NCBI GenBank assembly: GCA_021199855.1
Contig: JAJQHD010000025.1
Span: forward strand, 1 to 40,412
Source of the DNA: Oscillospiraceae bacterium
GTDB taxonomy: Bacteria > Bacillota > Clostridia > Oscillospirales > Ruminococcaceae
DNA length: 40,412 nt
Direction: 5' to 3'
The position numbers and the translations under genes were made by a program. Below the pieces are notes generated by a model that ran no database searches, was not told the origin of the DNA, and saw only the letters and a program-made list of their open reading frames with translations. Below, in pieces: positions 1 to 40,412 of this stretch. The stretch's first letter is position 1; the number at the start of each line of letters is the position of its first letter.

Positions 1-33
1 TCTTCGTTGGATTTTCTCTTTTTCTTGGGTCAT
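1..33 (-). CDS. Start of an unidentified gene overlapping gerC (partial)
   Basis: An ATG at 33-31 overlaps the gerC-type stop codon in an ATGA arrangement, which is the usual signature of translational coupling. The open frame reads MTQEKEKIQRR and then leaves the window. Only eleven codons are visible, so no family can be named; the charged, glutamate- and lysine-rich beginning suggests a cytoplasmic N-terminus. It would be the fourth gene of the germination operon. The evidence is the overlap geometry plus an open frame, so this could also be chance. Confidence 0.4.
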   Translation of the reverse strand, partial: MTQEKEKIQRR

Positions 34-557
34 ATCAGTTTAACACGGACAATTTCGCCCGAAATTTCGCCGGTTTCAGAAAGTAATGGCAATTTCGCAC
101 TTTCTTCAGGAGAATATATCTCGTTGTAGAGGTCGATAAGCCCTACTTCTTCACCTGAAACAGTGAGAATCGCCGTGATATCTTCCGACGGAATTTTTAA
201 GATTTCCTCGGGAGAAGCTTCCGTAAACGCAACCGGAGTGCCCATGAAAATGTCAGGGCTGTGCCAGAGTGTGACGAGATACGGCTCAATATTCTCATTT
301 CCTGAGAAAATGATCAGTTCGGTGTCGCCCAAAAAGACTTCTTTTCCCGTTCTGAGAGATAAATCCTCGGCGGCTTCCCGGAGATTGTGACACTCGAAAG
401 TATAGACTTCGATTTCGTTTTCGGGAGAAAAAGCCTGAAATGATATGCTGTTTTCGCCGATTCCTATCGCCGTGACGACAAGGCGCTTCTGGACATCCGA
501 GCTCGTGCAACCGGTTAGCAGTAACACCGACGCCACTATTGCAATGAGCTTGCGCAT
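30..557 (-). CDS. gerAC: Ger(x)C-type spore germination lipoprotein, short form
   Basis: Probable C subunit of a GerA-type germinant receptor, a lipoprotein on the outer face of the spore inner membrane. A lipoprotein signal is visible: positive start (MRK), hydrophobic stretch, then a lipobox LLTGC with Cys17 as the lipidation site. The following ~155 residues fit the N-terminal Ger(x)C domain in general character. Typical C subunits are about 350-400 residues, so at 175 residues this copy lacks the C-terminal domain; the frame ends cleanly at a TGA that overlaps the next ATG, so it does not look like a frameshift. The start lies inside the 3' end of the upstream permease gene (22-nt overlap) behind an AAAGGGGAG ribosome site. 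Assignment rests on the operon order A-B-C and the lipobox. Confidence 0.75.
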   Translation of the reverse strand: MRKLIAIVASVLLLTGCTSSDVQKRLVVTAIGIGENSISFQAFSPENEIEVYTFECHNLREAAEDLSLRTGKEVFLGDTELIIFSGNENIEPYLVTLWHSPDIFMGTPVAFTEASPEEILKIPSEDITAILTVSGEEVGLIDLYNEIYSPEESAKLPLLSETGEISGEIVRVKLI

Positions 558-1597
558 TTTCTCACTCCCCTTTCTATCATCAGTACAACTGGCAGAATCA
601 CTCCGAGAAGAAGTATCCCGGCGGTTTTGATTACCAGTGCGACCTCGCCGTTAAAGTCCAAATTTGCATGATATGCAAATATTGCGGCTATAGCTGTGAC
701 TGCCATTGCTGAAAGCTCGCCTGCAGTCCGCTTTTTGCCTTTTAAGCCGTCGGTTGCTATGAAAAGATAGATTCCGCATACGAGTACAGCATTCATGCAC
801 CAGACGAACATGTTGACGGCGTCAAAGCTCCGGATAAAAACGGTTCTGGCATATGCTCCGAGTGCAAGTAGCGGATAGCCTAGTATATCGGCAAATTTGC
901 CGAGCACCAGTATTATAAGAAGCGCAAGAACTTCGAGCATCAGAAACTTGAAGCCCAGATACCCCAAAGTTGCCTTTCCGGCGCCGTTTTTCGAGCCGTT
1001 AAGGTGAGTTCCCAGCACAACCAGCATCGGTAGCCACCAGCTTGAAGACAAATCCCGGGCGACATAGTCGAGCATGGCGGGAAAATCGCTGTAAGTTATG
1101 GGCGACAGGTTCTCAGGATGAAAGGTGCCCTGACTGACTGCCGACATTGAGACGAAAAGTGCTATAAAAATCCAAAAGACGACCGTTCCGGCTCTTGCAA
1201 GCGCTTCTATGCCCAGGTGGGCGCAATATGCGGCGGCTACTGCCAATACTAAAACAACCGCAACCGGACTGATAACTCGCTCGAACTCGTCGTGCATGAA
1301 CTCGGCGATATACTTGATTGTGCCGGTGGCGATATAGAGAAAGTAGAGACTGTAGAGTGCCCGAAGAAAAATATGCAACCACTTATAACCACAGGAAAGC
1401 TCTTTTAGGATATCGCTTCCGCCGTTAATGAGAATCACCGCCGGAAGAGACAGTACGGCTTCTATGAGTGTAGTCACAAAAAGCGTCGGAAGCATGTAGG
1501 TTCCCACCGAAAAGTCGGCAGAATGAAAAACCATTGTGTGCATGATTCGGGCGAGAATGAGGAGTATAAACATCTGCCCCGAGCTGATTTTTGCCAT
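536..1597 (-). CDS. gerAB: GerAB-family spore germination permease
   Basis: Predicted integral membrane subunit of a germinant receptor, related to the APC amino-acid transporter superfamily and thought to carry the germinant-binding site. The 353-residue protein is almost entirely hydrophobic, with about ten candidate membrane segments, and begins with the typical MAKISSGQMFILLI sequence (conserved S-x-x-Q-x near the N-terminus). Length fits the family (about 360). The ATG overlaps the stop of the gerA-type gene by one base (TAATG), and its own 3' end overlaps the gerC-type start, so the three subunits are translationally coupled. Which germinant it senses cannot be read from sequence. Confidence 0.88.
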   Translation of the reverse strand: MAKISSGQMFILLILARIMHTMVFHSADFSVGTYMLPTLFVTTLIEAVLSLPAVILINGGSDILKELSCGYKWLHIFLRALYSLYFLYIATGTIKYIAEFMHDEFERVISPVAVVLVLAVAAAYCAHLGIEALARAGTVVFWIFIALFVSMSAVSQGTFHPENLSPITYSDFPAMLDYVARDLSSSWWLPMLVVLGTHLNGSKNGAGKATLGYLGFKFLMLEVLALLIILVLGKFADILGYPLLALGAYARTVFIRSFDAVNMFVWCMNAVLVCGIYLFIATDGLKGKKRTAGELSAMAVTAIAAIFAYHANLDFNGEVALVIKTAGILLLGVILPVVLMIERGVRKCASSLQ

Positions 1598-3048
1598 TAC
1601 GATTCCCTCCCTGAGCCGTTAAGACTCTCGACCGTGACTTTTCGCTTCTGCATTTTCCGGTAACCTACACGCCAGAGAAGATCTCTCGTCGCTTTCATCG
1701 TGAACGGTGCCGCAGGCGAAAGGTACGGGACAGTAAGGCAGTCGCTCGCCGAGGCGTTTACGAGTATTACTAGCGAGAACACAGCCATCCCGAAGAAGCC
1801 ATAGAGTCCTCCTGCAAAGATTCCGATAAATCTGAGTGCCGTAAGTTGCGGATTCAGGCTCGGGAGAACGAACGAGCAGGTTGCGGTGATTCCGATTATG
1901 ATGAGCAGTGGCGATGAAATCAGCCCGCTTGTGACGGCGGCGTCGCCGATGACGAGCCCTCCGACAATCGAAACGGCACCGCCGACTACCTTCGGAAGCC
2001 GAAGTCCCGCTTCACGCATTATCTCGAACAGCACGACAACTATTATCATTTCCAGCATCAACGGAAATGGCGTGTCCTCTTCGGATGAAATCAAATTTGT
2101 CATTATGGTTTTCGCCAGTATTTCGGGGTGATGAATCGTTGCGGCGAGATATATTCCCGGGAGGAAGCCTGCCATGAGAAACGAGAGATACCTGAGAAGC
2201 CTTTGTAGGAACGCAAAGTAGGGCTTCTCCTCATAGTCGTCGACCGCCTGGAAGTTCTCCATGAAAAGTGCCGGGCAGACGACAGCAAACGGCACGCCGT
2301 CAATGAGAACTGCGATTCTGCCCTCGTTGATTTTCGCAACCAGTGTGTCCGGGCGTTCAGTAGTCGAGCAGCCGGAGAAAAACGAGCCCGGGTTCTGCGA
2401 CAAAAACGGCTCCAGGCATCCGGTTCCGGAGATTATATCAAGCTCGATTTCGCCGAGCCGGGATTTGACTTCTTCGACAAGACTTTCGGGAGCTTTCCCG
2501 GAAATGTAGGCAATTGCGAGCTCGGTCTGGCTGATTTTGCCGGCTTTTAGAGTCTCGAAACGAAGCTTGGGGCTCTTGACACGCCTTCTGATTAGCGACA
2601 TGCTGGTTTTCAGGTTGTCAGAGAAGGCTTCCATATAGCCTTTTATGTTGTTCTCGGTTGCCGGCTCAGAGATGCTCCGGGTCTTGAAGCCCTGCGCTCC
2701 GATTGCCGCTCCACGCTTCTCTCCGTTTATGAGAACCACCGCAAAGCCAGAGCAGAGCCTTTCCGAAACGTCCTGATATGTCCTGACCGGCTTGCTCTCG
2801 GTAGAGAAGAGACCTTTTCTCATGAGATAGCTATAGATATCCGCAGGCTCGGCAAAAAGCTTTTTGAACTCCATAAGCGGCGAGAAAAGCATTTTCGACA
2901 AATCAGAAGAGCTTGTCATCCCTTCAAGCGTCAGGACGGCGCACTTTATCCCCGAAGTCTCGAATCTGACTATATTCATGTCTTTTGAATCGCCAAATAA
3001 ATCTCTGATTTCCGAAAGCGACCGTTCGAGATTGTCGCTTAAATTCAT
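1597..3048 (-). CDS. gerAA: GerA-family spore germination protein (A subunit)
   Basis: First gene of the germination operon. The 483-residue protein has a soluble N-terminal half (about residues 1-290) with the conserved family stretch around DIISGTGCLEPFL, an NEGRIAVLIDGVPFAVVCPALF-type segment near residue 240-265, and a C-terminal half with about four to five membrane segments (for example around 290-310, 345-420 and 430-460) ending in a basic tail. Length matches GerAA-type proteins. These form oligomeric channels or receptors in the spore inner membrane and, with the B and C subunits, release dipicolinate and cations on germinant binding. A forespore-type promoter candidate lies 26-54 bases upstream of the start, sharing its -10-like box with the spoIVB promoter region in this window. 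Confidence 0.9.
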   Translation of the reverse strand: MNLSDNLERSLSEIRDLFGDSKDMNIVRFETSGIKCAVLTLEGMTSSSDLSKMLFSPLMEFKKLFAEPADIYSYLMRKGLFSTESKPVRTYQDVSERLCSGFAVVLINGEKRGAAIGAQGFKTRSISEPATENNIKGYMEAFSDNLKTSMSLIRRRVKSPKLRFETLKAGKISQTELAIAYISGKAPESLVEEVKSRLGEIELDIISGTGCLEPFLSQNPGSFFSGCSTTERPDTLVAKINEGRIAVLIDGVPFAVVCPALFMENFQAVDDYEEKPYFAFLQRLLRYLSFLMAGFLPGIYLAATIHHPEILAKTIMTNLISSEEDTPFPLMLEMIIVVVLFEIMREAGLRLPKVVGGAVSIVGGLVIGDAAVTSGLISSPLLIIIGITATCSFVLPSLNPQLTALRFIGIFAGGLYGFFGMAVFSLVILVNASASDCLTVPYLSPAAPFTMKATRDLLWRVGYRKMQKRKVTVESLNGSGRES

Positions 3049-3073
3049 GCAATCACCCTTTCTTTTTTCGGTT

Positions 3074-3102
3074 TAGTTTTTGCAGAGATCCCCCGGATAT
3101 TC
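3074..3102 (-). promoter_or_regulatory. Candidate sigma-G promoter of the germination operon
   Basis: Read on the minus strand, GAATA (3102-3098) is followed after 17 bases by AAAACTA (3080-3074) inside the longer box CTGCAAAAACTA. Known sigma-G promoters have GHATR at -35, 17-18 bases, then CATNHTA; the -35 fits fully and the -10 matches five of seven positions of CATACTA. The same 12-base box with the same 17-base spacing occurs before spoIVB. No sigma-A promoter is apparent in the 103-base gap. Confidence 0.5.
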
Positions 3103-3151
3103 GGAAGCGTCCCGGCAAAAATAGGTTCAGAAACTCAGAAAGGATAAAATC

Positions 3152-3823
3152 ATGCTCATAGTTTTCATAAGAGGAATCATAGTCTATTTTCTCGTGATTT
3201 TCGCAACCAGGGTTATGGGAAAGAGGCAGTTAGGCGAGCTCTCGCCTTCCGAGCTTGTCATCACGATTTTAATCTCGAACATCGCCACCCTTGCGATGGA
3301 GGACCCGGAGGCTTCACTCATAACGGGAGTGGTGCCGATTCTGACGCTTGTCTGCCTTGACATCTTAGCTTCGTTTGCCGCACTCAAATCAAGAAAGCTC
3401 CGGCATGTTATCTCGGGAAGGCCTAAAGTAATCATCTCGAACGGGAAGCTCGACCAGGCGGTCATGAAAGAGCTTCGGTTTACGGTTGACGACGTCTGCT
3501 CGGCGCTCAGGAACAGCGGAGTTTTCGACATAGATGAAGTCCAGTATGCGGTTGTCGAGACTACGGGAACGATTAGTGTGCTACTGAAAGCCAGTAACCG
3601 ACCAGTTACTCCCGAAACTTTGGCGACTCCCGAAACTACAAGCGACCCGCCACAGGTGCTCATCTCAGACGGCGACATCATCGGAAGCGGAATGAACGGA
3701 GCAGGTCTCGACGAAAAAGAGCTACGAAAAGAGCTCAAGAGAAAGCACTTGGAGCCCGGGGACGTGCTTCTTTGCATGATGCGTCCCGACAACTCGCTCT
3801 ATATAATTCCGAAGGAGAAGTGA
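3152..3823 (+). CDS. DUF421 (YetF/YrbG-type) membrane protein
   Basis: Membrane protein of the DUF421 family: three N-terminal membrane segments (about residues 1-20, 34-55 and 58-78) with the family-typical RVMGKRQLGELSPSELVI stretch, then a cytoplasmic or extracytoplasmic alpha/beta domain that contains the conserved G-x-P-x-x-I-I-S-N-G-K and 'T-x-x-D-x-x-x-x-L-R' pieces around residues 88-120. Related Bacillus proteins (YetF, YdfS and similar) affect spores and membrane stress, but the biochemical role is not settled. The ATG follows AGAAAGGATAAAATC, a good ribosome site. Two bases separate its stop from the DUF4363 gene, a pairing I know from other Clostridia. Divergent from the ger operon. 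Confidence 0.9.
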   Translation: MLIVFIRGIIVYFLVIFATRVMGKRQLGELSPSELVITILISNIATLAMEDPEASLITGVVPILTLVCLDILASFAALKSRKLRHVISGRPKVIISNGKLDQAVMKELRFTVDDVCSALRNSGVFDIDEVQYAVVETTGTISVLLKASNRPVTPETLATPETTSDPPQVLISDGDIIGSGMNGAGLDEKELRKELKRKHLEPGDVLLCMMRPDNSLYIIPKEK

Positions 3824-3825
3824 TT

Positions 3826-4194
3826 ATGAAGCGGATTTTTATCAGCATAGTGATAATTGCCGCCATCATTGCGGCTGGGTGCTTCGCCATAGCGGGAATC
3901 GAGGCGGAGAATACGAAAATTTACGGGAAGATTGAGGAGGTCTTAAACGCCAACAGTGAAGAAGAGGCAAAAGCGGCTCTTGATGAGCTTGAAGAGGCGT
4001 TTGTGAAGTATTCAAAACGGCTTTCCTGCATTGTTGACGAAGACATTTTGGAGGAGATGAAGGGCGCAGTCTACATGCTCCGACCGATGCTGGAGTCAAA
4101 CTCGGACGAGTTCACGGCGCAGTGCGAGCTACTCAGGTCCTATGCCAAACGGATTCTTGACAGGGAGATTCCGACTCTTGGAAGAATACTCTGA
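3826..4194 (+). CDS. DUF4363-family membrane-anchored protein
   Basis: A 122-residue protein with one N-terminal hydrophobic anchor (residues 2-22) and a helical, acidic ectodomain (EEVLNANSEEEAKAALDELEE) that looks like an alpha-helical hairpin or bundle. DUF4363 proteins are found directly after DUF421 genes in Clostridia, as here, which suggests a two-component membrane complex; the function is unknown. The start was placed at 3826 because the GAAGGAG ribosome site (3811-3817, inside the end of the DUF421 gene) lies the right distance away and the upstream in-frame ATG would overlap the neighbour by 50 bases. Confidence 0.8.
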   Translation: MKRIFISIVIIAAIIAAGCFAIAGIEAENTKIYGKIEEVLNANSEEEAKAALDELEEAFVKYSKRLSCIVDEDILEEMKGAVYMLRPMLESNSDEFTAQCELLRSYAKRILDREIPTLGRIL

Positions 4195-4241
4195 TTAAGC
4201 CAAAGTTAAGACAAAATGAGGTTTAAATTCGGAATTTTCTG
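4195..4241. other. Short gap between DUF4363 gene and nrdR promoter
   Basis: AT-rich spacer with no clear terminator hairpin; the DUF421-DUF4363 transcript may therefore read on towards nrdR. Confidence 0.4.
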
Positions 4242-4270
4242 TTGCAAAAATCCGGAAAATATGCTATAAT
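4242..4270 (+). promoter_or_regulatory. Sigma-A promoter of nrdR
   Basis: TTGCAA at 4242-4247, a 17-base spacer and a perfect TATAAT at 4265-4270, about 60 bases before the nrdR start. I did not find a clear pair of NrdR boxes around it. Confidence 0.75.
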
Positions 4271-4328
4271 AATTGAAAGATACATTTCACAAAACAGCGA
4301 CCTGCTTTACTATGGAGGGATGACTATC

Positions 4329-4775
4329 ATGAAATGCCCGTTCTGCGGTTATGACGACACCAAGGTTATCGATTCACGCCCGAGCGACGAGAAGATCCGC
4401 CGCCGCCGTGAGTGCACACAATGTGGCAGGAGGTTCACAACCTACGAGGTTGTCGAGCGCCCGGCTCTGATGGTTATCAAAAAGGACGGAAGCTATGAGC
4501 CGTTCATGAGGGAGAAGGTCATCGTCGGCATCACATCGGCTACAAAAAAGCGTACCGTAAGTCCCGAAACCATCGAGCACATCGTCGACGACATTGAGAA
4601 CCGCCTTGCAAACGAGATGAGAACGGAAATCACGACCGCCGAAATCGGCGACAGCGTTCTTTCGGCACTAAAGGACATCGACCTTGTGGCATACGTCCGC
4701 TTTGCGTCTATCTATAAGGAGTTCGACGATCCGGAGAGCTTTGTCAAGGTCATCACCGAACTCAGTGAAGGATAA
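4329..4775 (+). CDS. nrdR: Transcriptional repressor NrdR
   Basis: Nucleotide-sensing repressor of ribonucleotide reductase genes. The protein opens with a zinc ribbon, CPFCG at residues 3-7 and the second pair in ECTQCGRRF near 31-39, with the typical KVIDSRP-x6-RRRREC block between them, followed by an ATP-cone domain from about residue 45 (ERPALMVIKKDGSYEPF, then EKVIVGI). Length (148 residues) is normal for the family. The start at 4329 was chosen because the GGAGG ribosome site at 4314-4318 is ten bases away; the in-frame ATG at 4320 sits directly against that site. No ribonucleotide reductase gene is in the window. A terminator follows the stop immediately. Confidence 0.95.
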   Translation: MKCPFCGYDDTKVIDSRPSDEKIRRRRECTQCGRRFTTYEVVERPALMVIKKDGSYEPFMREKVIVGITSATKKRTVSPETIEHIVDDIENRLANEMRTEITTAEIGDSVLSALKDIDLVAYVRFASIYKEFDDPESFVKVITELSEG

Positions 4776-4781
4776 ATATTT

Positions 4782-4809
4782 CCCGCAGGATTTCTGCGGG
4801 ATTTTTTGT
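4782..4809 (+). terminator. Intrinsic terminator of nrdR
   Basis: CCCGCAG (4782-4788) pairs with CTGCGGG (4794-4800) across a five-base loop and is followed by ATTTTTTG. Confidence 0.9.
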
Positions 4810-4817
4810 TATTAGAC

Positions 4818-4846
4818 TTGACAGCGCAATGGCGTTTCGTTATAAT
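4818..4846 (+). promoter_or_regulatory. Consensus sigma-A promoter of the rubredoxin gene
   Basis: TTGACA (4818-4823), 17 bases, TATAAT (4841-4846). This perfect match suggests strong, constitutive expression of rubredoxin, possibly reading into the downstream flavodiiron gene. Confidence 0.88.
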
Positions 4847-4907
4847 AACAGTAGAAGCTTTTAGGAATGCTTCTTAAAAATGATTTTACATGAAAGGATG
4901 ACTTCAA

Positions 4908-5063
4908 ATGAAATATGTATGCACAGTTTGCGGATATGTTTATGATGAGGAATTAGGAGATCCCGACAACGGAATAGCTCCCGGCACCAAATTTGAAGAT
5001 TTACCCGAAGATTTCACCTGCCCTCTTTGCGGAGTTGGCAAGGATATGTTTGAGGAAGAATGA
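4908..5063 (+). CDS. Rubredoxin
   Basis: A 51-residue electron carrier with the complete rubredoxin signature: [11 protein letters not shown] at residues 3-13 (iron ligands Cys5 and Cys8) and [12 protein letters not shown] at 38-49 (Cys38 and Cys41), with the G-x-P-G-T-x-F-E-D-L-P-x-D-F core between them. Length is right for the family (about 52). It binds one iron and passes single electrons; flavodiiron proteins are classic partners, and one is encoded 250 bases downstream. The ribosome site GAAAGGATG precedes the ATG. A consensus promoter lies upstream and a terminator directly after the stop. Confidence 0.96.
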
Positions 5064-5089
5064 AAAATCGGGGCGAGAGCCCCGATTTT
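5064..5089 (+). terminator. Intrinsic terminator of the rubredoxin gene
   Basis: AAAATCGGGGC (5064-5074) pairs perfectly with GCCCCGATTTT (5079-5089) around a GAGA loop, starting one base after the stop codon. Confidence 0.9.
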
Positions 5090-5173
5090 GTCGCCTACGG
5101 CGACGCGCCTTCCGTTGGTCGGCGAACCTCTCAGTCAGCCTACGGCTGACAGCTCCCCTTAAAAAGGGGAGCC
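5090..5173 (-). repeat. Dispersed hairpin-rich repeat, copy A (inverted)
   Basis: Read on the minus strand this copy starts GGCTCCCC, has a stem of the CTCCCC..GGGGAG type, then a second hairpin (CAGCC..GGCTG), the shared core CTGAGAGG, and a terminal hairpin (GTCGCC..GGCGAC). Copies B (5194-5278) and C (7250-7337) share this plan. Copies A and B face each other and form one long inverted repeat between rubredoxin and the flavodiiron gene. Stem bases differ between copies but remain paired. Confidence 0.8.
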
Positions 5174-5193
5174 AGTAGTACTCACGCAAAAAA

Positions 5194-5278
5194 GGCTCCC
5201 CTAAATTAGGGGAGCTGGCGCGCGAAGCGCGACTGAGAGGTACCGCGACCGAAGGGAGCGGCGTCGGCGAAGCCGACA
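5194..5278 (+). repeat. Dispersed hairpin-rich repeat, copy B
   Basis: Second arm of the inverted pair. GGCTCCCC opens it; the second hairpin is CGCG..CGCG rather than CAGCC..GGCTG, yet still pairs; the core is GACTGAGAGGTACCGCGACC; the terminal hairpin is GTCGGC GAA GCCGAC. It ends 34 bases before the flavodiiron start codon. Confidence 0.8.
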
Positions 5279-5312
5279 AATCCCACTCTTTTGATTGAAA
5301 GGATGATGAAAT

Positions 5313-7160
5313 ATGTACTGTGTACGCAAAGTTACTGACGATTTGCTCTGGGTCGGGGCGGATGACAGGCGGCTCGCTATGTTTGAGGGCGTCTATTCTG
5401 TGCCGGACGGGGTTTCTTATAATTCGTACTTACTGCTTGACGAAAAAACAGTGCTCTTCGACACCGTCGACCATGCTGTTGAAAAAGTATTTTTGGAGAA
5501 TGTCGAGCACGGTCTGGACGGCAGGAGCCTTGATTATCTCGTGATTCACCACATGGAGCCCGACCACTCGGTGACCATGAAGGCGATTCTTGCGATTTAT
5601 CCCGACGTGATAGTCGTCTGCAACAAGAAGATTCAAGGAATGATTAACCAGTTCTTCGGTGAGAATGTCGTGAAGAATTACCACCTTGTCGGCGAAGGAG
5701 ATGTCTTAGATACCGGCAAGCACAAGTTCACTTTCCTGATGGCTCCGATGGTTCACTGGCCTGAGGTTATGGTAAGTTACGATTCTGTGGGCAAGATTCT
5801 CTTCTCAGCGGACGCTTTCGGCACTTTCGGTGCTTTGAACGGCGCACTCTTTGCCGACGAAGTCGACTTCTTCGGGGACTACCTCGGAGAATCGAGAAGA
5901 TACTATACAAATATCGTCGGAAAGTACGGCACGCAGGTTCAGGCACTTCTCAAGAAAGCCGCCACCGTTGAAATCGGCATGATTTGCCCACTTCACGGCT
6001 TTGTCTGGAGGAGAAATATCGGCGACTATATCGAGAAATATCAGCAGTGGTCACGCTATGAGCCGGAAGTCACTGGCGTCATGATCGCCTATGCCTCCGT
6101 CTACGGCAACACCGAGAACGCCGCGAATATCCTCGCCTGCAAGCTCCGTGAAAAGGGCATAAAGACCAAAGTCTTTGACGTTTCCGTAACAGCTTCGTCC
6201 GAAATAGTTGCGGCGGCTTTTGAGTACAGCCACCTTGTATTTGCATCTACAACATACAACGCTGGAATCTTCATCAGCATGGACGAGCTTCTCAGAGACA
6301 TCGCCTCCCACAATTTGCAGAACAGAACCGTTGCGTTCATCGAGAACGGCTCCTGGGCGGCTACGAGCGGCAAGCTTATGCGGGAAATCATCGGTGGGCT
6401 GAAGAACATGAATATTTTGGAGAGCACCATTTCCATCAAGTCTTCTCTTAAAGAGAGCCAGCTCAGTGAGATTGACGCATTGGCAGATGCGATTGCGGCT
6501 ACTATGCCTGCTCCGGTAACTGCTACAGTAACAGAAACAGCCGCCGAGGCGACTGTCGACAAGAAGGCTCTTAACAAGCTGAGCTATGGGCTTTTCGTTC
6601 TCACGGCTAAAGATGAGAATGATAACGGTTGCATTATCAACACTGTTACTCAGGTCGCAAGCAGTCCTATTACAATTTCGATTTCTGTCAGCAAGAGCAA
6701 TCTTACGCACGATATGATTCTCAAAACCGGCAAGTTCAACGTCTCTATTCTGACGGAAGAAACCCCATTCAGCGTCTTCGAGCATTTTGGCATGAAGTCG
6801 GGACGGGATATTGATAAATTCTCAGATTGCGAGACTGACGCAATAAGTGCAAATGGACTCCGGTACATTCCGAAGTACACAAATGCCTTCCTGAGTGCCG
6901 ATGTCATTGACGCTAAAGATTTGGGCTCCCATACCCTCTTCACGGCAACTGTTTCGGAAGCGGAGATTCTCTCCGACAAGCCGTCGGTGACTTACGACTA
7001 CTACCATAAGCACATCAAGCCAAAGCCTACGCCTAAGGAAGAGAAGAAAAATGGCTGGGTCTGCAAGATTTGCGGCTACGTTTACGAAGGCGACGAGCTT
7101 CCCGCTGACTTCATCTGCCCGCTGTGCAAGCATGGGGTGGAGGATTTTGAGCCGTTGTAA
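5313..7160 (+). CDS. Flavodiiron protein fused to flavin-reductase and rubredoxin domains
   Basis: Probable O2- or NO-reducing flavodiiron enzyme that carries its own electron-transfer chain. Four modules are visible in 615 residues: a metallo-beta-lactamase-like diiron domain (about 1-250) with ligands H80, E82, D84, H85, H148, D167 and H228 all present; a flavodoxin domain (about 254-395) with the FMN loop SVYGNTENA at 262-270; a flavin-reductase-like domain (about 418-565, NTVTQVASSPITISISV); and a short C-terminal rubredoxin (582-615) with Cys584, 587, 602 and 605. A threonine- and alanine-rich linker (398-415) joins modules two and three. Family enzymes in anaerobes protect against oxygen and nitric oxide in the cytoplasm. 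The start codon follows GAAAGGATGATGAAAT. A rubredoxin gene lies upstream. Confidence 0.95.
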   Translation: MYCVRKVTDDLLWVGADDRRLAMFEGVYSVPDGVSYNSYLLLDEKTVLFDTVDHAVEKVFLENVEHGLDGRSLDYLVIHHMEPDHSVTMKAILAIYPDVIVVCNKKIQGMINQFFGENVVKNYHLVGEGDVLDTGKHKFTFLMAPMVHWPEVMVSYDSVGKILFSADAFGTFGALNGALFADEVDFFGDYLGESRRYYTNIVGKYGTQVQALLKKAATVEIGMICPLHGFVWRRNIGDYIEKYQQWSRYEPEVTGVMIAYASVYGNTENAANILACKLREKGIKTKVFDVSVTASSEIVAAAFEYSHLVFASTTYNAGIFISMDELLRDIASHNLQNRTVAFIENGSWAATSGKLMREIIGGLKNMNILESTISIKSSLKESQLSEIDALADAIAATMPAPVTATVTETAAEATVDKKALNKLSYGLFVLTAKDENDNGCIINTVTQVASSPITISISVSKSNLTHDMILKTGKFNVSILTEETPFSVFEHFGMKSGRDIDKFSDCETDAISANGLRYIPKYTNAFLSADVIDAKDLGSHTLFTATVSEAEILSDKPSVTYDYYHKHIKPKPTPKEEKKNGWVCKICGYVYEGDELPADFICPLCKHGVEDFEPL

Positions 7161-7190
7161 ACCCCTCCGTCCGCACCTGCGGTGCGTCCA

Positions 7191-7215
7191 CCTCCCCTTT
7201 CAGGGGAGGCTTTTT
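7191..7215 (+). terminator. Intrinsic terminator of the flavodiiron gene
   Basis: CCTCCCCT (7191-7198) pairs with AGGGGAGG (7202-7209), followed by CTTTTTG. The preceding bases 7161-7190 (CCCTCCGTCCGCACC and on) resemble the sequence before the terminator at 27663, so the terminator appears to be part of a second repeat type. Confidence 0.85.
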
Positions 7216-7249
7216 GTTATTCTAATAAACTTTTTGAGAGAATAAAAAA

Positions 7250-7337
7250 GGCTCCCCTGTCAAGGGGAGCTGTCAGCCGACAGGCTGACTAAGAGGTGCC
7301 GCGACCAACGGGAGCGGCATCGCCTGCAGGGCGACAA
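7250..7337 (+). repeat. Dispersed hairpin-rich repeat, copy C
   Basis: Same plan as copies A and B: GGCTCCCCTGTCAAGGGGAGC, hairpin CAGCC GACA GGCTG, core GACTAAGAGGTGCCGCGACC, terminal hairpin CGCC TGCA GGGCG. On the minus strand its first stem is followed by TTTTTT (7249-7244), so it also serves as terminator of the SDR gene. Confidence 0.82.
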
Positions 7338-7350
7338 TTACGCATCAAAA

Positions 7351-8097
7351 TCAATACGGACTATCAAACTCCGCTTCTGCCTTCTTTACGGCGGCTTCGA
7401 GGGTCATTCCGGTGAAGTTCTGGGCGCCTAAGTATCTTCCCGACTTCTTGTCATCGACGAAGATGCCGACTACTGCGCCGGGAATGGCGGATTCGGGAGC
7501 ATTCGGGGCATGAGAACCGCCGAGGTCGGTTCTGCACCAGCCGGGATCTGTCAGGTTAATCATGACATCTGTGCCCTGAAGCTTGGAACCTAAGTCGATT
7601 GTAACTTTATCGAGTGCCGCTTTGCTGGCAGAATAGCCTGCCTGCTCAGGTTCGAGGCGGATTCCGCTTGTCGTATTCAGAATTCTTCCGAAGCCACGCT
7701 CAATCATCTTCGGCAGGAAGTGATAGCAAATCATAATCGGCGAAATCGTGTTAATCTGGAAGCTGTCGGTGAAGTCTGCAACAGGGGTCTTGTAGTAATC
7801 TACCCTGTAGGCAATCTGGAGCCCGGCGTTGTTTAAGATGAGGTCGACCTGAGTTCCTTTTTCATCGATTTCGTTGAGCATTGCCTCGACTTCTTCCGGC
7901 TTTGAGAGTTCTGCCGCAACGGCGTAAGCTTCCACACCGAAGGCTTTTACTTCTTCCAAAAGTCCCGCAGTGTGCTCAAGTTTACGGCTGTGTAAGATAA
8001 GATTACAGCCATGCTCGGCTAAGAAAAGAGCATCGAGCCTTCCGATTCCTCTGCTGGCACCGGTTATCAGTGCCCAGCGATTTTTTACGTCTACCAT
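7351..8097 (-). CDS. Short-chain dehydrogenase/reductase
   Basis: NAD(P)-dependent classical SDR of 248 residues with the whole signature: nucleotide-binding TGASRGIG at 12-19, NNAG at 89-92, and the catalytic set S144, Y155 (in YSASK) and K159, with N117 in QINTISP. Substrate cannot be inferred. The start was set at 8097 because the AAAGG ribosome site (8111-8107) touches the upstream in-frame ATG at 8106 but lies nine bases from this one; the resulting numbering also puts Tyr and Lys at the classical 155 and 159. The gene follows the phosphatase gene by 13 bases and ends in a repeat that acts as terminator. Confidence 0.92.
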   Translation of the reverse strand: MVDVKNRWALITGASRGIGRLDALFLAEHGCNLILHSRKLEHTAGLLEEVKAFGVEAYAVAAELSKPEEVEAMLNEIDEKGTQVDLILNNAGLQIAYRVDYYKTPVADFTDSFQINTISPIMICYHFLPKMIERGFGRILNTTSGIRLEPEQAGYSASKAALDKVTIDLGSKLQGTDVMINLTDPGWCRTDLGGSHAPNAPESAIPGAVVGIFVDDKKSGRYLGAQNFTGMTLEAAVKKAEAEFDSPY

Positions 8098-8110
8098 TTC
8101 GGTCATCCTT

Positions 8111-8887
8111 TCAGTGATTTATAATTCCGCTTTCAGCTATTATATTTTTGTTTCCGGCAATGACAGAGGTCTTTTCAAGGGAGAGCTTAATCTCATGCCC
8201 TGACAGATTAACCAGCTCACCGCCGCTTTCTTTTAAGATAATCGCCGCCGCGGCATAGTCCCACGGGGAAAGGGTCGCTTCAAAATAGAGTCCTGCCCTG
8301 CCACATGCGACGTGGCAGATGTCGAGTGCCGCAGAACCCATCTGGCGGACGTCCTGACATTTCCCGAAGACTTTTTTGACAAGGTCGAACGTCATATCGG
8401 TGAGCTCCGGGTTGTAGGGAGAAGTCCCGAACAAAACGATTGAGTCTCGCATAGGCGCATTGCTCACGTGAATTCTCATGCCGTTCAGAAGTGCACCCAT
8501 GCCGACCTTTGCCTCGAAAAATTCATCCGCAAGCGGGTCATAAACCGCACCATAAAAGGGCTCTCCGTACTTATACCATGCGACGGAAATCGCAAAATTG
8601 CCCATTCCGTGAATGAAGTTGGTTGTCCCGTCAATCGGGTCGATGATAAAGGTGTTTTCGGCGTTCAGGTCGCCCTTTTTCTCCAATTCCTCCGAAATGA
8701 ACTGCGCATCTGGCTTCCTTTCAGTGATTGCGGCGATAAGCTTCTCCTGAACCAGCCTGTCATACTGGGTGACAAGGTCGCGGGACGAGGTCTTCTCCGT
8801 AATCTGAAAGCCAGACGCCGGGGCTATATGAATTCCGACAGATTCGATGGCTTCGTGGATTATTTCAGTGACTGGGATGTAGGTCAT
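8111..8887 (-). CDS. Inositol monophosphatase family protein
   Basis: Mg2+-dependent phosphatase of the IMPase/CysQ/FBPase superfamily, 258 residues. The metal-binding residues are intact: E66 in ISEE, D83 and D86 in DPIDGTTNF, and D210 in the second signature SPWDYAAAAIILKESGG. Bacterial members (SuhB-like) act on inositol phosphate and similar sugar phosphates, sometimes on 3'-phosphoadenosine phosphates; which of these applies here cannot be told. A good ribosome site (GGAGG) precedes the ATG. Co-transcribed with the SDR gene downstream. A TATACT -10-like box lies about 30 bases upstream, without a convincing -35. Confidence 0.92.
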   Translation of the reverse strand: MTYIPVTEIIHEAIESVGIHIAPASGFQITEKTSSRDLVTQYDRLVQEKLIAAITERKPDAQFISEELEKKGDLNAENTFIIDPIDGTTNFIHGMGNFAISVAWYKYGEPFYGAVYDPLADEFFEAKVGMGALLNGMRIHVSNAPMRDSIVLFGTSPYNPELTDMTFDLVKKVFGKCQDVRQMGSAALDICHVACGRAGLYFEATLSPWDYAAAAIILKESGGELVNLSGHEIKLSLEKTSVIAGNKNIIAESGIINH

Positions 8888-8991
8888 AGTGCCTCCGTTT
8901 TCTGTATATGGTGATAGTATAGTTTTGATGAGTTTCGGACTTGTAGGTCGGAAACTTTGATTTTCAAGAAGTTCTCGACTGCTCCAATTCC

Positions 8992-10494
8992 CTACCCCAT
9001 ATTACTATAAATAAGCACCTTATCATTGAAATGCTTTGATTTGAGTTCATCAGGCGGAGGGCAGATGTCCGGAGAGACGAGCGGTATCGGCTCGATTCCA
9101 TCGAGACCTTTATTGGACAGCGCGTATCTCCATTCCTCCTCAACCCACTTTGACTCTTTTGCATACTCCGACCAGCAGAGATACAGAACATCTCTCTTCT
9201 CTATCTCACGGTGAAGTTCAAGCTTCCAGTCATCGCCACTGCGAAGGCTCTCGACATCGAAGAAGATATCCATATCCGGTCTCGCTTTCTGCATACCCTG
9301 AATTATCGTTGCGACCCGGCTTCTGTCCTGGCTTGCATAGGAAATGAACGCCGTGAGAATGTCCTCACGTGTCAGCTCGATTTTCTGCTCCCTCCATGAA
9401 GAACACTTCGCGATAAACTTCAGTTTTGTCGCGATTATGCCGTTGAAATAGACGGTTGCGGTGAAGAGAATCTGCTTTTTTGCGTAATTCGTTGGGACTT
9501 CGACGGGAAAGCTGAATATGAGATACCTGCCGTGCCAGGTCTGGGTTTCGTCGCAATCGGAAATCTCGAAATCCGGGGAGGAAAGAACTATCCTGACCTC
9601 GGTGTCCTTTTTTATCTCCTGCGAGCTTGCGACCACTTCCCTGACCTCCGACTCGGCATTTTTAATGAGGTTGTCAACAACGCTCCGGAATTTCGCCTCA
9701 TACAGCGAAATATCGACCATCGAGTACTCGCCCTTCATGAACCGCTTCGGAACGACAGCGGAAAACTCCACCTGACTGACTTCGATTCCCTCTGCTTTCT
9801 CCTGGGGTTCAGAAGCCTTCGGCACGCCCTGAGCATGGACTCCACGCGTAGGCAGCTTCGGAAGCGGCGGCTCGTCTTCATCATCATAAGCTCCCATACA
9901 CACAGGCTCCATAGTTACGTCTCTATCCTGTTTGGGAATGTCAGGTGTTGGAGAAGGTGCAGGTGCACATGCACGCGAAGCGACGACTCCCATCAGTTTG
10001 AAATGTCCGATGTGTGGTGCAGGTGCAGGTGCACATGCAGGGCAGGGCATAGTCGAAGATGATGCGGATGAGGGCGCAGGTGCGGATGCACTGAAAGGGT
10101 CTTCCGAATTCACAGTCCCGTGGATGAACCTCTGACTGCCGAAGACTCTTCTATATTCTTCCTCAAGCCCGTTCTCAACAATTACAGGCAGAACCGGGAT
10201 ATGATGCCTTATTGCAAATGCAAGTTCGACTTCCCTCGCCTCATTTTTCTCGCGCAGGAACTTCCCGGTAACCGGAATCACCATCAGCTGAATCCCGCCG
10301 AGTAAAGACTCCATCACGCCTTCATCCCACGGAACCTCCGGCTCAGAATTGTAATAAACAACGCAATCCTGCCCTGCCAGTATATCGGCGCATATAACTT
10401 CAAAATACTTCTCGAAATCCCCCGGATGGCACGCAAAATAAACCCGTTTGCCCTGCAAACCTGCGGATGCAGGGAATGTGGATAGTTTGGACAT
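8992..10494 (-). CDS. TIR-domain protein with a degenerate N-terminal TIR-like domain
   Basis: Probable NAD-degrading or signalling TIR protein, 500 residues. The C-terminal TIR domain (about 379-500) has the first-strand TAFISYASQDRSRV, the BB-loop region FFDVESLRSGDDW and the helix SKWVEEEWRYAL, where E454 sits at the position of the catalytic glutamate of bacterial TIR NADases. The N-terminus (about 15-125: KRVYFACHPGDFEKYF, then LMVIPVTGKFL) looks like a second, divergent TIR-type fold. Between them are a proline- and alanine-rich linker (about 135-230) encoded by small GGTGCAGGTGC-type repeats and a beta-rich domain (about 245-365). No signal peptide or membrane segment. The ribosome site AAAGGAGGAG is strong. 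No separate promoter is obvious, so it may be read from the restriction-modification/cyuA transcript. Confidence 0.85.
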   Translation of the reverse strand: MSKLSTFPASAGLQGKRVYFACHPGDFEKYFEVICADILAGQDCVVYYNSEPEVPWDEGVMESLLGGIQLMVIPVTGKFLREKNEAREVELAFAIRHHIPVLPVIVENGLEEEYRRVFGSQRFIHGTVNSEDPFSASAPAPSSASSSTMPCPACAPAPAPHIGHFKLMGVVASRACAPAPSPTPDIPKQDRDVTMEPVCMGAYDDEDEPPLPKLPTRGVHAQGVPKASEPQEKAEGIEVSQVEFSAVVPKRFMKGEYSMVDISLYEAKFRSVVDNLIKNAESEVREVVASSQEIKKDTEVRIVLSSPDFEISDCDETQTWHGRYLIFSFPVEVPTNYAKKQILFTATVYFNGIIATKLKFIAKCSSWREQKIELTREDILTAFISYASQDRSRVATIIQGMQKARPDMDIFFDVESLRSGDDWKLELHREIEKRDVLYLCWSEYAKESKWVEEEWRYALSNKGLDGIEPIPLVSPDICPPPDELKSKHFNDKVLIYSNMG

Positions 10495-10536
10495 GAAATC
10501 TTCTCCTCCTTTATTATCTGTCTCCCGACCGCTCTT

Positions 10537-10632
10537 TCACTTCAGCATTGCAAGCATTTCCCGCGGATTCTCCGCCGCCTTGACTTTGTCGAAAGCGTAA
10601 TAGATTGCAAATCCGAGAATGCTCTGGAAATT
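10537..10632 (-). pseudogene. Possible 3' remnant of a lost gene
   Basis: The gap between the TIR gene and cyuA has an open frame without a start codon, preceded by a TGA, whose product (NFQSILGFAIYYAFDKVKAA, then ENPREMLAMLK) has ordinary protein-like composition. It would be the end of a gene of which nothing else remains. I do not recognise the family. Thirty-one codons can stay open by chance, so this is weak. Confidence 0.25.
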
Positions 10633-10653
10633 TCAGCTTCCAATGCCATCGTT

Positions 10654-11937
10654 TTATTTGGTAATATTCCCCGTCATCATTTCAAGAATCGTCCTGTCTG
10701 TCTCATGCATTCCTTCGCGGGCGAGCTTGCCGACATTGAGAATGGTGTTCTCAACTCCCTTGACAACAATACCGTCGCCGCTGTAGAACTGACTGCCGTG
10801 CATCTGCATCTGCATTCCCAAAAGTCCCGCTTCGACTGCCGAGGCAATCTTTGCGGCACAGCTGGCTTTGGCGCCGTCGCAAATCATTCCGGAATCGATT
10901 GCAACTGCATTCACAATAGTATGCGCGATCTCGCGATAGCCGCCGCCATAGAGATATGTAACACCAGCTCCTGCTCCACAGCCTGCACTCGTCGCTCCGC
11001 AATAGGCACTGAGCCGTCCTATGCCGGTTTTCATATGGATGGTGACGAGATTCGAGACCACGAGTGCCCGGTAGAGCTTGTCCTCAGAGACGTTCAGCTC
11101 TTTTGCGTAGACGATAACCGGAAGTGAAGTCGTCAAGCCCTGGTTGCCGCTTCCCGAGTTGATGACAACCGGCAGCTCACAGCCGTTCATTCGGGCGTCA
11201 GAGCCTGCGGCGGCATAGGCTTTCGCACGATTGTGGACGCTGTCGCCATATGCCTGCAACAAAATCCTTCCGATATTCGCGCCATAGTTGCCATGAAGAC
11301 CCTCTTCGGCGATGGCGGTGTTGCAATCAATCTGCTTCTTAAGAATATCACGAACATCCTCTATGTTCACCGTGTCAGCAAACTCGACGATCTTCTCGAC
11401 GGTAAGAAGACTACGGTCGGTCTTCGAGCCGTCTCCCTCTTCTTTATAATCCTTCTTGAGAAGAATTTCGCCGTCCTTTTCAATGCAGATTACATTCGTG
11501 TGCTGCCCGGCGATTTCCACATAGGCGGAATGCTCGCCGCTGGAAACGGAAACCTGGATATCGAACACATACGGGCGATCGGACTCCCGGACATCGAAGG
11601 TTGCGCTCTCAAGATACTCCGAAATCTCTGCTTTCTGCTCTGTTGTCACCTCCGCCAGCACCTGGAGCTCATAATCCTCCCGACCGGCGACGATTCCTGC
11701 CGCGGCGGCAGTAGCGATTCCCCGGCGTCCGCCGGTGTTGGGAACGACCGCGCTCTTCACATTCTTGATGATATTCCCGCTTGCGAGAACCTCCACATGC
11801 GCAGGCTTGCACCCAAGCGTCTTCCTCGCCAGAGCCGCACAGTACGCAACTGCGATAGGCTCGGTGCAGCCCATCGCCGGGACAAGCTCCTCCCGCAAAA
11901 TATTTATATAGGACTGATAAATGATTTCATCTGGCAT
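10654..11937 (-). CDS. cyuA: L-cysteine desulfidase (UPF0597, CyuA/YhaM type)
   Basis: Iron-sulfur enzyme that breaks L-cysteine into pyruvate, ammonia and sulfide, related to the alpha part of anaerobic L-serine dehydratase. The 427-residue protein has the family start with C24 in MGCTEPIAVAY, the signature NTGGRRGIATAAAAG at 67-81, and the cluster-ligand candidates C313, C320, C353 and C360 (YCGATSAGCGAGAG and ICDGAKASCAAKI). Length is normal. Its ATG follows the TAA of the restriction-modification gene with no base between, and the ribosome site AAAGGGGA lies inside that gene's end, so the two are translated from one message. The link between a cysteine-catabolic gene and a defence gene may be accidental. 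Confidence 0.92.
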   Translation of the reverse strand: MPDEIIYQSYINILREELVPAMGCTEPIAVAYCAALARKTLGCKPAHVEVLASGNIIKNVKSAVVPNTGGRRGIATAAAAGIVAGREDYELQVLAEVTTEQKAEISEYLESATFDVRESDRPYVFDIQVSVSSGEHSAYVEIAGQHTNVICIEKDGEILLKKDYKEEGDGSKTDRSLLTVEKIVEFADTVNIEDVRDILKKQIDCNTAIAEEGLHGNYGANIGRILLQAYGDSVHNRAKAYAAAGSDARMNGCELPVVINSGSGNQGLTTSLPVIVYAKELNVSEDKLYRALVVSNLVTIHMKTGIGRLSAYCGATSAGCGAGAGVTYLYGGGYREIAHTIVNAVAIDSGMICDGAKASCAAKIASAVEAGLLGMQMQMHGSQFYSGDGIVVKGVENTILNVGKLAREGMHETDRTILEMMTGNITK

Positions 11938-14751
11938 TTACGCTTCCCCTTTCTCCGTCATCTCCTGATACCTCTTCATGAGCATCGCGACAACTTCCGG
12001 CTCCGGCATATCCCGGGAAATCCCATAAGCCGCCGCCACCGCCGCATCATTAGCCTGATGAGCCTTCCGAAGCTCCGGCGGCATAACCGCCTCATCATAC
12101 AAGTCAGCAAGACTGCTATCCGGATACAAAGCCCTGGCATCCAGAATGCCTTGTGCAGTTTTTTCTATCTTCGCCTTTTGCACGGCTGTTGGGTTGCACC
12201 AAGGGAATGTGTTATATACGAGGTCTTTCGAATATGAGTAGTCATTTTTTAGTCTAACGGCGACTCGCCGCATCCATGAATTATGAATTTTAGATTGCAG
12301 TATGCCGAACAAGTATAAATCACCATCTGGCACGATGAACACTCTGTTATTAACTAAAGTATCACCATCTACATACCCCATTGGTATATATTGTCTTGCA
12401 GAAGAAGATACAATAGGAACAATTATAAAGCGATGTCCTATGGGCTGTGTCTGTTGTGCAAACAGTGTAGGAGTTTCTGCAAATTTGTGAATTTCATTTG
12501 CTTTACTTGATAGCCGAAATTGTTGTACTTGTTTTACTCTTTCCATTACAAGCGGCATTTTTCTTAACTCGTTTGGAGGGCAATCTCTTAAGAACAAGAT
12601 CCAACGCATTGTATTGTTTATGTACTCTTTAGAACCTATAAATTTATAAAAATATTTTGAGGCATTAGGCTCTTTTTGGAGGAAAGCCTCTTTTTCCTCG
12701 TCAGTAAATGTATAGAAACCGCCGTCTCTTGGAATATTGCCATACACCATTTTTGGCACATCTGCCAATGGCTTGGTTCGTGATGAAACGACCACACTTT
12801 CTCCATCAGTCAAGTATGGTGTGATAGATTGGACAATGCAGAGTTCGGAATCTTTTAAATTGTTATATTTGAAGAGTTGCTTATTAGGCTTATCTACTAA
12901 AGAAAAGCCAATAATAACGCAGAAAACTGACGCCGCACTAGATGATTCGCTTGTCCACTTGAAAGTAGTATGAGCAAAATTAATCTTTACACCGTAGTTG
13001 TCAAGCAATAATTTCCAGAGGGAGTCTATATGCACTCCCTGAACTATGGTGTTAGTACTAACAAAGGCAACTTCTATTTTGGTGTTTTGAATATACTTTG
13101 CAGCCTGCAAATACCAAGCCGAAACATAATCTAAACGCCCTTGTCTGTTGTTGAATATCTTTTTCATATCTTCTTTTTGAATTGGAGATACGTTCTTATG
13201 TCCCACAAACGGCGGATTTCCCATTATGTAGGTGAGGTCGTATTTCGAGACTACGGATTGCCAGTCGAGGCGGAGGGCGTTGGATTCTATGATGTAGGCG
13301 TTGGTTTTTAAGGGCAGGAAGTCAAGTTCCTGGTTGATTATCTTTTCGGTTTCCCGCATCATCTGGCTCTCGGCTATCCAGAGGGCGGTTTTGGCGACGG
13401 AGACGGCGAAGTCGTTTATCTCTATGCCGTAGAACTGACCTATCGAAACCTTGATGAGCTCTTCGTCGGAGGTGCCGCCGAAGACTATCTGATTCTCAAG
13501 CTGTTTCTTCCGAAGACTGATGAGCTCGGCGATGACCTTGTTCTCAAGCTTTCTGAGCGACAGATAGGTTTCGGTGAGGAAGTTGCCTGAGCCGCAGGCA
13601 GGATCCAAGAACGCAAGTTTCGCAAGCTTGTCCTGATAGTTTGTAAGCTTCTGTTTGCGTTTCTTTAAGTCCTGCTCCGCCATGATTCCGTCAAGCTCGT
13701 CCTTCAGGTCGTCAAGGAAAAGCGGGTCGATGACCTTGTGGATGTTTTCGGGCATGGTGTAGTGCATACCGCCGTTGCGGCGGGTTTCGGGGTTTAAGGT
13801 GCTCTCAAAGATAGCTCCGAAGATGGTCGGGCTGATTTCAGACCAGTCGAAGCCAAGGCTGGCTTCACGAAGAAGCAGGTTTCTTATCTCGTCGCTGAAG
13901 GGCGGAATGACATGCTTCTTCTCGAAAAGACTGCCGTTGACATAGGGAAATTCAGCCAAAAGTGGCTCGTCATCCTTGAGGAACGGGTCGCGCTCATCAA
14001 CCGGCTGATTGAGGACGTCAAAGAGGTTCTGGAGCGCCTTTCTTGTGTGCTGGGTGTCGAAGCTCCGGAGGTACTTGTTGAACTTGAGGTGCTCGCCGAA
14101 AATGTCGGCGTCTTCGGCATAAAGGCAGAATACAAGCCGGACGCAGAGGACGTTCAAATCCTGATAGGTTTCGGCAGTGTGAGGCTGGGGATATTGCTTT
14201 AAGAGCGCATCATAAAGCTCACCGACAATCTTTCCGGCGGCTTGGGAGATTTCGAGTTCACGCTTGGTGTTGTCAGCCCCAGTGTCTACGAGAAAGTCGA
14301 GACGGTGGTATTCTTTTTCGAGGTCTTTGAGCTCAATTACCTCCGGTTCGCCATGCGAATCCGCCATGTCATAGACGTGGAAGGTCTGGAAGTTGCAGAT
14401 GACCAGCCAACGGTTCTTGTCGAAATAGCCGAGGCTGTCGTCGTATCTCTTCGCCTGCTCAAACGGAGTTTTGAAGGTGCCGTCCGACTGCTTTATCTTT
14501 TCGGTGAGATTCTTGTTGAGACTCTTCTGCTCAATCAGTACTTTGGTTTTGGGAATACGGGCGTCGATAAAGCTTGTGTGCCCGAGCTGAACCTGCTCTT
14601 CAAAAACAACATATTCCTCCGGGTGCTCAACGCCATAGACGTCCCGCAAAAGAGATGTCCAAAAGGACTGGCTCTGACCTTTTTCATAACCTTTTCCTGC
14701 CCAGAACTCCGCAAACTTCTTCGCATTCACTTTTCTTTGAGTTTCAGTCAC
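11938..14751 (-). CDS. MmeI-like single-chain restriction enzyme and adenine methyltransferase (type IIG/IIL)
   Basis: A 937-residue protein that seems to carry nuclease, methyltransferase and specificity on one chain. N-terminal PD-(D/E)XK-type residues: D63 and E74-Q-K76 in IEQKS. A helical spacer follows (about 160-340), then an N6-adenine methyltransferase core: SAM motif DPACGSGNF at 383-391 and catalytic GNPPF at 511-515. Residues about 516-860 form the target-recognition part, followed by a C-terminal helical segment rich in alanine. Length and order fit MmeI-type enzymes (about 920). DNA coding for 516-860 (about 12.2-13.2 kb) is clearly richer in A+T than the flanks, as expected for exchanged specificity modules. 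GTG start at 14751 after AAAGGCGGG. No separate R, M or S gene is nearby. Confidence 0.9.
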   Translation of the reverse strand: MTETQRKVNAKKFAEFWAGKGYEKGQSQSFWTSLLRDVYGVEHPEEYVVFEEQVQLGHTSFIDARIPKTKVLIEQKSLNKNLTEKIKQSDGTFKTPFEQAKRYDDSLGYFDKNRWLVICNFQTFHVYDMADSHGEPEVIELKDLEKEYHRLDFLVDTGADNTKRELEISQAAGKIVGELYDALLKQYPQPHTAETYQDLNVLCVRLVFCLYAEDADIFGEHLKFNKYLRSFDTQHTRKALQNLFDVLNQPVDERDPFLKDDEPLLAEFPYVNGSLFEKKHVIPPFSDEIRNLLLREASLGFDWSEISPTIFGAIFESTLNPETRRNGGMHYTMPENIHKVIDPLFLDDLKDELDGIMAEQDLKKRKQKLTNYQDKLAKLAFLDPACGSGNFLTETYLSLRKLENKVIAELISLRKKQLENQIVFGGTSDEELIKVSIGQFYGIEINDFAVSVAKTALWIAESQMMRETEKIINQELDFLPLKTNAYIIESNALRLDWQSVVSKYDLTYIMGNPPFVGHKNVSPIQKEDMKKIFNNRQGRLDYVSAWYLQAAKYIQNTKIEVAFVSTNTIVQGVHIDSLWKLLLDNYGVKINFAHTTFKWTSESSSAASVFCVIIGFSLVDKPNKQLFKYNNLKDSELCIVQSITPYLTDGESVVVSSRTKPLADVPKMVYGNIPRDGGFYTFTDEEKEAFLQKEPNASKYFYKFIGSKEYINNTMRWILFLRDCPPNELRKMPLVMERVKQVQQFRLSSKANEIHKFAETPTLFAQQTQPIGHRFIIVPIVSSSARQYIPMGYVDGDTLVNNRVFIVPDGDLYLFGILQSKIHNSWMRRVAVRLKNDYSYSKDLVYNTFPWCNPTAVQKAKIEKTAQGILDARALYPDSSLADLYDEAVMPPELRKAHQANDAAVAAAYGISRDMPEPEVVAMLMKRYQEMTEKGEA

Positions 14752-14783
14752 AATAATCCCGCCTTTGCAGATAATATAATTAC

Positions 14784-14811
14784 ATTATACCCTAAATCAA
14801 GCTGTTGTCAA
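14784..14811 (-). promoter_or_regulatory. Sigma-A promoter of the restriction-modification/cyuA transcript
   Basis: On the minus strand TTGACA (14811-14806), a 16-base spacer and TATAAT (14789-14784), about 30 bases before the GTG start. Confidence 0.82.
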
Positions 14812-14995
14812 GCTCTAAACATTCCGGCAATTCACGAGTCGTACCGTCTGCCGCCGATTCAATGTTGGCGAAGCGGTTTCCCAAGTCAGCTACATTCCGA
14901 CCGGGCACTTCAGACGAAACCTTTAGCTGAAGCAAAGACTCAGGCAGATTCCCAGGACGTCTGTAAGGACAAGTATATAAGCATAGATGTAAAAG
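14792..14995 (-). other. Intergenic stretch with an open, startless frame; possible dispersed sequence
   Basis: The 320-base gap between the restriction-modification and helicase genes holds, on the minus strand, an open frame ending at 14792. Part of it reads GRNVADLGNRFANIESAADG and then TTRELPECLELDNSLI. It has no start codon or ribosome site and its end overlaps the promoter at 14784-14811, so it is probably not a functional gene here. The wording looks familiar from intergenic regions of other Clostridia, but that is memory and not a search. Confidence 0.25.
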
Positions 14996-15031
14996 AAAAA
15001 GCTATCAGATGTTATGGTCTGGTAGCTTTTT
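14996..15031 (-). terminator. Intrinsic terminator after the helicase gene
   Basis: AAAAAGCTATCAGA (14996-15009) pairs with TCTGGTAGCTTTTT (15018-15031) with a single G-U. Read on the minus strand it ends in TTTTTCTTTT, 44 bases after the helicase stop. Confidence 0.82.
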
Positions 15032-15074
15032 CAGCAATCTTCAGCGAGTCAGCTTTATTCATAGCCTCGAAAGA

Positions 15075-17879
15075 TTATCTCTTTTCAATCACCCGCATGT
15101 ATTTGCATTGACGCTCTTCATTTGTGTAATTGGTACAGCCGTAGAAAATATCGCCATCTTTTTTCTTTACTATAAGATAACCATCACTGTATCTCGGGCA
15201 TTTTACGATATCATGCATATGAACCCGGTCGTTAGTCATGAAATCGCAGACCTCTGACTCATTCGTACACATCCAGAGATTCAAGCCATAGTTCTTATTG
15301 AATGTATATTTCATCGGGAAGCCACATTTTGGACAACGAATTTTGAACAAATCGACTGCCTGCATATTGATTTCGCCGTCATACGGAAGATTATTGTCCC
15401 TGATGAGTTCGACAAGGAATCTGGACGGACGGTTTTGCGGCGTTACTATGTACACGCGATTCTTGGTTCTCGTCATGGCGACATAAAACAGTCTTCGCTC
15501 TTCAGCAAACGGCATACTGTTATCTTCATATCTTACAAGCTTCATAATCGGGTCATCCTCAATCTGACAAGGAAATCCAAACTTTCCCTCAAACATGTTG
15601 ATAAGTATTACGTTGTCATAGCCGAGACCTTTTGCACTGTGAACGGTCATGAACGAGATTTTGACATTCGGATATTTTACGCTTCTGACTTCATTATTTC
15701 TGTACAATTCCTGAAACTTTCCCGTTTTAACAAGCCGATCCAAGTCAAAATTATATCTTCCGACAAGCAGAATCGTCTTCTTCTCTCCAAATTCGGAAAT
15801 AATTTTACCGATAATCTCCTCAACCTTTTCAGCCAGGTTTTTCATCATTTTATAAGAATCATCGAATGTCTCTATAACAATCGGGTTTTCAAGATGCTTC
15901 GGTGAAATCAGCTGTTTGCGAATCTGAGTTGAATTTTTCTGGACGAATTTGCCTGCGATGTCTATAAGCTCCTGAGAATTGCGATATGTATGAGTTATTT
16001 TGAGTTCCGTTCCTCCTCCAACAAGCTCAACGAATTTGGTGAATAGTGTTATATCCGAGCCTGAAAACGCAAAGATGGACTGCCAGTCATCTCCGACAGC
16101 AACAACCTTGGCATTGGTTATTTCAGAAAGAGTCTTTGTGAGATTGAACCGCTGTCTGGCAATATCCTGAAACTCATCTATGATGATATACTTGTAAGGA
16201 AGCTCCAGCTGCTGACTCTCTATCTCATGAAGATAGTATTGAGCATCGTTAATCATATCCGCAAAGTCAATCTGGTTTGCCGCTTTAAGAGCCTCCTGAT
16301 AATGATTATATACCGGTTCAGCGATGTCTAAAAACAGTAGAGTTCTCGGGTTGTCCGTCTTTTTGCGGAGAATTCTGAACCCGCTTTCATCATAGCCTGC
16401 GGTTTTATATTGCTCGATAAATTGCATCATAAACTGGACAAGACTATAAATGTACTTGTCCTTGCCGGTTTCAACTATCTTTTTGTATACATCATCGAAG
16501 CTTCTCGGCTTCAGAATAAACCCGTGACGTGTAAGCTCCTCTTCGAGGTGCTCTAAGAGAGGACGGCGGTCGTTATAGAATGACCACGTTTCAATCAAAT
16601 CGGTCTTGCTGATAGAGTGAAGATGCCGCTTGCTTCTGATGGATTTCTTATATCTTTCCATCTGTGCCGGCGTGAATATGCCACTATAACCGCTTTGGGA
16701 AAGAGCATAATGTTCAAGCCACGCAGTGTGTTCTCCCTGAGAAATGAAAAAGTCGGGAGTGTACTTTTTATTCTTTGAGAGAGTTCCGAATGGGTATACT
16801 TTCTCGTATTCGTAATCAATGCCGTTGAGATACAAAAAGTTGGCAATCTGAACTTCCTGGACTGAACACAGATATTCACCGGTAATAGTCTTGATTCTCC
16901 GCGAGCGTTGCTCAGCGACAGACTGGACATATTCGCCCAAGCCACTTTTGATGGTCTCATAGGTCTGAGAAGCTTTATAGAGATGGTACTGGTTGAGATT
17001 TTCAAAGTTGAACGCATCATCAGGAATGTCAAAATAGTATCCCAAGAATAAAACAAGATTCCTCATGAGCTTCTTGTCGTCAAATATCCGCTTTTCGAGA
17101 ATATCCGAGATGATACTGTAGGAACTGAAGTTAATTTCCGGCGGCTCTGCGGAAAACTTCTTGACTATGTCATAAGCGAACGAGTGGAATGTGCAGATTC
17201 TCGCAGGAATCTGAAGCTTCTTGTTTATTCTCTCCTGAAGCTCTGCAATGGCTTTGTTGGTGTATGAGATGACGATTATCTCCTCCGGGCGAATATTCTT
17301 CTTTTCGACGAGATACTTAACCTTTGCCGCCATTGTGGTGGTCTTCCCTGCTCCGGCGCCAGCAACAAGCAGGCAGTAATCGTCGTCAGTTATAACAGCT
17401 CGCCGCTGTTCTTCATCTAGCTTGATATCCGGGTCAATATCTTTCAGAATATTATCGAAATACTCGCTTTCATTCTGGAGAACGCTGTCCACGTAATTTG
17501 CGTTATGAGTGGCAATGTCGGTATCAAGAGACTTCATTTTTGCAAGAAAACGCCTGAGAGTAGCCGCATCAATGCGGAACTTCCGGGCGTTATTCTGCAC
17601 ATATTGAAGTATCATCGGATTGTCAAAAGTCGAAAAATATCCTCCATAAATGTTGACAAGATATTCCTGCTCGCGACGCGAAATGTAATGGGAACTGTTG
17701 AAAAAGGCATAGTAATCCCTGTCAAAAGAAGTCAGGACACTGCTTATGTCGGAAAGATTCAAGTCAGACAAGTTCTGCTCACTTGTCCCAGAAAAGAATT
17801 TTCCCGGCAATCCACAATGAGGGCATCTCTCCGCCCTGTCCGAAATCTGATTCCCACATTCAGGGCACCTTATCAGCAC
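15075..17879 (-). CDS. UvrD/Rep-type (HelD-like) helicase with zinc ribbons and a PD-(D/E)XK-like insertion
   Basis: Superfamily 1 DNA helicase of 934 residues. Order of parts: N-terminal zinc ribbon (C5, C8, C19, C22); helical region; Q-motif LDEEQRRAV at 154-162; Walker A AGAGAGKTT at 173-181; an insertion (about 335-430) with E342, PDFF at 375-378 and WLEHYAL at 387-393, resembling the PD-(D/E)XK-like insert of helicase IV-type proteins; Walker B DEFQD at 568-572; motif III GDDWQSIFAFSGSD; motifs V and VI (MTVHSAKGLGYD, RRLFYVAMTRTKNRVYI); and a C-terminal cysteine-rich ribbon of topoisomerase type (RCPKCGFPM, WMC, VCDFM). Likely role in DNA repair or defence. It follows the HTH gene by 11 bases and forms an operon with it. 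Confidence 0.9.
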   Translation of the reverse strand: MLIRCPECGNQISDRAERCPHCGLPGKFFSGTSEQNLSDLNLSDISSVLTSFDRDYYAFFNSSHYISRREQEYLVNIYGGYFSTFDNPMILQYVQNNARKFRIDAATLRRFLAKMKSLDTDIATHNANYVDSVLQNESEYFDNILKDIDPDIKLDEEQRRAVITDDDYCLLVAGAGAGKTTTMAAKVKYLVEKKNIRPEEIIVISYTNKAIAELQERINKKLQIPARICTFHSFAYDIVKKFSAEPPEINFSSYSIISDILEKRIFDDKKLMRNLVLFLGYYFDIPDDAFNFENLNQYHLYKASQTYETIKSGLGEYVQSVAEQRSRRIKTITGEYLCSVQEVQIANFLYLNGIDYEYEKVYPFGTLSKNKKYTPDFFISQGEHTAWLEHYALSQSGYSGIFTPAQMERYKKSIRSKRHLHSISKTDLIETWSFYNDRRPLLEHLEEELTRHGFILKPRSFDDVYKKIVETGKDKYIYSLVQFMMQFIEQYKTAGYDESGFRILRKKTDNPRTLLFLDIAEPVYNHYQEALKAANQIDFADMINDAQYYLHEIESQQLELPYKYIIIDEFQDIARQRFNLTKTLSEITNAKVVAVGDDWQSIFAFSGSDITLFTKFVELVGGGTELKITHTYRNSQELIDIAGKFVQKNSTQIRKQLISPKHLENPIVIETFDDSYKMMKNLAEKVEEIIGKIISEFGEKKTILLVGRYNFDLDRLVKTGKFQELYRNNEVRSVKYPNVKISFMTVHSAKGLGYDNVILINMFEGKFGFPCQIEDDPIMKLVRYEDNSMPFAEERRLFYVAMTRTKNRVYIVTPQNRPSRFLVELIRDNNLPYDGEINMQAVDLFKIRCPKCGFPMKYTFNKNYGLNLWMCTNESEVCDFMTNDRVHMHDIVKCPRYSDGYLIVKKKDGDIFYGCTNYTNEERQCKYMRVIEKR

Positions 17880-17890
17880 TTATTGTCACC

Positions 17891-18634
17891 TCATGTTGTT
17901 TCGTTATTGTCTAAAAGTCCGAACTTTTTCAGTCTCTCGCGGATAGAGTTATTGCTTCTTTTCAGAGTAACAGCAATCTCGCTTATCGAAACATCTTTTA
18001 AATACAAATCCCTTAAACACTCATCATGCTCTTCTGACCAAGGCTGACCTGCATTCTCTCGTTGTCCATAACGAGAATTGTTGACATCAGTTATAGTATC
18101 GATATTATCAAGGATGAATTTCTGAGCGGCGCGATTGTAGACAGTGACATAATATACACCGTACATTTCAGTTCTTTGCTGAGAAGTTATGCCAACTGTG
18201 TTTCCGTTTTTGGTTGGAACCTTTTTTGTCTTTCCATTACTATCGACTATTTCCTCAAGAATCCCGACGCTGATAAGCCATGAAGTTATACTGCGATACT
18301 TTATTTCGGACATAGTATCCGTGTCTATAAGAGAGTTAATCCGCTCAGCAAGATTACTGACTGGAATCGGATTATCAGAGAACCGGAAATCATCACGAAC
18401 CTCCAAAGGCAGATAGAAAGGCAACTTTTTCGACTTGGCGGTCTTTTCAACCTTTCCGCCATTATCTATAACCGACTGCAAAACTCCCGCAACATACGTA
18501 AAGCAACGTGAAAGTTTCAGCTGATTTATAACATCATCTTCCGGAGCAAGATTTCCGGAAATCGGGTCGACACCGCTTGCAAGCTTCTCCATGTACATCT
18601 TTGCCTTGCTGAGGATTTCAATATCGGTTGCCAT
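17891..18634 (-). CDS. Unknown protein with C-terminal HTH domain, helicase partner
   Basis: A 247-residue protein. The C-terminus (about 199-241, from WSEEHDECLRDLYL to RERLKKFGLL) is a Myb/SANT- or GcrA-like helix-turn-helix. The N-terminal ~65 residues are helical (MEKLASGVDPISGNLAPEDD), and the middle part contains a winged-helix-like stretch (YRSITSWLISVGILEE), with lysine-rich segments typical of nucleic-acid contacts. I cannot name the family. As first gene of a two-gene operon with the helicase it may load or regulate that enzyme. A promoter lies 36-64 bases upstream. Codon use and base composition are more A+T-rich than in the guaA gene next door, as in the helicase, suggesting joint transfer. 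Confidence 0.75.
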   Translation of the reverse strand: MATDIEILSKAKMYMEKLASGVDPISGNLAPEDDVINQLKLSRCFTYVAGVLQSVIDNGGKVEKTAKSKKLPFYLPLEVRDDFRFSDNPIPVSNLAERINSLIDTDTMSEIKYRSITSWLISVGILEEIVDSNGKTKKVPTKNGNTVGITSQQRTEMYGVYYVTVYNRAAQKFILDNIDTITDVNNSRYGQRENAGQPWSEEHDECLRDLYLKDVSISEIAVTLKRSNNSIRERLKKFGLLDNNETT

Positions 18635-18669
18635 TAGCGTGCATCTTCTTTCCTGATATTTCTGAATTT

Positions 18670-18698
18670 ATTGTAACACATAATTGTTAAAAATGCAA
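18670..18698 (-). promoter_or_regulatory. Sigma-A promoter of the HTH-helicase operon
   Basis: On the minus strand TTGCAT (18698-18693), 17 bases, TACAAT (18675-18670). Confidence 0.7.
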
Positions 18699-18734
18699 TA
18701 CAGGAAAGAGTTAATATCACAACTTTTCTACCGT

Positions 18735-18775
18735 AAAAAGAGCCACCCGACTCTAGAAGGCGGATAGCTCTTTTT
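18735..18775 (-). terminator. Intrinsic terminator of guaA
   Basis: AAAAAGAGC (18735-18743) pairs with GCTCTTTTT (18767-18775), with partial pairing inside the loop. It lies 20 bases after the guaA stop and has T-runs on both strands. Confidence 0.8.
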
Positions 18776-18795
18776 ATAATAATTAGACTAGTTAA

Positions 18796-20340
18796 TCATT
18801 CCCATTCAATAGTCGCCGGAGGTTTAGTAGTTATATCATAAACTACTCTATTAATCCCATTAGTCTCATTGATAATCCTTGACGAGCAGCGCTCTAATAC
18901 ATCATAGGGAATTTTGGCGAAGTCGGCGGTCATGAAGTCCTGGGTCGTGACGGCGCGGAGAGCTAGGGTGTAGTCATAGGTTCTGCCGTCGCCCATTACT
19001 CCTACTGAACGCATGGTCGTCAGGACGGCGAAGAACTGGCTTAAATCCTTATCGACGCCGCTCTTTGCGAGCTCATCCCGGAAGACCCAGTCGGCGTCCT
19101 GAAGGATTGTAAGTCTCTCGTCGGTGATTTCGCCGATGATTCTGATTGCGAGACCCGGTCCCGGGAATGGCTGGCGGTTGACGAGTTTGTCGGAAAGCCC
19201 CAAAGTTCTGCCGAGTGCTCTCACCTCGTCCTTAAACAGCATCCTGAGCGGCTCTATAATCTCCTCAAAATCGACGTAATCGGGAAGACCGCCGACGTTG
19301 TGGTGGCTCTTGATGACGGCGGCGTCGCCTGCTCCCGACTCGATGACGTCGGGATAGATGGTGCCTTGCGCAAGGTACTCGACGTGCCCGATTTTCTTCG
19401 CCTCAGCCTCGAAAACGCGGATGAACTCCTCGCCGATAATCTTTCTCTTCTGCTCGGGAGCTGAAACACCGTTGAGCTTCGCCATGAAGCGGTCCTTGGC
19501 GTTGACACGGACGAAATTGACCTCCCAGTCGGCGAAAGCTTCCTCGACCTCGTCGCCTTCGTTCTTTCTCATAAAACCATGGTCGACGAAAATGCAGGTG
19601 AGATGTGAACCGACTGCCTTCGAGAGAAGCGCCGCACAGACGGACGAGTCGACCCCGCCGGAAAGCGCAAGGAGCACTCTCTTGTCGCCGACCTTTTCAC
19701 GAAGCTCGGCAATTGCGGTCTCGGCGTATCTCTCCATAGTCCAGTCGCCGCGGCATCCACAAACTTCGTAGAGAAAACTGCGAAGCATCTGGAAGCCGTA
19801 TTCAGTGTGGTTGACTTCCGGATGAAATTGCACTGCATAGAGCTTTCTTGCCGGGTTCTCCATCGCCGCAGTCGGGCAAACCGAGGTGTGAGCAGTCGTC
19901 ACAAATCCATCGGGAACACTTTTTATATAGTCAGTGTGGCTCATCCAGGTGATTGACTTTTCGGGGAGATTTTTGAATATAACCGACTCCGCCGAGAACT
20001 CCGTCTCAGTCTTACCGTACTCGCTGACGGGCGCGGTCGCCACTTCTCCTCCCAAAAGATATGCCATCAGCTGTGCGCCGTAGCAAATTCCCAAAATCGG
20101 GATTCCGAGCTCGAAAATTTCGGGAGAGACGGACGGCGAATCGTCCTTATAAACGCTCTTCGGTCCGCCGGTGAAGATGATTCCGACCGGATTTTCGGAT
20201 TTAATCATGTCAATCGACGCCTTGCGGTAGGGCACAACCTCGCAGTAGACGTTCGCTTCACGCACACGCCGTGCGATGAGCTGGTTGTACTGTCCACCGA
20301 AGTCGATTATTAGTACTTTTTCGTGTGAATTAATTTGCAT
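18796..20340 (-). CDS. guaA: GMP synthase (glutamine-hydrolysing)
   Basis: Converts XMP to GMP with glutamine and ATP. Both halves are intact in 514 residues: class I glutamine amidotransferase with catalytic C86 in GICYGAQ, H173 and E175 in QFHPEV; then the ATP-pyrophosphatase domain with the PP-loop SGGVDSS at 227-233; then the dimerisation domain ending [11 protein letters not shown]. Oddly, it lies only 23 bases behind a DUF234 ATPase gene and has no promoter of its own that I can see. A hairpin ACGGCG/CGCCGT (20356-20372) overlaps the ATPase stop and precedes the guaA ribosome site GGAAAGGACG. No purine riboswitch is visible upstream. Confidence 0.97.
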
Positions 20341-20363
20341 ATTTTCGTCCTTTCCACGGCGAT

Positions 20364-21764
20364 TTACGCCGTTATATCATCAATCCCGATTAAGAGAATC
20401 CGGCTGTCGTTTTTTGCTTCTTCTATCAGCGAATCGCTGAATCCACTCTTTGAAAAAAGTGCAAAATAGCAGTTATCTATGTCTTTTGAGAATACACCCG
20501 CACTCTCTTTCAGCTTGTTAAGAACAGCAGGAGTCATGATTTCATTCCGCCACTTGCACTCGCAGAAGATGTAATCTCTTCCGTCCTGCGCAATCAGGTC
20601 TATCTCGACCTGCGTGTGCGTCTTCTCACTCGAATGTCCCCACCATCTGCCGATTGATGTGAACATTATCGGAAGCTCGCACCGGGAGTTCTTTCTGAGA
20701 AGATACTCCATGCAAATCTTCTCGAAAACGATTCCCATATATTCGTTTAAGGAGGGTTCTATTCTTTTTTTGTAGAGAGCATCACTCGCTCCCGTCTCGA
20801 TGAGGGTACGGTTCGGGAAAACAAATCTGTACCAGAATCTGAACATGAAATCGGATATTCCATAAATCGTTTTTCGTGAACTTTCCTTCTCGCCAAAAGG
20901 AGTTTCTTTGTAGAGAATTCCCAAGTCGCAGAGGATACTGATGTATCTTAAACACTTCGCTGGCTCCTCGCCGATTTTCGTGGCAATTTCATTGCTCTTG
21001 GTGGCTCCACCAGCAATAGCTTCAATAACAGAGCTGTAAACGCCCGGCTCGACTACCTCCTGCCTCAAAAGCAAAAGTGGCTCTTCATAGAGATAGGCAG
21101 TCGTCCTTAAAAATTCGTGCCTGATGTTCTCCTCAAAGGTCTTCGACCGGTCTATATGTGAAAGATACAACGGAGTTCCGCCGAAGGCGCCATAAAGCAT
21201 CAGCTTCTCTTCATCCGTGAATCCGTCCATATATTCAAGGCTTGTCTTGTAATCAAACGTCTTCATGTGAAGCTGACCGGTTCGCCTGCCGAAAAGAGGG
21301 CTTTTTGAACCCAATACTTCCTTTTCCATGAATCCCATATAGCTTCCGCAAAGTACTAAAAACAGCTTTCCATGCTGAAGCCGATGGTCGATGAGGTGCT
21401 GAAGTTCCGAAAGAAGCGACATGTCCTTGCGGCAGAGATACGGGAATTCATCAAGAACCAGAACAAGTCGATTGCCTGCCTGTCTCTCGTCGATATATGT
21501 TATCGCATTCTCCCATGAAGAAAACGACTCCAGAGTCGTCTCGCCATAGTAGCTGAAAACTGCATCGGAGAATTTCTCGAGATTAAGTTTACGGTTGCTT
21601 TGCTCCGCCAAGTAGAATATCGACGGTTTATCCTTGCAAAATTCGTTTAAAAGAGTCGTTTTTCCGACTCGCCTGCGACCATAGAGGACAAACATCTGAA
21701 ATCTGTCCTCACGATACAGCTCATTGAGGCTTTCTAGCTCACTTTGCCTGCCTATAAACTCCAT
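20364..21764 (-). CDS. AAA-type ATPase with C-terminal DUF234 nuclease-like domain
   Basis: Archaeal-type P-loop ATPase of 466 residues. Walker A is GRRRVGKTT at 29-37, Walker [11 protein letters not shown] at 101-110, with the family start [14 protein letters not shown] winged-helix segment follows (about 245-300, [22 protein letters not shown]). The C-terminal DUF234 region (about 310-466) contains a PD-(D/E)XK-like set: E387, D389, and E402-C-K404 in FCECKW. Such proteins are common in anaerobes and their role is unresolved; a toxin-like or mobile-DNA-related function is often suspected. It is the first gene of a transcript with guaA, behind a consensus promoter with a palindrome after the -10. 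Confidence 0.88.
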
Positions 21765-21783
21765 TTATGCCGCCTCCTAGCTA

Positions 21784-21843
21784 ATTAAATCTGGATTTAA
21801 TAAATCTCGATTCAATTATACTATGAGATGACACACTTGTCAA
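21784..21843 (-). promoter_or_regulatory. Consensus promoter plus palindromic operator before the DUF234 ATPase and guaA
   Basis: On the minus strand TTGACA (21843-21838) overlaps the capA-type stop codon; a 17-base spacer and TATAAT (21820-21815) follow. Downstream lies a perfect palindrome ATTAAATC TG GATTTAAT (21784-21801), and a related half-copy TAAATCTCGATT (21801-21812) repeats TAAATCTGGATT (21786-21797). The position, between start of transcription and ribosome site, suits a repressor operator. Confidence 0.72.
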
Positions 21844-23135
21844 GAGACATTTTCGGAAATATCGGTTTCTTCCTCCTGAATAGTATCGTCCACAAAATAC
21901 ATCACCCCATCATCATCAAACTGGATGCCGTAATCAAGGCACAGCTCATTCATGAGGTCGATAATCTGGCGGTATCTTGAAGAATATGTATCTTCGCCCT
22001 CAGTCAAAAGATAGACTTTGTAATTTTTTATGAACAGTGGGTTTATCGTGAGGGACTTGAAGCCGTCCTTGTCGACGGTGATGTTGAAAATGCAGGTCAA
22101 GCCGTCGATGTCGTCGTCGACATGCCAGAATATGAGATTTCCGATGCTATAGAAAATCGGCTTACCGTTATAGAATTCTATCGGCTGAAGAGTGTGCGAG
22201 TGTCCGCCGATGACGATGTCTGCACCGTTGTCGATAAGGGCTTTGCCCAGGTCTTTCTGATAGGATGTGACGTCGAAGGTCTCTTCCGTGCCGCAGTGCA
22301 TGAAGACGATGAGGACGTCGACCTGGGTGTCGTACTCGGCGATCTTTGCCAGGAAGTCCTGCGTTCTCTCGTCATCCATACTATAGACCATGTTGATTCC
22401 GGCGTGATCCTCCGAAGCGGCATAGCTTGACGAGAGATAGACCTTGTTGCATCCCGCAAAGCCGATTGTGACGCCGTTGACCTCTTTTATGACCAGGCTT
22501 TCTGCGTCCTCCTCGTCATAGCCTGCTCCGAAATATTCGATTCCGTAGTTCGTGAGGTTCTCAAAAGTGTTGAGAAGTGCGTCGTAGCCGAAGTCTCTCG
22601 TGTGGTTGTTCGCAAGATTCACGATGTCGATTCCGGCGTTCACAAAGCCTTCGAGCATTTCTGGAGGAGTCCGGAAGCCATAGCCCTCCGGCTTTTCCGA
22701 CTCTCCGGTGTCGCTGACGCAGGTCTCAAGGTTGACAATCGCAATGTCTGCGGCGCTGAAGATGTCGCTGACCTCTTTCCACGGATAGTCGACGCCCCAG
22801 CTGTAGCAGGCGTCCGCAAACTCGGAATCAATCGACGTGTCCCCGCCGATTGCGATGACGACCTCGCCGCTCTCCTCCGGCTCTTCTTCCGGAACCGGCT
22901 CTGTGGTGGCTTCTGTCGTGACTGTTGTCGGAGCAGTTGTGGCTTCGGTTGTCACTTCGGTAGTTGCTTCTGTAACGGAAGTGACATCCGGCTCGTCCTC
23001 AGTCGTCAGAGTGACGTCAGGCGAAACGACCTCCAAACTGTCGTCCTGAGCCATTCTTATAACCACCCCGACAACGACGGCAACCATGAACACGGCGGTG
23101 AAAATAATAATTATAATGCGGTGGGTTTTGGACAT
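21840..23135 (-). CDS. CapA-family (poly-gamma-glutamate synthesis type) metallophosphatase-like protein
   Basis: Membrane-anchored extracellular protein of 431 residues: one N-terminal membrane segment (about 6-27), a threonine- and glutamate-rich linker (about 42-88) of the kind seen in clostridial surface proteins, and a CapA domain (about 91-365). Family motifs are present: IAIGGDTSID with D99, IVNLETCVSD, NLANNHTRDFG, and GGHSHTLQPIEFYNGKPIFY followed by SIGNLIF. CapA proteins belong to the calcineurin-like fold and take part in capsule polymer metabolism in some species; no other capsule gene is near. The gene has a strong promoter and a leader of about 165 bases that holds a candidate terminator/antiterminator system. 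Confidence 0.9.
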   Translation of the reverse strand: MSKTHRIIIIIFTAVFMVAVVVGVVIRMAQDDSLEVVSPDVTLTTEDEPDVTSVTEATTEVTTEATTAPTTVTTEATTEPVPEEEPEESGEVVIAIGGDTSIDSEFADACYSWGVDYPWKEVSDIFSAADIAIVNLETCVSDTGESEKPEGYGFRTPPEMLEGFVNAGIDIVNLANNHTRDFGYDALLNTFENLTNYGIEYFGAGYDEEDAESLVIKEVNGVTIGFAGCNKVYLSSSYAASEDHAGINMVYSMDDERTQDFLAKIAEYDTQVDVLIVFMHCGTEETFDVTSYQKDLGKALIDNGADIVIGGHSHTLQPIEFYNGKPIFYSIGNLIFWHVDDDIDGLTCIFNITVDKDGFKSLTINPLFIKNYKVYLLTEGEDTYSSRYRQIIDLMNELCLDYGIQFDDDGVMYFVDDTIQEEETDISENVS

Positions 23136-23172
23136 TTTAGCTCCTTTTATCGCAAATAATCAGTATATACTG

Positions 23173-23197
23173 AAAAAGGGGACGATTGCTCATCCCC
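23173..23197 (-). terminator. Attenuator-type terminator in the capA leader
   Basis: On the minus strand GGGGA (23197-23193) pairs with TCCCC (23182-23178), extended by two pairs past a mismatch, and is followed by TTTTT (23177-23173). It precedes the capA start by about 40 bases, so it must be read through for expression. Confidence 0.65.
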
Positions 23198-23300
23198 GGT
23201 TTTAGGTTCTCACTTAATGGCAGAGACTCGCCGCTTTTTTAGGTTCTCACTTGGTGGTGGAGAATCACCGCTTTAAGACCGGAGCAAAGCTCTTATCTTC
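23194..23300 (-). promoter_or_regulatory. Structured 5' leader of capA: two tandem hairpin/pseudoknot units in an enclosing stem
   Basis: Two 34-base units (23274-23241 and 23237-23204 in transcript order) differ at seven or so positions. Each starts AAAGCGG and ends AAGTGAGAACCT. In unit 1 GGTG pairs with CACC around ATTCTC; in unit 2 GGCG pairs with TGCC around AGTCTC, so the third pair covaries (T-A to C-G). The loop TCTC can pair with the downstream GAGA as an H-type pseudoknot in both. CTCCGGT (23284-23278) before the units can pair with ACCGGGG (23200-23194) after them, and the latter's GGGG is also the 5' arm of the terminator. I cannot match it to a known riboswitch. Confidence 0.6.
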
Positions 23301-23306
23301 AATTAC

Positions 23307-23335
23307 ATTATACACAATCTGCCGGCAGAAATCAA
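23307..23335 (-). promoter_or_regulatory. Sigma-A promoter of capA
   Basis: On the minus strand TTGATT (23335-23330), 17 bases, TATAAT (23312-23307). Transcription should begin near 23300, giving a leader of about 165 bases. Confidence 0.82.
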
Positions 23336-23404
23336 CCTTTTTTCAAAAATATTTTTGTTCATCTGTCCTCAAAATGCACCGTAATTTTCACGAATTGAAA
23401 ATCC

Positions 23405-23432
23405 AAAAGCCTCCCGGATTCCGGAAGGCTTT
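23405..23432 (-). terminator. Terminator of the signal-peptidase-like gene
   Basis: AAAGCCT (23406-23412) pairs with AGGCTTT (23426-23432), with CCGG/CCGG inside; the T-run on the minus strand is short (TTTT). Confidence 0.65.
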
Positions 23433-23444
23433 GATGTTACTGTT

Positions 23445-24545
23445 TTACTTCTTGTCAGAGTTTGCAAGTCTCTGCTTTTCCTCTTCAAGGAGCTTGATGA
23501 GCTCGTCGATTCTTGAGGAGGTCGCCTGGGCGGGTTCGTCGGAATTTAAGGACTTTGCAACCTCGTCCAGCTTCATGGTTGTTTCTGCAACTGTCGGCTT
23601 GGGAGATGGCGCAGGCTCGGGAGTAGAGGCAATCGGGCTCCATGCGAATGACTCCTCTTTCGGCTCTTCCTTGACTGCAGGCTCTTCGGGCGCGGGCTCC
23701 TCTGCCTTGGAAGTACTGCTTCCGAACGAAAATTCAAGCTCTGTGGCACTGCTGTGGTCTTCAGGATTTGTGTACTTCGGAATGAAGTCTCCGAAATCGA
23801 AAAGCGGAGTCTCTTTTGGCTTTGACGGCTTCTCATCAGTAAAGCCAAAATCGAGAATGTCGTTGCCGGTGACCGGCTTTCTTTCCTTGACAGCGGGAGT
23901 CGGAGCAACAGGCTTTTCGGGAGAGTTCATTGTAAATGCAAGGGTATCCGCGGGACTCATATCCTCCTCAGCGGGCTCCTCCGCGGAAACTTTTCTCTTC
24001 CTTGAAGTGATGATGAGCATTATCACTTCATAGAGAATGAGAAGTGCGCACGGGACAATCACGATAACCAGCATTCCGACCTTTGATGATGCAAACGTGA
24101 TGACTCTTCCCATCAGCAGGTCGTAAGAAACGGCTCTTCCGATGATGTCATCGGCGTCAACCGTCCACTGCTGGTCGGCAGAGGTGCTGTCATACTTAAC
24201 AATATAGCTGGTTGTGACGAGACCCTCTTCAGAGGTTGTCGTCTGGGAGCCGACATAGCCGACAAGGGCAAGCTTGCCGTCGATGTTGCAGAGTATTACG
24301 TTGCCCTCACTTTCAGGGAGGGTTCCCTCCTCAACAAAGACAGCCGAGCCCTGAGGAATTCTCGGCTCCATGCCGCTTCCACTCATTATATATACCCGTT
24401 TTCCGAACACCATCGGCGCGGAATTGGAGTCCTTGAATATGCCATAAATAACGAATGTACTGACTATCGCCAGCGCAAGAATGACTACAATAACTATCCC
24501 GACAATCTGTAGTGGCTTGCGCTTCTTAGCGGTTTCCTGAAACAT
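23445..24545 (-). CDS. Signal peptidase I (SipW)-like membrane protein, probably inactive
   Basis: A 366-residue protein with a membrane segment (about 14-36), an S24/S26-like domain (about 45-150), a second membrane segment (about 160-182) and a long, acidic, proline-rich cytoplasmic tail (about 195-366) ending in a charged helix. The serine-box region reads MSGSGMEP instead of the usual SGSMEP, so a glycine separates the serine from Met-x-Pro, and I see no His or Lys at the place of the general base (ALVGYVGSQ where a THRI- or KRI-type motif is expected). It may therefore bind rather than cut. Start at 24545: AAAGG lies nine bases upstream, whereas the TTG at 24554 touches it. It has its own promoter. 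Confidence 0.75.
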   Translation of the reverse strand: MFQETAKKRKPLQIVGIVIVVILALAIVSTFVIYGIFKDSNSAPMVFGKRVYIMSGSGMEPRIPQGSAVFVEEGTLPESEGNVILCNIDGKLALVGYVGSQTTTSEEGLVTTSYIVKYDSTSADQQWTVDADDIIGRAVSYDLLMGRVITFASSKVGMLVIVIVPCALLILYEVIMLIITSRKRKVSAEEPAEEDMSPADTLAFTMNSPEKPVAPTPAVKERKPVTGNDILDFGFTDEKPSKPKETPLFDFGDFIPKYTNPEDHSSATELEFSFGSSTSKAEEPAPEEPAVKEEPKEESFAWSPIASTPEPAPSPKPTVAETTMKLDEVAKSLNSDEPAQATSSRIDELIKLLEEEKQRLANSDKK

Positions 24546-24605
24546 GATACCCAACCTTTCAACAAAATATGTGCAAATACGCTCTGATTTTCAGTTATCA
24601 AAGAT

Positions 24606-24634
24606 AGTATAACACATTCGGCGGGCAATAGCAA
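24606..24634 (-). promoter_or_regulatory. Sigma-A promoter of the signal-peptidase-like gene
   Basis: On the minus strand TTGCTA (24634-24629), 17 bases, TATACT (24611-24606). Confidence 0.7.
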
Positions 24635-24688
24635 TTTGTTTTTTTGAAAATGAGAGAAAAATTTTTGGGAGTCATAAGTGCTCCTAAC

Positions 24689-24717
24689 AAAAAAGTCTCC
24701 TCAGATGAGAAGACTTT
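24689..24717 (-). terminator. Terminator of tRNA-Thr
   Basis: AAAGTCTCCTC (24692-24702) pairs with GAGAAGACTTT (24707-24717) with one mismatch; six T on the minus strand follow. It abuts the tRNA CCA end. Confidence 0.85.
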
Positions 24718-24792
24718 GGAGCTAGTAGTCGGACTCGAACCGACGACCTGCGCATTACGAATGCACTGCTCTACCAACTGAGCCATACTAGC
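24717..24792 (-). tRNA. tRNA-Thr (anticodon CGU)
   Basis: Reverse-strand cloverleaf of 76 bases with encoded CCA. Acceptor arms GCTAGTA and TACTAGC pair perfectly; the D-arm is GCTCAGTTGGTAGAGC; the anticodon loop TTCGTAA (anticodon CGT) sits on the stem GTGCA/TGCGC; the T-arm is GTCGG TTCGAGT CCGAC. Reads ACG codons. Confidence 0.96.
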
Positions 24793-24810
24793 GGACTCAC
24801 GACCTCATAT

Positions 24811-24839
24811 ATTATATACGTTGTTTGCCGATTTGTCAA
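24811..24839 (-). promoter_or_regulatory. Consensus promoter of tRNA-Thr
   Basis: On the minus strand TTGACA (24839-24834), 17 bases, TATAAT (24816-24811), 19 bases before the mature 5' end. Confidence 0.88.
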
Positions 24840-24865
24840 CCAAAATTTTTAGCAGAATGTAAATT

Positions 24866-24935
24866 GTAGGGGCGGATATCATCCGCCCGAACCCACGAGA
24901 TTGCGATATAGCGGGCGGATAATATCCGCCCCTAC
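24866..24935. repeat. Inverted repeat element (GTAGGGGCGGATAT type)
   Basis: Two 24-base arms (24866-24889 and 24912-24935) are inverted copies with one mismatch; each arm is itself nearly palindromic (GGGCGGATATCATCCGCCC). The pattern is that of a short non-coding mobile or REP-like element. It lies between the tRNA and the dehydrogenase operon. Confidence 0.8.
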
Positions 24936-24940
24936 ATGTC

Positions 24941-24969
24941 TTGACATCCTTTCCCGACAGGACTATAAT
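24941..24969 (+). promoter_or_regulatory. Consensus sigma-A promoter of the alcohol/aldehyde dehydrogenase operon
   Basis: TTGACA (24941-24946), 17 bases, TATAAT (24964-24969). Confidence 0.88.
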
Positions 24970-25004
24970 TAAATAAAGCTAAACATGGATAGGAGTACTA
25001 TAGC

Positions 25005-26204
25005 ATGAATTTTATAAAAAAGGCTTATTGCAGGGTGTTTCAGACTTGCCTCTGGATTGCTCTGCCGGTTCTGCCGTATCGGGAACCGGAAATCATTAAG
25101 AGCATGAGGCTGATTCCGGAGACGATTAAATCGAAGAATCTCGGGCACCCGATTATCATCACCGACAAGGGAATTATGAGCCTCGGGCTCGTAAATCCGC
25201 TGATTGATGCCCTCAACCAAGCCGGGATGCCATATTCTCTTTACGACGGCACCGTTGCGAATCCGACGACTCAAAATGTCGCAGAAGCGCTTGAAATCTA
25301 CAAGAACGAAAAGTGCGACTGCATCATCGGCTTTGGCGGAGGGTCGAGCATGGACTGTGCGAAGGCTCTCGGTGCGAGATACGCCCGTCCCAAGAAATCT
25401 CTGAACCAGATGAAGGGAATTCTGAAGGTCGGAAAGAAGATTCCGCTTCTTATCGCCGTTCCGACGACGGCAGGAACCGGCAGTGAGACAACTCTTGCGG
25501 CAGTCATCGTCGATTCGGAGACAAGACACAAGTACGCCATCAACGACTTCCCGCTTATTCCGAAGTATGCCGTCCTCGACCCTGAGACGACTTTGAGCCT
25601 TCCGAAATCAATCACCGCTTCCACCGGTATGGATGCCCTTATGCACGCAGTTGAAGCCTACATCGGGCGGTCGACTACAAGGCAGACAAGGCAGGAAGCT
25701 CTGAAGGCGATAAAGCTGATTTTCGAGAACCTTGACACCGCCTATTTTGATGGCAAGAACATTGAGGCGCGGCGCAACATGCTCACAGCCTCCTACTATG
25801 CCGGCTGTGCCTTCACTAAATCATATGTCGGTTACGTCCACGCTGTTGCGCACTCTTTGGGAGGAGAATATAACGTCCCGCATGGGCTTGCGAATGCGAT
25901 TTTACTGCCACATGTTCTGGAAGCCTACGGTCACACGATTGACAAGAAGCTCCATCGTCTTGCGATTGCCGCAAATCTTGCCACCGCCGAAACTCCCGAC
26001 GAGGAAGCGGCGAAGGCGTTTATCCAGGCTATCAAGGACATGAAAGTCCGCTATGGCATCGGCGACAAGATTCCGGAGATAAAGAAAGAGGACATCCCGA
26101 AGCTCGCCAAATACGCTGATAAAGAAGGCAATCCACTCTATCCGGTTCCGGTTCTGATGGACTCAAAACAGCTCGAAGCCTTCTATTATGAAGTCATGGA
26201 ATAA
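25005..26204 (+). CDS. Iron-containing (group III) alcohol dehydrogenase
   Basis: NAD(P)-dependent alcohol dehydrogenase of 399 residues. The nucleotide loop is GFGGGSSMDCAK at 109-120; metal ligands fit D210, H214 (TGMDALMHAVEAY), H279 (VHAVAHSLGGEYN) and H293 (VPHGLANAI), with the same spacing as in E. coli FucO. Physiological substrate unknown; reduction of a short aldehyde such as acetaldehyde, lactaldehyde or butyraldehyde is plausible in a fermenter. ATG follows TAGGAG at nine bases. The aldehyde dehydrogenase begins 14 bases after the stop, and a consensus promoter precedes the pair, so aldehyde is likely to be both made and used by this operon. Confidence 0.94.
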   Translation: MNFIKKAYCRVFQTCLWIALPVLPYREPEIIKSMRLIPETIKSKNLGHPIIITDKGIMSLGLVNPLIDALNQAGMPYSLYDGTVANPTTQNVAEALEIYKNEKCDCIIGFGGGSSMDCAKALGARYARPKKSLNQMKGILKVGKKIPLLIAVPTTAGTGSETTLAAVIVDSETRHKYAINDFPLIPKYAVLDPETTLSLPKSITASTGMDALMHAVEAYIGRSTTRQTRQEALKAIKLIFENLDTAYFDGKNIEARRNMLTASYYAGCAFTKSYVGYVHAVAHSLGGEYNVPHGLANAILLPHVLEAYGHTIDKKLHRLAIAANLATAETPDEEAAKAFIQAIKDMKVRYGIGDKIPEIKKEDIPKLAKYADKEGNPLYPVPVLMDSKQLEAFYYEVME

Positions 26205-26218
26205 GAAAGGACAAGTTT

Positions 26219-27598
26219 ATGGATAAATCTGAAATCACCCGGATTGTTGCCGCCCAGCGGGAATACTTCAAAGCCGGAAAAACTCTCGACGTCAGTGTCA
26301 GAATCTCTGCTCTCAAAGCTCTCAAACAGAGCATAACAAGACATGAAGGCGAAATCAACAAGGCACTCGAAATGGATTTGGGAAAAGGCGCTTTCGAGTC
26401 GTACATGTGCGAGACGGGAATGGTTTTAAGCGAACTGAGCCACATGCTCTCACATATAAAGAGTTACGCAAAAGAGAAGACGGTCGCAACTCCGCTTGCA
26501 CAGTTCCATGCCAGAAGCTACAAGAAGCCTTCGCCCTATGGTGTCACTCTCATCATGAGTCCGTGGAACTATCCGTTTTTGCTCACGATTTCGCCGCTTA
26601 TAGACTCGATTGCCGCCGGTAACACCGCCGTCGTCAAGCCGAGCGCATATTCGCCCTATACAAGCGAAGTCATAAAAACGATTTTGCAGGAATGCTTCAA
26701 TGAAGAATACGTCGCCGTCGTCACAGGAGGTCGTGCCGAGAACACGTCGCTTCTTGAAGAGCACTTCGACTACATCTTCTTCACCGGAAGTCAGGCTGTG
26801 GGAAAAGAAGTCATGCGACACGCTTCCGAGCATCTGACGCCGGTCACTCTTGAACTCGGCGGAAAGAGCCCCTGCATAGTTGACAAAACCGCAAACCTGA
26901 GGCTTGCGGCGAAGAGAATCGTATTCGGAAAGTATCTTAACTGCGGTCAGACCTGCGTCGCTCCCGACTATATCTATTGCGACGCTTCCATCAAGGACAA
27001 GCTGTTGGACGAGCTCAGAATCCAGATTAAAAAGCAGTTCAAGACATCGCCGCTCCAGAATCCGGACTACGGAAAAATCATCAACGAGAAGCACTATAAG
27101 AGACTTCTCGGGATCATGGACATGGAAAAAGTCGCCATCGGCGGAAGGTCGGAAGCTGAGAATCTCAGAATCGAACCCACTGTCATGGAGAACGTAACTT
27201 TTGAAGACAAGGTCATGCAGGAGGAGATTTTCGGTCCCATACTCCCGATTCTGACTTATGACACTCTCGACGAAGCGATTGCCCAGATTAACGAAATGCC
27301 GCATCCGCTTGCGCTCTATCTCTTCACCTCAGATAAGAAGGCTGTGAAGAAGGTGACGTCTCAGGTAGGCTATGGCGGAGGTTGCATAAACGACACGATT
27401 ATCCACCTTGCCACAACAGAAATGGGCTTCGGCGGCTTCGGCGAAAGCGGCATGGGCGCGTACCACGGCAAGACCGGCTTCGACACATTTACTCACTACA
27501 AGAGCATTGTCGACAAGAAGCAATGGATAGACCTGCCGATGAGGTATCAGCCGTACAAGAAGGTTTATGAGAAGATGGTTAGGATGTTTATGAGGTAA
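26219..27598 (+). CDS. Aldehyde dehydrogenase (class 3-like)
   Basis: NAD(P)-dependent aldehyde dehydrogenase of 459 residues, shorter than the usual ~490 and like class 3/YwdH-type enzymes. Catalytic residues are present: N117 in SPWNYPF, E212 in LELGGKSPCIV, and nucleophile C246 in NCGQTCVAPDY; the coenzyme-site stretch FFTGSQAVGKEVM is at 187-199. Oxidises an aldehyde to the acid, or a fatty aldehyde in related enzymes. The C-terminus is basic and aromatic (RYQPYKKVYEKMVRMFMR), which could touch membrane, as in fatty-aldehyde forms. Second gene of the operon with the iron-type alcohol dehydrogenase. Confidence 0.93.
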   Translation: MDKSEITRIVAAQREYFKAGKTLDVSVRISALKALKQSITRHEGEINKALEMDLGKGAFESYMCETGMVLSELSHMLSHIKSYAKEKTVATPLAQFHARSYKKPSPYGVTLIMSPWNYPFLLTISPLIDSIAAGNTAVVKPSAYSPYTSEVIKTILQECFNEEYVAVVTGGRAENTSLLEEHFDYIFFTGSQAVGKEVMRHASEHLTPVTLELGGKSPCIVDKTANLRLAAKRIVFGKYLNCGQTCVAPDYIYCDASIKDKLLDELRIQIKKQFKTSPLQNPDYGKIINEKHYKRLLGIMDMEKVAIGGRSEAENLRIEPTVMENVTFEDKVMQEEIFGPILPILTYDTLDEAIAQINEMPHPLALYLFTSDKKAVKKVTSQVGYGGGCINDTIIHLATTEMGFGGFGESGMGAYHGKTGFDTFTHYKSIVDKKQWIDLPMRYQPYKKVYEKMVRMFMR

Positions 27599-27690
27599 CC
27601 CCTCCACACACTTTGCGACAGCCTTGCACACCCCTCCACCACCGGCTTTCAGCCGGCGGTCCCCCTCCCCCTTCGGGGGAGGCTTTTTGC
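27599..27690 (+). repeat. Intergenic repeat ending in a terminator
   Basis: Bases from CCCCTCCACACAC to the T-run resemble 7161-7217: both start CCCCTCC, contain a GC hairpin (CCGGC TTTCA GCCGG here; GCACC TGC GGTGC there) and end with a CTCCCC..GGGGAGGCTTTTTG stem. Terminator stem here: 27663-27671 with 27675-27683, T-run 27684-27688. Confidence 0.7.
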
Positions 27691-27713
27691 TCTATGTAGC
27701 TTTTGAGAGAAGT

Positions 27714-27745
27714 TAAAAACCTTCCTTGTCAAAGAAAGGTTTTTA
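27714..27745 (-). terminator. Terminator of the zinc-ribbon membrane protein gene
   Basis: TAAAAACCTT (27714-27723) pairs with AAGGTTTTTA (27736-27745). Symmetric; works on either strand. Confidence 0.78.
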
Positions 27746-27755
27746 ATACTCCTAT

Positions 27756-28187
27756 TTACTTCTGCAAGAACCTTGCCATATCTTCTTCAAGTTGCTGAAG
27801 TTCTTTTTTCTTCCTCTTTGCAGCATGTTTGGTAAATGGATAGGTGAATAACTCAAGCAATCCAAAAATAAAAATGAAAGCCGCTAGGAATGAGGCAATA
27901 AATGCCATCGCTCCTCCACCAGAAGTGACGGCAAGCAGTATCAAAAAAACAAGGAAGGCAAATATTGCAAATGTTACCGTTAACGCGACAAAAGCTTTTT
28001 CGAGACCAGCTATCTTCTTTCTCATGTCTTCTGGCGAAATGAATCTCCTGCCGCACTTTGAGCAACACCAATATGTCGTACTGGTTGATGAGACTACTCC
28101 AGTCTGCCTTGTGCCACCGACGCGAGTCTCCGTCTGCACCTGCAACTCACGATTTCCACAATTCGGACAACAAATTTCATTAATCAT
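27756..28187 (-). CDS. Zinc-ribbon membrane protein of unknown function
   Basis: A 143-residue protein: N-terminal zinc ribbon with C7/C10 and C42/C45 (CPNCG and CSKCG), two adjacent membrane segments (about 65-88 and 92-115), and a basic, coiled-coil-like tail (KRKKKELQQLEEDMARFL). No catalytic motif. The start at 28187 is supported by AAGGAG eight bases upstream; an in-frame upstream extension to 28289 would need a TTG start and has a proline-rich, leader-like content. A promoter at 28340-28368 gives an untranslated leader of about 145 bases. Confidence 0.72.
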   Translation of the reverse strand: MINEICCPNCGNRELQVQTETRVGGTRQTGVVSSTSTTYWCCSKCGRRFISPEDMRKKIAGLEKAFVALTVTFAIFAFLVFLILLAVTSGGGAMAFIASFLAAFIFIFGLLELFTYPFTKHAAKRKKKELQQLEEDMARFLQK

Positions 28188-28339
28188 AAAAACTCTCCTT
28201 CGGCAACCCTCAGGAGATACAAAAACAGCCCCCGGAGCACCATATAGTGTCGGAGGTTGAACTGGGTAGAAAGTTACTCCCCCCCGCAATCAATCAGTTG
28301 TTGGAAAATAAGCTTCCCACATTCCCAATTGTAGATACA

Positions 28340-28368
28340 ATTATATCACCGTTTGTCGAATAATGCAA
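28340..28368 (-). promoter_or_regulatory. Sigma-A promoter of the zinc-ribbon gene
   Basis: On the minus strand TTGCAT (28368-28363), 17 bases, TATAAT (28345-28340). Confidence 0.78.
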
Positions 28369-28436
28369 TACCCTTTTGACAAAAAAATCAGAAAAAGGTC
28401 TAATTAATGTGGGATTATTGAAGACGAATGGGCATG

Positions 28437-29000
28437 TCACAGTCCAAAGTGCTCTTTTATCACCCTCGCCGCCTCTTCCGGTGGCATGTTTGAATTGTCG
28501 ATTCTCAGATAATTCTCGTAAATCGCTTCCATTTCGCCGGGGTAGCTCGTCATACGATAGTTTCTGTCGTCGTTCAGAAGACGGGCTTCGGAGGATTCCA
28601 AATCCCTTTTGGAGGGTTTTGCCGCAAGTCGGGCTTCGGATTTGTTGCGTTCGAGGCGGACTTCTTGCGGGGCGTCTAGCTCGACGAAATATACTTCAAG
28701 GCTTTCGGCGTTCTCCCGACAGACTTCTTCTACGTGTTTAAGATATTCGTATTCTGATGGCAGGTCGAAGGCGAACATGTAGGTGAAAATAAGCCCGTAC
28801 TTACCGGACTTTGCGTATTCACGGAACACGACGTCCCGGAAGCCCTTAATAACTTCACTGTTCCATTCGCCGAATATTTCGAGCACCGGCTCGATTGTCA
28901 TGTGGTTGTGGAAAAGTCTGAGGTCGGTTATCTTCATAAGCTCCTTCCCCACCGTCATCTTCCCCACCGCGGCATCGCCGACAATAAATACAAGCTTCAT
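28437..29000 (-). CDS. P-loop kinase/NTPase-like protein
   Basis: A 187-residue protein with an N-terminal P-loop, GDAAVGKMTVGK at 8-19, after a hydrophobic strand (KLVFIV). The rest follows the plan of small-molecule kinases: a LFHNHMTIEP segment, LEVYFVELDAP near 98-108 and an arginine-containing lid (EVRLERNKSEARLAAKPSKR). The substrate is unknown; related proteins are annotated as shikimate kinase-like or simply AAA-family ATPase. Note K-M in place of the usual K-[ST] after GxxxxGK, with T16 next. It stands alone between two terminator regions. Confidence 0.75.
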   Translation of the reverse strand: MKLVFIVGDAAVGKMTVGKELMKITDLRLFHNHMTIEPVLEIFGEWNSEVIKGFRDVVFREYAKSGKYGLIFTYMFAFDLPSEYEYLKHVEEVCRENAESLEVYFVELDAPQEVRLERNKSEARLAAKPSKRDLESSEARLLNDDRNYRMTSYPGEMEAIYENYLRIDNSNMPPEEAARVIKEHFGL

Positions 29001-29059
29001 ATTTCCCTCCGTCAGTTAATTTTTGCGTATTATAACATGTATACGACTTGTTGTCAAGA

Positions 29060-29087
29060 AAATCCCCACAGTTATCTGTGGGGATTT
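29060..29087 (-). terminator. Terminator after the small lipoprotein gene
   Basis: AAATCCCCACAG (29060-29071) pairs with CTGTGGGGATTT (29076-29087) around TTAT. Confidence 0.85.
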
Positions 29088-29090
29088 GTG

Positions 29091-29453
29091 TTACATACCA
29101 TCTGACAAGCCATTTCCATTGGTATTATCGCCATTCAAAGCATCTCTGCCGACATCGGGGTCTTCGTCGCCGGATTGGACGCCGTTTACGTCGTCTTCAC
29201 CATCAAGTCCTCCAGTCGGGGTTTCTGTGCCGGTGACATCCGAAATATCGGTGGTGTCGGAGCCTGTCCAGTCGGCTACTCCGTCGGTAGTGGTTATCGG
29301 CGTGGTGACTGTGGCTTCGGAGGTCGACGCTGTCGTGTTACGGGTGGTGACGTCGCCGTCGGTCATATCCGCAGATTCATCTGCTGTGCAACCGGAAAGC
29401 ATTGTTACCGCAAGTGCGAACGCTGTCAATATCAGCAAAAATTTCTTTATCAT
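29091..29453 (-). CDS. Small Thr/Asp-rich lipoprotein
   Basis: A 120-residue secreted lipoprotein: MIKKFLLILTAFALAVTMLSGC is a clear lipoprotein signal with lipobox LSGC and Cys22. The mature part is low-complexity, rich in Thr, Asp, Gly and Ser (VTTRNTTASTSEATVTTP), without any recognisable domain; the stop lies just before a terminator. Such sequences act as surface linkers or decoys; no function can be assigned. Confidence 0.75.
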   Translation of the reverse strand: MIKKFLLILTAFALAVTMLSGCTADESADMTDGDVTTRNTTASTSEATVTTPITTTDGVADWTGSDTTDISDVTGTETPTGGLDGEDDVNGVQSGDEDPDVGRDALNGDNTNGNGLSDGM

Positions 29454-29528
29454 AAAAGCAAGCTTCCTTTCACAAATAGTACGCAGTTTTGCGCAACCCT
29501 ATTATGTGCAGAAAGCCTGATTCTATGC

Positions 29529-29954
29529 TTATATTGTCCGATAGCTTATGTCCATCTGGTAATCGGCGACAAGTGAGGCGTTGAAGTCTATCTGATACTT
29601 CGCCATGATGCTTCCCTTGTTCTCAGAAATGTCAGAGTGGAGCTCCCTGCCGTGGACGCCAACGGTCATGTTTCCGAAAGGCATACGGTAGAGAGTCTGA
29701 TTCCGGACTCCCGGCTCGACAAAGAAATCCGCACCGTACATCCCCGTTCTGATGAAATTGAAGGTGTTGCCTTCAAGAATCATCTCCGTGTGGGAGCCGT
29801 CAACCGGCTCGCTTCCGTCCGGTTCCAGTTCATAGCTCATAACGCAACCGTTGTCGGTCATTTCAAACTTGCCTTCTGTTATAATCTCGGTCACATCCGG
29901 CTTTTCGTCGCCCGTAACCATCGAGTTTCTTATAGTAATCATTACATCCTGCAT
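29529..29954 (-). CDS. DUF1934 (YwiB-type) beta-barrel protein
   Basis: A 141-residue, mostly beta-stranded protein fitting DUF1934: opening with DVMITIRNSMVTGDEKPDVTE, a central strand-rich section with EMILEGNTFNFIRTG, and the ending YQIDFNASLVADYQMDISYR. Members have a calycin-like barrel and unknown function. It follows murI by nine bases and should share its transcript, a context that suggests a cell-wall connection. Confidence 0.82.
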   Translation of the reverse strand: MQDVMITIRNSMVTGDEKPDVTEIITEGKFEMTDNGCVMSYELEPDGSEPVDGSHTEMILEGNTFNFIRTGMYGADFFVEPGVRNQTLYRMPFGNMTVGVHGRELHSDISENKGSIMAKYQIDFNASLVADYQMDISYRTI

Positions 29955-29963
29955 ACTTATCCC

Positions 29964-30794
29964 CTATTCCAATGAACATCCTTCGATTTCAGCGTTATCG
30001 AGTTCGCCTAAGAAGTGCACCGCATTCTCCCTGAAAAGCTCGACGCTGTCGGTGCAATAGAGCGTCACCTTGCCCGGAGTTTCCCTGTCCGAAAGAAGGC
30101 TGTTCTCTCTGAGAAGCTCGCTTGCGTATCTTCCGGCTTCGCCACCTGATGAAATCAGCTTCACTCCGTCGCCCATTATGTCGCCGATAACATCTGCGAT
30201 TATCGGGTAGTGAGTGCAACCCATGATCAAGGTGTCGACGCCGGTTTTTTTGAGCGGTTCGAGATATTCCCGGGCTATCATCGTGCAGGGAAGATTATCC
30301 CTTCCGACAAAGCCGTTCTCGACGAGTGGCACGAACATCGGGCAGTCTTTTTCATAGACTTCGATTCCCGGCATTATCTCGTTTATCAGGCGTTTATAGC
30401 TTCCACTTCTGATGGTCGCCGAAGTGCCGATTACTGCGATTTTGCCGTTTTTTGTTGAGTTGATTGCCGCCAATACTGCCGGGCGGATTACTCCGGTATA
30501 GAGCCCTTCGGCTTCAAGCTTCCCCGGATCTACAACCGACGAGACGGTTCCGCAGGCGGCGATTGTCAGCTTCACTCCGAACTGCTTTAAGAAGGCGAAA
30601 TCCTGCAAAGCATACTTCGTTATCGTCTCCCGGCTTTTTGTGCCATATGGAACCCTTGCGGTGTCGCCGAGATAAATTATATCCTCATGCGGCATTAAAC
30701 GTGTCAGCTCCCGGACGGCGGTAAGCCCGCCAAGTCCCGAATCGAACACGCCTATTGCACTGTTTTTTGTTATATTTTCGGTTGTATTGGTCAT
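29964..30794 (-). CDS. murI: Glutamate racemase
   Basis: Makes D-glutamate for peptidoglycan, 276 residues. Family motifs: FDSGLGGLTAVRE at 17-29 with D18 and S19, YLGDTARVPYG at 41-51, and the two catalytic cysteines C81 (AACGTVSS) and C193 (MGCTHYP). The first cysteine motif reads C-G-T rather than the more usual C-N-T, with the rest conserved. In an operon with DUF1934. The ATG is preceded by CAGGGATTTGACATTATA; the ribosome site is weak. Confidence 0.95.
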   Translation of the reverse strand: MTNTTENITKNSAIGVFDSGLGGLTAVRELTRLMPHEDIIYLGDTARVPYGTKSRETITKYALQDFAFLKQFGVKLTIAACGTVSSVVDPGKLEAEGLYTGVIRPAVLAAINSTKNGKIAVIGTSATIRSGSYKRLINEIMPGIEVYEKDCPMFVPLVENGFVGRDNLPCTMIAREYLEPLKKTGVDTLIMGCTHYPIIADVIGDIMGDGVKLISSGGEAGRYASELLRENSLLSDRETPGKVTLYCTDSVELFRENAVHFLGELDNAEIEGCSLE

Positions 30795-30851
30795 TATAAT
30801 GTCAAATCCCTGTGGTTGTTGTTCTAATATAGTATTCGGAATTCTTAAGAA

Positions 30852-31382
30852 TTATTCGCCGGTCTCAGGCTCAGCCTTCTTTGACTTCTTCTTTTTGCGC
30901 TTCTTTTCCGGCTTTTTAGCTTCATGATAATTGACGGTTATGCCGTCGCCGATGATACTCTCGGCAGGAGCCGTGTTAATCTTTTCGTTTTCCGCCATCG
31001 TACTTGAAATTACCCATGCCAGATGGAGCATGAAGAGAATTATCGAGGCGATTAAAATCACGATTTCGAATATGTAGCGCACAGTGTAGCTCTCAATCTT
31101 GTCGATAAGCTGTCCCGCCTGAATAAGATAGATTACAGACCCGACCACGCACACAGGGAACTGGATTATGTACATCCGAAGAAACATCAGAACTATAGAA
31201 ATAAGCAGTAAAATCGATGCAATCAGGAATCCGGTTGCACGATAGGACTCGGCAGTGTTGAACTGATAAAAATTGATGATGGTGACTCCCGACCAGAAAA
31301 ATCCCGACCACAGAAATGCCAGCAATGCAACTATTTTTAAAAAGATTGTAAGTGCCCAATCGTCATATCTGAGCTTGTTCAT
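30852..31382 (-). CDS. Membrane protein of unknown function (four membrane segments)
   Basis: A 176-residue protein with four hydrophobic segments (about 11-36, 48-68, 72-92 and 103-128) and a highly basic, lysine-rich C-terminal tail (KKPEKKRKKKKSKK) that probably lies in the cytoplasm. No motif I can name. It lies 27 bases behind the DUF2500 gene and is probably co-transcribed with it. The 57-base gap to murI holds the palindrome AATTCTTAAGAATT. Confidence 0.7.
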   Translation of the reverse strand: MNKLRYDDWALTIFLKIVALLAFLWSGFFWSGVTIINFYQFNTAESYRATGFLIASILLLISIVLMFLRMYIIQFPVCVVGSVIYLIQAGQLIDKIESYTVRYIFEIVILIASIILFMLHLAWVISSTMAENEKINTAPAESIIGDGITVNYHEAKKPEKKRKKKKSKKAEPETGE

Positions 31383-31409
31383 TGGGATTAACCTCCGTCT
31401 TAAGTGCCA

Positions 31410-31751
31410 TCACAGAATCTTTTTCGGCTCGAACGATAAAAATCTCGTTTCCTGATAGTAGAGCTCGCCATCAACGTCAAACTCCATCGTTTCATACTCG
31501 TTAGGGGAAACGGAAAGCTCAATCTCCCTGCCGTCGTCAAGAGCGAATGTGACAAAGTGCAAATCGCCACTGATTTTAGAGTGCTCAGGAGGCGTTTCGG
31601 TTCTCTTTGAAACAGCCTTTCCACGGGCATTTGCCGGAGGAACCGTGCTCCTGTGATATGTCTCAGCCCCACTCCGAACCATCGTTACTATAAATACTGC
31701 CAGAATGACGAAGAAGACAATCATCGCCACAAAGCTAAAGAAACTACCCAT
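31410..31751 (-). CDS. DUF2500-family membrane-anchored protein
   Basis: A 113-residue protein with one N-terminal membrane segment (about 3-26) and a small beta-rich domain (HFVTFALDDGREIELSVSPNEY, then GELYYQETRFLSFEP) fitting DUF2500 (E. coli YhhM). Function unknown. The start at 31751 follows AAGGGAGGC; longer in-frame starts upstream would run through the promoter. Confidence 0.78.
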   Translation of the reverse strand: MGSFFSFVAMIVFFVILAVFIVTMVRSGAETYHRSTVPPANARGKAVSKRTETPPEHSKISGDLHFVTFALDDGREIELSVSPNEYETMEFDVDGELYYQETRFLSFEPKKIL

Positions 31752-31791
31752 AAAAAAGCCTCCCTTGTATTCGCAAGAACTATTACACTCT

Positions 31792-31821
31792 ATTATAGCA
31801 CAATGTGATATCTCTATGCAA
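31792..31821 (-). promoter_or_regulatory. Sigma-A promoter of the DUF2500 gene
   Basis: On the minus strand TTGCAT (31821-31816), 18 bases, TATAAT (31797-31792). Confidence 0.68.
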
Positions 31822-31874
31822 GAGAAATTTTCGCCGAGATGAAATCTCATTGGCTTCCAAAGAAAATAATGCTT

Positions 31875-31903
31875 GATTATTTTCGGCGCTACTGCAAAAA
31901 CTA
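31875..31903 (+). promoter_or_regulatory. Candidate sigma-G promoter of spoIVB
   Basis: GATTA (31875-31879), 17 bases, AAAACTA (31897-31903), the last part of CTGCAAAAACTA, identical over 12 bases to the box before the ger operon. In Bacillus subtilis both spoIVB and gerA are read by forespore sigma factors. Confidence 0.5.
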
Positions 31904-31937
31904 TTCCCGAAATCACGAGGAAAGGAATTTTGATTCT

Positions 31938-33149
31938 ATGAGAAGGCTGACTAAGGGAATTGCGGCGGTATTTTTAGCTATTTCACTCTTACTGATGGGA
32001 GCTGTTGGATACTATGGCGCCGTTCTGCCCGACACTTATTATATTTCGGAGGGCGGCTCGGCGACAGTCGACTGCCTGTTCGATATAACTATAGATGCAA
32101 CCGACGCAATCGTTGCCGCCAGCACCGGCAACATTGAAGAGACTGGCGCTGAAATAAAGCTCTTCGGGGTGATTCCCGTAAAGAGTGCAAAGATAGTCCA
32201 TGCTGATGCTAAGATGCTGATTCCGGGAGGTTCACCTGTCGGAGTGAAGCTTCTTACGGACGGGGTCATGGTCGTCAAGACGGCTGAGGTCACCGAAGGC
32301 ATTTCGCCTGCCTATGAAGCAGGAATATGCGCAGGAGACAACATCATCAGTGCAAACGGCGAGAAACTCTATTCTTCCGCCAGACTGTCGGAGATTATCG
32401 AAAATTCGGACGGCGAAACGATAGTCTTTGAAGTAATGCGGAACGGCAGAAGTTTTGAAGCTAGTGTAACTCCCGTTTATTCGGACAAGGATGGAGTCTA
32501 TAAAGCCGGGCTCTGGATTAGGGACAGCACGGCTGGCGTGGGAACACTCACGTTTATCGACCCGGAAACCGGCATTTTCGGAGCTCTCGGGCATCCTATT
32601 TCCGACAGCGACACTCTCACTACCCTGCCTTTAGGTTCCGGCGAAATCGTCGACGTCGTTATAACGGGATACGACAAGGGCGAACGTGGCTGTCCGGGCG
32701 AGCTTTACGGCACCTTCGTCTCAGGACTTGCTTCGGGAACGATTGAATTAAACTGCGAACAAGGGATATTCGGAACGGTGACTTATCCCAGTAGGCAGGA
32801 AGCCATACCGATTGCTTTCAAGTCGGAAGTGAAAACCGGTTCGGCGACAATTCTTACGACAATAGACGGCTCGACTCCGCAGGAATTTGAAGTCGAAATC
32901 GAGAGAGTAACTCTCAGTTCTGCGGCAAAGTCGAAGAATATTGTCATCAAAGTAACTGATCCTGAACTTCTGGAGCTTACCGGCGGGATTGTTCAGGGAA
33001 TGAGCGGAAGCCCAATTATACAGGACGGAAAACTTGTAGGAGCTGTCACCCACGTTTTCGTGAGCGACCCGTCGCGCGGATATGGAATTTTTATCGAGAA
33101 TATGCTCGATGCGACTGAGATTCTTACAGACGAAAAACTCGCCGCTTAA
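31938..33149 (+). CDS. spoIVB: SpoIVB signalling serine protease
   Basis: Forespore protease that crosses the inner forespore membrane and triggers SpoIVFB-mediated activation of sigma-K in the mother cell. The 403-residue protein has an N-terminal membrane anchor (about 7-29), a PDZ domain (about 105-190; ISPAYEAGICAGDNIISANG), and the S55 peptidase domain with H219 in FGALGHPISD and S358 in GMSGSPIIQDG, followed by THVFVSDPSRGYGIFIENML. Both catalytic residues are intact. Start at 31938, ten bases after AAAGGAA; the earlier ATG at 31839 lies upstream of the promoter. With the ger operon it shows that the organism forms spores. Confidence 0.94.
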   Translation: MRRLTKGIAAVFLAISLLLMGAVGYYGAVLPDTYYISEGGSATVDCLFDITIDATDAIVAASTGNIEETGAEIKLFGVIPVKSAKIVHADAKMLIPGGSPVGVKLLTDGVMVVKTAEVTEGISPAYEAGICAGDNIISANGEKLYSSARLSEIIENSDGETIVFEVMRNGRSFEASVTPVYSDKDGVYKAGLWIRDSTAGVGTLTFIDPETGIFGALGHPISDSDTLTTLPLGSGEIVDVVITGYDKGERGCPGELYGTFVSGLASGTIELNCEQGIFGTVTYPSRQEAIPIAFKSEVKTGSATILTTIDGSTPQEFEVEIERVTLSSAAKSKNIVIKVTDPELLELTGGIVQGMSGSPIIQDGKLVGAVTHVFVSDPSRGYGIFIENMLDATEILTDEKLAA

Positions 33150-33156
33150 AATTCTC

Positions 33157-33180
33157 AAAAGCCCTTGTAAACCGGCTTTT
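33157..33180 (+). terminator. Weak terminator of spoIVB, overlapping the next promoter
   Basis: AAAAGCC (33157-33163) pairs with GGCTTTT (33174-33180). Its right arm lies inside the spacer of the GH94 promoter. Confidence 0.6.
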
Positions 33181-33222
33181 GGAATGATATAATATAGTCA
33201 GCTCGATATGGGCTGACTATAT
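33165..33222 (+). promoter_or_regulatory. GH94 promoter with palindrome at the transcription start
   Basis: TTGTAA (33165-33170), 17 bases, TATAAT (33188-33193). A perfect 11-base inverted repeat ATATAGTCAGC (33192-33202) and GCTGACTATAT (33212-33222), nine bases apart, starts within the -10 and covers the expected start site. It suits a sugar-responsive repressor, or a 5' hairpin stabilising the message. Confidence 0.72.
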
Positions 33223-33274
33223 TCTCTTTATACTAACTATGACTTTATTCTAAGTACAGGAGGACACCAAACCA

Positions 33275-35671
33275 ATGAATTACGGACATTTTGACCTTGA
33301 AAAGAAGGAGTATGTCGTTGACAAACCCGACACTCCCGCACCCTGGTGTAATTACCTCGGTTCACCTGCCTATGGTGCAATCATCTCGAATAACGCCGGT
33401 GGCTACAGCTTTGTTCAGAGTGGAGCAAACGGCAGAATCATCCGCTATCGCTTCAACACAAACATCGCTCTCCCCGGAAGATACGTCTATATAAGAGACA
33501 ACGACTCTCAGGACTACTGGTCCGCTTCCTGGCAACCGGTCGGAAAGCCGCTTGACAAATACAAGAGCGAGTGCAGACACGGAACAGGATATACAATCAT
33601 CTCGGCAGATTATTCTGACGTCCATTCGGAAGTCACCTACTACGTCCCGATGAGCGCTACATACGAAGTCTGGCGCACCAAAGTCACCAATACTTCTGAT
33701 AAGCCGAAGAACCTTTCCCTTTACGGCTACGTCGAATTCACCAACGACAACAACTATGAGCAGGACCAGGTAAACCTCCAGTACACACTCTTTATAACGA
33801 GAACTTCGTTCGAGGGTAACAAGATTCTCCAGCACATCAATGAAAATTCAGGAAAAGATAGTACAGGTTCGAACCACCGTGAACGCTTCTTCGGTCTTGT
33901 AGGCGAGAAGGTCACCGCCTATAACGGCTCTCCTGACGCATTTATTGGAAGCTATCGCTCTTATTCTAATCCTATCGCTGTTGAGTCGGGCAGGTGCTCG
34001 GGCGAGCTCAACTACAACTCGAACGGTTGCGGAGCTTTGCAGTCGGACATCGTGCTTCAGCCCGGCGAGACTAAAGAGCTCATCTACATTCTCGGTCAGA
34101 GAGACAACAAAGCCGCTGACGAAATCATGGCGAAGTACGAGACTGAGGGTCTTGTAGATAAAGAAGTCGAAGAGCTCATCAACTACTGGCACGGAGAGCT
34201 CGAAAACTTCTCGGTTGAGACTCCGAGTGAAGAGTTCAACAACATGATTAACGTCTGGAACTCCTACCAGTGCTTCATTACATTTACATGGTCTAGAGCC
34301 GCATCCCTTATCTACTGCGGCTTGAGAAACGGCTACGGCTATCGTGACACCGTTCAGGACATTCAGGGAATCATCCACCTCGACCCCGAAATGGCGCTTG
34401 ACAAGATTCGCTTCATGATTTCCGCTCAGGTCGACAACGGCGGCGGACTTCCTTTAGTCAAGTTCAACCACAACGCAGGTCACGAGGACACCCCCGATCA
34501 GCCTTCATACGTCCAGGCGACCGGACATCCTTCATACCGTGCCGACGACGCACTCTGGCTCTTCCCGACCATTTACAAGTACATCGGCGAAAGCGGCAAC
34601 AAGGCATTCCTCGACGAAGTCATCGTCTATGCCAACGGCGGCGAGGACACCGTTTATGACCACTTAAAGCGTGCCATCAACTTCTCGATGGAGCGTCTCG
34701 GAGCTCACAGCATGCCGGCAGGTCTTCATGCTGACTGGAACGACTGCTTAAGACTCGGTGCAAAGGGCGAATCGACCTTCGTCGCATTCCAGCTCTACTA
34801 TGCGATGACTATGATGCACGACTGGGCGGTTGAAAGAAACGACACCGAATATGTTACATATATCGATAAGATTCAAGGCGAGCTTCACTCTGCACTTGAA
34901 AAGTGCTGGGACGAAGACAGATTCATAAGAGGAATCAGGGAGGACAACGTCGTTGTCGGCGCAAAGAGCGACCCGGAAGCCAGCATGTGGCTGAATCCTC
35001 AGAGCTGGTCGGTTATCTCCGGCTTTGCGTCGAAGGAGCAGGGCGAAACCGCAATGAACAGTGTCCACGAGATTCTGAATACTCCCTATGGTGTCAAGCT
35101 TCTTGACCCGCCTTATGTCGATCACATGTTTGACGGCGCACTCATGCACATCTTCAACCCCGACACCAAAGAAAACGGCGGAATCTTCTCGCAGTCTCAG
35201 GGCTGGGCAATCCTTGCAGAGTCACTCTTAGGTCACGGCAACCGTGCGTTTGAGTACTTCATGGAGAGCTCTCCTGCTTCGATGAACGACAAGGCGGAGA
35301 TAAGAGTTATCGAGCCGTATGTTCACGGACAGTTCGTCGAGTCGACTGCTTCTCCCTATGAGGGCAGAGCTCACGTCCACTGGCTCACCGGCACAGCTTC
35401 CACCGTTATGGTCGGCTGTGTTGAGGGTATCTGCGGCATAAGACCTAACGCTGATGGTCTGGTTGTAAGCCCGGCAATCCCCTCTGAATGGGACGGCTTC
35501 CAGATTTCAAAGAACTTCAGAGGAACTCACCTCGACATCGACGTTCAGAACCCCGACCATGTCGAAAGCGGCGTAAAGACACTTATTCTGAACGGCGAGG
35601 TTCTCCCCGGCAATCTCATTCCGGCTGACAAGCTTCAGGCTGAGAACAAGGTTACGGTAATTTTGGGCTGA
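33275..35671 (+). CDS. GH94 phosphorylase (cellobiose/chitobiose type)
   Basis: Intracellular phosphorylase that cleaves a beta-1,4-linked disaccharide with phosphate to sugar 1-phosphate plus sugar. The 798-residue length and whole layout fit GH94: N-terminal beta-sandwich (start MNYGHFDLEKKEYVV, NAGGYSFV near 40), helical linker, (alpha/alpha)6 barrel, C-terminal jelly roll. The catalytic acid lies in GLHADWNDCLRLG with D490, aligning with the DWND motif of cellobiose and chitobiose phosphorylases. The choice between cellobiose and N,N'-diacetylchitobiose cannot be made by eye; TNYLG-like NYLGSPAYG and WSRAAS fit both. The ribosome site is AGGAGG. No transporter is adjacent. Confidence 0.9.
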   Translation: MNYGHFDLEKKEYVVDKPDTPAPWCNYLGSPAYGAIISNNAGGYSFVQSGANGRIIRYRFNTNIALPGRYVYIRDNDSQDYWSASWQPVGKPLDKYKSECRHGTGYTIISADYSDVHSEVTYYVPMSATYEVWRTKVTNTSDKPKNLSLYGYVEFTNDNNYEQDQVNLQYTLFITRTSFEGNKILQHINENSGKDSTGSNHRERFFGLVGEKVTAYNGSPDAFIGSYRSYSNPIAVESGRCSGELNYNSNGCGALQSDIVLQPGETKELIYILGQRDNKAADEIMAKYETEGLVDKEVEELINYWHGELENFSVETPSEEFNNMINVWNSYQCFITFTWSRAASLIYCGLRNGYGYRDTVQDIQGIIHLDPEMALDKIRFMISAQVDNGGGLPLVKFNHNAGHEDTPDQPSYVQATGHPSYRADDALWLFPTIYKYIGESGNKAFLDEVIVYANGGEDTVYDHLKRAINFSMERLGAHSMPAGLHADWNDCLRLGAKGESTFVAFQLYYAMTMMHDWAVERNDTEYVTYIDKIQGELHSALEKCWDEDRFIRGIREDNVVVGAKSDPEASMWLNPQSWSVISGFASKEQGETAMNSVHEILNTPYGVKLLDPPYVDHMFDGALMHIFNPDTKENGGIFSQSQGWAILAESLLGHGNRAFEYFMESSPASMNDKAEIRVIEPYVHGQFVESTASPYEGRAHVHWLTGTASTVMVGCVEGICGIRPNADGLVVSPAIPSEWDGFQISKNFRGTHLDIDVQNPDHVESGVKTLILNGEVLPGNLIPADKLQAENKVTVILG

Positions 35672-35682
35672 TTTTAAAACTG

Positions 35683-35715
35683 AAATCCCCCGGCGAGCTG
35701 TCGGGGGATTTTTTG
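35683..35715 (+). terminator. Terminator of the GH94 gene
   Basis: AAATCCCCCG (35683-35692) pairs with CGGGGGATTT (35702-35711), followed by further T. Confidence 0.9.
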
Positions 35716-35729
35716 AAGAGGTGAAACGG

Positions 35730-37553
35730 ATGACAAAAGAAGAGGTCCTAAAGCAGTATTTCGGCTATGACAGTTTCCGGGAAGGTCAGGTGGAGCTTAT
35801 CGATGCGATTCTCATGGGACAGGACGCCTTAGGAATCATGCCGACGGGTGCCGGAAAATCGATATGCTATCAGGTTCCGGCGATGATTTTGCCGGGGCTT
35901 ACCGTCGTCATCTCGCCTCTTATTTCGCTTATGAAGGACCAGGTCGGAGCCTTAAACCAGGCTGGAATCCCGGCTTGCTACTTCAACAGCTCCCTTTCCC
36001 AGCATGATTATTTTGAAGCGATGGAGCGCGCAAAGTCGGGAGAATACAAGATTATATATGTCGCGCCTGAGCGGCTTGAGATTGACAGCTTCTTAAGCAT
36101 TGCCGAAGAGTGCGAAATCTCATTTGTCGCCGTCGACGAGGCACACTGCGTTTCACAGTGGGGACAGGATTTCCGACCGAGCTATCTTAAAATTCACAGC
36201 TTCATTTCAAGTCTTCCGAAGCGCCCGGTTGTCGGAGCGTTCACCGCAACCGCAACGAAGCGGGTTATGGACGACATCGTCACATATCTTCACCTTGTCT
36301 TCCCGAAAACCCTCGTCACCGGCTTCGACCGACCGAACCTCTACTTTGAGACCCATCAGGGCATCCCGAAAACGGAATTTGTCCTGAATTACGTCAAGTC
36401 CCATCCGGATAGCAGCGGCATTGTCTACTGCATTTCGAGAAAGAATGTCGAAAAAGTTTGCTCTGCCCTCTGCGATGCTGGTCTCTCTGCCACGAGATAT
36501 CACGCCGGACTTTCTCAGGAAGAGAGAAAGCACAATCAGGACGCATTCATCTATGGCGACAAGCTCGTCATGGTTGCGACAAATGCCTTTGGCATGGGAA
36601 TCGACAAATCGGACGTCCGGTTTGTCATCCACCACGGTATGCCAAAGAGCCTTGAAGCCTACTATCAGGAGGCAGGCAGAGCCGGGCGTGACGGTCTCAA
36701 ATCCGACTGCATTCTCCTCTATTCCGCGCAGGACGTAAGAACGAATCAGTTCCTTATCGACCAGAACAACGGAAATCCGGAACTGAGTGATTCCGAGCAG
36801 GACGCCATCCGCTCAAAGGAGCTCGAAAGACTCAAGCTGATGACCTTCTATTCGACCACGACCGACTGCCTGCGGGATTATATCCTCAAATATTTCGGAG
36901 AATCAGGCTGCGGGAGATGCAATAACTGTTCAAACTGCCTCACCCAATGCGAGGAAATCGACATCACCAATGAAGCCAGGAAGCTTGTTGCCTGCGTCGC
37001 CATGACGAATCAGAAATGCAGTCAGACGATGCTGTTTGACTTTGTCCGGGGTCTTCCGGACGAGAAGCTGGACAAATTCGGCTTCACCGGCAAAAAAGGC
37101 TATGGCTGTCTTAAGGACATGTCCCAGAAGCGTCTTAAGGAAATCTTAGACTACCTGATGAGAACCGGCTACCTGAAAACCGGCGACTACTACACCATAC
37201 GCCTGACAGAAAAGAGCCACGATATCCTTTCGGAAACGGTCAAGCTTAAGGTTACGAAGGAGTCAGAAAAGCGCACAAAGACGCGCGAACGCGCCAAAAA
37301 AGCCTCTAAAACAGTCAGCTCCGAGAATCGTGATCTCTTCGAGCTTCTCCGTCAGAAGCGTGCTGAGCTTGCAAAAGCTGAGAAAATGCCTCCTTACATC
37401 ATCTTCAGCGACAAGACTCTTCATGAAATGGCTTCGGAAATGCCGCTCACCGAAAAGGATTTCCTGAACCTCTCCGGCGTCGGCGCGCATAAGTGCGAAA
37501 AGTATTCGGGAGAGTTTATACCGGTTATAAGAAAGTATGTGCAGGAGCACTGA
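35730..37553 (+). CDS. recQ: ATP-dependent DNA helicase RecQ
   Basis: 3'-5' helicase of recombination and fork repair, 607 residues. Walker A MPTGAGKS at 37-44, DEAH at 136-139, VVISPLISLMKDQV near 59-72, motif VI QEAGRAGRDG near 313-322. The RQC zinc site uses C380 and the CGRCNNCSNC cluster (394-403). A charged linker (about 500-525) leads to an HRDC domain (about 528-607). All modules present and length normal. Start at 35730, eight bases after GAGG; a GTG at 35721 would overlap that ribosome site. Confidence 0.95.
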   Translation: MTKEEVLKQYFGYDSFREGQVELIDAILMGQDALGIMPTGAGKSICYQVPAMILPGLTVVISPLISLMKDQVGALNQAGIPACYFNSSLSQHDYFEAMERAKSGEYKIIYVAPERLEIDSFLSIAEECEISFVAVDEAHCVSQWGQDFRPSYLKIHSFISSLPKRPVVGAFTATATKRVMDDIVTYLHLVFPKTLVTGFDRPNLYFETHQGIPKTEFVLNYVKSHPDSSGIVYCISRKNVEKVCSALCDAGLSATRYHAGLSQEERKHNQDAFIYGDKLVMVATNAFGMGIDKSDVRFVIHHGMPKSLEAYYQEAGRAGRDGLKSDCILLYSAQDVRTNQFLIDQNNGNPELSDSEQDAIRSKELERLKLMTFYSTTTDCLRDYILKYFGESGCGRCNNCSNCLTQCEEIDITNEARKLVACVAMTNQKCSQTMLFDFVRGLPDEKLDKFGFTGKKGYGCLKDMSQKRLKEILDYLMRTGYLKTGDYYTIRLTEKSHDILSETVKLKVTKESEKRTKTRERAKKASKTVSSENRDLFELLRQKRAELAKAEKMPPYIIFSDKTLHEMASEMPLTEKDFLNLSGVGAHKCEKYSGEFIPVIRKYVQEH

Positions 37554-37564
37554 TATTTACCGAT

Positions 37565-37599
37565 AAAAAGCAGTCCACCGAAATGGTGAACTGCTTTTT
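37565..37599. terminator. Bidirectional terminator of recQ and the small membrane protein pair
   Basis: AAAAAGCAGTCCACC (37565-37579) pairs with GGTGAACTGCTTTTT (37585-37599) with one mismatch; T-runs on both strands. Its right end overlaps the stop codon of the 45-residue gene. Confidence 0.88.
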
Positions 37600-37735
37600 A
37601 ATCTTCCTCTTTAAGCTTCTGAGCGATCATCACCAAATTCAGGACAAGCCGGATGGTGCTGACAATGATCAGGCACACTCCCAACGCTGTCAGGATGCCG
37701 TCGCCCTTACGCTCGCTGGATTCAATTTTTGCCAT
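37598..37735 (-). CDS. 45-residue single-span membrane protein
   Basis: Starts MAKIESSERKGDG, then one hydrophobic span (about 14-37: ILTALGVCLIIVSTIRLVLN) and a charged end (AQKLKEED). A strong AAGGAG site lies seven bases before the ATG. It begins 13 bases after the stop of the 38-residue gene and ends in the terminator shared with recQ, so its boundaries fit a true gene although it is very short. Holin-like, toxin-like or subunit roles are possible; nothing in the sequence decides. Confidence 0.7.
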   Translation of the reverse strand: MAKIESSERKGDGILTALGVCLIIVSTIRLVLNLVMIAQKLKEED

Positions 37736-37748
37736 TTTTTATCTCCTT

Positions 37749-37865
37749 TCATGATTCAGTCCGAGATTGCTTTTCCATTCTTCTCGCGATAGAGAGAAGC
37801 AAAAGAATCAGCGTGATTACCGACAGAACAATGTTGATTTTTGATAAAGTCCTGGAAATATTCAT
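37749..37865 (-). CDS. 38-residue single-span membrane protein
   Basis: Starts MNISRTLSKIN, one hydrophobic span (about 11-27: NIVLSVITLILLLLSIA) and a basic end RRMEKQSRTES. GGAGGTGGCACT before the ATG is an excellent ribosome site. The promoter at 37895-37923 is about 30 bases upstream. First gene of a two-gene micro-operon. Comparable small hydrophobic peptides with basic ends occur as type I toxins and as membrane-complex subunits; no antisense RNA is evident by eye. Confidence 0.7.
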   Translation of the reverse strand: MNISRTLSKINIVLSVITLILLLLSIARRMEKQSRTES

Positions 37866-37894
37866 AGTGCCACCTCCAAAGTTTTTATAGCAAA

Positions 37895-37923
37895 ATTATA
37901 CAGGATAGTCCTGAAAAAGTCAA
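37895..37923 (-). promoter_or_regulatory. Strong promoter with palindrome in its spacer
   Basis: On the minus strand TTGACT (37923-37918), 17 bases, TATAAT (37900-37895). Within the spacer lies CAGGA TAG TCCTG (37901-37913), a perfect inverted repeat touching the -10, well placed for a repressor or a MerR-type activator. Confidence 0.78.
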
Positions 37924-37972
37924 GACCTGTCGGAAGCAATATCATCCGACGCTACGGCGCTTTTTGCAAGAC

Positions 37973-38488
37973 TCAGTCCGGAATTCCGGGCTCACCCGCT
38001 GGCTTTCTCACGAAGACGTTGGGGATTACGCCCTCGATGAGGAGTCTGCCGTCGGTCATAGCGTTGATGCCGAAGGAGACAAACGCGCTTATGGCGTTGA
38101 AGAATTCCGCTTTTCCGTCGCCCTCAAGATCAAGTGAGTTAAGCTTCACAGAGATGTACCCGGAGCAACGCTTCGGCTCAAGTGGGATATTCGTGAACTC
38201 ACCGCCGCATTTCCTGACCAGCTTGTAGAAGTAGGCACTAACCAAAAGGAATTTCGAGTACTGCGGCTCGTTTAGCTCGTAGTCCTCGTCCTTCCTGCGG
38301 GCAAGCTCCGCCTGCATCTCCTCCCAGACGGCTTTTGCGAGAAGCGAGTCGGAAATGTCTCTTAAAAGTTTCTGAAACATCTCATGCTCCTCCTCGTTCA
38401 TGTTCGCAATGTCGCGCACAGCTTTCTGCCTGAACTCTTCCCTCTCTGCCAGAGTCATGCTGTTCCATTTTTCATACCAATTTGTCAT
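37973..38488 (-). CDS. Unknown protein, paralogue of its upstream neighbour
   Basis: A 171-residue soluble protein. The N-terminal half is helical and charged (NWYEKWNSMTLAEREEFR, EEEHEMFQKLLRDISDSL); the C-terminal half (about 105-170) resembles the whole C-terminal half of the 109-residue neighbour: ISVKLNSLDLEGDGKAEF beside ITVSLTGLDLKEDGVKRL, and GVIPNVFVRK beside TVPDVFVKN. I do not recognise the family. Start at 38488 because GAGAGG lies eight bases upstream. Twelve bases behind the neighbour, so one operon. Confidence 0.75.
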   Translation of the reverse strand: MTNWYEKWNSMTLAEREEFRQKAVRDIANMNEEEHEMFQKLLRDISDSLLAKAVWEEMQAELARRKDEDYELNEPQYSKFLLVSAYFYKLVRKCGGEFTNIPLEPKRCSGYISVKLNSLDLEGDGKAEFFNAISAFVSFGINAMTDGRLLIEGVIPNVFVRKPAGEPGIPD

Positions 38489-38500
38489 GATAAGCACCTC

Positions 38501-38830
38501 TCAATTATTTTTGACAAAAACATCCGGAACCGTTGCCGTCACCCACACGTCGACTCCCTCCGACGTCCTGATCACAATGGACGAGACGTCACCCGCGATT
38601 TCGCAGAGTCGCTTCACACCGTCTTCCTTGAGATCAAGTCCCGTTAGCGAGACAGTGATGACGCCATCCTGCTTGTAGGGCACGAGCTCTACAGACTCGA
38701 TTCTGTTCGCACCCTCCGCGACAAGGTCGATGAACCAGTCAAGCACCCGCTTGAAGTTCGCCATCTGCACCTGATCCACCTCATACCCGTCGCACCTCAT
38801 CAGTTCATTAAGTCTTTCGTCGTCAGTCAT
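38501..38830 (-). CDS. Unknown 109-residue protein, paralogue of its downstream neighbour
   Basis: Starts MTDDERLNELMRCDGYEV with a helical N-terminus (about 1-40) and a beta-rich C-terminal half ending VPDVFVKNN, clearly related to the end of the 171-residue protein. No signal peptide or membrane segment. The ribosome site is AGGAGGTAAAATC. A long hairpin (38857-38904) stands just upstream, so the gene must be read through it or start from a promoter I could not place. Confidence 0.75.
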   Translation of the reverse strand: MTDDERLNELMRCDGYEVDQVQMANFKRVLDWFIDLVAEGANRIESVELVPYKQDGVITVSLTGLDLKEDGVKRLCEIAGDVSSIVIRTSEGVDVWVTATVPDVFVKNN

Positions 38831-38856
38831 GATTTTACCTCCTGTATTTTTATTAA

Positions 38857-38904
38857 AAACGAGAACCTGCCCAGCCGACTGACAGCTTGCGCAGGTTCTC
38901 GTTT
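38857..38904 (-). terminator. Long hairpin terminator between the remnant frame and the paralogue pair
   Basis: AAACGAGAACCTGC (38857-38870) pairs perfectly over 14 bases with GCAGGTTCTCGTTT (38891-38904); on the minus strand it is followed by TTTAATAAAAAT. It starts five bases after the stop of the open frame at 38909. Confidence 0.82.
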
Positions 38905-38908
38905 CCTA

Positions 38909-39148
38909 CTATATATGTACGTTTCCGACCCATTTTTCCGGTCGTTTTTCAGATTTTTTCTCCCACAATAAGAGGAAAAAATCGGGGTGTTTGTCCACAT
39001 CTATTTCTTGAAAAGTTATAGCCAATTCTTTAGATAAGTCGACTGTTGGACTATTTATGTTGAAATACCTCTGAGAGGACTCTTTCCAGGCTACGCCTTC
39101 CTGTTCTCGAACAGTTCGGGCAGGACTCTTGGGTGATAGGTCTGGGCG
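38909..39148 (-). pseudogene. Startless coding-like frame overlapping the end of the 204-residue gene
   Basis: A frame of 79 codons with no start codon runs out of phase through the end of the 204-residue gene and on for 182 bases. Its later part looks like real protein (VDLSKELAITFQEIDVDKHP, then DFFLLLWEKKSEKRPEKWVG) and its stop is followed at once by a strong terminator. It may be the 3' end of a lost gene, or the original C-terminus of the 204-residue protein after a frameshift. I cannot name it. Confidence 0.35.
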
Positions 39149-39705
39149 TCAACCTCGTCAAACGCCTTTTCGATTCCGCCGGCGGCGATCTGCTCATAGG
39201 TCATCCCTAAGATGGAATTTATCCTGCGGAGGTCGTTCTTGATTTCCCTGCGCCTGACGCGGCAGTCGTGAAAGAGCTTGTACATCTTGTAGCCGTCACA
39301 GGCGTTGAGGCTGTAAAATTCGATAGCGTGCTCGATGTCGCAGAGCTCAAGCTCAACCTTCGACTGCTCCTTCTGGAGAAAGTCCTTGTAGTCAAGAATC
39401 TCCCGATAGGAGCCGGCAATATTGTCAACTATTGTGTCCCAGTCGAAAGAATCGTCGGTGTCCGGTAAATCAAGGTCAGCCCTGAACTTACTCCCGGACT
39501 CCGCCGCTGTCTGCATCTCTGTGGCAACAACGTACCATTCGTCCCGCTTCTTCTTAGGCATCTGGTTGTCAAGAACACGGTAGGCTTTCTCCGAGTCAAA
39601 GAAAACCACCGCCTGCCCGATGCTGTGCGTCACTGCCATCCTGCGGTTGTCGTCAAAATATATGTACCTGTCCCGGTTCCGATTTGTCAAAACGTAGCCT
39701 TCCAT
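39091..39705 (-). CDS. Unknown 204-residue protein beside the CRISPR array
   Basis: Soluble protein starting MEGYVLTNRNRDRYIYFDDN. The N-terminal ~75 residues are beta-rich (AVTHSIGQAVVFFDSEKAYRVL, a small domain that recalls phage or plasmid display-type proteins), then an acidic linker (DLDLPDTDDSFDWD) and a long helical region with coiled-coil character (about 100-175: LQKEQSKVELELCDIEHAIE, RVRRREIKNDLRRINSI). No family recognised and no cas-like motif. Start at 39705, ten bases after AAAGGAG; a nearer ATG touches that site. A consensus promoter lies 44-72 bases upstream. An out-of-phase coding-like frame overlaps its end. Confidence 0.75.
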   Translation of the reverse strand: MEGYVLTNRNRDRYIYFDDNRRMAVTHSIGQAVVFFDSEKAYRVLDNQMPKKKRDEWYVVATEMQTAAESGSKFRADLDLPDTDDSFDWDTIVDNIAGSYREILDYKDFLQKEQSKVELELCDIEHAIEFYSLNACDGYKMYKLFHDCRVRRREIKNDLRRINSILGMTYEQIAAGGIEKAFDEVDAQTYHPRVLPELFENRKA

Positions 39706-39748
39706 GCTGTCATGCTCCTTTCTGAGACTACACCTGAGCTTTTTTCAT

Positions 39749-39777
39749 ATTGTACCACCGGAATAGTCGGGTGTCAA
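39749..39777 (-). promoter_or_regulatory. Consensus promoter of the 204-residue gene
   Basis: On the minus strand TTGACA (39777-39772), 17 bases, TACAAT (39754-39749). The bases between this and the array (39778-39909) hold no gene; TTAGTACA occurs twice there (about 39784 and 39825). Confidence 0.83.
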
Positions 39778-39909
39778 TGAATGTTAGTACAGAAAAGAGG
39801 ACTATAAAGGAGAATTCGTGGAAACTTAGTACAAAATTCTGGATTGATCTATCACGCTGCAAATTTGCCGAAAAGGCTATAAAAACAGCCCGAAGCAATT
39901 CAACTTGAA

Positions 39910-40412
39910 ATTTAACGCCACTCTCCGTGGGAGGAAGACGCAACAGCGCAAAGGATTATAGCAACCTTGTGGACATTTCAATCCACTCGCCAGTTTATGG
40001 CGAGACGTCGTTTGTGGCGAAAGCCAGCGCTCACTTCGCTCACGCACCCCTCAGTCGGAGTTTGCGAAGCAAATCTCCCGAAGTTAGCTTGCAAACTTCT
40101 GCGCTTCCCTTATCAGGGGGAGCCCTTCCCGACTCTTCCCTCCGTGGGGAGGGAGACTTCAACCAGTTATCATACATACAAGGCTTTGGCGAATTTCAAT
40201 CCACTCCCTCCGTGGGGAGGGAGACCTGCACTTTCAGCTTTTCGTGCTTGACATTTTCATTTCAATCCACTCCCTCCGTGGGGAGGGAGACGCGTCAATG
40301 TTACAATTCGGCACAATGTAACATAAAATTTCAATCCACTCCCTCCGTGGGGAGGGAGACTTGAAGTCGGAGTCTTACCCATGTCAAGCTCACATTTCAA
40401 TCCACTCCCTCC
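39910..40412 (-). CRISPR. Type I-C-like CRISPR array, trailer end, truncated by the window
   Basis: Perfect 33-base repeats at 40193-40225, 40259-40291, 40328-40360 and a cut one from 40394; spacers are 33, 36 and 33 bases. On the minus strand the repeat begins GTCTCCCTCCCC and ends GTGGATTGAAAT, the hallmark of type I-C repeats, so crRNA is read leftwards and leader and cas genes should lie beyond the right edge. Towards the left the array decays: a half repeat ending at 40157, an intact-length but different repeat at 39975-40006, and a degenerate 30-base one at 39910-39939, which is the terminal copy; the 35-base spacers 39940-39974 and 40158-40192 remain. Confidence 0.93.
40011..40124 (-). 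repeat. Hairpin-rich repeat inserted in the CRISPR array
   Basis: Between the repeat at 39975-40006 and the half repeat ending at 40157 lie bases with the plan of the dispersed element at 5090 and 7250: terminal hairpin (TGGC GAAA GCCA), CCCCTCAGTC core, a long hairpin (GGAGTTTGC..GCAAATCTCC), and a closing GCTTCCC..GGGGGAGC stem. The first 12 bases of the following CRISPR repeat are replaced, so the insertion damaged it. Confidence 0.65.

Follow-up and report, generated by a model that had tools for sequence, protein, structure and literature searches.

A probable orphan ToxI RNA-antitoxin gene upstream of a capA-like gene in an Oscillospiraceae bacterium

Results and Discussion

Organization of the capA leader

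The stretch analyzed here, hereafter the window, comprises positions 1 to 40,412 of contig JAJQHD010000025.1 of an Oscillospiraceae bacterium (assembly GCA_021199855.1). The window genome is designated G000, and 31 genomes of the genus were compared; G-numbers denote genomes of this genus except G382, the genome of locus L151. The leader under study occupies positions 23335 to 23173 of the minus strand, between a signal-peptidase-like gene and a capA-like gene, and the features of the locus in the direction of transcription are as follows.

23445..24554, minus strand: signal-peptidase-like gene (SipW match below its cut-off), the conserved upstream neighbor and synteny marker
23307..23335, minus strand: promoter-like site TTGATT (-35), 17 nt, TATAAT (-10), taken as the ToxI promoter; 10/12 consensus positions
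23282..23292, minus strand: small 5' hairpin GAGC-TTT-GCTC close to the transcript start, from the sequence
23241..23274, minus strand: ToxI unit 1, H-type pseudoknot of 34 nt, 53.3 bits to RNA model R1 (the unit itself is in the model); stem 1, 23269-23266 with 23259-23256 (GGTG/CACC); stem 2, 23264-23260 with 23248-23244 (TTCTC/GAGAA)
23204..23237, minus strand: ToxI unit 2, H-type pseudoknot of 34 nt, 56.7 bits to R1 (the unit itself is in the model); stem 1, 23232-23229 with 23222-23219 (GGCG/TGCC); stem 2, 23226-23223 with 23211-23208 (TCTC/GAGA)
23173..23197, minus strand: intrinsic terminator GGGGATGAGCAATCGTCCCC-TTTTT with an 8-bp stem, GCAA loop and T5, -13.1 kcal/mol
23136..23172, minus strand: spacer with the capA ribosome-binding site; toxN occupies this place in G009
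21840..23135, minus strand: capA-like gene, PGA_cap, 431 aa (Pfam PF09587, 227 bits), downstream of the putative orphan ToxI

Both units open with AAAGCGG and close with AAGTGAGAACCT, and each consists of a 4-bp stem with a 6-nt loop, the end of which pairs with GAGA(A) 7 nt downstream; the third pair of stem 1 changes from T-A in unit 1 to C-G in unit 2. A preliminary description of the leader had recognized the strong promoter, the two 34-base units with identical flanks, the covarying hairpin pair, the pairing of the TCTC loops with downstream GAGA, and the position of this structured RNA between a promoter and an intrinsic terminator before capA, and all of these elements were confirmed. 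Since shuffled sequences yield 0.7 such promoter-like sites by chance, the weight of the promoter lies in its conservation in five genomes, being kept in G009, G011, G012 and G013 as well as in the window. The terminator has the same position and stem in these four genomes, and the 5' hairpin appears at the corresponding place in the predicted folds of G009, G011 and G012. Exact copies of AAGTGAGAACCT occur at four places in the window genome, two of them being the window units; the other two lack units and are taken as chance, one lying in a stretch without a 90-aa open reading frame and one inside a 466-aa frame that we take, by eye, to encode argininosuccinate lyase.

All 11 genomes of the close comparison, that of the window among them, have a syntenic capA orthologue. 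Window positions 23340-23380, which lie between ToxI and the signal-peptidase-like gene, hold the final codons of a gene that looks by eye like a leucine-rich-repeat gene; it is whole in G011, and only these codons are left in the window; G007 carries a different insert at the site before capA, and the gap before capA is thus a site of gene turnover. Directly downstream of capA (20364-21764, minus strand) lies a gene for a DUF234/ATPase_2 protein matching the PADLOC candidate defence family PDC-S27 (E 2.4e-57).

Related loci identify the repeats as ToxI

Type III ToxIN loci are described in the available text of PMC5086642 and PMC8860590 as a single promoter followed by pseudoknotted repeats of 34-36 nt, a Rho-independent terminator and the toxin gene. 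The window has the tandem repeats of about 34-36 nt (two units of 34 nt) behind a sigma-70 type promoter-like site matching 10/12 positions, and the Rho-independent terminator between the repeats and the next gene, but no ToxN gene directly downstream. Searching the 31 genus genomes with the leader DNA returned matches below E 1e-40 in five genomes, G000, G011, G009, G012 and G013; 15 further genomes gave only short matches (E 0.05 to 1), taken as chance. The search with RNA model R1 also lists a sixth genome, G008 (E 0.006), where the match falls on the ToxI of L095, a toxIN locus that is intact and belongs to another kind.

In G009, the same promoter, units and terminator stand at the same chromosomal place and are followed by a 171-aa ToxN open reading frame (PF13958, 168 bits; PADLOC AbiQ, 143 bits; PDB ToxN 4ato, E 7.6e-22) and then directly by capA. 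At this capA site toxN is intact in G009, carries an in-frame internal deletion in G012 and G013 that leaves profile positions 80-159 in a 133-aa open frame, and is absent from G000 and G011; correspondingly, the distance from the terminator stem to the capA ATG is 556 nt in G009, 337 nt in G012 and G013, and 42 nt in G000 and G011. A divergent third unit present in G009, G012 and G013 is missing from G000 and G011, and unit 1 of G011 differs at two positions. With PF13958, ToxN was detected in 9/31 genus genomes and not in that of the window. Because ToxN is absent downstream and was not found anywhere in the window genome, the element would be an orphan ToxI and not a complete ToxIN system.

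The association of the units with ToxN extends beyond the genus. A unit pattern requiring no toxin was run on a genome collection of 84,980 species, with exact matches to this one pattern only, and returned nine stretches, namely the loci of G009, G011, G012 and G013 and five new ones; at two of the latter, L126 and L127 in Lachnospiraceae metagenome-assembled genomes (MAGs), window-type units precede an intact ToxN. We conclude that the window element is very probably a chromosomal toxI, which encodes the RNA antitoxin in type III systems of the ToxIN/AbiQ family, and that it has become an orphan here: both toxN and the third repeat would have been lost. Judged by sequence, the element is a ToxI with promoter, units and terminator in place, with no toxN and with the usual capA promoter missing.

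Like ToxIN/AbiQ (with its ToxI and antiQ RNAs), the window combines a promoter, tandem 34-36 nt H-type pseudoknot repeats, a Rho-independent terminator and a downstream gene, and its kind of unit precedes ToxN in relatives; unlike these systems it has no toxN, only two units, and capA as the downstream gene. CptIN and TenpIN share the type III layout, but the toxin beside window-type ToxI matches the ToxN/AbiQ family (CptN and TenpN were not among the queries). Phage PhiTE provides a known case of orphan repeats, termed pseudo-ToxI (PMC3475682, available text), which likewise comprises ToxI-like repeats without a toxN of their own; that array is phage-borne, expanded and serves counter-defence, whereas the window array is chromosomal and occupies a position where a relative has toxIN. 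The element thus belongs to a known kind, ToxI, in an orphan state; its identity is well supported by sequence comparison. In a viral contig collection, a ToxN protein search gave 12 stretches fitting a pattern and no relatives, and the unit pattern gave no matches. CapA relatives in 32 phage records, all below 60% identity, led nowhere.

Pairing of the repeats

Two or more non-overlapping pseudoknots of the window geometry arose in 2/2000 dinucleotide-preserving shuffles, and at least one in 189/2000; for the leader as a whole the fold z-score is -2.3, with 4/200 shuffles folding equally well. The ToxI arrays that precede the other ToxN genes in the genus diverge strongly in sequence. In a set of 33 distinct units that includes units from them, 257 of 264 stem cells are paired, a count reached by 0/2000 shuffles (best shuffle 234), and slid-register controls pair 108, 161 and 141 of the 264 cells. 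The first unit of L091 had been dropped from this set beforehand, its register being different. Also left out were unit 3 of L126 (register again different), the other units of L090 and L093, the units of L098 and L099 (near-copies), unit 2 of L096, the partial first unit of L095/L096, units with a core identical to one already counted, and L151, which was found later. Stem 2 occurs among the units as TCTC/GAGA, TCCC/GGGA, TCGC/GCGA, CCGC/GCGG and TCAC/GTGA.

For the units of the window's own kind alone (A-type, 17 sequences), 97.1% of cells are paired, with 0/500 shuffles reaching this value and slid controls at or below 60%. Two pairs are changed on both sides, and two of the five measures do not exceed shuffles, the count of such pairs being reached by 350/500 and the pair-type count by 396/500; as the units are related, these figures are not to be read as probabilities. 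Each repeat can be folded as an H-type pseudoknot, a predicted structure whose pairing is supported by covariation among the related units.

The riboswitch reading

The preliminary description had interpreted the leader as a transcription-attenuation riboswitch that it could not match to a known class, in which a closing stem, CTCCGGT/ACCGGGG, competes with the terminator for a shared GGGG. A new ligand-binding riboswitch class would account for tandem pseudoknots followed by a terminator, but the same units precede intact toxN in three genomes (G009, L126 and L127), the units have a known class as ToxI antitoxin repeats, and no link to capA is seen outside this one site; such a class is therefore very improbable. 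Among the genus genomes, the leader occurs in 5/31 and has capA as the next gene in two, while capA matches of at least 56% identity occur in 27/31, so that the units are not a conserved companion of capA genes.

The proposed closing stem does exist and is complementary, but it lacks conservation, and its pair probability in the full leader is 1-3%, compared with 95-99% for the terminator. The sharing of GGGG with the terminator holds for the two cases that lack the third unit and toxN, namely the window and G011, and for neither G009 nor G012. The counterparts in the latter two, as isolated strands, reach -4.4 and -4.5 kcal/mol against -10.2 kcal/mol and use a different pairing without the GGGG. 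At L127 only a few bases separate a TATAAT element, identified by eye, from the start of the first unit, which leaves no leader for a closing stem. Conserved mutually exclusive stems, the hallmark of an attenuation riboswitch, are thus lacking in the comparison with G009 and G012. In minimum-energy predictions for the growing transcript, the closing stem is present only as long as the terminator still lacks its 3' arm. A conserved switch is not supported by these comparisons; an incidental effect of the closing stem on read-through could still occur in G000 and G011.

Rfam was uninformative for this question. With Rfam release 15 (4227 families), at gathering and permissive thresholds, one tRNA outside the leader exceeded its threshold in the window and all other matches were at chance level. 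The absence of a hit over threshold in the leader is no sign of a novel class, because Rfam misses known ToxI arrays as well: nothing exceeded threshold in the array of G009 or in those of five more ToxIN loci that are intact. The L094 array matches the istR antitoxin at 23.8 bits against a threshold of 45.

The capA promoter and read-through

In each of the six close genomes whose capA site lacks ToxI (G006, G007, G008, G010, G014 and G015), a promoter-like site TAGACA-17-TAAAAT ends 39-55 nt before the capA ATG; it is found in none of the five ToxI-bearing genomes. In G000 and G011 the 620 nt before capA contain a single site of that score, the ToxI promoter, 171 nt upstream, with the terminator in between. 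About 90% of transcripts are reported to stop at the toxIN terminator (PMC4147584, available text). With the usual capA promoter missing, the ToxI promoter, predicted to leak past its terminator, is the only recognizable promoter of capA in these two genomes. We propose that toxN was once present here in the window lineage, that transcription from the ToxI promoter, with a start estimated from the -10 box, yields a short RNA, about 128 nt long, that carries two antitoxin pseudoknots, and that this RNA would mostly end at the intrinsic terminator. A minority of read-through transcripts would now carry capA, since the promoter of close relatives is missing, and the two units would still be able to neutralize a cognate ToxN entering the cell. 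Transcription from the ToxI promoter and read-through into capA are here predicted from sequence. The case would indicate how a toxin-antitoxin promoter and a leaky terminator can come to stand before a neighboring gene.

This arrangement invites the interpretation that ToxI and its terminator have been co-opted as a cis-acting attenuator that sets or senses capA output, with release perhaps brought about by a foreign ToxN cutting the leader or by a nascent closing stem that holds back the terminator. Consistent with it, the terminator separates capA from its only recognizable promoter, and the closing stem occurs in the nascent-RNA folds of both G000 and G011; against it, the closing stem is unconserved and negligible at equilibrium, and the leader is present in only 5/31 genus genomes. 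We regard co-option as unlikely.

Recurrence of ToxI without toxN

The window and the unit searches together gave 11 A-type loci, of which three have an intact ToxN (G009, L126 and L127), three a broken one (G012, G013 and L130) and five none (G000, G011, L128, L132 and L151). These loci are not independent, as five represent the one capA site and L127 and L130 share a neighboring gene. One of the unit searches used stricter filters and covered 396 genomes, with 17 candidates scored per genome shown. A twelfth A-type array, L135, with intact ToxN, was found by toxin search; it lies on another contig of the genome of L132, a Limivicinus MAG in which an orphan five-unit array runs from about position 7410 downwards on the minus strand, and the array regions of L135 and L132 are 95% alike. 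The orphan array of L132 may thus add antitoxin in trans. L127, with intact toxN, and L130, with broken toxN and three near-identical ToxI units, come from related MAGs and are followed by the same gene. ToxN searches were negative for the genome of L128, which has a single unit, and for that of L151, where the search controls also gave no match.

At the six loci outside the genus, a hairpin is visible by eye behind the units in every case, and the scan calls it terminator-like in L127, L132 and L151 and not in L126, L128 or L130. A promoter-like site before the units matches the consensus at 12/12 positions in L132 and L151, 11/12 in L126 and 9/12 in L128; none was called there in L127 and L130. 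Retention is not confined to A-type units, in that L099 (G008:C24) has three units of a different ToxI kind and a hairpin before a toxN reduced to its C-terminal part. Judging from these sequences, loss of the toxin with retention of the antitoxin recurs, 8/11 A-type loci in this small sample being without an intact toxN.

According to the available text of PMC5086642 and PMC8860590, published type III surveys start from the toxin, so that orphan ToxI arrays would escape them. A toxin-independent unit search finds arrays that neither such surveys nor Rfam, for the arrays tested here, would flag. Among the matches listed in a literature search, no description of a chromosomal orphan ToxI was found by title or the start of the abstract; the search did not distinguish ToxIN from toxin, and a prior description is possible.

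Why the antitoxin is kept

If orphan arrays still neutralize ToxN, they would constitute host-encoded, RNA-based anti-addiction elements. The orphan ToxI might be selected as such a shield, neutralizing ToxN from plasmids, prophages or relatives or supplementing a paralogous ToxIN. Several observations point this way: ToxI is kept despite loss of toxN at the eight A-type loci (with five of the 11 being the capA site) and likewise at L099; the L132 genome carries its orphan array alongside an intact ToxIN with a closely similar array region; and the expanded pseudo-ToxI of a phage suppresses ToxN (PMC3475682, available text). Between G012 and G013, ToxI shows 0/202 differences compared with 8/337 from the terminator to capA including the toxN remnant (Fisher p 0.028), and elsewhere 75/1260 in capA and 39/300 just upstream. 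Between G000 and G011, the leader has 4/160 differences and capA 179/1263 (dS 0.68).

These contrasts are tempered by the extent of the conserved blocks. In G000/G011 low divergence extends from about -20 to about 57 nt inside capA, with nine differences in 280 columns, as a recent exchange would give, and the spacer, which is not antitoxin, is equally conserved (1/42); the G012/G013 block likewise reaches into the start of capA. Moreover, no ToxN was found in the window genome, and the arrays that accompany the two other ToxN of G011 belong to ToxI kinds other than this one. The divergence data from G012/G013 are suggestive of selection on the orphan ToxI and not proof of it, those from G000/G011 are explained as well by a recent exchange, and we consider the shield possible though doubtful.

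Alternatively, toxI may be a pure relic that survives only because capA needs its promoter, with functionless repeats. This explanation comes close to an even chance in our estimation and fits the absence of the usual capA promoter wherever ToxI is present, the loss of the third unit from the window and the drift of unit 1 in G011. It is harder to reconcile with unit 2, which is identical in G000, G011 and G009 and one base off in G012 and G013 while the surrounding 5' leader varies more, and with the persistence of orphan units at L128 and L132, where no same-strand open reading frame of at least 81 aa starts within 1.6 kb.

The number of repeats bears on whether the window array could still act. 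In the available text of PMC5086642, 1.8 repeats are essential for antiQ, and the two window units, exceeding this number, are counted in favor of an orphan antitoxin; the same source gives a need for 2.5 of the 5.5 repeats of ToxI_Pa, and a single pseudo-ToxI repeat gave no ToxN suppression in a co-expression assay (PMC3475682, available text), so that two units may not suffice.

The ToxI-bearing genomes do not cluster in the capA tree or in that of the upstream gene; most forks are poorly supported, and the well-supported ones force at least two changes. This weakens a single insertion with simple descent and suggests, as far as these trees go, an order of events that is not simple descent, fitting exchange of the locus between species or repeated loss. 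G000 and G011 could instead derive from an ancestor that never had toxN beside this copy.

More broadly, and with greater reserve than for the shield at this locus, we put forward the speculative proposal that type III antitoxin RNAs repeatedly outlive their toxins, either persisting under selection as independent RNA shields or serving as promoter-antitoxin-terminator cassettes for genes that have acquired them, such as capA and a RhuM-type defence gene. If true, bacteria would possess a ready protection against mobile elements that bear ToxN and against abortive infection. The RhuM-type case is L151 (1449-1645, G382), where a 12/12 consensus promoter, a two-unit array and a terminator-like hairpin stand directly before a gene that is RhuM-type by eye and matches the PADLOC candidate PDC-S05, a possible case of exchange of the gene downstream of a type III antitoxin. 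A general association of RhuM-type genes with ToxI was considered and rejected, since R1, run on 30 of 43 RhuM matches and L151, was positive for L151 only. The window genome has a RhuM-type gene of its own at G000:C1:26009-26935, with one in-frame stop in the match.
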